Source: Eubacterium sp. (GTDB lineage Bacteria > Bacillota > Clostridia > Lachnospirales > Lachnospiraceae). Taken from it: 49,060 bases of DNA. The stretch lies in contig JAGABX010000120.1 in NCBI GenBank assembly GCA_017614395.1, positions 1-49,060 of the forward strand, read 5' to 3'. The notes under the pieces were generated by a model. It ran no database searches. It was not told the DNA's origin and saw only the letters and a program-made list of their open reading frames with translations. A program made the translations under genes and the position numbers. Positions within the stretch are counted from its first letter, which is position 1. Every line of letters begins with the position of its first letter. Below, piece by piece: positions 1 to 49,060 of this stretch.

Positions 1-301
1 GCTCGTTTAGCGAATCACGGGGATTCTTGTACTCGAGAATGTTTATCCGCCGAAAGAACTTGAAAATGTCCTTGTCAAACTGTACCTGTTTATCCTCAAC
101 CAGAATCACATAGTCCATCCTCGGCGGCTCCACGCCGATCTCTTCCTCCGTCAGGATATGGACAACATCCCTGAACCTGTGTGTTTCGATTCTCAGCAGC
201 GCCTCAAAGACTGCATGCCAGTCACTCCTCGGCGTAGCGCGGAGTTCCCTCAGCTCTGCGAGAAGTTCTCGGATTCTCCTCTCCTTTTCCTGTTTTTTCA
301 T
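1..301 (-). CDS. PD-(D/E)XK nuclease-like protein, N-terminal part (runs off the left edge)
   Basis: The frame is open from an ATG at 301 to the left edge (100 codons). A good ribosome binding site (AAAAGGAG, 6 nt spacing) precedes the ATG, and the ATG at 318 is closed by a stop after six codons. The N-terminus is a charged helix, followed by DWHAVFEALLRIETHRF. Residues D63 and E90-Y-K92 (in NILEYKNP) fit the D...E-x-K metal site of the PD-(D/E)XK fold. I recall similar uncharacterised proteins in Lachnospiraceae, some mislabelled as isopropylmalate dehydrogenase; that is memory, not a search. It is the third gene in the window driven by the shared promoter module. The function is unknown because the rest of the protein is missing. 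Confidence 0.75.
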   Translation of the reverse strand, partial: MKKQEKERRIRELLAELRELRATPRSDWHAVFEALLRIETHRFRDVVHILTEEEIGVEPPRMDYVILVEDKQVQFDKDIFKFFRRINILEYKNPRDSLNE

Positions 302-333
302 AGATTTCTCCTTTTCATTTTATCATGTAAAAC

Positions 334-419
334 AAAAAAACGCAACGACATTTTTGTGGAAAGCACCTACCCAAGTCATTCACTTCATGTTTTCTGACAG
401 GGTAACACTCTCCACAAAA
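334..419 (-). promoter_or_regulatory. Conserved structured leader of the left-edge gene
   Basis: On the minus strand, 411-419 (TTTTGTGGA) pairs with 352-360 (TCCACAAAA). Inside it, TACCC/GGGTA (400-404 with 368-372) and GTCA/TGAC (395-398 with 375-378) can stack. About 12 nt after the closing stem is a run of seven U (334-340), roughly 35 nt before the start codon. The same structure is kept upstream of the 6508 gene. I could not match it to a named riboswitch; attenuation is an inference. Confidence 0.55.
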
Positions 420-439
420 TCCGCTGCTCTAATAAGCCG

Positions 440-504
440 ATTATACCATATTTAGTTGTTTTTGTCTATAATCATTCAGACATCAAACAATGCCATTCAG
501 ACAT
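440..504 (-). promoter_or_regulatory. Promoter R1 with paired upstream direct repeats
   Basis: The -10 TATAAT is at 440-445 with an extended TGG before it. The -35 TAGACA is at 463-468, with a 17-bp spacer. Two identical 11-bp repeats (CATTCAGACAT on the plus strand) lie at 473-483 and 494-504, 21 bp apart, directly behind the -35. That is typical spacing for an activator binding one DNA face twice. It drives the left-edge gene. Confidence 0.75.
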
Positions 505-556
505 AGCAAGTTGAATATCCTACAAAAAATATCATAATCTTACGACCGCCTTATAT

Positions 557-583
557 AAAAAGGCACCCCCTCTCGGAGATGCC
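557..583 (-). terminator. Rho-independent terminator after the restriction-modification gene
   Basis: On the minus strand, GGCATCTCC-GAGA-GGGGGTGCC forms a 9-bp stem with a tetraloop followed by a U-run. It lies about 80 bp after the stop at 664 and is repeated at 4258-4286. Confidence 0.8.
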
Positions 584-663
584 CGTTAATAGTTATAAAG
601 CCTAAACATATAGAGACGGCGGTAGCGTAGCGGACGCCGGGTTTCCTTTCACATCAGTTTTGC

Positions 664-3486
664 TCATGCCTGCTCCGTCACCAACTGTTGATATAGCTTC
701 ATCAGTTCGGCGACGCAGGCGTCCTCGTCCATGGTTTTGTAATCGAATCCGTACGCCTTCATGACCGCGATATTGTTGGCCTGATGCGCCTTCTGCAGCT
801 CCGGCGGGGTGAGCGTCGGGTCATACAGATCCGCCAGCGAGCTGTCCGGGTAGAGCTCCCGCGCATCAAGTATGGCCTGTGCTGTTTTCTCAATGGCAGT
901 GCGCTGTTCGTCCGTGGGTGTCGGCCATGGGAAGTTGTTGTAGACGATGTCCTTTGAGTAGCGGTAATCACTTTTTATTCTTCCGCAGACAGTTCTTACC
1001 CATGACATATGTACATTAGATGTAAGAATACCAAAATCATACAAAGTAGCATCAGGAATCATCTGAACGGCATCATTGACTACGATATCAGGTGATACAA
1101 AACCAAATGGAATATATCTTCTGGTTTCTGATGAATGCCTTGGAACAATAATGTATTCAGAATCGGTATGTCTTATCTCTTGAAATAAAGTTGGTGTCTC
1201 TGCACTTTTTCGAGTTGCTTCTTTTGAACTTGCCAGACGGTATTCCTTTACTTTATTAACACGATCCATTATGAATCTCGACTCTTTAATTGATTTAGGA
1301 GAAACACCTACTAACCACAGACAATACCTTGGTTTATTGTTTATAAATTCCGAAGCACCATAGATTCTCTTTATATATTTCATTACGGCAGGATCATTCC
1401 TTTTAATTTCATCATATTCCTCCTTAGAAAGAAAAAGAAATCCACCATCTGTCGGCTTATTCCCATATACCATATCCGGGGAAGCACAGATTGCACTTTT
1501 TCTGCTTTCAACAAACACATCATCCGCATCAACAAGATATGCATTTATATTCTTACAAATAGTCTTCTTTCCGTCGGAATAAACAACTTTTTCTTTTTCC
1601 AAATCCGCCTGGCTGAAACCTACTATCACACAATGCACATGCGCCTTGGAATTGGATTCGCTGTCCCACCGAAATGTCCGGTAAGCAAAATCAATTTGAA
1701 TGTCAAATCTCTCAAACAATGGCTTCCATACACCGGCCACCTGCTCGCCCTGTGTAATGGAATTCGTCGAAACGAGCGCTGTTCTGATTTTGGTCCCAAC
1801 CATGAGTTGAGATGCCTTGAAATACCACCCGGCTACATAATCAATCTTCCCGGCTGTCTTGTAGGGCTTGCCTTTTTCATCTACATAAATGGAAAGGATG
1901 TCCTCCTTTTGTTCCTTGCTCTGCAGAGAATACCCCACAAACGGAGGATTCCCCATGATATAATCCAGCCTCTCCACCGGAACGACACTCTCCCAGTCCA
2001 TACGCAGGGCGTTGCCCTCGACGATGTTGGCGTAGGTTTTCAGCGGGAGAAAACTCAGATTCGCGTGGATCACATCCTCGGTCTGCTTCATCATCTGTGA
2101 CTCGGCGATCCACAGGGCAGTCTTCGCTACGGTGGCAGCAAAATCGTTGATCTCGATGCCATAGAACTGCCGGATGGAAACGCGTATGGGATTTGCCACC
2201 GCCTCGTCCATAAATACAATCTGCCCATCCATTTGGCTGCGATTGAGCTTTTCGAGATTGAGGCGCTCGCGGATCAGCTCGTTCTCCAATCGACGTAGGG
2301 ACAGATAGCCCTCCGTTAAAAAGTTCCCCGAGCCGCAAGCCGGATCAAGGAATGTCAGTCCGGCCAGTTTGTCCTGAAACTCGTTCAGGCGCGTCTTACG
2401 CGTGGCAACGGCCGTAATCTCACGAATGGCCGAAAGTTCCTCCCGCAAATCGTTCAGAAACAACGGGTCGATCACCTTATGAATGTTCTCAAGTGAAGTG
2501 TAATGCATCCCACCGGCACGACGCGTCTCGGGATTCAGTGTCGACTCAAACACCGCCCCGAATATTGTCGGCGAAATCTCACGCCAGTCGAACTCACGGC
2601 AACCATCCGTGATAATGAGTTGTTTGATCTCCTCAGTAAAAAGCGGTATCTCGATACTCTCATCAGAAAACAAACCGCCGTTGACATAGGGAAACGCCTC
2701 CAACGCGGGATCGTAGCCGTCTCTCTCCGCCTCCGGCGTATCGAGCATTTTAAAAAGTTCCCTCAGCTCGCGACCCCACTTCGGCGCCGGCACCTCATCC
2801 ATGTAGTCGGCGAAGAGATCCTTTTTCCCGAATATCCCAGCGTCCTCAGCATACATACAGAACACCAGGCGGACACAGAGTGCGTTCAGACTGCGAGCAG
2901 ACTCCTCCGCGTCCGGATTATGGTATTGTTTCCGCAGGGCGTCGTAAATGCGTCCGACGATGTCGCCCGCCTTGATCGAGACCTCCATCTCCTTTTTGAA
3001 AGCGAGGATGGATTCGTTGGTCAGGAAATTCAGGTAGTGGTATTCGAACGGCAGGTTTTTCAGCTCGATCGTCTGCACACGCTTCACAGGGTCGGTCTCG
3101 TTCATGTTGTAGATCCGGATCTCGGCGAAATTGCTCACGACGATCCAGTTGGCGGTCTCGTTTGTCGGGAGCCAGGTGTTGTATTCGAATGCCTGCTCAT
3201 AAGGTGTTTTGCCGTCATGCCCCTGCTGCGGTTTGTCGAGGTCGATTTTTAGGCTTTTCTGTTCGATGAGCACGCGGGTGCGTGGGAGGTAAGCATCGAT
3301 GAATTTGGTCTGACCGTCGACACGGACTTCCTTCTCAAATTCAATCCGGCCAGTGACATCCTCCATCCCCAACACATCAGAAAGAAGGGCGATCCAATAA
3401 CGCTGGGTATCGCCCTTCTCATATCCTACACCGTTCCAGTTGTTGTAAAAAGCATTGGCTGCTTCGCGCTGTGCTGCGTCTGTCAT
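664..3486 (-). CDS. MmeI-like (type IIL) single-chain restriction-modification enzyme
   Basis: A 940-residue protein with the size and layout of MmeI-type fused enzymes, in which nuclease, adenine-N6 methyltransferase and target recognition are one chain. The N-terminal part has a PD-(D/E)XK-like site, D64-x10-E75-Q-K77, after a block on cognate-site fragments (KEVRVDGQTKFIDAYLP). A helical spacer follows. SAM motif I is FLDPACGSGNF at 379-389, and the adenine methyltransferase motif IV is NPPF at 513-516. The C-terminal third should hold target recognition. No separate R, M or S gene lies nearby. The start is supported by an AGGAGG site in the shared 60-bp junction. It is third in its unit, after two small genes. 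MmeI-family assignment is strong; nuclease activity is inferred from motif. Confidence 0.88.
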   Translation of the reverse strand: MTDAAQREAANAFYNNWNGVGYEKGDTQRYWIALLSDVLGMEDVTGRIEFEKEVRVDGQTKFIDAYLPRTRVLIEQKSLKIDLDKPQQGHDGKTPYEQAFEYNTWLPTNETANWIVVSNFAEIRIYNMNETDPVKRVQTIELKNLPFEYHYLNFLTNESILAFKKEMEVSIKAGDIVGRIYDALRKQYHNPDAEESARSLNALCVRLVFCMYAEDAGIFGKKDLFADYMDEVPAPKWGRELRELFKMLDTPEAERDGYDPALEAFPYVNGGLFSDESIEIPLFTEEIKQLIITDGCREFDWREISPTIFGAVFESTLNPETRRAGGMHYTSLENIHKVIDPLFLNDLREELSAIREITAVATRKTRLNEFQDKLAGLTFLDPACGSGNFLTEGYLSLRRLENELIRERLNLEKLNRSQMDGQIVFMDEAVANPIRVSIRQFYGIEINDFAATVAKTALWIAESQMMKQTEDVIHANLSFLPLKTYANIVEGNALRMDWESVVPVERLDYIMGNPPFVGYSLQSKEQKEDILSIYVDEKGKPYKTAGKIDYVAGWYFKASQLMVGTKIRTALVSTNSITQGEQVAGVWKPLFERFDIQIDFAYRTFRWDSESNSKAHVHCVIVGFSQADLEKEKVVYSDGKKTICKNINAYLVDADDVFVESRKSAICASPDMVYGNKPTDGGFLFLSKEEYDEIKRNDPAVMKYIKRIYGASEFINNKPRYCLWLVGVSPKSIKESRFIMDRVNKVKEYRLASSKEATRKSAETPTLFQEIRHTDSEYIIVPRHSSETRRYIPFGFVSPDIVVNDAVQMIPDATLYDFGILTSNVHMSWVRTVCGRIKSDYRYSKDIVYNNFPWPTPTDEQRTAIEKTAQAILDARELYPDSSLADLYDPTLTPPELQKAHQANNIAVMKAYGFDYKTMDEDACVAELMKLYQQLVTEQA

Positions 3487-3490
3487 GGGA

Positions 3491-3550
3491 TGCCTCCTGT
3501 ATTAAAATGCTGCTATTTTTCCAATCTTATTACTAATTCCGGACTTGTTT
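3491..3550 (-). repeat. 60-bp junction repeat, copy 1
   Basis: These 60 bp are identical to 5987-6046. They encode the last 15 residues (NKSGISNKIGKIAAF, minus the first base context) and stop of the second small gene plus the AGGAGG site for the following cargo gene. Similarity continues, with a one-base indel, into the cargo ATG. Confidence 0.95.
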
Positions 3551-3759
3551 TCGCCAAACTCATCACCGAGAACCAACGACAAAGCAAGTATCTCATCCGA
3601 GGTAATTTCAAGCTTGTTTTGTTTTTTATACTGGATGTACTCTTTCATTCTGTTCCATGCCGCTTCACCACCGGCATTGCTCATTGATCCACAAACAAAA
3701 TCATGATTATCATAGATTTCTTTCAGTAATTTCATTAATTCTTTTCCGGTCTCTGACAT
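3502..3759 (-). CDS. Small hypothetical protein B1 of the restriction-modification cassette
   Basis: 85 residues beginning MSETGKELMKLLKE. I chose the ATG at 3759 because GGGAGG lies 7 nt before it; an upstream ATG at 3774 would overlap the preceding gene and lacks a clear site. Mostly helical and acidic in composition, soluble, with no signal or membrane segment. It ends in NKSGISNKIGKIAAF, exactly the tail of the 5998-6276 product, although the rest of the two proteins is only loosely alike (a Y-D/N-x-DFV motif and a following helix). The preceding gene ends 2 nt upstream. Function unknown. Confidence 0.75.
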   Translation of the reverse strand: MSETGKELMKLLKEIYDNHDFVCGSMSNAGGEAAWNRMKEYIQYKKQNKLEITSDEILALSLVLGDEFGENKSGISNKIGKIAAF

Positions 3760-3761
3760 AC

Positions 3762-4031
3762 TCAATCCTCCCATTCTTCCTCAACATAATCGACAATTGG
3801 GCGTTTACCAATAACTGTATAATCATTATATCCTTTATTAATCACGGTATAATAGTAATTACCAATCGGCTTGGTAACAATTGTTTTCATTCTATCCTCT
3901 GCCGTCATGTTTGTATTTAATTCACTCAATAAAAGAGCATATTCATTTTTAGGAAGAAGAATTTCTTCATTTAGTAATCCAATCGCGCGTTGATATCTTT
4001 CAAAATCCCTCTTCTTGAATTCCAAAGCCAT
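3762..4031 (-). CDS. Small hypothetical protein A1 of the restriction-modification cassette
   Basis: 89 residues, beginning MALEFKKRDFERYQR. The ATG at 4031 has GAGGTG very close by; a TTG two codons later has better spacing and may be the real start. The C-terminal half contains YYYTVINKGYNDY followed by K-x-P-x-x-D. This matches YYFINHGFNDY...KFPTED in the 6266-6508 product, so the two first genes appear paralogous. No signal peptide or membrane helix. Two candidate promoters lie upstream. Function unknown. Confidence 0.72.
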   Translation of the reverse strand: MALEFKKRDFERYQRAIGLLNEEILLPKNEYALLLSELNTNMTAEDRMKTIVTKPIGNYYYTVINKGYNDYTVIGKRPIVDYVEEEWED

Positions 4032-4055
4032 TCACCTCGTTTATATACATTGATA

Positions 4056-4084
4056 ACTATACCATATTTCATTTTCAAAATCAA
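4056..4084 (-). promoter_or_regulatory. Second candidate promoter of the A1-B1-restriction unit
   Basis: TTGATT at 4079-4084 and TATAGT at 4056-4061, with a 17-bp spacer and extended TGG. It is nearer to the gene than promoter R2 and lacks the 11-bp direct repeats, so it could give unregulated basal expression. Confidence 0.5.
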
Positions 4085-4133
4085 CATTTATTCGTTTACA
4101 TCCGCCAACAACATTCTGTATTCCTTCGAAGTC

Positions 4134-4198
4134 ATTATACCATATATTGCTGCTTTTGTCTATAAACATTCAGACATCAAACTTTGCCATTCAGACAT
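4134..4198 (-). promoter_or_regulatory. Promoter R2 with paired upstream direct repeats
   Basis: -10 TATAAT at 4134-4139, -35 TAGACA at 4157-4162, spacer 17 bp. The two 11-bp repeats CATTCAGACAT lie at 4167-4177 and 4188-4198, again 21 bp apart. Same geometry as R1 and R3. Confidence 0.75.
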
Positions 4199-4257
4199 AG
4201 CGAGCAGTTTATCCTACGAAAAATATCAAAATCTTCCGCCCGTCTTTTTCTGGACAT

Positions 4258-4286
4258 AAAAAAGGGCACCCCCTCTCGGAGATGCC
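4258..4286 (-). terminator. Rho-independent terminator after the dipeptidase gene
   Basis: Same 22-nt hairpin as at 562-583 (GGCATCTCC stem arm), followed on the minus strand by six U. Starts about 45 bp after the stop codon at 4332. Confidence 0.8.
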
Positions 4287-4331
4287 TGATAATACTTCCA
4301 AAGTCTAATCATATAGAACCGGCGTTACTTA

Positions 4332-5945
4332 TCACAATGATACCAATACGTTTTCTAACAGATTAAATACAATAGGAATCGAATTCAAATACAATGTTTC
4401 TTTCGGAGAATGTACATCCACCACATCCGGTCCGATTCCGGCAATGTCAAGTTCCGGATCAAGTTCACTGAAAGCTCCGCATTCGAGGCCTGCATGGACA
4501 GCAGAAGCAATCATGTCATTTCCTGTCAACTCCTTGTACACGGTAGTAATCTTGGGAACAAGTATGCTGTCTGTCTTGACCGGCCAGGCTCGTGATCCAT
4601 TTTGCGATGTATAGGAAAGATTGATATTCTTTGCAAGTTTTTCCATCTTGCTCCGTATCTCTTCCAGTTTATCCGGAGAAGAACTACGTACCAATTGTAT
4701 CATGGAGACCTCTTTTTCTGACGCATCCATCCGCCCGAGATTAGAGGAGCTCTCCACCAATCCCTCTATGGCGGTTGACATCGTGTAAACTCCGTCAATA
4801 ACCTCAGTAGCATACTTCAAAAAAGAGTTTGTCACGCTTTTCTTCAGAGCCTTCTTAGATCGTTTGGTTTTTTCTACAAAAAGATTGATTGATGTTTCGA
4901 TTCCATTATACTTCTTTTTAAGGGTTGAAAGCTGTTTTTTTACAATGCTGTCCAGTTTTTTTTCATCCGCCGGCCTGATCTGAATCACCGCTTCGGCTTT
5001 GTCCGGAATAGCATTTTCCGCAGTCCCGCCATGGAAAGATACCAGATCAAAAGGCACGCTTTTTCTCAGAGTTGTCAAAGTATCTGCCAGGGCAATGTTT
5101 CCGTTGCAGCGTCCTTCGTTGATCATCACACCGGAGTGTCCGCCCAGAAGACCTGAGATGGTGATCTTGCGTGCCGATTTTTTCTTTGACTTGATCATCT
5201 TTGGTTTTTGGGTGGTCGTAACTCTCATGTCCGCCGCCGAGCTGATCATCACGGTGTTGCTTTGCTCTCCGTCAATATTGATCAGGTATTTGACACCCGC
5301 AATATCCTCTTCTTTTATAGACAAAACTCCGGTCATATCCTCTTCTTCATCCGTAGTCAGGAAAACACGGAGAGGACCATGAGATGCTATCCTTCCCTGT
5401 GTAATCATCATGATCAGTACCACACCGGCCCCATCATCGGCTCCCAGTGAAGTGCCGTTTGCCGTCATAGTTCCTCTCTCCCTGTCAATAATGGGCTCTA
5501 TCGGATCCGTTAACGGATCAAAAACTTTCCCTTCCTCAGCAACACAGACCATATCTATGTGTGCCTGCAATCCAACGAGAGGCAAACCCTCGCATCCCGA
5601 AGTAGCGGGAATATCATAAATCAGATCGTTTGCCTCATTTTGAACCACATTATACCCATTGTTCTCGATCCACTTTTTCAAAGAATCGCTGATGGTCTTC
5701 TCGTGCTTGGATTGTCTGGGAACTGCTGCCAGTAGTTTGAATGCCTCAATAAAATCGTCTATCAGTTTCTCATCTTTCGAATCCATATTGGCTGCTGAAC
5801 CAGTGACGGAACCATTCAACAAGGATTTTTCGATATTCCTGTCCGTAACAGATGCCTGTGAATCTGCATTCCCCCCAACCGAAAACGCAGTCAGTGAAAA
5901 CAACAAAATGGCGGAAAGACATATTGGTAACACTTTTCTCTTCAT
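4332..5945 (-). CDS. pepD: Exported aminoacyl-histidine dipeptidase (PepD, M20 family)
   Basis: 537 residues. A signal peptide (MKRKVLPI..., hydrophobic to about residue 24) precedes a roughly 490-residue PepD-like di-zinc peptidase; ordinary PepD is cytoplasmic and lacks this leader. Metal-site motifs are present: LQAHIDMV (H129, D131), GADDGAG (D170-D171), TTDEEED (199-203), NIDGEQ, a GGHSG in the lid region and a C-terminal DVHSPKE histidine. No lipobox is visible, so a secreted or signal-anchored enzyme is expected. It cleaves short peptides, probably outside the membrane. It is third in its unit, and its ATG overlaps the stop of a 13-residue mini-ORF by ATGA, implying translational coupling. 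Confidence 0.88.
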   Translation of the reverse strand: MKRKVLPICLSAILLFSLTAFSVGGNADSQASVTDRNIEKSLLNGSVTGSAANMDSKDEKLIDDFIEAFKLLAAVPRQSKHEKTISDSLKKWIENNGYNVVQNEANDLIYDIPATSGCEGLPLVGLQAHIDMVCVAEEGKVFDPLTDPIEPIIDRERGTMTANGTSLGADDGAGVVLIMMITQGRIASHGPLRVFLTTDEEEDMTGVLSIKEEDIAGVKYLINIDGEQSNTVMISSAADMRVTTTQKPKMIKSKKKSARKITISGLLGGHSGVMINEGRCNGNIALADTLTTLRKSVPFDLVSFHGGTAENAIPDKAEAVIQIRPADEKKLDSIVKKQLSTLKKKYNGIETSINLFVEKTKRSKKALKKSVTNSFLKYATEVIDGVYTMSTAIEGLVESSSNLGRMDASEKEVSMIQLVRSSSPDKLEEIRSKMEKLAKNINLSYTSQNGSRAWPVKTDSILVPKITTVYKELTGNDMIASAVHAGLECGAFSELDPELDIAGIGPDVVDVHSPKETLYLNSIPIVFNLLENVLVSL

Positions 5946-5983
5946 AGTAATTTCCCCGTTATTTCTGCCATGGTGTCAGTCAT
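5942..5983 (-). CDS. 13-residue mini-ORF, apparent remnant of a former cargo start
   Basis: The shared junction repeat supplies AGGAGG and an ATG at 5983. Translation gives MTDTMAEITGKLL and stops in an ATGA overlap with pepD. The restriction enzyme behind the other junction also begins MTD. I infer that the first codons of an earlier cargo gene were kept when pepD was joined in, and now couple its translation. Confidence 0.5.
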   Translation of the reverse strand: MTDTMAEITGKLL

Positions 5984-5986
5984 GGG

Positions 5987-6046
5987 TGCCTCCTGTATTA
6001 AAATGCTGCTATTTTTCCAATCTTATTACTAATTCCGGACTTGTTT
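5987..6046 (-). repeat. 60-bp junction repeat, copy 2
   Basis: Identical over 60 bp to 3491-3550: tail of the second small gene, stop codon, and ribosome binding site for the cargo. Confidence 0.95.
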
Positions 6047-6276
6047 GTTTCAAACTCTTCTCCTTCACCATCTTCAGCGAGTTCAACCGGTTTCCCAATT
6101 CCAAGGCAATCCCATAATACCCTCATTATGTCTTGTGTATCCGAATCCGGATTTATCCTCATTTGTTCCAATACAGCCCGGCTAATATCGTCATCCCTTT
6201 CCATCCATCGAGATGTGCTGTTGACAAAGTCATCATAGCTTCCCGGAACCGCTCTTAGCATGTCCTTATAACTCAT
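5998..6276 (-). CDS. Small hypothetical protein B2 of the dipeptidase cassette
   Basis: 92 residues beginning MSYKDMLRAVPGSYDDFV. The ATG at 6276 has AGGAGG at good spacing; the longer reading from 6360 runs through the upstream gene and has no site. It carries a helical segment with WMERDDDISRAVLEQM and an acidic stretch (AEDGEGEEFE) before the invariant tail NKSGISNKIGKIAAF. Its start overlaps the end of the preceding gene by 11 nt, so the two are probably translated together. Soluble; function unknown. Confidence 0.75.
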   Translation of the reverse strand: MSYKDMLRAVPGSYDDFVNSTSRWMERDDDISRAVLEQMRINPDSDTQDIMRVLWDCLGIGKPVELAEDGEGEEFETNKSGISNKIGKIAAF

Positions 6277-6508
6277 GTCTATTACACCTCCTGTCTTCAG
6301 TCGGAAACTTTGCAGTAAACTCATAATCATTGAAACCATGATTGATAAAATAATACTCATATGACGGACTATTCACATTATTCGAATGAGTTTCGATCAC
6401 GCACAGAACTTCACCCTTTTTTTGATACCTGACATGCCAAACCGAGTTTATTTCGTGCGTGACCTTGACAGCCTCCTTCTTCGTAATTCGTAAAGATTCA
6501 TTATTCAA
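6266..6508 (-). CDS. Small hypothetical protein A2 of the dipeptidase cassette
   Basis: 80 residues with a TTG start at 6508, preceded by AAGGGTGAG at about 7 nt; no in-frame ATG is available near it. Begins (M)NNESLRITKKEAVK. The end, YYFINHGFNDYEFTAKFPTED, matches the same region of the 3762-4031 product and marks the pair as paralogues. The leader of this transcript is the conserved structured R leader. No known family recognised. Confidence 0.7.
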   Translation of the reverse strand: MNNESLRITKKEAVKVTHEINSVWHVRYQKKGEVLCVIETHSNNVNSPSYEYYFINHGFNDYEFTAKFPTEDRRCNRHEL

Positions 6509-6546
6509 TTATGCACTCACCCTTTCTGTGTATTTTAACATGTAAG

Positions 6547-6634
6547 AAAAAAAAACGCAACGACAATTTTGTGAAAAGCACCTACCCAAGTCATTCACTT
6601 CATGTTTTCAGACAGGGTAACACTCTCCACAAAA
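6547..6634 (-). promoter_or_regulatory. Conserved structured leader of the dipeptidase unit
   Basis: Same nested stems as at 334-419. The closing stem (6626-6634 with 6566-6574) differs at its base by a wobble-tolerated change and is followed by eight U (6547-6554). The internal TACCC/GGGTA stem is unchanged. Confidence 0.55.
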
Positions 6635-6654
6635 TCCGCTGCTCCAATAAGCCG

Positions 6655-6719
6655 ATTATACCATATTTAGTTGTTTTTGTCTATAAACATTCAGACATCA
6701 AACACTACCATTCAGACAT
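6655..6719 (-). promoter_or_regulatory. Promoter R3 with paired upstream direct repeats
   Basis: -10 TATAAT at 6655-6660, -35 TAGACA at 6678-6683, spacer 17 bp. The 11-bp repeats lie at 6688-6698 and 6709-6719, 21 bp apart. Drives A2-B2-pepD. Confidence 0.75.
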
Positions 6720-6735
6720 AGCTGTTGGCTGTTTC

Positions 6736-8949
6736 TCACTCATCCAACATAATAAAATCAATTGTCCTGGCCGTGAGGTCCACGCGGGCAACCTGAACAC
6801 GCACGGTCTGACCGAGTCGGTAGATACGGCGGCTGCGATGACCGATGACACGGAACTTCTCCTCCTCGTAATCGTACCGGTCGTCCTTCATATCAGTCAG
6901 ACGAACCATGCCCTCAACAGTATTCGGCAATTCGACGTAAATGCCCCAACTCGTCACTCCGCTGATAACACCCTCGTACTCATCACCTATATGATCCTCC
7001 ATGTAGGCGACCTTTTTCAGGCGATCCACCTCCCGCTCTGCCTCATCCGCACGGCGTTCCAGTTCGGAGGATTTTCGCGCAACATTTGACAGGATTTTAG
7101 CGTAATGGCTCATCCGCTCGGGCGGCAACATTCCGCCTGCAAATCCGGAGGATGAATTCTTTGCACGAACAGCACTCTTTCCGCCTACACCTCCTCCTGC
7201 CATTCCGCCGTGCCTGTACTCTTTCAGTATCCTGTGAATCTGCAGATCAGGGTAACGGCGGATCGGCGAGGTAAAATGACAATAGTATTTCGCGGCAAGA
7301 CCAAAATGGCCATCACAACTCGTCCTATATTCCGCGCGCATCATCGCCCGCAAGGTAAGCTGCGTAAGAAATGATTCCTCCGGCGTGTCTTTAATTGAAT
7401 CCAGCATCGAGCGGATTGTTTTCGGATGAATTTCCCCCTGCCCGATTTTCATTGAGTGTCCGAAAAAAGCAGTAACTCGCGATAAATCCTTGATCTTCTC
7501 ACGATCCGGCTCGTCATGGCAACGGTATACAAACGGCAGTTCAAGCCAATATGCCTCCTCTGCCACTGTCCGGTTTGCCGCCAGCATGAACTCCTCGATG
7601 ATCCGCGTCGCGATATTGCGATCGTATGGATAAATATCCGTCGGTCGTCCCGATGCGTCAAGGTCTATCTTGCACTCCGGCAGATCAAAATCTATCGATC
7701 CGTGCTTTATACGCCGGCGGTTCAGTTTCCCGGCAACCTCCTCCATCAGGAGATACCAGGGGATCCTCTTTTTGTATCTGTTAAAAAGCTCGAGACTCTC
7801 GCCACCGGAAGATTTAGCTGCTTTTTTTATCTGATGCAGAGAAATTTCAATTAATTTGCTCTTTTGTTTTTCCCCGGTCCTATTCTTTTTGTCGGATCTT
7901 GCATTGTCAAATCCGGCTAATTCTGTTCCATCACTCTCGTTAATTGCTCCCGGATTTAAGCTACTATCTCTGTAGGAACCTGTGCCATGCGCCATCTCAA
8001 TCAATGCCGCCACATCATGATAGGTCATACGCTCATTGACATTGATCACCGACTCAACAATCTCATGGGAAACAACCTTGCCATGCTCGTTGAGCTGCAT
8101 CACACAGCTGAGCGTAAGGCGATCCTCGCCCTCGTTCAGGGAACAGATGCCGTTTGATAATTTCCTCGGAAGCATCGGAATCACACGATCTGCAAGATAA
8201 ATACTCGTCCCACGTTTCAACGCTTCCCTGTCTAAAAGAGAATCCTCTGTGACATAATGCGACACATCAGCTATATGGACTCCCAATTCATATCCGGTTT
8301 TAGTCCTGCTGAGCGTGATAGCATCATCAAAATCCTTGGTGTCATCGCCATCAATAGTCACTGTCACAAGATCACGGAAATCCCTGCGCCCCTTGCGATC
8401 CGCGCGCGATACCGATGATGGGAGTCTCCTCGCCTCCTTTGCGACATCGATAGGAAAATCCGTCGGCAGCTCCATGCCACTGATAACAGATTCAACATCA
8501 ACTCCCGGCTCAGTTAGATAGCCCAAAACCCGTGTTACCGCCCCTTCAGGACTCTTTCCCTCCTCAGGGTATGCCGTTATCTCGACCTGAACCTTCTGTC
8601 CGTTTTTCGCACCCTGCGTCATTCCCTTCGGGATATAAAAATCAGGCAGTTTTGTATCATCAGGCAGCACAAATGTTGTTTTACCGTTTTTCTGAAACGT
8701 CCCGACAATACTCGTCAATGCCCTTTTCAACACACGATCGATTTCACCTTCGGATTTATGCCTGCCGTTTTCGCGCTGTTTGATGACAACAACTCTGACT
8801 GTATCGCCATTCATCGCACTGCCTGTACGCCGCTCGGAAACAAATATGTCCTCATCCAAATCATCTACACGCACAAACCCAAAGCCCTGTTTCGTTCCCA
8901 TATACGTTCCGATGTAAACAGGGTATTCTACCTTCACTTTTTTTGCCAT
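6736..8949 (-). CDS. rnr: Ribonuclease R (3'-5' exoribonuclease)
   Basis: 737 residues. N-terminal cold-shock-like RNA-binding region, RNB catalytic domain with DGDDTKDFDDAI (201-211) carrying the metal-binding aspartates, CHFTSPIRRYPDL, and a C-terminal S1 domain (about 655-735). It degrades structured RNA and takes part in trans-translation quality control. Two segments look inserted: a low-complexity stretch at about 322-385 inside the RNB domain, and a glycine-rich loop (HGGMAGGGVGGK) at about 580-612. Both lie where surface loops are expected, and the catalytic motifs are intact. secG lies upstream behind a terminator; the usual downstream neighbours smpB and ssrA are replaced by the accessory island. 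Confidence 0.95.
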   Translation of the reverse strand: MAKKVKVEYPVYIGTYMGTKQGFGFVRVDDLDEDIFVSERRTGSAMNGDTVRVVVIKQRENGRHKSEGEIDRVLKRALTSIVGTFQKNGKTTFVLPDDTKLPDFYIPKGMTQGAKNGQKVQVEITAYPEEGKSPEGAVTRVLGYLTEPGVDVESVISGMELPTDFPIDVAKEARRLPSSVSRADRKGRRDFRDLVTVTIDGDDTKDFDDAITLSRTKTGYELGVHIADVSHYVTEDSLLDREALKRGTSIYLADRVIPMLPRKLSNGICSLNEGEDRLTLSCVMQLNEHGKVVSHEIVESVINVNERMTYHDVAALIEMAHGTGSYRDSSLNPGAINESDGTELAGFDNARSDKKNRTGEKQKSKLIEISLHQIKKAAKSSGGESLELFNRYKKRIPWYLLMEEVAGKLNRRRIKHGSIDFDLPECKIDLDASGRPTDIYPYDRNIATRIIEEFMLAANRTVAEEAYWLELPFVYRCHDEPDREKIKDLSRVTAFFGHSMKIGQGEIHPKTIRSMLDSIKDTPEESFLTQLTLRAMMRAEYRTSCDGHFGLAAKYYCHFTSPIRRYPDLQIHRILKEYRHGGMAGGGVGGKSAVRAKNSSSGFAGGMLPPERMSHYAKILSNVARKSSELERRADEAEREVDRLKKVAYMEDHIGDEYEGVISGVTSWGIYVELPNTVEGMVRLTDMKDDRYDYEEEKFRVIGHRSRRIYRLGQTVRVQVARVDLTARTIDFIMLDE

Positions 8950-9011
8950 TAATATATACTCCTAAATAGAATTACATTTCAAACTATTGTAATTCCCGCA
9001 TGTCCTCATAA

Positions 9012-9045
9012 ATGGAAAACACTCCCCCAAAAGCACGAGGGAGTG
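9012..9045 (-). terminator. Terminator after secG
   Basis: CACTCCC (9039-9045 on the minus strand) pairs with GGGAGTG (9020-9026) and is followed by UUUU. It separates secG from rnr. Confidence 0.75.
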
Positions 9046-9066
9046 TAAATATCATGTGAAAAAATA

Positions 9067-9309
9067 TCAGTCAAGCCACGATGTACAGAGGATCAGCGAA
9101 AGCGCTACAAACAAAACCGCGCAAACCCTCGTGATCTTCACCAGCATTCCCTGAGCTGAACGTCCCTTGTTCCTCGTCCAGTAGGTATCCGACGATCCCG
9201 ACAATGCTCCGAGTCCGGAGTTTTTGCCCTCCTGCATCAATACCACGATGACCAGCACTACACATATCACGATATACGCGATGGTCACAATCAAACGCAA
9301 TGTACTCAT
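9067..9309 (-). CDS. secG: Preprotein translocase subunit SecG
   Basis: 80 residues, two membrane helices (about 5-25 and 58-75) joined by a polar loop containing the family hallmark VVLMQEGKNSGLGALSGSS. It is an auxiliary part of the SecYEG channel and eases protein export. An AGGAGG-type site lies just upstream. secG before rnr is the usual Firmicutes order. Size and motif are typical. Confidence 0.95.
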   Translation of the reverse strand: MSTLRLIVTIAYIVICVVLVIVVLMQEGKNSGLGALSGSSDTYWTRNKGRSAQGMLVKITRVCAVLFVALSLILCTSWLD

Positions 9310-9355
9310 TTTTTAAACTTCCTCCTAATACAATCCTTTATCCTTTATAAATCTG

Positions 9356-9387
9356 TCCGGTGACATGATAGCAGGCATGTCTCCGGA
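9356..9387. repeat. Imperfect inverted repeat between ftsZ and secG
   Basis: TCCGGTGACATG (9356-9367) faces CATGTCTCCGGA (9376-9387), with one mismatch per arm and an 8-nt loop. No U-run follows on the minus strand, so it is more likely an mRNA processing or stability hairpin, or an operator, than a terminator. Confidence 0.5.
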
Positions 9388-9406
9388 AACAATTTCTAAT
9401 CCGGTA

Positions 9407-10795
9407 TCAATCCTGCTTTTTATTACTCAAAAAATCAGGTATCTTGATTCCACTCTCAGATGTCGGAGCCGCGCCCGCGTTGCCGCTTGGCATATTCTGA
9501 GTCGGCATAGACGGTCTCGGTGTCGGCTGTGACGGAGCTGACTGAACAGGTGTCGCATTCGGATGAACCACATTCTGTGATACTACACCGCCGGACTGAC
9601 CAACGCCTGCTGATGATACAGATTGCTGTGTTGTCGGACGTGATGCACTCTGAGAACTAAATCCCTTGTTCAAAAAGCTTAAATTTCCGCCTACCTGTCT
9701 CTGCTGAGTCTGTCCGACAGGTGATGCCTGAGCAGTTTGTGACGAAACAGCCGAACCTACGGAACGGCTCATAAACGACGGTCTCGCCGCGCTGCCGGAA
9801 AAGCCTCCTCCAAACATGGATGTTGAAGCAACCGGATTTGCACTCTCCTCAATACCCGTAGCAATAACGGTAATAGTTGCAGAATCCTGCGCATTCTCAT
9901 CATACATGGCACCGAATATGATGTTTGCCTCCTCACCGGCCATCTGCTGTACCAATGAAGCTGCCTCGTGCGCCTCGATCAGGCTCACATCTCCTGAGAT
10001 ATTGAAAATAACATGACTCGCGCCATTTATTGAGGTTTCAAGAAGCGGACTAGAAATCGCCTGTTCCACAGCCTCTACGCACTTCTCATCTCCACGTCCC
10101 GAACCGATGCCTATGTGAGCGATGCCCTTGTCCTTCATGACAGTTACGACATCGGCAAAATCCAGGTTGATCAAAGCCGGAGTATTGATCAGATCCGTAA
10201 TTCCCTGAACACTTTGCTGGAGAACCTCATCTGCCTTGCGAAAAGCCTCCGGCATAGTAGTACGTCTGTCAACGATGGACAACAGTTTCTCATTCGGGAT
10301 AACGATCAGCGTATCAACACTGGCTTTTAATTTATCAATTCCGCCGATAGCATTGTTCATCCTCTTCTTCCCCTCAAAATTGAAGGGCTTGGTAACAATA
10401 CCGACGGTCAGTTTACCCAATTCCTTTGCAATCTGGGCAATGACCGGAGCAGCGCCTGTTCCTGTTCCGCCACCCATACCGCACGTAACAAAAACCATAT
10501 CAGCATCACGAACTATCTCAGCTAACTCCTCACGGTGTTCCTCTGCGGCCTTCTCGCCTACCTCAGGCATTGCGCCTGCACCGAGACCTTTAGTCAGTTT
10601 CTCACCGATCTGAAGCCATTTGGGCGCCTTGCAATCCTTGAGCACCTGGCTGTCCGTGTTCACACACACGAATTCAACACCGCGAACACCCTCATCTATC
10701 ATACGATTGACAGCGTTGTTTCCAGCGCCGCCCACACCAATCACGAGCAGATTGGCTGCCGAAGCATCTCTTTCGTTTGATTTTATCTCTAACAA
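9407..10795 (-). CDS. ftsZ: Cell division protein FtsZ
   Basis: 462 residues; GTP-dependent tubulin homologue that forms the division ring. The nucleotide-binding signature GGGTGTG is at 108-114, preceded by [18 protein letters not shown]. The globular domain ends near residue 320. A long Q/S/P-rich linker (about 320-445) follows, then the partner-binding tail IPDFLSNKK. Translation appears to begin at TTG (10793-10795), 8 nt after AAGGAGG; no ATG fits. It is the last gene of the dcw cluster here and has its own promoter. ftsA is not next to it. Confidence 0.97.
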
Positions 10796-10843
10796 CCGTT
10801 GTTCCTCCTTCTTCGACCTGCGTACTACTTCACATATAGATAT

Positions 10844-10872
10844 ATATTACGATTTTTTTACAAAAAAATCAA
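10844..10872 (-). promoter_or_regulatory. Candidate ftsZ promoter
   Basis: TTGATT at 10867-10872, 17-bp spacer, TAATAT at 10844-10849, about 40 bp before the ftsZ ribosome binding site. Confidence 0.55.
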
Positions 10873-10946
10873 GTAGTTTTTTCATATAATAGTAAAAATC
10901 CCGTGAAACATACGAAAAATCGTTATATTTTTACTGAATATTTTTT

Positions 10947-10964
10947 ATTATCACATGTGATAAT
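10947..10964. promoter_or_regulatory. Perfect 18-bp palindrome upstream of ftsZ
   Basis: ATTATCACATGTGATAAT is its own reverse complement and lies about 75 bp upstream of the putative ftsZ -35. A dimeric regulator operator is plausible; the regulator is unknown. Confidence 0.5.
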
Positions 10965-11050
10965 ATGTGAACGAATCAACCATTTTATTATACATTGACT
11001 AAATTCAGTGTATCTCAAAAAGTCTCCTGCGGATGTGCGAATTCCGACTC

Positions 11051-11770
11051 TCACACCTCTTTTTTAAATATAATCGACGAGCCCGCCTTGTAATTCGTCA
11101 TGTCGACGGTGCCTTTTTCTCCGCTATCCTTTGCGGTTTTCAGAATATCAGGCAGTATCGAAACCACCTCGTCATAGTCAGTACGCCTTCCCAGCCTGAT
11201 CGTAACCTTCCCGCTGTAAATTGACGCGTATCCTGACTCATCAAAGTCGGCTCTGTCCCAATCAATCTTGTAATATGTCAGGCGGTTGGAAAGATTAAGC
11301 ATCTGCGGCAGCAATTCCTCGCGTCCCGTAGTAAGTGTCTTGTAAAGAGTAAAATCAGTGACATCCTCACTCTCAAAATATGGTATATCGGCCAATGCCT
11401 CATCCGTAGTTTTCAAAACCATGCCATCTTTATCAAAATATATATAGTGATTGGAGTACTTAACGCCGGCAAGTATTGCTTTTTCATATAATTTGATATG
11501 TAATTCACCAAACGAAGGATATGTTAATTCCGATTCCCTCACATACGGCGGATCCTCTGTAAACCCAAGAGCGTCCATGATCAGGTTGGTCAGGACGTTC
11601 TTCTGCCAGAAATGCTGCTGATAGGTTTCCGCAACCGTGTTCTCCGGGAAAAAGGTATTGCCCTCCACACTCACTTTTCTTATTAAAAAGACGAACCACA
11701 GAATTGCAAACACTGCAACAATTATCAGAATGATCAGCGGCAGTTTGTAACGAAGTTTAAGTCCTCTCAT
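11051..11770 (-). CDS. divIB: Cell division protein DivIB/FtsQ
   Basis: 239 residues. A short basic N-terminus, one membrane helix (about 10-32), then a POTRA-like domain starting VSVEGNTFFPENTVAETY and a beta domain. The family bridges early and late divisome proteins at the septum. Its ATG overlaps the ftsW stop by 4 nt (ATGA), so the two are coupled. Sequence is weakly conserved in this family; assignment rests on topology, POTRA pattern and position between ftsW and ftsZ. Confidence 0.82.
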   Translation of the reverse strand: MRGLKLRYKLPLIILIIVAVFAILWFVFLIRKVSVEGNTFFPENTVAETYQQHFWQKNVLTNLIMDALGFTEDPPYVRESELTYPSFGELHIKLYEKAILAGVKYSNHYIYFDKDGMVLKTTDEALADIPYFESEDVTDFTLYKTLTTGREELLPQMLNLSNRLTYYKIDWDRADFDESGYASIYSGKVTIRLGRRTDYDEVVSILPDILKTAKDSGEKGTVDMTNYKAGSSIIFKKEV

Positions 11771-12957
11771 CTTCTGCTCACCTCACCCTCATGCTGTCCG
11801 CTCTTTGCAGAGATGCCGAGCACAACTCCAATCTCTACCATCAGGAAAATCACCGATGAGCCGCCATAGCTGATAAACGGCAACGGTATTCCGGTTGAAG
11901 GTATTGTGTTGGTAACTACAGCGATATTGACGATTGCCTGTGTGGCGATGTGGATCATGACGCCGACACATATCAACGAAGAAAACAGATCCGGCGCGCG
12001 CATGGCAACCATATAAATGCGCCAGCAAAGCAGTATAAACATCAGAATAACAACGCCTGCGCCGACCAACCCCAATTCCTCACAGATAACCGAGAAGATC
12101 ATGTCATTATACGGTTCGGGAAGAAATCCGAGTTTCTGCATACTCTCACCGAGTCCTGCGCCGAAAAGCCCTCCGGACGCGATGGCGTAGAGTCCATGCA
12201 CAATCTGTGTGCCCTTCGGATGTCCCTCGGGATCAAGCCATATCGCGATACGGTCTGCCCTGAATGATGAACTGATATGAAATATGAACAGATAGCCGAG
12301 AAATCCGAAAATCCCCGCCAATCCGATATAGGGAAGTTTCCTTCTGGATGCGACAAAACAAATCCCGACAACAGACGCAAGAATAACGCACCCACTGCTG
12401 AAATCCTGATATATGACCAACGCGACGGGAATGGAAATCGGAGCCAGCACACGCAGCAATCTCTTCCACTCGGGAAGATGCATCGGAATTCGATAAATAT
12501 AATATGCTGTCAGAATTATCAATACTAATTTCGTAAACTCAGACGGCTGAAATGAAACAGGTCCGATCTTCAGCCAGCGTTTTGCTCCGTTCAGTCCGCC
12601 ACCTTGGACCAGTACCGCAATTTGCATTATTATTGCAGTAAAATACATTAACGTAACAGGCTTGATCCGAATCAATGGTAACGGTCGAATAAAAAGCCTG
12701 TAATTAAAGCGCGTCGCCAACAGCATGCCGACGAGACCGATGGCAACATTCTCCGCCTGATGACGGAGAAAAAATGTGCTGTCATCGTGTTTTACCTGCG
12801 CGGAATAGGAGCTTGCGCTGTATATCATAAGCATTCCGAATCCGATTATGCAGAACGTGATCAGGAGAAGGCTGTAGTCGAATCCTCCATCGACACCTTC
12901 TCTACGAGCGCGTATTCTGTTTTCCCGGCGCATACGGCGCGTTTCAGCTGTTTCCAT
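11767..12957 (-). CDS. ftsW: FtsW/SpoVE-type lipid II glycosyltransferase (SEDS)
   Basis: 396 residues with about ten membrane helices. SEDS landmarks are visible: GGGLNGAKRWLKIGPVSFQPSE near 120-140, and PSTGIPLPFISYGGSS near the end. It polymerises glycan strands from lipid II together with the neighbouring class B PBP. In the Firmicutes dcw order, murD usually precedes and murG follows; neither is here. SpoVE is the alternative name if it acts in sporulation. Confidence 0.92.
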   Translation of the reverse strand: METAETRRMRRENRIRARREGVDGGFDYSLLLITFCIIGFGMLMIYSASSYSAQVKHDDSTFFLRHQAENVAIGLVGMLLATRFNYRLFIRPLPLIRIKPVTLMYFTAIIMQIAVLVQGGGLNGAKRWLKIGPVSFQPSEFTKLVLIILTAYYIYRIPMHLPEWKRLLRVLAPISIPVALVIYQDFSSGCVILASVVGICFVASRRKLPYIGLAGIFGFLGYLFIFHISSSFRADRIAIWLDPEGHPKGTQIVHGLYAIASGGLFGAGLGESMQKLGFLPEPYNDMIFSVICEELGLVGAGVVILMFILLCWRIYMVAMRAPDLFSSLICVGVMIHIATQAIVNIAVVTNTIPSTGIPLPFISYGGSSVIFLMVEIGVVLGISAKSGQHEGEVSRR

Positions 12958-12984
12958 TTATTACTCTTTCCGCAGCATTTTTTC

Positions 12985-13103
12985 AATCAACTGTCTACAT
13001 TCGGGACCGCTTTCGCTTAGGACTAAACGCAACGGTGCATGGCTCGAAACTACCTCGCCAACGCACCGGCGTTTAGTATGTCCCTCATCGTAGACAGTTG
13101 ATT
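12985..13103. repeat. Nested palindromic element A
   Basis: Outer arms of 14 bp (12985-12998 and 13090-13103) are perfect inverted repeats. Inside, a second pair (ACTAAACGC near 13023-13030 with GCGTTTAGT near 13070-13077) encloses a GC-rich centre. The roughly 85-bp core is clearly homologous, in inverted orientation, to the element at 23400-23523, while the outer arms are different sequences. It fills the gap between mraY and ftsW, where murD is usually found. Confidence 0.8.
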
Positions 13104-13207
13104 CATTTATGCTGCTGATATTCTACAAATTGCAACATTTATACACCCATGTATTCCAGGTGAACAAAATACCCGTTTCATAGGTATGTGATCAACTCCG
13201 GATTCGT

Positions 13208-14185
13208 TTATATCCCGGCGGGGTGTGAGAAAAATGCTATAATGCACATCAACATGGTTATAATTGTAAATGCAGTATCTATCTGTGTTTCCGACATTCC
13301 GCCAAGCTCAAAATGATGATGAATCGGAGCCATGCGGAATATACGCTTACCGTGGCTGATCTTGAAATAACCGACCTGCAATAATACCGAAATCGATTCA
13401 ACCAAGTAAATTAACCCGACAAGAATGATCAGCAGCGGATCATACAGCATGATGCAGACTGACGACAGCCAGCCTCCTATAGCGAGAGAACCGGTATCTC
13501 CCATGAAAACCTTCGCCGGATGTGAATTGAACAGTAAAAAGCCCAAAAGCCCTCCTAACAACAATCCGGACATAGGCTCTATTCCCGGCGCGGCAATACG
13601 GGTAACGATCATGAAAAAGATAGCCACAACAACGGTAACGCTTGATACCAGGCCGTCAAGTCCGTCCGTGAGATTGGTTCCGTTCACAGTTCCAAGCACC
13701 ACAAAAAACACAAAAATACAGAAAAGCCAGACCGGCATTGTAAAACACATATCCGTAAACGGAATGTGGACAATAGCCTCCTTCTTTTCAATTAAAAAGT
13801 AATAGAAAAGGAATCCGCCGGTGAGAACAAACTGACAGGCGAGCTTCTGTATCACGTTCAATCCGTCCGAACGCTTTTTAACAACCTTTATAAAATCATC
13901 GATAAACCCGATCACGCCGAATCCGATTGTCATTATCAATACAGGTATGATCTCCGGACAGGTGCGCAGGTAAAAAAGCGCGGGAATCAAAATACCCAAC
14001 AGTATCGCGATTCCGCCCATAGTCGGTGTACCTGTTTTGGCCAAATGAGACTGAGGCCCATCCTCTCTCTCTGTCTGTCCGAATTTCAGCCGTCTTAACA
14101 TCGGTATTAAAAACGGCAGAACAATTACCACCACCGAAAATGATAAAAAGATCGGCAGGACTTCTCTTACAAAATCAAGATTCAT
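13208..14185 (-). CDS. mraY: Phospho-N-acetylmuramoyl-pentapeptide transferase
   Basis: 325 residues, about ten membrane helices. Signature regions: QTEREDGPQSHLAKTGTPTMGG at the start, GFIDDFIK, GTVNGTNLTDGLDGL, FMGDTGSLAIGG and the late MAPIHHHFE. It transfers phospho-MurNAc-pentapeptide to undecaprenyl phosphate, giving lipid I at the inner face of the membrane. It lies between the class B PBP and ftsW. Length and motifs are typical. Confidence 0.97.
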   Translation of the reverse strand: MNLDFVREVLPIFLSFSVVVIVLPFLIPMLRRLKFGQTEREDGPQSHLAKTGTPTMGGIAILLGILIPALFYLRTCPEIIPVLIMTIGFGVIGFIDDFIKVVKKRSDGLNVIQKLACQFVLTGGFLFYYFLIEKKEAIVHIPFTDMCFTMPVWLFCIFVFFVVLGTVNGTNLTDGLDGLVSSVTVVVAIFFMIVTRIAAPGIEPMSGLLLGGLLGFLLFNSHPAKVFMGDTGSLAIGGWLSSVCIMLYDPLLIILVGLIYLVESISVLLQVGYFKISHGKRIFRMAPIHHHFELGGMSETQIDTAFTIITMLMCIIAFFSHPAGI

Positions 14186-14239
14186 TTATTCACACCTCGC
14201 TTTATATTTGTTATGGATACTAACTAAACTACATCAATC

Positions 14240-14411
14240 ACTCGTGCCGACTATCTCGCGCGAGCGGCTAGAGCGAGGTCGAAATCTATGATTTCGGGCA
14301 CCTCGCCTATCCGTAGCGGAGCGTAGTGTGTGAGTTGCCTTCATGAGAGCCACACGGGGCGCTTTTTCCCGTGTGCGAGCAGGAAGCCAACTCACATCAG
14401 CGCTCGCGCTA
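14240..14411. repeat. Compound hairpin element B between PBP and mraY
   Basis: Several inverted repeats follow each other. GCGAGGT...GAAATC faces GATTTC...ACCTCGC around a 3-nt loop (14273-14306). TGTGAGTTG (14329-14337) faces CAACTCACA (14388-14396) and encloses CACACGGG/CCCGTGTG (14351-14358 with 14368-14375). No coding frame. It resembles a REP-like palindromic unit; no clear U-run. Confidence 0.65.
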
Positions 14412-14416
14412 AGATA

Positions 14417-16519
14417 TTATTCGCCCTCATTTTCCTCACCCTGTTCCTGATTCGGTTCCGCCTCATCCTCAAACGTATCTTCTGTGTCCTGTTCATCATT
14501 GTCCGTATCCTGTTCCGGCTCATGCTCGTCCTCAGCCGCCGGCTCGTCTTCAGTTTCCGCATCCTCAGTATCCTCAGATTCCTGCTCTGTATCGGTCCCG
14601 GTCTCTGTCTCATCCTCCGATGTAGCCGCAGGTTCCGGCGTCGTTGTGGATTCCGGCTTCGGAGTTGCATTCGGATCCTCCTCAGCGTAGATCCCTAAAA
14701 ACGGAAGAACTTTCTTAAGGATACGACTCGCAAACGACGTTGCAAAGGTCGAATGCGCCTGATCCTCCACATTAGGCTCATCAATAATAACATATATGGC
14801 TATCTGAGGATCCTCAATTGGCACAGCGCCTATGAACGAGACAAGGTAATTCTTCTCTGAAACAGGACGTTTCTCCGCTGTTCCGGTCTTGCCTCCGACA
14901 GAATATCCCTCCACGGCCGCAGGTCCGGCGGTTCCGTCCGTAACAGTATCCTTCAGGTAACTTCTCAAAGTCCGGCTGGTTCCTTCGGAGGTTGTTTCCT
15001 TCACAATGACCGGTTCTACACGCTCAACAGGATCACCCTCCGCAGTCCTGATCTCCTTCACCAGATGAGGCTGGTAATACTTTCCGCCGTTTATCAGCGA
15101 ACAGAATCCACTCATCATCTGAATCATTGTTACTGTCTGTGTCTGACCGAAGCTGCTGGTGGCAAGCTCAACCGGATTCAATGCGTTCACATCATGAATC
15201 AGTCCCGATGTCTCTCCCGGCAGATCTATTCCGGTACGCTGACCGAATCCGTACAGTTTTGTATATTTTGAAAAAAGTGAACGGCCTAATTTAGCGCCAA
15301 TTTTCATAAGACCGACGTTGCAGGACTCCATCAGGATATGCCTGAGATCCAAAACGCCATGCCCGCTCCTGTTTGCACAGTGTATCTCGGAACCGCTGAC
15401 ATCTAACACGCCAGTACAGTTTACGGTAAAATCCTCATCAATAACCGCCTCGTCCAGCGCGGCTGCTATAGTAAACGGCTTGAAGGTGGAACCGGGCTCA
15501 TATGCTGATCCGATGCAGAAATTCGACCACATCTTCATCAGGTTTTCCTTTTTCTCCTCCTCACCCATTTCAGCTATCTCAACAAGCGGATACATGGAAG
15601 CCAGAGTCCTGGGATTATTAAGGTCAAATGTCGACTCCGATGCCATGGCCAGAATCTCACCGTTGTTAGGATTCATCAGCATAACACCGACATGCTTTGC
15701 AGGTCCGGCGCCACTCTTTTTCTGGAACCATTTGATCTGATCCTCAACAACCTGCTGGACATGTGCGTCAATGGTCAGTATTATCTCGTTTCCGTCCCGC
15801 GCATTTTTAACCGTGCGCTGCAAATCCATGTTTGAATCGAAATATCCATATTCACGGCCGGCCGTTCCGTTCAACTGATCATTGTAACTCTCCTCAATCC
15901 CGTAGGTGCCCTGATCGTCACTCCCTAAAAAACCAACCAGATTACAGCCTACGGTATTCAACGGATAGGTTCTTGAATAAGTCTCCTCAAACCAGACTCC
16001 GTCGATCATCTCATCATCTGACTGTTTATCGCGAAATCCGTTAACCTGCTCCTCCGTCAGTTCCCGAAGGTCGTCAATATGCTCATACATTGAATTGGGT
16101 TTTCCGGAAATTATCGACTCAATATCATCTCGCGGAATATTAAAATATGTCGACAACGCTTCCACAGTGCGTAAATGCATCTCATCATTGTTATTCAACG
16201 TCCTCGGTTCCAGAATAAGATTGTACTTTCGGATACTGACTGCCATTGTAGTGCCATTCCGGTCACGTATGGCGCCTCTCTGATAATTCAGGACCGAGTT
16301 CGTATATGACTGTTGTGCCAGAGCCGCCTTGCGATAACGGTTCCCGTCGTTTTTATCAAGCAGATATATCTGTATCAGCAGGAAAACAAACAAAACAAAA
16401 AAGAGCGCAAAAAAGAAGAAAAGCGTAGTTCTCATGCTCCTTGTAAATCGTCTTTTTCTCACTCTGTTTTTTTGTGTACGACGGCCATCCCGCCGTTCAT
16501 ATCGTTGTCTGTCACTCAT
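14417..16519 (-). CDS. Class B penicillin-binding protein (PBP2/SpoVD-like transpeptidase)
   Basis: 700 residues. Basic cytoplasmic N-terminus, one membrane helix (about 31-53), dimerisation domain, then the transpeptidase domain with S344-T-F-K (acyl-ester serine), S399-C-N and K544-T-G-T. It cross-links septal peptidoglycan with FtsW. SpoVD and many clostridial division PBPs end in PASTA domains; here a roughly 85-residue extremely acidic Glu/Asp/Thr/Pro tail (about 616-700) takes their place. No strong ribosome binding site is seen before the ATG at 16519. It could be the vegetative pbpB/ftsI or spoVD equivalent. Confidence 0.9.
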   Translation of the reverse strand: MSDRQRYERRDGRRTQKNRVRKRRFTRSMRTTLFFFFALFFVLFVFLLIQIYLLDKNDGNRYRKAALAQQSYTNSVLNYQRGAIRDRNGTTMAVSIRKYNLILEPRTLNNNDEMHLRTVEALSTYFNIPRDDIESIISGKPNSMYEHIDDLRELTEEQVNGFRDKQSDDEMIDGVWFEETYSRTYPLNTVGCNLVGFLGSDDQGTYGIEESYNDQLNGTAGREYGYFDSNMDLQRTVKNARDGNEIILTIDAHVQQVVEDQIKWFQKKSGAGPAKHVGVMLMNPNNGEILAMASESTFDLNNPRTLASMYPLVEIAEMGEEEKKENLMKMWSNFCIGSAYEPGSTFKPFTIAAALDEAVIDEDFTVNCTGVLDVSGSEIHCANRSGHGVLDLRHILMESCNVGLMKIGAKLGRSLFSKYTKLYGFGQRTGIDLPGETSGLIHDVNALNPVELATSSFGQTQTVTMIQMMSGFCSLINGGKYYQPHLVKEIRTAEGDPVERVEPVIVKETTSEGTSRTLRSYLKDTVTDGTAGPAAVEGYSVGGKTGTAEKRPVSEKNYLVSFIGAVPIEDPQIAIYVIIDEPNVEDQAHSTFATSFASRILKKVLPFLGIYAEEDPNATPKPESTTTPEPAATSEDETETGTDTEQESEDTEDAETEDEPAAEDEHEPEQDTDNDEQDTEDTFEDEAEPNQEQGEENEGE

Positions 16520-16583
16520 GATATATGGGGGTAATAGTCATTCCGGAAAAAGCTCGAAACCGGGATACACCCCTGTACAGTGC

Positions 16584-17054
16584 TCAATTTGACGGAATAT
16601 CACCATACTGATGTATCTCTGTGGAATTCTTTCTGGTAAAAATAACGATCTGGCTCTTTTTCACAGGTTTCATACCGAGAACCTTGGTAGCCCTTTTATA
16701 AATCTCTTTCAGGTTTACCCCATCCTCCAATTGTTCTGCGGTTGCGGCATTGTTTTTTTGAAGTTCCACAACCTCGCTTTCTAATTTTACCACACTTTTT
16801 GACAAATAGGTAGACTGAAAATTTAGATTTAAGTAAATAATTCCTGTGACCATCACTGCCACGAAGGTTAACACAATCAGACCGATGGCTAAAAAGTCCG
16901 GTTTTCTATGGGTTTTCGGACGTTCAATGACCCTGGGCTCGCGGTTTACATGGCGTCCCTCGTGTTCGTTGAAATCCGGCATGGTGTCGTATTTTCTTGC
17001 AGCCGTACCAAAAACATATACATTGTTGTGTGTTCTTCTACTATTGTCGTTCAT
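16584..17054 (-). CDS. ftsL: FtsL-like septum protein
   Basis: 156 residues. Cytoplasmic segment to about 52, one membrane helix (FLAIGLIVLTFVAVMVTGII, about 53-75), then a coiled-coil stretch (STYLSKSVVKLESEVVELQ) as in FtsL/DivIC. It would sit in the septal complex with DivIB and DivIC. GAGGAG lies 5 nt before the ATG. The gene starts 1 nt after the rsmH stop. Primary sequence is poorly conserved in this family, so the call rests on topology and position between rsmH and the PBP. Confidence 0.78.
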   Translation of the reverse strand: MNDNSRRTHNNVYVFGTAARKYDTMPDFNEHEGRHVNREPRVIERPKTHRKPDFLAIGLIVLTFVAVMVTGIIYLNLNFQSTYLSKSVVKLESEVVELQKNNAATAEQLEDGVNLKEIYKRATKVLGMKPVKKSQIVIFTRKNSTEIHQYGDIPSN

Positions 17055-17055
17055 T

Positions 17056-18063
17056 TTAACTCCTCACAAAAACTCTCAACTTTGCGCTCCGCGAACGTGG
17101 ATTCTCATCGATTTCATCTTCCGTCGGTACAATGGGACGATGAGGATCCATTTTCCCGAGAGACTTTTTCCCACATACACACACCGGAAAATCAGGCGGG
17201 CAAATGCAGGGGTTTTCCCATGTGGCAAATGCTTTTTTTACGATCCGGTCCTCCAGGGAATGAAACGTGATGATTGCCAGTCTCCCACCGGGTTTCAGAA
17301 GATCAACCAGGTCATCTAAAACAGATTGCAATACTTCTAATTCCCTGTTGCACTCGATGCGAAGCGCCTGAAACGTTTTACGCGCCGGATGTCCTTTTTT
17401 ATTTTTCTCCCTCTCCGGCATCGAAACCCGTATGATGTCAACTAATTCCCCTGTTGTCCGGATCGGGTTTATTTCCCTTATCTTTACTATATTCGCCGCA
17501 ATCGATGCAGCGTATTTTTCCTCGCCGTATTCACGAAGAATCCTTTTTAATTCATCCTGCGGATAATTGTTGACAATATCTGCTGCCGTTAAAACCTGCT
17601 CTCTGTCCATCCGCATATCGAGAGGTTCGTCACTGTGATAGGAAAAGCCACGCTCCCGATCATCAAACTGGTGCGATGAAACCCCGAGATCAAGTAAAAT
17701 CCCATCGACGCGAATCTTTCCGTTATTGTCTGCCGGCTGTAACGGCGGCGTTTGATCAACAGCGGATTTCTCCTGTTTACCCCGGTCGGGATTTGACAGC
17801 GTCTGCAGAACATTTCGGATTTCCCTGAAATTACTTTTCACGATCGTCACCCGGGGATCATCCTTTAGCTTTTGTTTTGCAGCCGCTATCGCCTCCGCGT
17901 CCTGGTCTATACCAATCAATCGCCCGTCACTCCCCAGCCTCGCAAGTATAGCCGAAGAATGGCCGGCTCCTCCCAGTGTTCCGTCAACATAAATGCCGTC
18001 CGGTCTGATTGCCAAGTTCTCGATCACCTCATCGAGAAGTACTGATTTGTGACTGAATTCCAT
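17056..18063 (-). CDS. rsmH: 16S rRNA (cytosine-1402-N4)-methyltransferase
   Basis: 335 residues. SAM-binding YVDGTLGGAGHSSAIL near 25-40, DGILLDLGVSS, DREQVLTAADIVN, and the late IITFHSLEDRIVK. It methylates N4 of C1402 in the decoding centre. A polar insertion of about 25 residues (DRGKQEKSAVDQTPPL) precedes the VDGILLDLG strand; the family usually has a shorter loop there. Second gene of the dcw cluster, 8 nt after mraZ. Confidence 0.96.
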   Translation of the reverse strand: MEFSHKSVLLDEVIENLAIRPDGIYVDGTLGGAGHSSAILARLGSDGRLIGIDQDAEAIAAAKQKLKDDPRVTIVKSNFREIRNVLQTLSNPDRGKQEKSAVDQTPPLQPADNNGKIRVDGILLDLGVSSHQFDDRERGFSYHSDEPLDMRMDREQVLTAADIVNNYPQDELKRILREYGEEKYAASIAANIVKIREINPIRTTGELVDIIRVSMPEREKNKKGHPARKTFQALRIECNRELEVLQSVLDDLVDLLKPGGRLAIITFHSLEDRIVKKAFATWENPCICPPDFPVCVCGKKSLGKMDPHRPIVPTEDEIDENPRSRSAKLRVFVRS

Positions 18064-18071
18064 ATTCTATC

Positions 18072-18500
18072 CTAAAAACTTAATCCAAATTCTGACATAT
18101 GATCGGCAATCGTATCAAGGTCTGCCGTATCATTACCGCTCTCGTAGCGATCCTTACTCCAAATCTCAACTTTGCCGAGTACGCCTATGAACACAACCTC
18201 CTTGTCGATGCCCACACATTCTCTCAGTCCTGCGGGAATCAGGGTGCGTCCCTGTTTATCACATTCGCAAGTGGCGGCATTTGCCATGAATGTACGCTGT
18301 AACGCTCTCGCCTCTTTCGTTCCCGGGAGTTCTTTTAACTTCGTTGAAAAAGTCTCCCACTCGTCCATGGGATAGGCATAGAGACATCCATCCAGTCCTA
18401 CGGTCACGACGAAGGAGTCGCCCAATCCGTCCCGAAGCTTTGCCGGAATGATCACGCGCCCCTTCGCGTCTATGCCGTGCTCGTAGGTTCCCATGAACAT
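18072..18500 (-). CDS. mraZ: Transcriptional regulator MraZ
   Basis: 142 residues from the ATG at 18500 (MFMGTYEHGIDAKGRVIIP), the family's conserved start and length. A longer reading from 18551 has no ribosome binding site. Two AbrB-like halves each carry the DxxxR motif (GIDAKGR and ECDKQGR). MraZ forms a ring-shaped oligomer and controls the dcw operon it opens. Candidate MraZ boxes lie just upstream. Confidence 0.95.
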   Translation of the reverse strand: MFMGTYEHGIDAKGRVIIPAKLRDGLGDSFVVTVGLDGCLYAYPMDEWETFSTKLKELPGTKEARALQRTFMANAATCECDKQGRTLIPAGLRECVGIDKEVVFIGVLGKVEIWSKDRYESGNDTADLDTIADHMSEFGLSF

Positions 18501-18575
18501 AACAACTGTGTCCTTTCGTTTCGGAGAGTTCACATCCGGGATAATGTCCAACTGCCGCCAGGCAGGGATGCAAAA

Positions 18576-18616
18576 TCACCACTTTGTGTGAAAACCTCTC
18601 CACTTTTCACCACTAT
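18576..18616 (-). promoter_or_regulatory. Candidate MraZ-binding repeats
   Basis: On the minus strand ATAGTGGTGA, AAAGTGGAGA and, 11 nt later, AAAGTGGTGA. The repeats match the known AAAGTG-type MraZ box, which occurs as about 10-bp repeats before mraZ. They start right after the -10, a position suited to repression. Confidence 0.75.
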
Positions 18617-18622
18617 GGTTAT

Positions 18623-18651
18623 ATTTTACTCCACCTCGATACAAATTGCAA
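18623..18651 (-). promoter_or_regulatory. dcw (mraZ) promoter
   Basis: TTGCAA at 18646-18651, 17-bp spacer, TAAAAT at 18623-18628. The MraZ repeats begin 7 bp downstream. Confidence 0.65.
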
Positions 18652-18669
18652 GCATTTTTTTGAAAAAAT

Positions 18670-18706
18670 CGAAAAAAAATACCCCGAGAAAGAACGATTT
18701 CTCGGG
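18670..18706 (-). terminator. Terminator after the Ig-like protein gene
   Basis: CCCGAGAAA (18698-18706) pairs with TTTCTCGGG (18683-18691) around a 6-nt loop, followed on the minus strand by an eight-U run. It insulates the dcw promoter. The rest of 18707-18859 shows nothing further. Confidence 0.8.
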
Positions 18707-18859
18707 ATATCACAACATATTACATTTTGTTATAATTCAATTACTATATATAGGGTTTCAGATGCTTTTTGTTTGATAAATACATGTTTCCTATTCTTTC
18801 TCAGTCAATACTTTTTCAGGTTTTGTTCCACTGTTTCCACCAGACGGTATTATATCAAA

Positions 18860-19858
18860 CTACTTAACGGTGACCTTGATCTTCTTGGTCGCTCCGTTTG
18901 CCTTTACTGTAACGGTGGCTTTGCCCTTTTTAACCCCCTTTATGGTAACCTTTCCTTTTTTATAAGTAGCGGTTGCAATCTTTTTGGATGAGGACGATAC
19001 AGTAACCTTATCGCCATCAAACATTGTTGTAACCTTGATTGATGCGCTCTTCTTTGCCTTTACTGAAACAGATGTCTTCGCTACTGTAAGAGCTGTGGTG
19101 TTGAAACCGGTAGCCTTCAACTCGCCGATATTCTGCTCAACGTCTCCCCATGCATCTCCAATGTTCTCTTTAGAATTATAATCAACAGTAAGAGTCTTAT
19201 CACCAACCTTTACAGATACATTTGATACGGCAAACTTGCCGGCAAACGGTGTTTCACCGCCCAAACGAACACTGGCGTTTATATGACCGTTCTTTTCCGG
19301 AATTGCATCTGTCCATGGTTTTTGGAAATCTGTGGCTTCATCCCATTCGTCTGTATAGAGTGTTGATGATACAGGCGCATCGACAATCTCAACCTTAACC
19401 ATGTCATCTACTGCAGTAACAGATTTTACAAAGGGAAGCTCAACATCCTTCTGCTCACTCTCATTCCAACCATTATACCAGTAATTGTTGTTATCCTTGT
19501 CATATCCAACCATAATCTCATTTTCACGAAGCATCGGGAGCAAGCCTGATTTATCCAAATCTTCAAACCAGAAACTGATTTCGGCATTAACATGCACAGG
19601 TTTGCCATCGTTAGCAAAAGCAGTTTTCGGGATATAAACATCAGCACTTACACTATATGCGGAAAAATCCGTCGTGTAAGAATCCGGTCCGAACCAGTGA
19701 CTGATGTTCGTTGATCCCCAACCGTCTGAAGCCTTGATAGTAATTGGAGCAACCAGTCCCTTCAATGTAGCAGCATTAGCAGGTTTTACTGCTCCCACGC
19801 CAAAAATCAATGCAAATGCGAGCACTGCAGTCATGGGAATTCTCATAATCTTTTTCAT
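18860..19858 (-). CDS. Secreted protein with C-terminal Ig-like (BIG2-type) domain
   Basis: 332 residues. Signal peptide MKKIMRIPMTAVLAFALIFG..., cleavage expected after ANA (about residue 29). The middle part (30-250) is a beta-rich, Trp/Asp-rich domain I cannot place; its WF..D and aromatic pattern could be carbohydrate binding, but this is a guess. The last 80 residues (SVSVKAKKSASIKVTT... KGKVTIKGVKKGKATVTVK) are a bacterial Ig-like group 2 domain, common in adhesins and wall enzymes. No LPXTG or lipobox. AAGGAGG with 9 nt spacing supports the start. It stands alone between its own promoter and terminator. Confidence 0.8.
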   Translation of the reverse strand: MKKIMRIPMTAVLAFALIFGVGAVKPANAATLKGLVAPITIKASDGWGSTNISHWFGPDSYTTDFSAYSVSADVYIPKTAFANDGKPVHVNAEISFWFEDLDKSGLLPMLRENEIMVGYDKDNNNYWYNGWNESEQKDVELPFVKSVTAVDDMVKVEIVDAPVSSTLYTDEWDEATDFQKPWTDAIPEKNGHINASVRLGGETPFAGKFAVSNVSVKVGDKTLTVDYNSKENIGDAWGDVEQNIGELKATGFNTTALTVAKTSVSVKAKKSASIKVTTMFDGDKVTVSSSSKKIATATYKKGKVTIKGVKKGKATVTVKANGATKKIKVTVK

Positions 19859-19900
19859 ACATCAATACCTCCTTAATAATAATATACACTACTGGAGATG

Positions 19901-19929
19901 ATTATACCAAACCATTCTGACTCTGTCAA
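19901..19929 (-). promoter_or_regulatory. Consensus promoter of the Ig-like protein gene
   Basis: TTGACA at 19924-19929, 17-bp spacer ending TGG, TATAAT at 19901-19906: a perfect -35/-10 with an extended -10. Strong expression is expected. Confidence 0.8.
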
Positions 19930-19995
19930 CATCATTGTGGCTTCCGAATTGAGAAAGAGAATTACATCCCCTCAAATTCACTTTCTGTGATCTCT

Positions 19996-21087
19996 TCATT
20001 CAGCGGAAACGGTCTCATCCGGCGATTCAGCCGGGGACTCCGTTGCCACATGCTCTGTCTCCATTTCGGTCTGGGACTCCGTTGCCGCGTGATCTGTCTC
20101 TGTTTCGGTCTGGGACTCCGTTGCCGCGTGATCTGTCTCTGTTTCGGTCTGGGACTCCGTTGCCGCGTGATCTGTCTCTGTTTCGGTCGGAGGGCTTGTC
20201 GTCGCCCTCATTGCCTCAGGGACACTCGGTACACCCTTCGCCCGCCGTCTGAAGATGATCCACAGAACAATGCCGCCGACTACGAGAACACCTGACAGAA
20301 CCTGCGACACCGCAATTCCGGTGGATCCGATCTGCAGCTGGTCTGTGCGCAGTCCCTCGATCCAAACACGCCCCGCACCGTAACCGACAAGGTATAACAG
20401 GGCAATCTCGCCGTGAAACTTTTTATGCCTGGTATAGAAAACCATCAACAGCAGAACCATCAGATTCCACAGCGATTCATAGAGAAAGGTCGGATGAACC
20501 TGTATAAAGCTCTGACCATCTATGGTCTGCATATTCGCGCGCATAGTATCGGTAATGCTATTAGCGTTGACATTCGCCACATTCAAACGCATGGCTAAAA
20601 AACTGTCCGTGTATTCGCCGAAGGCCTCCTGATTCATGAAATTGCCCCACCGGCCGATGCACTGCCCGAGTATCAATCCGCACAGCGCCGTGTCCCAGAA
20701 CAACAGGAAATTGAACTTTTTGATTCTGCAGAAAATATATGCCGATAAAAAGGCCGCAATCACGCCACCGTAAATTGCAAGACCTCCGTTTCGGACATTA
20801 AATATACTCCACAGATTATCCTTGTATTTGTCCCATGCAAATATCACATAGTACAGTCTCGCTCCGATCAGCGAGAATATGATTCCCCATACAACATAAT
20901 CGGTGTATACACTCGTTTTCTGCCCGGTAACCTTCGCCTGCCTACACGCCATCAGCAATCCCGCCAGCATCCCGATTGCTATAATAACGCCGTAAAAGGC
21001 GATAGTAATGCCGAAAACGCTGAAATTTTTCGGCAGGTTTCCAATATAAATTCCTAAATGCGGAAATGCTACATCAGCTGTATTCAT
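19996..21087 (-). CDS. lgt: Prolipoprotein diacylglyceryl transferase with tandem-repeat tail
   Basis: 363 residues. The catalytic membrane domain (1-290) has about seven helices and the Lgt signature GRWGNFMNQEAFG, with HPTFLYESLWN later. It transfers diacylglycerol to the lipobox cysteine of prolipoproteins. After residue 290 an extra hydrophilic tail of about 70 residues repeats TESQTETETDHAA; Lgt normally ends soon after the last helix. The tail would lie on the cytoplasmic or outer side depending on topology, and its function is unknown. Confidence 0.93.
   Translation of the reverse strand: MNTADVAFPHLGIYIGNLPKNFSVFGITIAFYGVIIAIGMLAGLLMACRQAKVTGQKTSVYTDYVVWGIIFSLIGARLYYVIFAWDKYKDNLWSIFNVRNGGLAIYGGVIAAFLSAYIFCRIKKFNFLLFWDTALCGLILGQCIGRWGNFMNQEAFGEYTDSFLAMRLNVANVNANSITDTMRANMQTIDGQSFIQVHPTFLYESLWNLMVLLLMVFYTRHKKFHGEIALLYLVGYGAGRVWIEGLRTDQLQIGSTGIAVSQVLSGVLVVGGIVLWIIFRRRAKGVPSVPEAMRATTSPPTETETDHAATESQTETETDHAATESQTETETDHAATESQTEMETEHVATESPAESPDETVSAE
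20035..20190 (-). repeat. Four tandem 39-bp repeats in the lgt tail
   Basis: A 39-bp unit (13 codons, ATESQTETETDHA) occurs about four times; the copy nearest the C-terminus is degenerate (TEMETEHV). Copy number would be expected to vary in frame between strains. Confidence 0.85.
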
Positions 21088-21096
21088 TGTTTACTC

Positions 21097-22197
21097 CTAG
21101 ACATTGAAACGGAACAGCACGACGTCGCCGTCCTTCATTACATACTCCTTGCCCTCAGAACGGACGAGACCCTTCTCCTTGGCACCGTTCATGCCGTTGT
21201 TCGCGATCAGGTTGTCATAGGACACCACCTCGGCGCGGATAAAGCCCCTCTCAAAATCGGTATGGATCTTGCCGGCCGCCTGCGGTGCCTTCGTTCCTTC
21301 TGTAATTGTCCACGCCCTCGTCTCGTCGGGACCGGTTGTTAAAAAGCTGATGAGACCGAGGATACGATAGCTGGCGCGTATAAGCTTTTCCAGGCCCGCC
21401 TCCTCTATACCGAGGTCCTCAAGAAATTCCTTTTTCTCATCATCATCAAGTTCTGCTATCTCCTGCTCAATCTGTGCACAGATCACGAACACCTCGGAGT
21501 TCTCTCCGGCCGCAAACTCACGAACCTTTTTTACCTGCTCATTTCCGGCAGCGTCATCCGCCAGATCATCCTCGGCAACATTGGCAGCATAGATCACCGG
21601 TTTCGCCGTCAGGAGGTTGTACTCACGGAACCACGCCTTCATATCATCATCATCCGGAACCTCATAGTTTTTCGCGAGCTTGTTCTCCTCGAGAAACGTC
21701 TTAATACTCTGGACAAACTCCAACTCTTTTTTCAGTTTTTTATCATTATTGGCTCCGCGTGAAACCTTCGCGATACGGCGCTCCAGTATCTCGATATCTG
21801 AAAAGATCAACTCAAGATTTATTGTCTCAATATCGCGCAGCGGATCAATGCTGCCATCCACATGCACAATATTATCATCCTCAAAGCAACGAACCACATG
21901 AACTATGGCATCCACCTCGCGGATATTCGACAGGAACTGGTTGCCGAGTCCCTCTCCCTTGGACGCGCCCTTGACCAGACCTGCGATATCGACAAATTCG
22001 ATCACAGCGGGAACTTTTTTTGCCGAATTATGCATCTCGGCCAACACATCCACTCGCTCATCCGGCACCGGCACCACGCCCACATTCGGATCAATGGTAC
22101 AAAACGGATAGTTCGCCGATTCCGCTCCCGCCTTCGTCAGCGAATTAAAAAGTGTGCTCTTTCCGACATTCGGCAAACCTACTATTCCTAATTTCAT
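21097..22197 (-). CDS. ychF: Ribosome-associated ATPase/GTPase YchF (OLA1 type)
   Basis: 366 residues. G1 motif GLPNVGKST at 6-14, [22 protein letters not shown], a coiled-coil insert and a C-terminal TGS domain ending [17 protein letters not shown]. The Obg-related protein binds ribosomes and prefers ATP. Length is standard. Lies between the convergent toxin-like locus and lgt. Confidence 0.96.
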
Positions 22198-22242
22198 TTA
22201 TTCTTCCTCCTACAATCTTGATCAATCCACTTCAATCATTCC

Positions 22243-22271
22243 TTGACAAATATACAGGTGTTGTATATAAT
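22243..22271 (+). promoter_or_regulatory. Consensus promoter of the antisense RNA
   Basis: TTGACA at 22243-22248, 17-bp spacer, TATAAT at 22266-22271: a perfect match on the plus strand, the only strong plus-strand promoter I noticed. Start of RNA expected near 22278. Confidence 0.85.
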
Positions 22272-22277
22272 AATAAC

Positions 22278-22372
22278 TGAGGGTACCACCGACAGAGGCG
22301 GTTACCTTGGTTATTTGTTACTAAAAAGAAAGCAACCTAACCTTGGTCTGGCGGGTTGCTTTCTTGCTTTTT
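22278..22372 (+). ncRNA. Candidate antisense RNA (type I antitoxin-like)
   Basis: A transcript of about 95 nt is defined by the consensus promoter and the bidirectional terminator. It has no credible coding frame. Its 5' hairpin (22281-22308) resembles the 5' end of the opposing mRNA, and its last 50 nt are perfectly complementary to the 3' end of the small peptide gene. The layout parallels RNA II of the par/Fst system, but no transcript has been shown here. Confidence 0.65.
22323..22372. terminator. Bidirectional terminator shared by the convergent RNAs
   Basis: A 12-bp perfect stem (AAGAAAGCAACC at 22326-22337 with its complement at 22354-22365) has U-runs on both sides: 22368-22372 for the plus RNA and 22323-22327 for the minus RNA. 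The stem includes the last codons of the peptide gene. Confidence 0.85.
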
Positions 22373-22498
22373 ATCCTTATGGATACCATAGATAAGCCCA
22401 ATGACAGTGGCTACCGCACTGATCACAGACGCTATGGCACCTAATTCAATAATCACAAGCCAGCGTTTTCTCCCTTCATCATACTTTCCCACTCGCAT
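22337..22498 (-). CDS. 53-residue one-helix peptide, candidate type I toxin
   Basis: The ATG at 22498 is 2 nt after GGAGG; the GTG two codons later (22492) has ideal 8-nt spacing and may be the true start. Sequence: basic head (MRVGKYDEGRKR), one hydrophobic helix (WLVIIELGAIASVISAVATV...IYGI, residues 13-39), charged tail (HKDKKQESNPPDQG). A short membrane helix with a polar charged tail is the architecture of Fst/Ldr-like membrane toxins, though I see no direct sequence match. A 7-bp hairpin (22510-22526) sits just before the ribosome binding site. Paired with an antisense RNA. Confidence 0.68.
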   Translation of the reverse strand: MRVGKYDEGRKRWLVIIELGAIASVISAVATVIGLIYGIHKDKKQESNPPDQG

Positions 22499-22575
22499 CA
22501 CCTCCCCGGATGCAGGAAGCCCGCATGATACTCATACGTTGAAGGTAACCGCCCTCGCATATCGGTGGTCTTTCA

Positions 22576-22604
22576 ATCATAACACAATATATTGTGCCTG
22601 TCAA
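22576..22604 (-). promoter_or_regulatory. Promoter of the small peptide gene
   Basis: TTGACA at 22599-22604, 17-bp spacer, TATGAT at 22576-22581. The spacer contains the 14-bp perfect palindrome CACAATATATTGTG, a possible repressor site. Expected mRNA about 250 nt. Confidence 0.75.
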
Positions 22605-22628
22605 TCATCTGCTGTAAAATCTTGCGTT

Positions 22629-23288
22629 CTATTTCAGCATCTTTCTGAAAACATCAATATTTGCAGTAATGTTTCCGTTAAAAACCTTTGTGCCGGCCAC
22701 AAACACATTGGCCCCGGCATCCCTGACCTCACGGATATTCTCCATGGTTATCCCGCCGTCAACCTCAATATCAACAGACAGCTCCTTTTCCTCAATCAGG
22801 CTCCGCAGTTTTTTTATCTTGGAAAAAGTATCCGTGATGATCTTCTGTCCGCCGTAACCCGGATAAACCGTCATCACCAGCACCATGGAAATCTTGTCAA
22901 GCACCGGCAACACCGGATCAATAGGGGTATCAGGACGTATAGCCACCGCCGGTTTTACTCCGTAACCCAATATTTTAATCACCGTATCATAAAGTTTGTC
23001 TCCACATGCCTCCACATGAACAGTGATTCCATCGGCGCCTGCATTCGCAAAATCACGAATATACTCCATTGGATTGACCAGCATCAAGTGGACATCAAAA
23101 AACAGATCAGAATGTGGCCTCAACCCCGCAACCACCGGAATCCCGAACGACAGATTCGGCACAAACACCCCATCCATCACATCGATATGCACGTAATCAG
23201 CGCCTGCCTCATCTAACTCCTCAATCTGCTCCCCCAAACACGCAACATCCGCTGCAAGTATCGACGGCGCCAGCTTATATTCCATCAC
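22629..23288 (-). CDS. rpe: Ribulose-phosphate 3-epimerase
   Basis: 219 residues; TIM barrel with YVHIDVMDGVFVPNLSFG, DVHLMLVNP, VMTVYPGYGGQ and VDGGI near the phosphate site. It interconverts ribulose 5-phosphate and xylulose 5-phosphate. It follows rsgA as in other Firmicutes, but is separated from it by about 300 bp of palindromic DNA. Confidence 0.96.
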   Translation of the reverse strand: MMEYKLAPSILAADVACLGEQIEELDEAGADYVHIDVMDGVFVPNLSFGIPVVAGLRPHSDLFFDVHLMLVNPMEYIRDFANAGADGITVHVEACGDKLYDTVIKILGYGVKPAVAIRPDTPIDPVLPVLDKISMVLVMTVYPGYGGQKIITDTFSKIKKLRSLIEEKELSVDIEVDGGITMENIREVRDAGANVFVAGTKVFNGNITANIDVFRKMLK

Positions 23289-23325
23289 TCAACCTCCAAT
23301 TATTATAATCAATCACTACACTCCC

Positions 23326-23582
23326 CGCAAACCACACAGAGCAGACGCCCAAATGTAGTTTGATGAATATTTCAGTCACGTCCTCGCAAACCACACAAAG
23401 CAGATTTCTGTTAGATCCGGAGGGACTCAAATTAACGCCGGTGCTTGGCGAGGTATTTTCGAGCCTAGCACCGCTGCGTTAATTTAAGGCGAAAGCGTAT
23501 CCCGTAGGATCAACAGAATCTGCGGTGTGGTTTGTTAGTCACGTTGACACTGAGCAGAATCTGCGGTGTGGTTTGTTAGTCA
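23326..23582. repeat. Nested palindromic element C with duplicated arms
   Basis: The centre (about 23415-23506) is homologous to element A in inverted orientation: shared blocks include GGCGAGGTA, TTTCGAGCC, GCACCG and GCGAAAGCG. Its arms (23400-23418 and 23507-23523) pair with each other but differ from those of A. The arms are extended and duplicated: CGCAAACCACAC... occurs at 23326-23344 and 23385-23403, and CAGAATCTGCGGTG... at 23514-23541 and 23555-23582. It occupies the whole rsgA-rpe gap. Confidence 0.8.
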
Positions 23583-23584
23583 TA

Positions 23585-24511
23585 TTACCGTTTTTTCATT
23601 CCTTGTCTGATTGCACGCTGGTTCAACTCATCGAACATCCCCCGATACGACTCATACCGCCCCTCATCAATGTCGTCGCCGACATGCTCCCTCACGCCGC
23701 AATCCGGCTCATGAATATGTGTACACATCTGAAACCTGCACTGCCCCAAATACGGCTGAAACTCCGGAATATACCCCGACAGTTCCTCCGGCAGCAAATC
23801 CGGCAGATCGATCGACGAAAAACCCGGTGTATCGAGTAAAAAGGTTTCCGAATCCGAATAGAACAACTCGCTGTGACGCGTGGTATGCTTCCCGCGCTCC
23901 GTCTTTTTACTGACACTCCCGACCTCGGGATCCGCGTCAGGAAAAAGATTGGCAACCAGGGATGATTTCCCGACACCGGACGGTCCGGCCAAAACTGTGG
24001 TTTTCCCTTTCATCGCTGCGCGGACAGAACGAATTCCGCTCCCGGTAACGTTGCAAACCGGCAACACTCCCTCCGTGCACTGCTCATAAGTATCAACCAA
24101 CGCGGCAACAGCGTCCTCTCGGACTAAATCCGTCTTGGTCAAACAAAGCCAGACAGGTATATCACGAACAGCCATCATCAGTAAAAAGCGGTCGAGCAAC
24201 GTCCTGTTTATTCGCGGCGAATGCAGTGAAAAAACAACCATCGCCTGATCAACATTCGCCACTGCCGGACGGATCAGGGAATTCCTGCGCGGCAATAATT
24301 CGTCGATATTTCCGAGCCTGTTTTCCTCATCTAAAACCGAGATAACAACATCATCTCCGACAAGCGGTTTTATATCATCCTTTCGGAATATCCCCTTTGC
24401 GCGACACTCGTATATTATCCCGGAACCCGCTGCAAACGATGTGGCGTCGCGGGTTAAACAATAGTAAAACCCGCCGACGCCACGAATAATCTTTCCTTTA
24501 ACCGTACCCAT
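23585..24511 (-). CDS. rsgA: Ribosome small-subunit GTPase RsgA
   Basis: 308 residues. OB-fold N-terminus, then a circularly permuted GTPase: TKTD before GPSGVGKSSL and LDTPGFSS, and a C-terminal zinc site in CRFQMCTHIHEPDCGV. It checks late 30S assembly. Its ATG directly abuts the prkC stop, and this prpC-prkC-rsgA-rpe order is standard, so it is probably co-expressed with the kinase. Confidence 0.96.
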   Translation of the reverse strand: MGTVKGKIIRGVGGFYYCLTRDATSFAAGSGIIYECRAKGIFRKDDIKPLVGDDVVISVLDEENRLGNIDELLPRRNSLIRPAVANVDQAMVVFSLHSPRINRTLLDRFLLMMAVRDIPVWLCLTKTDLVREDAVAALVDTYEQCTEGVLPVCNVTGSGIRSVRAAMKGKTTVLAGPSGVGKSSLVANLFPDADPEVGSVSKKTERGKHTTRHSELFYSDSETFLLDTPGFSSIDLPDLLPEELSGYIPEFQPYLGQCRFQMCTHIHEPDCGVREHVGDDIDEGRYESYRGMFDELNQRAIRQGMKKR

Positions 24512-26554
24512 CTACTGCTGAACCTTCTTGAAAGTAATCGGGTACGAAGCGATCCTCTCATTGCCCTGATATACGATCACCGAACCCGGATCGGCGCTAT
24601 GACCTTCCACATCAGACAGCGTATACGGAAAATCATCGTATCCAAGCGTAACTGTCAGAATCGGTGTCGTGTTGGAACCCTGCTTCAATTCAAAACGGAA
24701 TTTTGCAGGATCGTCAGTTTCAAAATCAAATGGATTATCAATCGTAACAGAACCGATATATGCATAAGTCGGTTCAGGTCCCTTGCTCACGACAATGTCA
24801 ACTGCAGTTCCCTCATCAACCTCCTTGTTGCCGCTTGGTGACTGGCTGCAGATTTCACCCGCCTCATAACTCTCGGAGTATTCCTTGGACGTTTTACCTA
24901 AAGCAAGCTTGTTGTCTGCCAGAGTCTGCTTTGCCTGGTCACGAGTCATTCCGAGCAGATTCGGCACTGCTATCTTCTGGATCTCCTTTCCTTTGCTGAT
25001 GTGGATAGTCACCGTAGATCCGGCCTCAACCTTAGACCCCGCCTCAGGATCGGTATATGCAACCTTGCCAGCCTCTACAACATCGCTGAACACCTCATCA
25101 CCGACGTTGACAACATAACCTGCTAACTCAAGATCGGCAGTTGCCTCCTCAAGAGTCTCTCCCTGTACATTAATCAAACCGGTCTTTTTATTGCCTGAGC
25201 TGATATATAGTTTTACCTCAGATCCCTGGTCAACCGTCGAACCGGCCTCAGGGAACGTACCTATGGCATTTCCTTTTTGAACCTCATCACTCTGCTGTTC
25301 CTCAATCTGATATTTCAGACCGTTCTGATCAAGAAGAGCCTTTGCTGCATCAAGAGTTGCATTGAATACGGACGGAATAACGGTCTTGCCCTCCGGCACT
25401 GCCGCCGGATCAACTGTTGCTGTCGCCTCGGGTGTCGGTGTTGGTTCGGTCTCTGATGAACTGGAACCCCACAATCCGATAAAACGCCCGAGCAGGAATA
25501 TAAGGATGATAAAAATAATAAGTGCCACGGCAATACTGCCGATAATCAATGCTTTTTCAAGTTTCGGATCAACATCCTCCTCTTCATCCTCATCCGTCTC
25601 CTGGACATATTCCGGAGCCCTGTTCGCGGCCTGCTGTCTGGACGCGTCCTTAAGTGTATTCACATCACTGTTTGAAATAAAAATCGTCTGAGAATCCGCA
25701 TATACAGATTTGACTATACCGTAATCACCACTCGGATCCTGCAGGAACATCTTCATGTCCGCAATGAGATCGGCTGCCGAGGCATAGCGCATCTCTGTCT
25801 TTTTCTGCATACATTTCGCAACGATATTGCTGAGGCCCTTCGGGATAGTCGCGTCAATCGCCGCCAGCGGAGTAGCATCCTCCTGGATATGTGCAAGAGC
25901 AACCGCAACCGCGCTCTCACCAGTGAACGGCATAGTTCCGCTGAGCATCTCGTACAGGGTAACACCGAGTGAATAGATATCACTCTTTTCATCACTGAAT
26001 CCACCCCTCGCCTGTTCCGGCGAAATATAATGAACGGAGCCCATCGCATTTGCCGTGATCGTATTTGAACTGGCTGCTTTTGCGATACCGAAATCTGATA
26101 CCTTTGCCGTTCCGTCGCGTGAAATCAGAATGTTCTGTGGTTTTATGTCACGATGGATAATATTATGCGCATGTGCGGCATCGAGTCCGGCTGCAATCTG
26201 CAATGCAATCCCGACTGCCTCCTTAACCTTCAGTTTACCCTTCTGCTCAATATATCGTTTCAGCGTAATACCATCGACAAACTCCATGACGATATAATGC
26301 ATGCCCTCCTCTTCGCCGACATCATACACGCTGACGATATTCGGATGGGTGATGGCGGCAACCGCCTGCGCCTCCTGACGGAATTTGGAAACGAATTTGG
26401 TATCCTCGCTGTATTCGGTTTTCAGAATTTTCAGCGCGACAGAACGATTCAGGCGGTGATCCTTCGCCCGATATACATCTGCCATTCCGCCGGTCCCCAC
26501 TTTTTCCAGTATTTCATACCGGCTTCCGATGATAGTCCCTATATTTACAATCAT
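24512..26554 (-). CDS. prkC: Membrane Ser/Thr protein kinase with PASTA domains
   Basis: 680 residues. Hanks-type kinase domain: GTGGMADVY loop (21-28), K42, H134-R-D136, D154-F-G156, SPEQARGG activation-loop end. An acidic juxtamembrane stretch precedes one membrane helix (about 338-362). Outside are three PASTA repeats (about 390-455, 457-525, 527-597) and an unassigned beta-rich C-terminal segment. PASTA domains sense muropeptides or lipid II; the kinase regulates growth, wall synthesis and dormancy. Its phosphatase is encoded 20 bp upstream. Confidence 0.95.
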   Translation of the reverse strand: MIVNIGTIIGSRYEILEKVGTGGMADVYRAKDHRLNRSVALKILKTEYSEDTKFVSKFRQEAQAVAAITHPNIVSVYDVGEEEGMHYIVMEFVDGITLKRYIEQKGKLKVKEAVGIALQIAAGLDAAHAHNIIHRDIKPQNILISRDGTAKVSDFGIAKAASSNTITANAMGSVHYISPEQARGGFSDEKSDIYSLGVTLYEMLSGTMPFTGESAVAVALAHIQEDATPLAAIDATIPKGLSNIVAKCMQKKTEMRYASAADLIADMKMFLQDPSGDYGIVKSVYADSQTIFISNSDVNTLKDASRQQAANRAPEYVQETDEDEEEDVDPKLEKALIIGSIAVALIIFIILIFLLGRFIGLWGSSSSETEPTPTPEATATVDPAAVPEGKTVIPSVFNATLDAAKALLDQNGLKYQIEEQQSDEVQKGNAIGTFPEAGSTVDQGSEVKLYISSGNKKTGLINVQGETLEEATADLELAGYVVNVGDEVFSDVVEAGKVAYTDPEAGSKVEAGSTVTIHISKGKEIQKIAVPNLLGMTRDQAKQTLADNKLALGKTSKEYSESYEAGEICSQSPSGNKEVDEGTAVDIVVSKGPEPTYAYIGSVTIDNPFDFETDDPAKFRFELKQGSNTTPILTVTLGYDDFPYTLSDVEGHSADPGSVIVYQGNERIASYPITFKKVQQ

Positions 26555-26574
26555 TATAACAGCCTCCTCTATTA

Positions 26575-27300
26575 TTATATCCGGACGAGCACGACACTGA
26601 TGTTGTCCTTGCCCCCGGCCTCATTTGCCATATCAACAAGTTTCTTCCCGATTTCTTCGAGAGATTTCTCTCCGTCATTCACAACTGACTCTATAGTCTT
26701 GTCATCAATCATGTTTGAAAGCCCGTCCGAGCAGAGCAGATAAACATCGCCCGAACGCGTATCAAGTTCAAAACAATCCGGTTTGGGATCACCGGTGGTC
26801 CCGAGCGCCCGCGTGATAATGTTTTTATTCGGGTGCGTTCGCATCTCGTCCTTGTCAATCTCACCGGACAAAACCATTTCCTCAACAAGTGAGTGATCCG
26901 TCGTGATCTGTCGCAGCTGTTCGCGCAACTGATACAGGCGCGAATCCCCGATATTGACAATATAGGCAGTGTCCTCCTCAATTGTCATCCCGACCAGAGT
27001 AGTGCCCATGCCCTGATAGTGGACATCTTCCTTTGCTTTTTCAAAAATAGCACGATTAGCCTCGCGAATTGCATCCTCCATGCAACTGACAGGTGTCCTT
27101 TTATTAGTTGCACCCAACTGACTGACAAACGCGTCGATACATGTTCGGGAAGCAAGGTCGCCTGCGTTATGACCGCCCATGCCATCCGCTACCAGAAATA
27201 AATTTGGAAAAACACCGACAGCCTCCTCACTGCAGAAAATGCTGTCCTGGTTGTTGTCCCGCATTCGCCCGGTATCTGTTATAGAAAACGATTCCAACAT
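26575..27300 (-). CDS. prpC: PP2C-type Ser/Thr phosphatase
   Basis: 241 residues, the normal length. Metal-site motifs RDNNQDS, LVADGMGGHNAGDLAS, GDSRLY and GGKDNISVVLVRI. It is a manganese-dependent cytoplasmic phosphatase that reverses PrkC phosphorylation. It starts about 25 bp after rlmN, so the modification and signalling genes may share a transcript. Confidence 0.95.
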   Translation of the reverse strand: MLESFSITDTGRMRDNNQDSIFCSEEAVGVFPNLFLVADGMGGHNAGDLASRTCIDAFVSQLGATNKRTPVSCMEDAIREANRAIFEKAKEDVHYQGMGTTLVGMTIEEDTAYIVNIGDSRLYQLREQLRQITTDHSLVEEMVLSGEIDKDEMRTHPNKNIITRALGTTGDPKPDCFELDTRSGDVYLLCSDGLSNMIDDKTIESVVNDGEKSLEEIGKKLVDMANEAGGKDNISVVLVRI

Positions 27301-27325
27301 CCTGCCTCCTTATGTTGTCTATAGT

Positions 27326-28408
27326 TTATCCTGAAAAAGTATCCCCTGTGTGTTTATGCCTGAGCTGACCGCATGCCGCGTCAATCTCATGCCCCATCTC
27401 TCTTCTTACGGTAACATTTATTCTGTTATTTTCAAGTATTCTTTTAAAACCGAGTATGATCTCTTCCCTTGAGCGGGTAAGCTTTCTCTCCGCCACCTCG
27501 TTCAGCGGAATCAGGTTCACGTGAACGGGCATTCCCTTTTTCTGAAGCCGCATGCACAATTCAGACAGTTCCACAGCGGCAGCATCACTGTCGTTGACAC
27601 CCTTCATCAGACTGTATTCAAACGTTACGCGGCGCCCTGTTTTTTTGAAAAAGTATTCGCACGCGCTTAACACATCCTTCAGCGGATACTTTTTTGCAAT
27701 CGGCATTATGGCCTGACGCAAACCATCATTCGGTGCATGCAGACTCAATGCCAACGTTACCGGGAGTCCTTCCTCAGCTAATCTGATTATGCCGTCCGGA
27801 ATCCCGCAAGTGGATATCGTAATACTGCGGGCGCTCATATTACGGCCTTTACTATCCGTCAACAACCTGACAAATGCTATCACATTGTCATAATTATCAA
27901 ACGGCTCGCCCATTCCCATTATAATGACACCGGAGATATGGCCGGCACTGTTGCTTCCATCAGTGTCCCGATATACATCCCTTTCGATGTCATATATCTG
28001 CGAGATTATCTCACCGGGTGTGAGATCCCTCACTCGCCCGTTTAAGGTCGATGCGCAAAATGTGCAGCCCATACGGCAGCCAACCTGTGAGGAAACACAG
28101 ATGCTGTCCCCATGCCGGTAGCGCATCCACACGCTCTCAACAGTTTCACCGTCCGGCAGCTCAAACAGATATTTTTTCGTGCTGCCGTCAGCCGACTCCT
28201 GCTTTTTCAACAACCGAAGCGGATCAATTATAAATCGCTCACTCAATTCACGGCGCAATGCTTTGGACAGATTGCTCATCTCATCGAATGATGCTGTCCC
28301 TCGCGCATGCACCCACTCAAATAACTGCCTGGCACGGAATGGTTTCTCACCAAGCTCATCCATAAGTCCGGTCATTACCGTGAGATCCAAATCCCGTATT
28401 GTTTTCAT
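27326..28408 (-). CDS. rlmN: Dual-specificity RNA methyltransferase RlmN (23S rRNA A2503)
   Basis: 360 residues, radical SAM. The cluster cysteines are C111, C115 and C118 in CRMGCTFC, and the methyl-carrying cysteine is near 346 in CGQLRHKH. GMGEPFDNYDNV and SLHAPND are typical. It methylates C2 of A2503 in 23S rRNA, and in some bacteria A37 of tRNAs. The 120-bp gap before it holds a small CCGGTTCC-type hairpin (28430-28463) without a U-run. Confidence 0.96.
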   Translation of the reverse strand: MKTIRDLDLTVMTGLMDELGEKPFRARQLFEWVHARGTASFDEMSNLSKALRRELSERFIIDPLRLLKKQESADGSTKKYLFELPDGETVESVWMRYRHGDSICVSSQVGCRMGCTFCASTLNGRVRDLTPGEIISQIYDIERDVYRDTDGSNSAGHISGVIIMGMGEPFDNYDNVIAFVRLLTDSKGRNMSARSITISTCGIPDGIIRLAEEGLPVTLALSLHAPNDGLRQAIMPIAKKYPLKDVLSACEYFFKKTGRRVTFEYSLMKGVNDSDAAAVELSELCMRLQKKGMPVHVNLIPLNEVAERKLTRSREEIILGFKRILENNRINVTVRREMGHEIDAACGQLRHKHTGDTFSG

Positions 28409-28531
28409 ATAGTATTTCCACTCTTTTCCGGAACCGAATCCAAACCGGCGGGCAACCGGTTCCCGCTCCTTTGATCATCCGTTTTTAAGCACACCAAATT
28501 ATTTTAACACAAATCAGCAGAAAAATCAAGT

Positions 28532-29860
28532 TTAAGCTTTTCGGAAACGCGCAACAAAAAAACCATCCATCTGCTGTATTCCAGGCAGAACCTGCAACCT
28601 CCCGAGAAATGTCTGCCTGTTGATCAATGAATCCGGCAGAAATTCATTCAGACTCTCCGGCACCAGCCCTAACTCCGACTCTATCCACGCCGCATTCTCA
28701 TCATTTTCCTTCGGGTTCAGCGTGCATGTGCTGTAAATCAGCACTCCGCCCGGTTTCAGCATAGGCACGGATGCCTCAACAATCTGTCTCTGTATCTCAA
28801 CCAGATCATTAACATCTATCGGTGAGCGGAATCTGAGTTCAGGCTTCCTTCCGATAATCCCGTATCCGGAGCACGGAACATCACACAGCACAACGTCCGC
28901 TTTTTCATGCCATGAACGATCTGTTTTCCGACCGTCACGCATCTTAACCTCGGCGTTAACATATCGCATTCTGCTGATATTTTCGCGAATGCGAGAGAGT
29001 TTTCTCTCATTGACATCGCGTATGCTGACAACCCCCGTACCGTTCAGGCACATAAGCGCATGTATCGACTTGCCGCCGGGCGCGCCGCAGACATCCACAA
29101 TCGACTGTCCTGGTTCAATGCCGGCAACTAATACCGGTAATTGAGAACCCTCATCCTGTACGTAAAACAATCCCTCGTCGTAACCGGGCAGAGTATCTAT
29201 TTCCGGACTTCCGTTAATAATAACATTGTTTGGCAGGTATCGTCCCGGCTCCTTGGAAACAATCCCCTGTTCATCCAGCAATTTCATATATGAATCCAAA
29301 TCGGTTTTATTCGGATCAAGATGCAGAGTTACCTCTCCGGATCGTTCCAAAAAAGTCATTGCCATCTTGACAGTGGTTTTCTTGCCGTAGCTATTTGAAA
29401 GCACCGCCCACAGATCTCTCGGGATGCAATATTTCTCATTTGGATCAAGCCGTTCCCATGGATCAACGAGAGGCGGTTCCTCCTGCTCACGGACATATCC
29501 TCTCATTACAGCATTTATATAGCCGGTTTTGCCGGGCGTATCCGCCATGCCTGCTATAGAATCACACGAAGCATAATACGGAATGGCATCCATAAACTCA
29601 AGCTCATAAAACCCCATCCGAAGCAATGTCCTGACATCGGGATCCATCCTCCTCACAGGTCTGTCCGCAAACCGGCGAATCATGGCATCTAACAGCACGA
29701 TCCTCTCAATCGTCCCATAAGACTCCCTCTTGAACGCCGCAGTCGTAACACTGTCCATCTTCTCTCTCGCAGCTATTCTGTGAAAACAGACATCACTCTT
29801 GTCGCCCTTTTCCATAACGGCATATACAAGTTCATAAATGCAACCCCGCACATCAACCAT
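28532..29860 (-). CDS. rsmB: 16S rRNA (cytosine-967-C5)-methyltransferase RsmB
   Basis: 442 residues. NusB-like RNA-binding N-terminus (1-140), then a Rossmann methyltransferase: VDVCGAPGGKS (SAM loop), the DVPCSGYG cysteine and the STCTLNPKEND catalytic cysteine. It starts 13 bp after fmt. The usual neighbour between fmt and rsmB in many Clostridia, a YugP-like metalloprotease, is absent. Confidence 0.94.
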   Translation of the reverse strand: MVDVRGCIYELVYAVMEKGDKSDVCFHRIAAREKMDSVTTAAFKRESYGTIERIVLLDAMIRRFADRPVRRMDPDVRTLLRMGFYELEFMDAIPYYASCDSIAGMADTPGKTGYINAVMRGYVREQEEPPLVDPWERLDPNEKYCIPRDLWAVLSNSYGKKTTVKMAMTFLERSGEVTLHLDPNKTDLDSYMKLLDEQGIVSKEPGRYLPNNVIINGSPEIDTLPGYDEGLFYVQDEGSQLPVLVAGIEPGQSIVDVCGAPGGKSIHALMCLNGTGVVSIRDVNERKLSRIRENISRMRYVNAEVKMRDGRKTDRSWHEKADVVLCDVPCSGYGIIGRKPELRFRSPIDVNDLVEIQRQIVEASVPMLKPGGVLIYSTCTLNPKENDENAAWIESELGLVPESLNEFLPDSLINRQTFLGRLQVLPGIQQMDGFFVARFRKA

Positions 29861-29873
29861 TCAGAATTAGCTC

Positions 29874-30809
29874 CTATTCGAATCTTGTTTCGCCCACCAC
29901 GATGCGATTGCCGTTCAGGAAACTGGCTGCATCCATCCTCTTTTTCCCTTCCATCTGCAGCTCCAGCAGTTCCAGCTGCCCCTTGCCGGTCTGCAGCCTG
30001 AAACACTTTTTCCCGACAAAACTGACCGTGCCGGGAGCCAGCCCGCTCTCCTCTGAAATCACACGGGCGCTCCAAACCTTTACGGTTTTTCCGTTAAAAC
30101 TGCAATACACGTTCGGCCACGCGCTCAGAGCACGGATGTATCGCTCTATGCGTGCCGCCTCCCATGAAAAATCTATCCTTCCCAATTCCTTAGTCAGCAT
30201 TTTCGCATATGTCGAATCCCCGTCATTCTGCTTTTTGGGACGGATAGTTCCATCCTCTATGCACTTCAGGGTTTCCAGCAAAAGGTCACGCCCTATCGGT
30301 GCCAATTTGTCAAACAGACTTTCCCCGGTCTCATCGGGAGCGATCTGAACCTTTTTCTTCAGGAGCATATCGCCTGTATCGATGCCCTCATCCATCTGCA
30401 TAGTAGTCACGCCGGTCACAGTATCACCGGTAATTATCGCCCACTGTATCGGCGCCGCTCCGCGCCATCTCGGCAGAAGTGAGGCATGCACATTGACGCA
30501 TCCGAACGGCGGCAACTGCAGTATATCACGTGACAGTATCTGTCCGAATGCGATAACAACTATCACATCACATGGAATGGTTTTTAAAAAGTTTACGAAT
30601 TCCGGATCCTTCACTCGTTTAGGCGTATATACGGGGATTCCCTGTGACTCCGCATATATCCTGACCGGTGTGGGAACAGGCTTGCCGCTGCGCCCCCTTG
30701 CCTTATCAGGCTGGGTGATCACGGCAGTCACCTCATGCTCCGGTGACTCCGCCAGCCCCTGCAGCACAGGCACTGAAAAATCCGGCGTCCCCATAAATAT
30801 TACTCTCAA
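29874..30809 (-). CDS. fmt: Methionyl-tRNA formyltransferase
   Basis: 311 residues. MRVIFMGTPDFSVP start, GRSGKPVPTPVR, the hallmark NVHASLLPRWRGAAPIQWAI and a DTGDMLL loop; a smaller C-terminal tRNA-binding domain follows. It formylates initiator Met-tRNA using 10-formyl-tetrahydrofolate. It is paired with def upstream, which later removes the formyl group. Confidence 0.96.
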   Translation of the reverse strand: MRVIFMGTPDFSVPVLQGLAESPEHEVTAVITQPDKARGRSGKPVPTPVRIYAESQGIPVYTPKRVKDPEFVNFLKTIPCDVIVVIAFGQILSRDILQLPPFGCVNVHASLLPRWRGAAPIQWAIITGDTVTGVTTMQMDEGIDTGDMLLKKKVQIAPDETGESLFDKLAPIGRDLLLETLKCIEDGTIRPKKQNDGDSTYAKMLTKELGRIDFSWEAARIERYIRALSAWPNVYCSFNGKTVKVWSARVISEESGLAPGTVSFVGKKCFRLQTGKGQLELLELQMEGKKRMDAASFLNGNRIVVGETRFE

Positions 30810-30847
30810 AACAGTATACCTTTCTCAAATAGTTTTTTCGAGAAAAA

Positions 30848-31354
30848 TCATTCGAAACCTTCCCGTTGCATTACATCCTTTACCTCATCCGAGTTGTAGA
30901 GCCGGCCTTCCTCTGCTTTTTCAACATACATATGTCCCTCGAGGTGCTCTATCTCATGGATAAGCGCGCGGGCAAGCAATCCCTCACCCTCAATAACCGT
31001 TTCCTCCATATTCTCATCTAACGCCTTGATGCGAACATAATTCGGGCGTGTTACTATGCCGGCTTTTTCCGGAACTGACAGGCATCCCTCCATGCCCCTC
31101 TGTTCTCCGGAGGTGCGCAGTATCTCAGGATTGATCATGACTATCGGATCGTCGTGATCCTCCGTGACATCTACTATCGCAAGCCTTTTTAAAATACCAA
31201 CCTGCGGCGCAGCGAGTCCGACTCCGTCAGCCTTGTACATCGTCTCAAACATATCATCAATCAGAATACGGATTTTTTCCGTCATCGCTTTTACCGGCTT
31301 GCAAGGCTTCTCCAATATCTCATCCGGGTAAACACGTATATTTCTAATTGCCAT
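30848..31354 (-). CDS. def: Peptide deformylase
   Basis: 168 residues. The three motifs are GVGLAAPQVG, EGCLSVPE (cysteine metal ligand) and HEIEH (two histidine ligands and the catalytic glutamate; the usual form is HEIDH). It removes the formyl group from nascent proteins. It lies 30 bp after priA. Confidence 0.96.
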   Translation of the reverse strand: MAIRNIRVYPDEILEKPCKPVKAMTEKIRILIDDMFETMYKADGVGLAAPQVGILKRLAIVDVTEDHDDPIVMINPEILRTSGEQRGMEGCLSVPEKAGIVTRPNYVRIKALDENMEETVIEGEGLLARALIHEIEHLEGHMYVEKAEEGRLYNSDEVKDVMQREGFE

Positions 31355-31384
31355 TTACGTACGCCTCCATCCTTTTGTTTTTTT

Positions 31385-33622
31385 CTATTCACGCTCATAG
31401 TGGAAATAACAATCACGCAACAAATCCGAACCATTCAGTTCACTGTCGATCCGGCGCATAGCCCCGTCGATCTCCGACTCATCCGATGCCTTGATAAAAA
31501 GAGCGATACGATGCTGGTCGTTGATGAAAGGCAATCTGTCCGGCGCAGGCCCTATTCGTTGCAGTTTTTTTGAATCCGTTTTATCAACGATCTCTGCGAT
31601 TCGGTCAGCCAGCTTCCGTGCGCGTTTCTCATCTACAGATGACACACGGAGCATCAACATCCGGGAAAACGGCGGATAACCGCCCAACTCCCTGAAACAC
31701 AATTCCTGCTCGTAAAACCGGTTGTCATCGTCCGTTGCCACAGCCTGAATACAATACGCCTCCGGCTGATAAGTCTGGATCACGAACTCACCGGGCAAAT
31801 CACCCCGGCCCGCGCGTCCTCCCGCCTGGCGAAGCAGCTGAAACGTCCGTTCATAACTGTGAAAATCTGCCTGATGCAGGCTCAAATCCGCTGCGATTGC
31901 GCCCACCAATGTCACGTGCGGCAAATCGTGTCCCTTTACGATCATCTGAGTTCCCACGAGAATGTCCGCCTCGCCCTCGCGAAACGGTGCCAGCACGCGT
32001 TCGTGGCCGCCCTTGTTTTTAGTCGTGTCCGCATCCATCCGGAGTATTCTCGCTTCGGGAAATTCCTTCTGAACTAACTCGCATACTTTTTCCGTCCCCA
32101 ACCCAAACGCTGCAATGTACGGGGAGCCGCATTCGGGACATTTGGCCGGCATTGCCTGCTCGCTGCCACAATAATGGCAAACGAGACGTGAGCCCCTCCC
32201 GCTCCGATGCTCCGTCATTGAGACATCACAATGGGAACATTTTACCACATAACCGCAACTTCTGCAAGAGACAAATCCTGCATATCCGCGTCTGTTTATA
32301 AAAAGCATGGACTGTTCACCGCGATTCAGCCGTTCTGCAAGCTTTTTATGCAACAGACGGCTGAGGATCGAGTGGTTTTTTGCCTTTAATTCCTCACGCA
32401 AATCGATGACGTGAACCTGCGGCAATGACGCACCCGTCGCCCGTTCCTTCAGGCAAAGCATCGTATAGCGCCCTTCTGTTGCCTCGCGGTAACTGTTCAC
32501 GGACGGCGTGGCGCTCCCGAGCACCACCGAGGCATTTGACCGTCTCGCTCGTTCCAACGCCACCTCCACGGCATGATAGGTGGGACTTTTCTCGCTCTGA
32601 TAGCTGTTTTCATGCTCCTCGTCCACCACGATCATTCCCAGCCGGTCAAACGGAACAAACAGTGCCGAACGTGGTCCGACCACGATGTCAATCTCATGTT
32701 TTTCGGCGCGCACAAACTGGTCATACCGCTCACCCGCAGACATCCTGCTGTGGAGCACGCTCACCCGGTCACCGAACACGGTCGCAAACCTCTCGACCAT
32801 CTGATGTGTAAGGGCAATCTCCGGAATCAGGACAATTGCCTGCCGCCCTTCACTCAATATGTTTTTCAGGATTTCGATATAAACCTCGGTTTTACCCGAA
32901 CCTGTAACGCCGTACAGCAAATATGTTTTCCTGATGCCTGCTCTGTAATCCTCTAGAACAGTATCAACCGCCGTCTGTTGCTCGTCATTCAGATTAACAG
33001 TGGCAGTTTTGTCCTGCTTCGCTGATGCCAGTTCATCCGGTCGGCGTTCCTTCCTGACATCCGTAACGGTGATCACTCCGGCAGATTTCAGACTTTCAAT
33101 AACCGAATTTGTGGTTTTGTATTCATTTCTTGCCCGCGCAGCGCTGAGCTCGCCTTCAGCAATCAGCGCCCTTATCAGGCGTTCTTTTGCGACATGGTGT
33201 TTTTTCCCCTCCTCATCGGCAACTATTCCGGCCTCCTCAGGCGTGATAATTAAATTAAGCCAGTGTTCCTCCACTGACTTAACCTTTGTCCGAACCGGCA
33301 GCACAGTTCGAATCGCTTCGTTCATTGTCCCGCCGTAATGTGTACGAATCCACGCCGCCAATGACAACAGCTGTCCCTCTATGGGAACCTCGCCGTGATG
33401 AACACCGATGATCTCCTTCAGCTTCGCCGGATCCCATACGCTCGTATCCTTAATTCGTATCACATACCCACGCAGTTCACGGTTTCCCCGTCCGAACGGA
33501 ATCACCACCGGAGTGCCTTCGCGCACCTCGTCCGCCATGCTCTCCGGTATTATATATTCAAACGGCCGATCCAGCGAATCGACAGAGATATCAACAATTA
33601 CCTCTGCTATCTCCCCGTTCAT
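31385..33622 (-). CDS. priA: Primosomal replication-restart helicase PriA
   Basis: 745 residues. DNA-binding N-terminus, Walker A GVTGSGKT at 238-245, DEEH box, PRSALFVPF, and a zinc-binding insertion with CRSCGYVVKCSHCD and CHYCGS...CPECGS. The helicase C-terminal part contains AGRAGRGD. It reloads DnaB at stalled forks. The ATG overlaps the murF stop by 4 nt. Standard length. Confidence 0.95.
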   Translation of the reverse strand: MNGEIAEVIVDISVDSLDRPFEYIIPESMADEVREGTPVVIPFGRGNRELRGYVIRIKDTSVWDPAKLKEIIGVHHGEVPIEGQLLSLAAWIRTHYGGTMNEAIRTVLPVRTKVKSVEEHWLNLIITPEEAGIVADEEGKKHHVAKERLIRALIAEGELSAARARNEYKTTNSVIESLKSAGVITVTDVRKERRPDELASAKQDKTATVNLNDEQQTAVDTVLEDYRAGIRKTYLLYGVTGSGKTEVYIEILKNILSEGRQAIVLIPEIALTHQMVERFATVFGDRVSVLHSRMSAGERYDQFVRAEKHEIDIVVGPRSALFVPFDRLGMIVVDEEHENSYQSEKSPTYHAVEVALERARRSNASVVLGSATPSVNSYREATEGRYTMLCLKERATGASLPQVHVIDLREELKAKNHSILSRLLHKKLAERLNRGEQSMLFINRRGYAGFVSCRSCGYVVKCSHCDVSMTEHRSGRGSRLVCHYCGSEQAMPAKCPECGSPYIAAFGLGTEKVCELVQKEFPEARILRMDADTTKNKGGHERVLAPFREGEADILVGTQMIVKGHDLPHVTLVGAIAADLSLHQADFHSYERTFQLLRQAGGRAGRGDLPGEFVIQTYQPEAYCIQAVATDDDNRFYEQELCFRELGGYPPFSRMLMLRVSSVDEKRARKLADRIAEIVDKTDSKKLQRIGPAPDRLPFINDQHRIALFIKASDESEIDGAMRRIDSELNGSDLLRDCYFHYERE

Positions 33623-35058
33623 AAATCCTCCTCATCGGTGCGCATCAGCGCCCCTACGACCTCATCGAGATGCATCCCCCGCGAGCCCTTGAACAGGATC
33701 CAGTCACCCGGCCGCCATGCATCACGCACCGCATTCGCAAGTTCAAAATTATCCTTGCAGGACGTGGCCGGGATGTCCGTGTTCTCCGTTAGATACTTCA
33801 CAATTGCCTCGCTCTCGTTACCAACAGTGAACAATGCATCAAGCCGACGCCCCTTCTCCGCCTCGCTCTCGATATACTCACCGACGCTGCGATGAAGTTC
33901 CTCCGATCGTTCCCCTAACTCAAGCACGTCTCCGAGCACGGCAATCCTGCGTTTTACGTCCGGGTATGAAAACAGCGCGCGCAGATTACTCCTGATGGAG
34001 TCCGGGCTCGCGTTATAGGTATCATCAATCAGGTGGATGCCGTTTACCTCGCGGATCTCCCCACGCATGGACAGAGGCTTGTATGCGCCCACAGCTGCCG
34101 CAGCTGCCTCAATCGGCACGCCGTAGTTCAACCCAACCGCCAGCGCCGCCATGGCATTGGTCACGTTGTGCTCGCCGCGAACGGACAGGGAAACCTCAAT
34201 CTCGCCCTCCGGATAATGGAAGGTAAAAATCTCGCCATTCTCGCCCGCCCGGATGTTGTCGGCATAATAGGTCAGCGATCCCGCATCACCGGTAAACTCA
34301 CTTTTTATCCCATAGAAAAAGGTTCCGCAGTGCCCCTCGCAGCATTCATATGGGATATTTTTGCGTATCATGTCATACAAATCGCCGTTTCCGCATGCAA
34401 ACAGTTTGCCGTTGTCGCTAAACTCGCGGATAATATGACCCTTCTCCGCGCAGATGTTTTCACGGCTCCCCAGATTACCGATGTGGGACACACCGATATT
34501 GGTCATGACCGCAGCCTCCGGGGCTGCGATGTCAACTAACCTGTTCATCTCGCCGGGAATGCTGATCCCCATTTCAAACACGGCCATCTCAACTGAGGAA
34601 TCCAGATGAAACATCATGAGTGGCAATCCCACCTGGGAATTCATGTTTTTATAGGTGATCAGTGTATTGTACTTTTTCTCGAGGACAGCACCAATCATCT
34701 CCTTGGTAGAGGTTTTGCCGACGCTGCCGGTAACACCGACGACCGGTATATCAAACCTTCTCCGATACCATGCCGCCAGATCCTGTAATGCCTGTACCGT
34801 ATCCTCGACATAGATCCCTGCTCCGGTTTCGCCCATGTAATCCCGTTCGGACGCAATCACGCATGCTGCTCCCTGCTTCAAAACCTCCGGGATGAATTCA
34901 TGCGCATTTACGCGCGCGCCGATGATCGGTACGAACAGATTGCCCGGGCCCACCTCTCGCGAGTCCGTGTAAACGCCCGTAACCATGCCTGCCGGGTCGC
35001 CCCATGCCAATTCTCCTTTTACGGCCTTACATACCTCGCCTATGGTAATTGGTTCCAT
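33619..35058 (-). CDS. murF: UDP-MurNAc-tripeptide:D-alanyl-D-alanine ligase
   Basis: 479 residues. Mur ligase P-loop VGVTGSVGKTSTKE (about 105-118), FEMGISIPGEMNRL, central HNVTNAMAALAVG and DDTYNASPDS. It adds D-Ala-D-Ala to the UDP-MurNAc-tripeptide, the last cytoplasmic precursor step before MraY. Linking murF to dapA and dapB here makes sense, because both routes feed the stem peptide. Its leader shares a 48-bp sequence with the XRE gene. Confidence 0.95.
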   Translation of the reverse strand: MEPITIGEVCKAVKGELAWGDPAGMVTGVYTDSREVGPGNLFVPIIGARVNAHEFIPEVLKQGAACVIASERDYMGETGAGIYVEDTVQALQDLAAWYRRRFDIPVVGVTGSVGKTSTKEMIGAVLEKKYNTLITYKNMNSQVGLPLMMFHLDSSVEMAVFEMGISIPGEMNRLVDIAAPEAAVMTNIGVSHIGNLGSRENICAEKGHIIREFSDNGKLFACGNGDLYDMIRKNIPYECCEGHCGTFFYGIKSEFTGDAGSLTYYADNIRAGENGEIFTFHYPEGEIEVSLSVRGEHNVTNAMAALAVGLNYGVPIEAAAAAVGAYKPLSMRGEIREVNGIHLIDDTYNASPDSIRSNLRALFSYPDVKRRIAVLGDVLELGERSEELHRSVGEYIESEAEKGRRLDALFTVGNESEAIVKYLTENTDIPATSCKDNFELANAVRDAWRPGDWILFKGSRGMHLDEVVGALMRTDEEDL

Positions 35059-35064
35059 ATAAAT

Positions 35065-35112
35065 CCTCCTCTAATCCTGATAGATTATCTGACCGAAACC
35101 GTCCGGTTGCCG
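35065..35112 (-). repeat. 48-bp shared leader, copy 1 (before murF)
   Basis: About 43 of 48 bases match 49003-49050. On the minus strand it starts CGGCAACCGGACGGTTTCGG and ends in the GAGGAGG ribosome binding site. It includes the mini-hairpin AACCG-GA-CGGTT. Confidence 0.75.
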
Positions 35113-35175
35113 CTCCTAAAAATAACAAACAGGACCCATCCCTACCCGGTTTGAGTCCCATTTGGGCTGTCTGTC

Positions 35176-35934
35176 TTATCCACCGATCACGTCGCTCATG
35201 TCGTAACGTCCCGGTTTGCGACCTTTCATAAATTTTGCGGCCGCCAGAGCGCCTTTACCGAAAACCGCCTTGGAATACGCGCGATGAGAAAAAGTTATCA
35301 CCTCGTCGCTTCCGGCAAATATCACATCATGGTCGCCGACAATCGTTCCGCCGCGAACGGCTGAAATCCCGATTTCGTGTGCATCTCTCGCCTCGCTGCG
35401 TTCCGAACGGTCATATACGTAATGGTACGAATTACCCGCTGCGTCATTCACTGCATCCGCCAGGGCAAGCGCAGTGCCCGACGGCGCGTCAACCTTTTTG
35501 TTATGGTGTTTTTCAACAATCTCGATATCAAAACCCTCGTTTCCGAAAACCTTCGTTGCGTCCTTCAGGAGTTTCATGAGCACATTGATTCCGAGTGACA
35601 TATTAGCCGACCTGAGAATGGGCACTCGTTTTGTACTTTCCTCAATATCGTTTAACTGTTCGTCACTGTAGCCTGTCGTACATAATACCGCCGGAATCTG
35701 TCTCTGCTCGCAATAGTTTAATATGTCCGCCAGCGCATCAGGTCGAGAAAAATCTATCACTACATCCGCCTCAATCTCGCAATCGTCAATCGAAGCAAAG
35801 ATCGGATATTTTACTTCCCGATTCGGAACCACATCCACTCCGGCAACTACCTCAACCCCGGAATCATCGCGGGCCAAATCCGTTATTATTCGTCCCATAG
35901 CGCCGCAGCATCCGCACAAGATTATTCTAGTCAT
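35176..35934 (-). CDS. dapB: 4-hydroxy-tetrahydrodipicolinate reductase
   Basis: 252 residues. N-terminal nucleotide motif GCCGAMGR, catalytic EKHHNKKVDAPSGTA, and RGGTIVGDH. It reduces the DapA product with NAD(P)H in lysine and meso-diaminopimelate synthesis. It directly follows dapA. Confidence 0.96.
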   Translation of the reverse strand: MTRIILCGCCGAMGRIITDLARDDSGVEVVAGVDVVPNREVKYPIFASIDDCEIEADVVIDFSRPDALADILNYCEQRQIPAVLCTTGYSDEQLNDIEESTKRVPILRSANMSLGINVLMKLLKDATKVFGNEGFDIEIVEKHHNKKVDAPSGTALALADAVNDAAGNSYHYVYDRSERSEARDAHEIGISAVRGGTIVGDHDVIFAGSDEVITFSHRAYSKAVFGKGALAAAKFMKGRKPGRYDMSDVIGG

Positions 35935-35948
35935 ATATACATCCCCCT

Positions 35949-36839
35949 TTACGCCAGTTTAATTCCTGCATCCGTCATCGCTTTTTTTAACATGGCCGCA
36001 TGCGCGTCCTCCATCTCGGTCAACGGCAGACGCAACGGTCCGACATCAAGTCCCATGAGATTCATTGCTTTTTTCACGGGAATCGGATTGACCTCGACAA
36101 ACCGAGCCTTGATCAGTTCATAATATTTCAGCTGCATTTTTCCTGCTTTTTCATAATCACCTGAAAAACATGCAGCAACCATATCATGCGTCTCCCTCGG
36201 CATGATATTAGACAGCACGGAGATCACTCCTTTTCCGCCCACGCTCATTAACGGCACGACAATGTCATCATTTCCGGAATAAACATCTATTCCGCCATCA
36301 GACATGCTCAAAACCTTAACCGTTTCCGAAAGATCACCCGTAGCATCCTTGACTCCGACTATGTTGGGGAATTCCTTCCACATATCAATCACTGTTTCAG
36401 CCTCAATCTTCACTCCGGTTCTCCCCGGAATATTGTAGAGGATGATCGGCAGATCCGTATCCTTTGCAACCGAACCGAAATGTGCCTTCAATCCGCCCTG
36501 AGTTGACTTATTGTAATACGGAGTTACCAATAGCAGCGCATCCGCGCCTGCCTCGGCCGCCTCACGTGATAACTGCATAGCCGTAGCGGTTGAATTGGAC
36601 CCGGTCCCTGCGATCACAGGGATGCGGCCCTTAACTTTTTCACATGTAAACCGCACACAGTCCATGTGTTCTTTTTCAGACAAAGTAGACGCCTCTCCGG
36701 TCGTTCCGCAACTGATGATGGCATCTGTCCCACCCTCAATCTGCATCTCGAGGATTTCCTCTAATTTTTCATAATTCACACTGCCGTCTTCATGCATCGG
36801 TGTTACCAGCGCAACTCCTGCTCCCTCAAATATTGCCAT
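35949..36839 (-). CDS. dapA: 4-hydroxy-tetrahydrodipicolinate synthase
   Basis: 296 residues from the ATG at 36839 (MAIFEGAGVALVTPM), which has GGAGG 6 nt before it; the longer reading from 36872 lacks one. GTTGEASTLS substrate loop, YNIPGRTGV with the catalytic tyrosine, and VGVKDATGD with the Schiff-base lysine. It condenses pyruvate with aspartate semialdehyde. Together with dapB and murF it forms a small cell-wall-precursor block. Confidence 0.96.
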   Translation of the reverse strand: MAIFEGAGVALVTPMHEDGSVNYEKLEEILEMQIEGGTDAIISCGTTGEASTLSEKEHMDCVRFTCEKVKGRIPVIAGTGSNSTATAMQLSREAAEAGADALLLVTPYYNKSTQGGLKAHFGSVAKDTDLPIILYNIPGRTGVKIEAETVIDMWKEFPNIVGVKDATGDLSETVKVLSMSDGGIDVYSGNDDIVVPLMSVGGKGVISVLSNIMPRETHDMVAACFSGDYEKAGKMQLKYYELIKARFVEVNPIPVKKAMNLMGLDVGPLRLPLTEMEDAHAAMLKKAMTDAGIKLA

Positions 36840-36921
36840 AATCTCCCTCCATTTCATAAATGCAGAATACAACTATCTGCTTCAACTACTAATGACAACT
36901 ATAAACCTAAACTCTGACAAT

Positions 36922-37413
36922 TCAGACCGTCTCATCCTTTTTCAGTTCTATCTCGCTGATAACATTGAAATACGGAACCAATTCCTCCGGCAGGGTGTTT
37001 CCGGTCACATAGAGTTTCCGGTAATCTCCGTCCATAGTCAGCAGTTCCCTGACATGCTCGATATCAAGTATGCCTAAATCCAGCACGCCTAAAAGCTCAT
37101 CCAATACTATTATATTGCTCTCGCCGGTCTCAATGACCTTGCGGGCATAGTGTACCCCGTTCAGGATGTTTTGCTTTTCTTCTTCTTTTTCCTCTAATGA
37201 CAGGTCAAGGTAAAAAGACTCCGATTTATCAAATCTGAAAAACTGAACCTCGGGCTCGAGACGTTCGAAAATTTTGAATTCCTCTCCGCCCTTTCCTTTC
37301 AGAAACTGAATGATCGTTACTCTCTCTCCGTCCTCCACGTCACGCAGAGCCTGTCCCAGCGCGGCTGATGTTTTTCCTTTGCCTCTGCCGTAAAAAGCAT
37401 GAACTATCTTCAT
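36922..37413 (-). CDS. cobO: Cob(I)yrinic acid a,c-diamide adenosyltransferase (CobA/CobO/BtuR family)
   Basis: 163 residues from the ATG at 37413 (MKIVHAFYGRGKGKTSAALG), whose P-loop GRGKGKT is the family hallmark; an upstream in-frame ATG has no clear site. IIVLDELLGVLD and the late YVTGNTLPEEL are also typical. It attaches the 5'-deoxyadenosyl group to the corrin cobalt. No other cobalamin genes lie nearby, so it probably works in salvage or supplies B12 enzymes elsewhere. Confidence 0.88.
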   Translation of the reverse strand: MKIVHAFYGRGKGKTSAALGQALRDVEDGERVTIIQFLKGKGGEEFKIFERLEPEVQFFRFDKSESFYLDLSLEEKEEEKQNILNGVHYARKVIETGESNIIVLDELLGVLDLGILDIEHVRELLTMDGDYRKLYVTGNTLPEELVPYFNVISEIELKKDETV

Positions 37414-37499
37414 ATCTCTAATTCTCCTCTTTCCCGACTCGTTCGGGAACAACGATATTCAGGACTGTTCCAGCCCTAAAAAGGTATTATATCATATTA

Positions 37500-38297
37500 T
37501 CAGATTTTTTTCAAGACCTGTAATACTCCATCCTCTTCCATAGGCGGGCAAACCTCATCCGCCATGGTTCTGACCTCCTCACGCGCATTCCCTACAGCAT
37601 ATGATTTTCCCGCATGAGCAAACATCTCTATATCATTCTCGTTATCACCGAATACTATCGTTTCGGAGGGCTTTACTCCAAGGTGTTTCTGTAAAAAAGC
37701 AAGCGCCGTTCCTTTTCCGGATTCAAATGAGACCATGTCCAGCCACTGAATTCCGGCAAGAACCGCCTTTACCCTCGTCTCCCATTTAGGGCGAAACCAT
37801 TCCTCAGTCAGAGCTTCGGCAGCATTGCGATGATAGAGGGAAACCTTCAGCACATCATCATCAACGCCTTTTTCAAGATCTCCGACAGCCTCCATATCAA
37901 AGCCGTAATCATTGACCATCCACCGGTACAGTTCACTGTCGCGGCTCCTGCAATACGATTGTTTAACACCCGCAACCATGATGTCTAGCTGCGGTATCTG
38001 CTTTGCGTCGTGTATGATCTCACGCACGGTTTCCGGGGGCAGGGTAACACTGTGCAATGTTTCCCGGCGTCCGTTACTGACGAACCCGCCTCCCTCGCAG
38101 ATAAAATAGATATCATCCGCAACCGGGCGAAACACCCTGTACATACTGGCATACTGACGCCCCGAACATGCAACAAAGGTGATGCCCCTGTCCTTCATCA
38201 AACGAATCACTTCAAAGTATTCAGGGTTTATTATTCCCTCCCCACTGCCATCGGGAACGAGGGTGCCGTCTATGTCGCTGACCACCAGTTTAATCAT
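37500..38297 (-). CDS. Cof-type HAD-IIB family phosphatase
   Basis: 265 residues. DIDGTLVPDG (nucleophile and acid aspartates), SGRQYASM, an alpha/beta cap, the lysine near GKGTAL and GDNENDIEMF. These enzymes dephosphorylate sugar phosphates or similar metabolites; substrate cannot be told. It lies alone between the ilvC terminator and the cobalamin gene. Confidence 0.92.
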   Translation of the reverse strand: MIKLVVSDIDGTLVPDGSGEGIINPEYFEVIRLMKDRGITFVACSGRQYASMYRVFRPVADDIYFICEGGGFVSNGRRETLHSVTLPPETVREIIHDAKQIPQLDIMVAGVKQSYCRSRDSELYRWMVNDYGFDMEAVGDLEKGVDDDVLKVSLYHRNAAEALTEEWFRPKWETRVKAVLAGIQWLDMVSFESGKGTALAFLQKHLGVKPSETIVFGDNENDIEMFAHAGKSYAVGNAREEVRTMADEVCPPMEEDGVLQVLKKI

Positions 38298-38311
38298 ATT
38301 GCGCCTTCTTT

Positions 38312-38342
38312 AAAAAAAGCGCGCAGGCTGATGTCTGCGCGC
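38312..38342 (-). terminator. Terminator after ilvC
   Basis: GCGCGCAG (38335-38342) and CTGCGCGC (38319-38326) form a perfect 8-bp stem with an 8-nt loop, followed by seven U (38312-38318) on the minus strand. Confidence 0.92.
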
Positions 38343-38360
38343 CCATTTGGATTTTTTTCA

Positions 38361-39389
<1,029 letters not shown>

Positions 39390-39536
39390 TTACCTCCTAA
39401 ACCTTTACATATAGTTTGATATATAGCATCCGGAATTCCGGTTGCAATCATTATTGAACAAATATTAAATCGGTGTATATGTGTTCTCTCAGCACCCGAG
39501 CAGGTGAATCAGACTCGGATGCGACTATAAACCAAT

Positions 39537-40025
39537 CTACTCATTTCCTCTTGCAAGTCCCGTAATCCCAGTGCGAACGAGCTCCAACACCTCGATACCG
39601 TAGCCCTCCATCCGCTGGATCAGGACATCTACCTTGGCCTGGTTTCCTGTCATCTCAATGATCATGGAATCATCGGAGACATCATCTATCTTGCCACGAA
39701 ATATGTCTGCAATCGCATTGATGGTGGGCAGGTCATCCCGTGTCGCCCTGACCTTTACCAAAACAAGCTCACGGTACACCGAATGCTCTCCTGCGAGTTC
39801 CTTCACGGAGACAACGTCCTCGAGCTTGTTGACCTGTTTTTTGATTTGGTCGAGAATGATGTCATCACCGGTCACCGCCACCGTCATGCGGGAGTATTTC
39901 GGATCCTCCGTTTCTCCGACGGTCAGACTGTCAATATTGTAACCGCGTCTCGAAAAAAGACCCGCCACACGGCTCAACACACCGGAACGGTTGTTAACAA
40001 ATATTGACAATACCACCTTGCTCAT
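39537..40025 (-). CDS. ilvN: Acetolactate synthase small (regulatory) subunit
   Basis: 162 residues from the ATG at 40025 (MSKVVLSIFVNNRSGVLSRVAGLFSRRGYN), with AGAGGA upstream; the longer reading starts inside the operator region. It has an N-terminal ACT domain and the conserved NIDSLTVG. It binds valine and stimulates the catalytic subunit, which is not in this window. Confidence 0.94.
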   Translation of the reverse strand: MSKVVLSIFVNNRSGVLSRVAGLFSRRGYNIDSLTVGETEDPKYSRMTVAVTGDDIILDQIKKQVNKLEDVVSVKELAGEHSVYRELVLVKVRATRDDLPTINAIADIFRGKIDDVSDDSMIIEMTGNQAKVDVLIQRMEGYGIEVLELVRTGITGLARGNE

Positions 40026-40051
40026 CGTACGCTGTCCTCTCATATATGAAT

Positions 40052-40094
40052 TATAGGACGTTACGGCAAAATCCATTTACCATAACGTCCTATA
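40052..40094. promoter_or_regulatory. Inverted repeat at the ilvN transcription start
   Basis: Two 15-bp arms (TATAGGACGTTACGG at 40052-40066 and its near-complement at 40080-40094, 14 of 15 pairs) lie 28 bp apart. The right arm touches the -10. It looks like a repressor operator covering the start site. Confidence 0.6.
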
Positions 40095-40122
40095 TTATAC
40101 TTATCCTTTGCGAGATTGTCAA
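40094..40122 (-). promoter_or_regulatory. Consensus ilvN-ilvC promoter
   Basis: TTGACA at 40117-40122, 17-bp spacer, TATAAT at 40094-40099. The -35 overlaps the stop codon of the LCP gene. Confidence 0.85.
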
Positions 40123-41195
40123 GAATTAAAAATGAACTTCTTCAGCGCCGCCTTGTTGCTGGTGATATCCGGCACCAAAACCTGCTGTCCGCCGACGGTC
40201 TGATTGGTATATGTTCCATCAACCGGAAGCGAGAACTGGTTCAGTTGGGTTGTTCCCATCTGCACCACTGTGATCATGTAACTGTATATTTCGTCCTTGA
40301 CTATATCCGTTGTCACGTTCGGCAAAACATCCGCCGCAAGGTCGATCAGCTCGGTCGGAGACATTTTCTTTACCTTGTCCAGAATAGCCTGGATAGTCAG
40401 ACGCTGGCGTTCCACACGTCCGTAGTCATCGCCTTTTCCACTGGCTGTATATACTCCGGGATATTTTCCGTTCGCGTTCTTTTTACCGTGACGGATCCTG
40501 CAGTATCCCAGAGCCTGATATCCGTTGAATATCTGTTTGCCGACCTTGGTGTTCCGGTATTTCTTTCTCTTTATATAGTTGGTCGAATTGAGGTTATCCG
40601 ACTCGGACTGTGTCAGATTGACCTCGATTCCTCCGAGCAGATCTATCACATTGACAAACGCGTCAAAATTCACCTCTGCGTATCCGTCCATCCTGACTCC
40701 GAAATTCTGCGCGATCGTCTCGTATAACAGCTGGATACCGCCGAGTGAGTACGCTGCGTTCAGTTTTTGGTTGCCATGTCCGGGAATCGCCACATACATG
40801 TCACGCATCAGGGATGTCAGTTTCAGTTTCTGATGCTTTATGTCCATAGTTGCGATCATCATGGAATCCGATCGTCTCTCCGCATCCTCGGCATCCTGCT
40901 CATCCAGGTTTTTGTCAGCACCGACCAACAGGATGTTTACCACCTGCGTGTCGGAGGACAATTGGTATTTTGACAGATCAACCTGCTCCAGAGTCCCGCT
41001 CGTATCATAGTTGATCATTCCGAGCGCCTTGTCACCGCGATGAACGAGATTGGCAGCCATCACGCCTACCACCGCGGACAAAAGAACTCCGAAAACCAAA
41101 AAAACTTTGCCGATCACACGGCCCGTACTCTTTTTCTTTTTCTTCTGTACCGATTTATTTGTTTGTTTATTTGTTTTTGCCTGCTCCTTTGCCAT
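40119..41195 (-). CDS. LytR-CpsA-Psr (LCP) family cell-wall polymer ligase
   Basis: 358 residues from the ATG at 41195, with GGAGG 5 nt before it. Lys-rich cytoplasmic head, one membrane helix (about 28-50), then the extracellular LCP domain: VNILLVGADKN, RSDSMMIATMD, the arginine-rich LTSLMRDMYVAIPGHG, NAAYSLGG and CRIRHGK. LCP enzymes move teichoic acid or polysaccharide chains from lipid carriers to peptidoglycan. The two adjacent glycosyltransferases suggest its substrate is a rhamnose-type wall polysaccharide. Confidence 0.93.
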   Translation of the reverse strand: MAKEQAKTNKQTNKSVQKKKKKSTGRVIGKVFLVFGVLLSAVVGVMAANLVHRGDKALGMINYDTSGTLEQVDLSKYQLSSDTQVVNILLVGADKNLDEQDAEDAERRSDSMMIATMDIKHQKLKLTSLMRDMYVAIPGHGNQKLNAAYSLGGIQLLYETIAQNFGVRMDGYAEVNFDAFVNVIDLLGGIEVNLTQSESDNLNSTNYIKRKKYRNTKVGKQIFNGYQALGYCRIRHGKKNANGKYPGVYTASGKGDDYGRVERQRLTIQAILDKVKKMSPTELIDLAADVLPNVTTDIVKDEIYSYMITVVQMGTTQLNQFSLPVDGTYTNQTVGGQQVLVPDITSNKAALKKFIFNS

Positions 41196-41208
41196 GCAAT
41201 CCTCCATC

Positions 41209-42120
41209 CTACATTAACAATAACAATCCGATATTTCTCACAATACCGCTTTTTAAAAAGCCATAGCGCAATGCCGTGACGCGCCTCGTCATCCATGAGG
41301 AACGCTCCATTCCGGCAAAGGCTTCCGCTGTCTTACGTTCTCTGTCCGGCATCGTTTCCATGTACAGCAGGTAAAACACCCTTCCCTGTCTGTACGTCTC
41401 ACGTACCGCCCTGCGCTGGCGTGAAACAGATCCTAAACGATTTTTAACCTGAGCGGCAAATCCCGCGCCACCAACCTCATTGTCCCCGTGCTGGCGATAT
41501 CTCAGCGTCATTTCGTCGAGATAAATGATTTTTCCGAAAGCGGCTGCGATCAGCATCATCCACCAGTCATGATATCTGATATCAGACGGAATACGCTCTA
41601 TTTTCTCTATCAGTGCCCTGTTTACCATAGCGGTACAACCCATACATTTATTTTCCATCAAAATATGAGATAAGTCAACCTTTTTTGAATTAAGATGTGT
41701 TGTTTTCTGAAAACTGCGTTTTTTCCGCATTCTACCGTCGTAGATTTCAGCGTCTGTGAATACCAGAACAGGTTTGGTTCCCACAGTTTTTTCATTCTTC
41801 ATGACCGAATATGTTCTCTCGACCTTGTCAGGATTCCATATATCGTCCTGATCGCAGAACATGACAAAATCCGCCGTCGTATATTTGACGCCGTGTAAAA
41901 AGTTCTTCGTATATCCGAGATTTCTTTTATTTTTATAAACAGTTATGTTCTCATACCGTGCCGCATAGTCGGAAAGGATACTCAGCGTTTCATCCGTTGA
42001 TCCGTCATCGAACACAAGTATCCTCAAATCGGTATATGTCTGAGCCAGCAACGAATCCAACTGCTCAGGTAGGTATTTCTCACCGTTGTAGGTTGCCAAT
42101 ACAATATCAATCGTTTCCAT
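41209..42120 (-). CDS. GT2 family glycosyltransferase
   Basis: 303 residues. IDIVLATYNGEKYLPEQLDSLLAQTY start, DDGSTDETL, DQDDIWNPDK (metal-binding DxD region) and the later RYRQHGDN. This resembles alpha-1,3 rhamnosyltransferases of wall polysaccharide and O-antigen clusters. No membrane helix. It lies 13 bp from the LCP gene. Confidence 0.9.
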   Translation of the reverse strand: METIDIVLATYNGEKYLPEQLDSLLAQTYTDLRILVFDDGSTDETLSILSDYAARYENITVYKNKRNLGYTKNFLHGVKYTTADFVMFCDQDDIWNPDKVERTYSVMKNEKTVGTKPVLVFTDAEIYDGRMRKKRSFQKTTHLNSKKVDLSHILMENKCMGCTAMVNRALIEKIERIPSDIRYHDWWMMLIAAAFGKIIYLDEMTLRYRQHGDNEVGGAGFAAQVKNRLGSVSRQRRAVRETYRQGRVFYLLYMETMPDRERKTAEAFAGMERSSWMTRRVTALRYGFLKSGIVRNIGLLLLM

Positions 42121-42165
42121 TAGTTAATTATCCTCTGAAGCATATTATATTTTTCCGTCAGTCAA

Positions 42166-43170
42166 TCAGGCCTCCTGCGAGTGATCGTTGTCCCCGTCTG
42201 ATTTCCCGGTCGAATGCTTTTTTTCGTCCCAATAGGATTTGTTCATGGACATCATTTTAACGACATCCCGGGGAAAATGCCGGTATTTTTTCCCCATCAG
42301 ATAGCCGGCGTACTTAAATCCGCTCTGACATATGAGATCCGGCAGCATAAACCACTGATCGTTTTTTATGAGATGCACCGCCGTATCCCTGACGAGCTTT
42401 ATTCCTTCTGATTCTGACTTAACCCGTGAGAATATCCTTTTATACTGCTCCTGTGACACCGCAAGATCAAAATTACGGGAAAACTGCTGTCTGTACGTGT
42501 ATCTGTGCGAGTGAACCACAGTTGCATCAGCCACATAAGCAATCTTATAGCCGGCATCAATCGTGTTTGCCGCCATGATGCTGTCTTCATTAAAGATGGT
42601 GTGCCGAACAAACCCACCCAACTCATCATAAATCCTGTGTTTATAAAGAGCGCACACATTGGAACAGAAATAGGTTTTTATTCCGAGCTCATCTAAATCT
42701 TCCTTTGATTTAACCCGGCCTTCCTCAGGATAGTTAAACCTTCTTGAGAACTGCTCCAACTCATCCGCTCTGTCAGCCGCGAGTTGTCTGGCATACGCCG
42801 ACGCCACAGTCTCATCCTCTAAAGCCTTCAGGAGTTTTTCGATCAGTTTATCATCTGTCGGCACGGCATCCTGTGTCATAAAAAGCAGGTACTCCGCATC
42901 TGACAATGACGCGCCCTTGTTACGTGTGCCGCCATGGTCAAACGCCGATTTCGGAAGTGTCGTTACGATCACCTTCGGTAAATCGAGCAGCTTTTTCGTA
43001 AGTTCGTTATCTAACTCCTCATTGCCTGAGAGCGTCTGCATCAAAAAGATGTTCCCGACCGGCACGCTCTGCTTTCCGAGCATCTCCATCAAGCTGTCAA
43101 ACTTTTTATCCGGTCTGAAAACCGGAATGACGACGTCTACGCCGCCGGTATACGATTTGCTACTACTCAT
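42166..43170 (-). CDS. GT2 family glycosyltransferase, probable rhamnosyltransferase
   Basis: 334 residues. DVVIPVFRPDKKFDSL, HGGTRNKGASLSDAEYLLFMTQDAVP and CSNVCALYKHRIYDELGGF, as in RfbF-like rhamnosyltransferases. Hydrophilic basic/acidic tail. It probably acts with the next GT2 and the LCP ligase in surface polysaccharide synthesis. The sugar is not certain. Confidence 0.88.
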   Translation of the reverse strand: MSSSKSYTGGVDVVIPVFRPDKKFDSLMEMLGKQSVPVGNIFLMQTLSGNEELDNELTKKLLDLPKVIVTTLPKSAFDHGGTRNKGASLSDAEYLLFMTQDAVPTDDKLIEKLLKALEDETVASAYARQLAADRADELEQFSRRFNYPEEGRVKSKEDLDELGIKTYFCSNVCALYKHRIYDELGGFVRHTIFNEDSIMAANTIDAGYKIAYVADATVVHSHRYTYRQQFSRNFDLAVSQEQYKRIFSRVKSESEGIKLVRDTAVHLIKNDQWFMLPDLICQSGFKYAGYLMGKKYRHFPRDVVKMMSMNKSYWDEKKHSTGKSDGDNDHSQEA

Positions 43171-43227
43171 AATTTACTCTCCTACCGAATCGTAGTTTCT
43201 TTATTCAATGACTATTGTTGCAACACA

Positions 43228-45747
43228 TCAGTGATTCAACAGTTTGTTAACCAACTTAACCGCTTCCGATGCATCATCCGAGTAACCGTCGGCGCCGATC
43301 TCCCTGGCGTAATCCTCGGTGACGCATGCGCCGCCGACAACAACACGGGTTTCCAGTCCCCGCTCGTTCCTGAGACGAACAACCTCCGGCATCGCCGTCA
43401 TTGTCGTAGTCATCAGAGCCGACAGCCCGATTACGGAGGCGTTATGCTCCTCCGCGGCATCTATTATCACCTCAGATGGAACATCCTTGCCGAGATCGAT
43501 TACGTCATAGCCGTAGTTTTTCAGCATCAGCACAACTAAATTTTTCCCGATGTCGTGAACATCACCCTCAACTGTTGCCATAATGATCGTTTCGAGCTTT
43601 TTACGTTCCTGCCCTTCCGCCATTTTCGGTTCCAGATAATCAACTGCCTGTTTCATGGCCTCGGCCGCAGAAATCAACTGGGGCAAAAAGTATATCTTTT
43701 TCTCATACAACTGACCTACATGATTGATCGCAGGGATCAGGATTTCGCTTATGATTTCTCCCGGCTGTTCTCCGGAATCCAGCCGTTCATCGATCAGCTC
43801 AACGAGTTTTGCTTTTTTTCCTTTCAAAATAGCTATAAAAAGCTCGGGTTCCTCACCCGTCAGTCCTTCTCTGCTGACGCCTCCGGCAACACCGCCCACG
43901 TTAACAGTTCCCGTTCCGGTCGCCCCTCCGGAGCTGTTTCCTGATGCAACAGTCCCCATGCCGGCTCCGCCTGTAACACCCTGACCTGCAGATGTAGCCG
44001 TCTCATACGGGCGAACCCCTTCGATATAGGCTGTATCACTGCCTTCCTTCGCCAACAGCAAATCGGCTGCCAACGCTGCATTCGTAAGGAGAACCTGTCC
44101 CGGATTTGAGATTGCCATAGTCAGTCCCTGTGCGATAGCCATTGTCAGGAACGTCGAATTGATCGCGCTGCGTTCGGGCAGACCGAATGAAATATTAGAC
44201 AACCCGCATATTGTTGCAAGATTCTTTTCTTTCTTGCAATACGAAACGGTCGTCAGAACCTCCCGAGCCGCCAGCGGATTCGCTCCAACTGTCGCTACAA
44301 GTCCGTCAACAACCAGATCCTCATCACTGAGTCCTGCCTCATGAGCCAATTCACACAACCGGTCTATCGCCGCATGCTTCTCCTCAATATTCTCAGGGAG
44401 ACCTTTTTCGGTCAGGGGCAACAGGATGACCATTGCTCCGTACTTTTTCGCGAGAGGGAGCAGCTTTTCGGCCTTTCCGGGTTCGAGAGAAACGGAATTG
44501 ATCAGCGCGCGGCCCGGATAAACTCTCAGCGCGGCTTCAATTACATCGGGGTCGCTCGAGTCAATGGACAACGGCACATCCGCAGCCATGGATACCTCCT
44601 CTATAACCCGCAACATCATTGCTTTTTCATCTATCCCGCTCATGCCCATATTGACATCGAGAACGCCCGCTCCGCACGCAACCTGCTCCTCAGCGAACGA
44701 AATGACCATATCGGTGCTGCCATCCCGCAGTTCGGCCTGGAGAGCTTTCTTGCCTGTTGGGTTTATGCGCTCGCCGACGATGATGAACGGGCCATCAAGG
44801 TCTATCTCAACCAGGTTTCGTTCGGTTGTTAAGACCCGACTGACAACCTTAGCGCGAGCGCTGGTGTGAGTTTTGCTCACATAATCATATAATCCCTGAA
44901 TATACCGCTCATCCGTGCCGCAACAGCCACCGACAATGGTAGCGCCGGCTGAGATCAGCGGTTTCATCTGCTCTGTAAATTCATCCGGTTCCAGGTCATA
45001 CCGGGTTTCACCGTCTATGAGCGTCGGCATTCCGGCATTTGGCTTGACAACAATGGGAACGCGCGCAAATCTGCACATTCGTTCAACGATCGGTTCCATT
45101 TTTTCCGGTCCGGTGCTGCAGTTGAGACCGACAGCATCGGCTCCCATTGCCTGCAAAACGCTGACTGCCGTTCCCGGCTCGGTTCCGAAAAGCGACCTGC
45201 CGTCGCTCTCGTAGGTCATGGTTACGATAACAGGCTTATCACTGACTTCCTTGACAGCGAGCAATGCCGCACGGCACTCCTGCAGGCTCATCATCGTCTC
45301 TATCGCGTATCCGTCAACACCGGCCTCCTCCATGTAGCGGACTTCTTCTTTATATATCTCAACGAGTTCCTCAAATTCCATATCACCAACCGGACGCAAT
45401 TGTTTACCGGTCATCGATAGATCCCCGAAAACATATATCTCACGTCCGGTGCCGGACTCCTCTATCGCGCGATGGCTTAATGACACCAATTCAATCGTCA
45501 TCTCGCGCTGACGTGTTTCGAGTCCGTACTCCGCAAGTTTGATCCTGTTGCAACTGAAAGTCATGGTATAGAGGACATCACTGCCTGCCTCAATATACCG
45601 TTTCTGCAAGTCCACAAAAACATCAGGATGCTCGAGAACCCACTGCTCCGGACACACGCCGGCCGGCATCCCTGCTCTCTGCAACGACGTTCCCGTAGCC
45701 CCATCCAGTATCACAACCCGTTCATTTATTGCATCGCGAAAACTCAT
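43228..45747 (-). CDS. metH: Cobalamin-dependent methionine synthase, lacking the activation domain
   Basis: 839 residues. Homocysteine-binding domain (1-300) with zinc cysteines C210 and C275-C276 in GGCCGT; pterin-binding domain (about 320-580) with ERINPTGKK and DVNMGMSG; cap and B12 domains (about 635-839) with D729-V-H731-DIG, whose histidine is the lower cobalt ligand. The full E. coli MetH is about 1,220 residues and ends in a SAM-dependent reactivation domain, absent here, so reactivation must come from another protein. An unusual glycine/threonine-rich linker fills residues 589-623. Transfers methyl from methyl-tetrahydrofolate to homocysteine. Confidence 0.92.
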   Translation of the reverse strand: MSFRDAINERVVILDGATGTSLQRAGMPAGVCPEQWVLEHPDVFVDLQKRYIEAGSDVLYTMTFSCNRIKLAEYGLETRQREMTIELVSLSHRAIEESGTGREIYVFGDLSMTGKQLRPVGDMEFEELVEIYKEEVRYMEEAGVDGYAIETMMSLQECRAALLAVKEVSDKPVIVTMTYESDGRSLFGTEPGTAVSVLQAMGADAVGLNCSTGPEKMEPIVERMCRFARVPIVVKPNAGMPTLIDGETRYDLEPDEFTEQMKPLISAGATIVGGCCGTDERYIQGLYDYVSKTHTSARAKVVSRVLTTERNLVEIDLDGPFIIVGERINPTGKKALQAELRDGSTDMVISFAEEQVACGAGVLDVNMGMSGIDEKAMMLRVIEEVSMAADVPLSIDSSDPDVIEAALRVYPGRALINSVSLEPGKAEKLLPLAKKYGAMVILLPLTEKGLPENIEEKHAAIDRLCELAHEAGLSDEDLVVDGLVATVGANPLAAREVLTTVSYCKKEKNLATICGLSNISFGLPERSAINSTFLTMAIAQGLTMAISNPGQVLLTNAALAADLLLAKEGSDTAYIEGVRPYETATSAGQGVTGGAGMGTVASGNSSGGATGTGTVNVGGVAGGVSREGLTGEEPELFIAILKGKKAKLVELIDERLDSGEQPGEIISEILIPAINHVGQLYEKKIYFLPQLISAAEAMKQAVDYLEPKMAEGQERKKLETIIMATVEGDVHDIGKNLVVLMLKNYGYDVIDLGKDVPSEVIIDAAEEHNASVIGLSALMTTTMTAMPEVVRLRNERGLETRVVVGGACVTEDYAREIGADGYSDDASEAVKLVNKLLNH

Positions 45748-45791
45748 AGAAAACTCCCTATACTCTTACATCTTGTATGCAAACATTACTT

Positions 45792-45820
45792 ATAGTACCA
45801 TACCTTGAATCAAATTGCAA
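45792..45820 (-). promoter_or_regulatory. Candidate metH promoter
   Basis: TTGCAA at 45815-45820, 17-bp spacer ending TGG, TACTAT at 45792-45797. No cobalamin, SAM or T-box leader is visible in the 45 bp before the start codon. Confidence 0.55.
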
Positions 45821-45821
45821 C

Positions 45822-45915
45822 AAAAAAAGGCAAATTGTTCCGTCGATGGTCCTCGCACCGGACCGGCACCACTACAGTTTGCAAGTCCCGTGCGAGCCAC
45901 GACGGAAAATTTGCC
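45822..45915 (-). terminator. Large nested terminator (element D) after the JAB operon
   Basis: Outer arms 45900-45915 and 45829-45845 pair (GGCAAATTTTCCGTCG with CGACGG...TTTGCC), an inner stem GCTCGCAC/GTGCGAGG lies inside, and seven U follow at 45822-45828. At about 90 nt it is far larger than an ordinary terminator. The remaining 45916-46032 shows nothing recognisable. Confidence 0.75.
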
Positions 45916-46032
45916 GATTTATCTTACTCTCTCAAGCTAATTTCTTCGAATCACCTTCAAGTATTCCATACTTGATTCGGTGTCTGTCTGATCCCACTTG
46001 ATAGTGCCATAGACAGTTCCCGCGACATATGT

Positions 46033-46311
46033 TTAACTATGAATGCCAGTTCTATTTGTTTTATTCTCTTGGTTAAACCGGTTGATTTTTTCAAGTAGTT
46101 CTGGAGGAACATCCTTGTCTTCATTGATTAGAACCATAGCCTCAATTATATAAGGATTTTCTCTTTCGGATTCTTCGTCTACAAGCAAGGTTGGATCGAC
46201 ACCTATGCTTAAAAGCCTATAATACTTTCTTTTTCTGCGTGCTAATTCTTCTTTTGAAGGGGCTTTTGCATTAGGGGCAATAAATGGCGTTCTTGGCATT
46301 GTATTCATCAT
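46033..46311 (-). CDS. Small hypothetical protein coupled to the JAB-like gene
   Basis: 92 residues: MMNTMPRTPFIAPNAKAPSK head, a basic patch RRKRKYYRLL, then an acidic C-terminal half (EESERENPYIIEAMVLINED). No membrane segment. The ATG overlaps the stop of the JAB-like gene by 4 nt, so the two products are probably made in fixed ratio. AT-richer than the surrounding housekeeping genes. It could be an inhibitor or adaptor of its partner; no family recognised. Confidence 0.72.
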   Translation of the reverse strand: MMNTMPRTPFIAPNAKAPSKEELARRKRKYYRLLSIGVDPTLLVDEESERENPYIIEAMVLINEDKDVPPELLEKINRFNQENKTNRTGIHS

Positions 46312-46910
46312 ATTCTTGCAGCTCCTTTCTTATAGTATAAATCGTACTTGTATGCATATTTAAGAAGTTTTTTTACAGCTTGTGTGGCATTATTGGGACA
46401 ATCACCAATCTGTTCTATTAAATCACCATATTCATTTAAAAAAGCAACTGCATCGAAATGAATTCCTTTTCTTAAAATATATACGGTGCCGTTATTGGCA
46501 ATAACTGTTAGTATGTAAATGGAATCTGTATTGCAAAATGTTAATATGTCTTTTGCAGAAAAAGTGCCCGTACTTGGATGATTATGCATTAACAGAAACC
46601 GGTTGGTGTTCCATGTCTGCATAGCGGTATTTGCTTCTGGATTGTCTTTCATCCTAACTCTGCGAGGTTTTTTCCCTTCAACTTTCCAATATGTGTTCAT
46701 ATCAAACAAATCAAGTAGAATTGCGGCTTCCATTTCATCGTTATGATACTTTTGATTTAATTCTTGAGCAGTTTGTAATACTTCTTTGTGTAATTCTTGG
46801 ACTCGAGCGTTTTGCTCAGATGTAAAGCCTTGTATCCGTGTCCTAGGTACCTTGCTAATAGCTATGTCAGTAATAGCTATTGGTTTATTTCGTGTTTTCT
46901 GTGTCAGCAC
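46308..46910 (-). CDS. JAB/MPN-like metalloprotein (RadC-like motif)
   Basis: 200 residues. The motif H109-N-H111-P-x5-S118-x2-D121 with upstream glutamates near 59-61 fits the JAMM zinc site of JAB/MPN proteins; RadC has HNHP with a slightly longer spacing. N-terminal 50 residues form a likely helix, and the tail is basic. JAB domains cleave isopeptide bonds or occur in phage, plasmid and polymorphic-toxin proteins. Coupled to a small unknown partner and AT-rich, it looks horizontally acquired. Activity is inferred from the motif only. Confidence 0.72.
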   Translation of the reverse strand: MLTQKTRNKPIAITDIAISKVPRTRIQGFTSEQNARVQELHKEVLQTAQELNQKYHNDEMEAAILLDLFDMNTYWKVEGKKPRRVRMKDNPEANTAMQTWNTNRFLLMHNHPSTGTFSAKDILTFCNTDSIYILTVIANNGTVYILRKGIHFDAVAFLNEYGDLIEQIGDCPNNATQAVKKLLKYAYKYDLYYKKGAARI

Positions 46911-46989
46911 ATGGCATCTTCCTTTTCACTCAATTTAATTATCGCATAATTTGCATTTGTTGTCAATCATAACCACGATAGCACAGCAG

Positions 46990-47643
46990 TTACTCTCTCT
47001 CAAGCGATGTCTTCCAGCCCTGTCGTAAAAGCTCCGGAGAATTCTCAAGATGAGCGTAGTCGTTAAACCGTTCCAAAAAGAAAAAGCCTCTCTCCGGATC
47101 AAACAACAACTCCGTTATGCTCCCGTTTTCCAAATCCACACCGAATTTAAGTTTGTCCTTCTGATCGGCGCCGAGAATCTCGCAACAAAGCGACCTTATC
47201 ACTCCCCCGTGCGTCACGATCACTGTTGCATTCTCCTCGCGCTCCGCCACCTGACGCAGGACAGGCATGGCCCGCCTGGCAACATCCGCACCGCACTCAC
47301 CTCCGACCGGAAACGGAATATCCGCCTCATGCCGGCGCCTCTCCTTCTGAAAACTCCCGTACAAAGATTTGATCTGTTCATCGGTCTTGCCAGTGAACCC
47401 GCCGAAATGAATCTCCTCTATATCTGACAGGATTTCCGTATCCACACCGAGAATCTCCGCAATGATCTTCCCCGTCTCGATAGCGCGCTTCAAATCAGAC
47501 GTGAACACTCTCTCCACACCGTAATTCCTCATACGTTCCCCTGCCAGACGCGCCTGAGCCCTGCCCTCATCGCTTAAGTCCACATCAACATTACAAAGTT
47601 TTGAATCCTGACGCCCATGCCTTATCAGATAAATCCTTTTCAT
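46990..47643 (-). CDS. Histidine phosphatase superfamily protein (phosphoglycerate-mutase-like)
   Basis: 217 residues from the ATG at 47643 (MKRIYLIRHGRQDSK); the in-frame extension to 47781 would overlap the upstream gene and is rejected. RHG carries the phospho-accepting histidine, and VIVTHGGVIRSL the second one. Substrate unknown; relatives include the alpha-ribazole phosphatase CobC and general phosphatases. The ribosome binding site is weak. Confidence 0.88.
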   Translation of the reverse strand: MKRIYLIRHGRQDSKLCNVDVDLSDEGRAQARLAGERMRNYGVERVFTSDLKRAIETGKIIAEILGVDTEILSDIEEIHFGGFTGKTDEQIKSLYGSFQKERRRHEADIPFPVGGECGADVARRAMPVLRQVAEREENATVIVTHGGVIRSLCCEILGADQKDKLKFGVDLENGSITELLFDPERGFFFLERFNDYAHLENSPELLRQGWKTSLERE

Positions 47644-47740
47644 ACCGGTAAATCCATGTTGTCCACACTTCCGGCGCCCGAACACTCCCACCGGGGATTC
47701 CGACGCACACTTCCGAATCGGGACATCATGCCTCCTATAG

Positions 47741-48463
47741 TTATTTACCGGTATTATATAACTTGAAATTCGTTTCGTCAAATTCTTTGCGGACAGCTCC
47801 GATATATGTCCGCCCGATATCCAGATATCCGCATCCGTTTTTCATCTCAAGGACCATGTTTTTCAGATCTATGCAACGGATATAGCTCCGATTGACCACG
47901 GTTCCTCTGTGTATCCGGACAAACTGTTCCCCGAAAACATCCACAAACTCCCCGAGGCTCAGTGACGGAACCCTCAGATTGATCGTTGTTGTATGTATAG
48001 TAACCGACCTGTCAGTCCTATCCAGATAAAGTATCTCACGTGGATATATCGGATATCGGTCCTTCCCGACAGTAAAAATGATCGGTCTGTTTTTCTCGTT
48101 ATCAGCCATACGCTTCATACACAGCACCAGAATCTGCATGATCTGCATAGGAGCGATCGGTTTTATAATATAGTCATAACAATGGATCTCATGAAACGCC
48201 CACCATTCAAGCTTTCTGTTGTTTGCGAGAAAAAGTATGGGAGTCATGCACTGCCTGGGAACCTGACGTATATAATCCGCCAATTCCACCCCCTTTTTCT
48301 CTCTCCACTCAAGGTCTATGATTATCATGGTGATTTCATTATAGCAGATATGTTTTTTTACCTCTGCTGCGTTTCTCGTTATCAGGACTTCGCTATCCGG
48401 GACTCTGTCACCCATTTGCTTTATAACGGAGCTCTCAGCACCATAAATCAAAACACAAGGCAT
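47741..48463 (-). CDS. LytTR-family response regulator with degenerate receiver
   Basis: 240 residues from the ATG at 48463 (GGAGG, 5 nt). The N-terminal receiver (1-120) keeps the phospho-accepting aspartate in MIIIDLEW and the lysine in YIIKPI, but the acidic pair normally in IVDDD is replaced by YGAE, so phosphorylation may be weak or absent. The C-terminal LytTR DNA-binding domain (about 135-235) has YPREILYLDRTDRSVTIHT and FVRIHRGTVVNRSYI. No sensor kinase lies beside it. Confidence 0.88.
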   Translation of the reverse strand: MPCVLIYGAESSVIKQMGDRVPDSEVLITRNAAEVKKHICYNEITMIIIDLEWREKKGVELADYIRQVPRQCMTPILFLANNRKLEWWAFHEIHCYDYIIKPIAPMQIMQILVLCMKRMADNEKNRPIIFTVGKDRYPIYPREILYLDRTDRSVTIHTTTINLRVPSLSLGEFVDVFGEQFVRIHRGTVVNRSYIRCIDLKNMVLEMKNGCGYLDIGRTYIGAVRKEFDETNFKLYNTGK

Positions 48464-48551
48464 ATTCACCTCCATAACCAAACACCAGCTTTAATAATTG
48501 CTTTACTCGCAAATTCGGATGGTTTCCGCTCCACACGTCCGCACACCGGCT

Positions 48552-48995
48552 TCAATCGGCATCTATATCATCAGAAAACCAGTCTTCATCCATCTGCCTG
48601 ACATGACTGATCTCAAATGCTGCATCCCGTTCACGCTCTATATCCGATACAGCCCGGCAATATCTGAACAATTCCTTTATTACATTGATTTCCCTTGCAC
48701 TTGCCTTATCCTTTTTGGTTTTAGTTTTATTTTCCGTTTCGTTTTCATCATCAGCGTCATACGAATCAATTCGTTCCCTCGTTTCCCCCATCAGCAGAAA
48801 AAGCGGATCCACACCAAGCATCAGCCTTAGCCTGACTAATTTTTCTGTTTTAAGTTCATAAACTCCGCGTTCAATCTTTCTGTAGTGAGAGTCGCTGATC
48901 TCGAGCAGATCAGCCATCTGTTCACAGGTAAGCCCTGCTTTATTTCTAACCTCGCGCAAACGCCGTCCAATCTGCTGGTTAAGTGATCCTATCAT
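48552..48995 (-). CDS. XRE-family helix-turn-helix regulator
   Basis: 147 residues. HTH at about 8-62 (IGRRLREVRNKAGLTCEQMADLLEISDSHYRKIERG), then a charged Asp/Glu/Lys linker (75-100) and a helical C-terminal part. AGGAGG lies 7 nt before the ATG. It is followed by the LytTR regulator. Its leader holds the second copy of the 48-bp murF leader. Target genes unknown; phage-like or competence-like XRE control is possible. Confidence 0.88.
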   Translation of the reverse strand: MIGSLNQQIGRRLREVRNKAGLTCEQMADLLEISDSHYRKIERGVYELKTEKLVRLRLMLGVDPLFLLMGETRERIDSYDADDENETENKTKTKKDKASAREINVIKELFRYCRAVSDIERERDAAFEISHVRQMDEDWFSDDIDAD

Positions 48996-49002
48996 GTCAA
49001 CA

Positions 49003-49050
49003 CCTCCTCCAATCTTGAATGATTATCTGACCGAAACTGTCCGGTTGCCG
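49003..49050 (-). repeat. 48-bp shared leader, copy 2 (before the XRE gene)
   Basis: Matches 35065-35112 at about 43 of 48 bases, again ending in the AGGAGG site before an ATG. The repeat reaches nearly to the right edge of the window. Confidence 0.75.
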
Positions 49051-49060
49051 AGGCCATAAC

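Follow-up and report, generated by a model that had tools for sequence, protein, structure and literature searches.

Putative toxin/immunity pairs related to phage portal tails stand alone in an apparently regulated, defense-like island of a Lachnospiraceae genome

Polymorphic toxins carry a C-terminal toxin domain on a variable carrier, are followed directly by an immunity gene, and also occur as stand-alone cassettes (PMC3482391). In temperate phages, the MuF polymorphic toxins place their toxin domain on a protein of the head module, near portal/MuF (PMC5576092). The PBECR domains, which are small BECR-like domains predicted to be RNases, are fused to portal or MuF proteins and are also found solo (PMC5512222). 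Each of these descriptions, like the comparisons made below with the same sources, rests on part of the paper cited.

In this report, we analyzed a window that is the entire 49,060-base contig (C111) of a 2.6-Mb Lachnospiraceae genome; the island of interest therefore sits at a contig end. A sequence-only reading had proposed that this island is a cassette system in which a pair of small genes, A and B, precedes interchangeable cargo genes. Our main conclusion is that the arrangement is real and unusual, and that it most likely represents a phage toxin-immunity family without annotation, whose members stand alone here in a regulated, defense-like island. We consider it probable that the A-B pairs are toxin/immunity modules existing on their own, A being a tail domain of phage portals and B an immunity protein.

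Two minus-strand units lie in tandem, unit 2 at 6722-4265 and unit 1 at 4246-561, and both have the layout first read from the letters: promoter, A, B, a larger gene and terminator. Unit 2 starts with a leader module (6532..6722) followed by A2 (6266..6508, 80 amino acids; profile E 1e-33, A2 itself being in the profile), a putative toxin that appears to be the phage portal-tail domain as a gene of its own. It overlaps by 11 bases the gene for B2 (5998..6276, 92 amino acids), a putative immunity protein or antitoxin that fits the family profile. A 13-codon mini-ORF MTDTMAEITGKLL (5942..5983), which by reading starts like the MmeI gene of unit 1, overlaps the start (ATGA) of an M20 family peptidase gene (4332..5945; Pfam Peptidase_M20, 5.5e-10), and a terminator found by scan closes the unit (4265..4286). 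In unit 1, A1 (3762..4031, 89 amino acids; profile E 1e-25, A1 itself included), a putative stand-alone toxin domain, has its stop 2 bases ahead of B1 (3502..3759, 85 amino acids; profile E 8e-20, B1 itself included), again a putative immunity protein or antitoxin. Behind them come an MmeI-type IIG restriction-modification enzyme of 940 amino acids (664..3486; Pfam MmeI_Mtase 7e-86, PADLOC type IIG) and a second scanned terminator (561..584). All these features are on the minus strand.

Both complete units are thus present, and there is a third copy of the promoter (440-503): together with a 191-bp leader it precedes an unrelated gene on the minus strand (301-2), which is cut by the contig end and has no confident family. 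The leader repeat is 95% identical between 317-507 and 6532-6722 (191 bp), and the stretches 440-552 and 553-624 are repeated at 4134-4246 (85% identical) and 4256-4327 (83%), respectively. An Rfam search of the window gave 0 matches. The three TAGACA-17-TATAAT promoters have the top scores among 18 promoter-like sites (mean in shuffles, 11.7) and both unit terminators are among 6 terminator-like sites (mean in shuffles, 5.2); since shuffled sequences also yield such sites, the scan alone is no proof.

A1 and A2 are 31% identical, and the motif NxGxNDY..KxPxxD that had been pointed out is indeed found in both; a relative of A1 in G011, a genome of the same genus, is 57% identical. The A and B profiles were run on 2280 stop-to-stop ORFs from 21 loci. 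In the loci examined, the A profile gave 18 matches, and a B match lies directly behind in 16 of them (15 of 17 if L151 and L152, apparently one virus sampled twice, are counted once), so that A and B form one family pair; as most loci were fetched owing to A or B, these counts describe pairing and not frequency. The B proteins of L109, L110, L116, L102 and L151/L152 took no part in building the B profile, and the match of L109 is weak (E 0.008). Two distant A matches, L111 (G635) and L112 (G445), have an extra C-terminal part and come without B. The start of A is not resolved in L102, and the first part of the domain is missing in L091; L025/L093, L023/L094 and L024/L096 are duplicate fetches of one place. 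The second RUG13856 contig, L092, whose B reaches the contig end, was left out of the 21 loci; by reading, its B seems to be preceded by just the final codons of an A-like frame (~4840-4880). Across several genera and phage contigs, the order A-B is conserved, with the genes overlapping or nearly touching, and the view of A-B as a unit is supported. The family is rare: A was found in 2/39 genomes of the genus, 4/392 of the order, 5/391 of the class and 2/398 of the phylum; all four counts include the window's own genome, and they were made with differing A profiles. A-B pairs nevertheless extend over several families of this class and occur outside it.

A also occurs in phage sequences. In the G133 prophage, a 643-codon portal gene (PHROG portal 1e-23; Pfam Phage_portal 8e-8, below cut-off) ends in an A domain, which follows GEWNEDDHPRDEKGKF in one open frame. 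Directly behind this portal-A gene comes B, and then a head-morphogenesis gene (PHROG 2e-61). The A domain is preceded by a linker, WNEDDHPRDExGRF, shared with the gut viral contigs L151/L152, in which the portal sequence occupies two ORFs (PHROG portal 1e-7 for L151), followed by linker, A and B; a small gene comes next, and then a gene that its likeness to G133 marks as a head gene. On a further viral contig, L102, A and B lie ahead of a tape-measure gene. Linker-like remnants precede other copies as well: A has such remnants in G158 and G753, where the stretches read did not show a cluster of phage genes, and the stand-alone A of G372 and G1148 opens with a D..G.PF..PT stretch, as found before A in the G133 portal.

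A search of viral contigs with the portal-linker segment gave 14 loci, and the linker motif is readable in or beside 8 of them (L151, L152, L153 and L160-L164); in the other 6 (L154-L159), the portal part matches and the frame stops before the linker. The linker is followed by LPD3 on a portal-MuF protein in L160, by topoisomerase IB in L161, and by tails without family in L162-L164; L163 has a portal match, no carrier family was assigned for L161, L162 and L164, and L153 has a separate gene behind the portal. The same linker therefore bears unrelated tails, namely A (G133, L151/L152), LPD3 (L160) and another tail on a portal (L163), and, as in polymorphic toxins, A forms the C-terminus of a carrier whose type also bears differing domains at that end. 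The carrier of A matches portal families and the head-morphogenesis gene is separate, which is not the MuF arrangement. Phage records searched with the G133 A domain yielded a single phage, in two records (E 0.5, with 40% of the query covered), and plasmid records yielded none; no phage record was found with the linker segment, and viral scans with single A domains and with a degenerate A motif gave no relatives. Taken together, the sequences make it likely that A is a toxin and B its immunity protein, the window pairs being stand-alone copies.

The pairs could also be ordinary type II toxin-antitoxin (addiction) modules picked up by phages, and not toxin domains set free from phage carriers, with B an intracellular antitoxin and the units stabilizing the island. 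Two small overlapping or touching genes in which no signal sequence was seen by reading would suit such modules, as would the several stand-alone loci, one of them beside a Phd-like antitoxin gene (by reading), and the adjoining restriction-modification enzymes, in the window and, as a DNA methylase/S-type set between two modules, in G158 (by reading). We nevertheless find this explanation unlikely: A is fused to portals by a linker that bears other domains elsewhere, linker-like remnants precede stand-alone A, and B has no recognized DNA-binding domain and no library match at E 0.001. The G158 locus (L098, C80, 3925-6654) holds, by reading, an A remnant with B, the DNA methylase and S-type genes, and a linker-A tail with B; this type I-like restriction-modification set between two toxin-immunity modules recalls the position of MmeI in the window.

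Still less likely, in our opinion, is that chromosomal A is inactive or repurposed and that B works as an orphan immunity shield against A delivered by phages or competitors. B matches without A do exist in L024 and L100 (a third, L025, starts ~33 bases before B, too near the contig end to tell whether A preceded it), one B of G158 is preceded by a mere remnant of A, and most stand-alone A proteins are of lower charge; against this, both window units and both G011 pairs have kept A open along with B.

The A and B families themselves match no library model: no match at E 0.001 was found in Pfam, which contains the PBECR models, NCBIfam, PADLOC (window proteins) or PHROGs (part of the set), where the best match for a B was only 0.004. 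Membership of a known type II toxin or antitoxin family was accordingly not detected at E 0.001. In PDB sequence searches, the best E was 0.046 for the A profile and 0.0011 for the B profile, over short stretches of unrelated proteins. The structure model of A2 has a helix and 4 strands, and this predicted fold weakly resembles BECR ribonuclease toxins; the best structural match of the A model is 6cp9, CdiA-CT/CdiI of Klebsiella pneumoniae 342. An invariant BECR-type His in the helix with Ser/Thr in strand 4 was not found among 14 A sequences. B2 is modeled as four helices with a disordered C-terminal tail, and Foldseek with the B model gave a best E of 1.2.

This tail is part of an identical stretch of exactly 60 bp shared by the units (3491..3550 in unit 1 and 5987..6046 in unit 2, both on the minus strand), where ~8 bp would be expected by chance between two 250-mers. 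It encodes the last 15 residues of B, the stop and TACAGGAGGCA, the cargo ribosome binding site. The sequence-only reading had described this block correctly, in B proteins that it took to differ otherwise; B1 and B2 both fit one family profile, in the building of which both were used. The exact tail, for which the window's own genome was searched, is seen in that genome alone. A B1 search of 61 genomes gave one gene, of the same genus (G011, 64% identical), whose diverged tail ends SSIVGKVAAF; B1 matches in G001, G004 and G024 (frames of 276-280 amino acids; L009-L011) were rejected as relatives, since L009 and L011 have only a short stretch of longer proteins in common with B1 and L010 did not resolve on the strand translated. 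Because the same-genus relative of B1 ends in this way and relatives of B2 have other ends (for example AAPAFATVG, SAAVGIRAVY or NTAARAAY), the tail is regarded as native to B1, and looks to have been acquired by B2. The likeness of unit 2 to unit 1 continues beyond the ATG, in ATGACnGAC, with which the MmeI gene of unit 1 begins; a block with the B1 tail and MmeI start was therefore probably copied into unit 2 by recombination, leaving the mini-ORF that overlaps the peptidase start.

The repeats at the junctions and the tail block common to both units suggest that the units have recombined, and this part of the cassette model stands along with the A-B unit itself; the cargo, however, is no part of a swapping system. 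Neighbors behind A-B differ at nearly every locus: besides MmeI and M20 they comprise a terminator-like hairpin followed by a proS-like gene, an AAA ATPase, a recU-like gene, a Phd-like antitoxin, a helix-turn-helix gene (twice) and phage head or tail genes, the labels outside the window being given mostly by reading. The A1-B1 pair of G011 is followed by a hairpin and no cargo. A role of A-B as processing or mobilizing factors for the cargo was rejected, the cargo being absent or different elsewhere. That A-B actively mobilizes or processes a third gene, as first proposed, thus seems to us very improbable. The 60-bp identical junction with its ribosome binding site and the repeated leader and terminator-promoter spacers would suit such a system, but no recombinase gene was seen by reading among the ORFs of 1-9000, the exact tail is seen only in the one genome searched for it and has diverged in the same-genus relative of B1, other A-B loci have unrelated neighbors or the hairpin, and the G011 C17 locus speaks against it.

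M20 relatives are present in 34/39 genomes of the genus at E 1e-40. The four closest (49-53% identical) align only from residue 55-56, so that the window copy has an extra N-terminus of ~54 residues, signal-like by reading. In G011, an A2-B2 type pair lies ~2.6 kb upstream of an M20 gene, with other genes between, and the A1-B1 pair precedes a proS-like gene, as does a second M20 copy in the window's genome; these M20/proS coincidences may reflect old shared neighborhoods.

Each promoter is accompanied by an operator on the minus strand. Operator 2 (6690..6718, exact match) is a direct repeat, TGTCTGAATG-N11-TGTCTGAA, with a period of 21 bp; its second repeat ends 4 bp short of the -35 of promoter 2 (6655..6683; TAGACA-17-TATAAT, with TG before the -10). 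Operators 1 (4169..4197) and 3 (475..503, the third copy) were found by matching the operator pattern, and promoters 1 (4134..4162) and 3 (440..468), like promoter 2, by scan. The pattern has 5 exact matches in the window's own genome, 1 with one mismatch and 1 with two; three further matches with three mismatches are chance-like (the reversed control gives 2 at up to three). As the operator also precedes four other loci of this genome, the promoter module has no specificity for the island. Over the genus, 37 sites with at most two mismatches were found in 14/39 genomes (reversed-pattern control, 5), and 26 of them were examined, leaving out three of G028, two of G024, and G015 C45, G005, G026, G017, G062 C2 and G027 C3. 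The best -35/-10 lies exactly 4 bp downstream in 17/26 (background 7.9%), and the promoter score is at least 9 of 12 in 17/26 (background 3.5%); these proportions flatter the pattern, because the 11 sites left out resembled the consensus less, and would become 17/37 if all those fail. Some sites, among them those of L068, L072 and L080-L082, had no convincing promoter and may be chance matches.

Genes behind the operator are diverse. In G000 C4 and G010 a prepilin-peptidase-like gene comes first, with an unassigned gene and one for a T2SSE ATPase behind it, a set that we read as a Tad-like pilus operon; in the stretch of G011 C11 read, only the prepilin-peptidase-like first gene is present. 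DUF5688 genes follow it in G000 C104 (L028) and C69 (L032), with similar proteins by reading in G011, G061 and G012; no paper naming DUF5688 was found in a literature search. Small genes and Uma2 follow it in G000 C151, and PDDEXK_2-like genes, one of which was tested and fell below the Pfam cut-off, twice in G011 C5. The latter (L065/L066, at 17k and 27k) are two very similar PD-(D/E)XK transposase-like genes, the second split into two ORFs. An A2-B2 type pair and one solo B stand behind the operator in G011. With up to four mismatches allowed, the operator was not found in L091, L092, L093, L095, L084, L085, L089, L025 and L013, several of which have little upstream DNA; it is thus no property of A-B.

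LytTR operators, according to the part of the source used here, are direct-repeat pairs mostly 12 bp apart with a period near 21 bp, usually 10 bp from the -35 and 4-11 bp in S. mutans (PMC6193735). The window operator is alike in its two direct repeats, 21-bp period and position 4 bp upstream of the -35, and its repeat TGTCTGAATG is unlike ACCACTTAY in the same orientation (PMC6193735); its geometry would fit a LytTR operator, its sequence less so. The window encodes a LytTR response regulator at 47741-48481 (minus strand; Pfam LytTR 5.5e-12), a candidate binder of the operator. No paper joining LytTR, direct repeats and Lachnospiraceae was found in a literature search.

The scenario that we favor is as follows. 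A would be a ~60-residue domain used by phages as an exchangeable C-terminal tail of portals (following portal and WNEDDHPRDExGRF linker), and the gene next to it, B, would code for its immunity protein. Two diverged pairs would have been captured as ordinary chromosomal genes in this genome, behind an activator-type promoter common to part of the genus and beside a restriction-modification enzyme and a peptidase. A, with its predicted BECR-like fold, might damage RNA unless held by B, and the pair might protect against phages or neighbors with a related toxin, through B as immunity, and/or stabilize the island as an addiction module. Leader, terminator-promoter spacer and B tail would let the units recombine, B2 probably having received the B1 tail together with the MmeI gene start. 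A broader idea, which we offer tentatively and consider rather doubtful, is that rumen Lachnospiraceae took over this previously undescribed phage family into one activator-controlled (LytTR-like) regulon, which would also take in DUF5688 proteins, a restriction-modification enzyme and a Tad-like pilus operon, a coordinated conflict program in which antagonism, restriction and pilus would be co-induced.

Two unannotated small-protein families thereby gain a testable role, as toxin and immunity protein, and phages, besides MuF, a candidate carrier of polymorphic effectors in the portal, whose tail follows a recognizable linker. Through the operator shared within the genus, restriction enzymes and pilus-like genes are connected with such modules, and the NEDDHPRD-type linker (L160-L164) offers a handle to harvest further phage effector domains.

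The view that no system of this form had been described was too strong, since polymorphic toxin/immunity cassettes have this layout: a carrier tail, a partner directly behind and stand-alone copies (PMC3482391). The window pairs, with their putative toxin, differ from these in having a regulated-looking promoter and a restriction-modification gene, and no carrier gene beside them (PMC3482391). A differs from MuF toxins in that its carrier is the portal itself, the MuF-like head gene lying further downstream, after B (PMC5576092). Like PBECR, A is small and portal-fused or solo, and its predicted fold may correspond to the helix plus four or five strands of PBECR; unlike PBECR, it has no Pfam match and no conserved His plus Ser/Thr, and comes with a partner (PMC5512222). 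The structure that best matches the A model, CdiA-CT/CdiI (6cp9), is a small BECR tRNase with its cognate immunity protein, as described in part of the source (PMC9086364).
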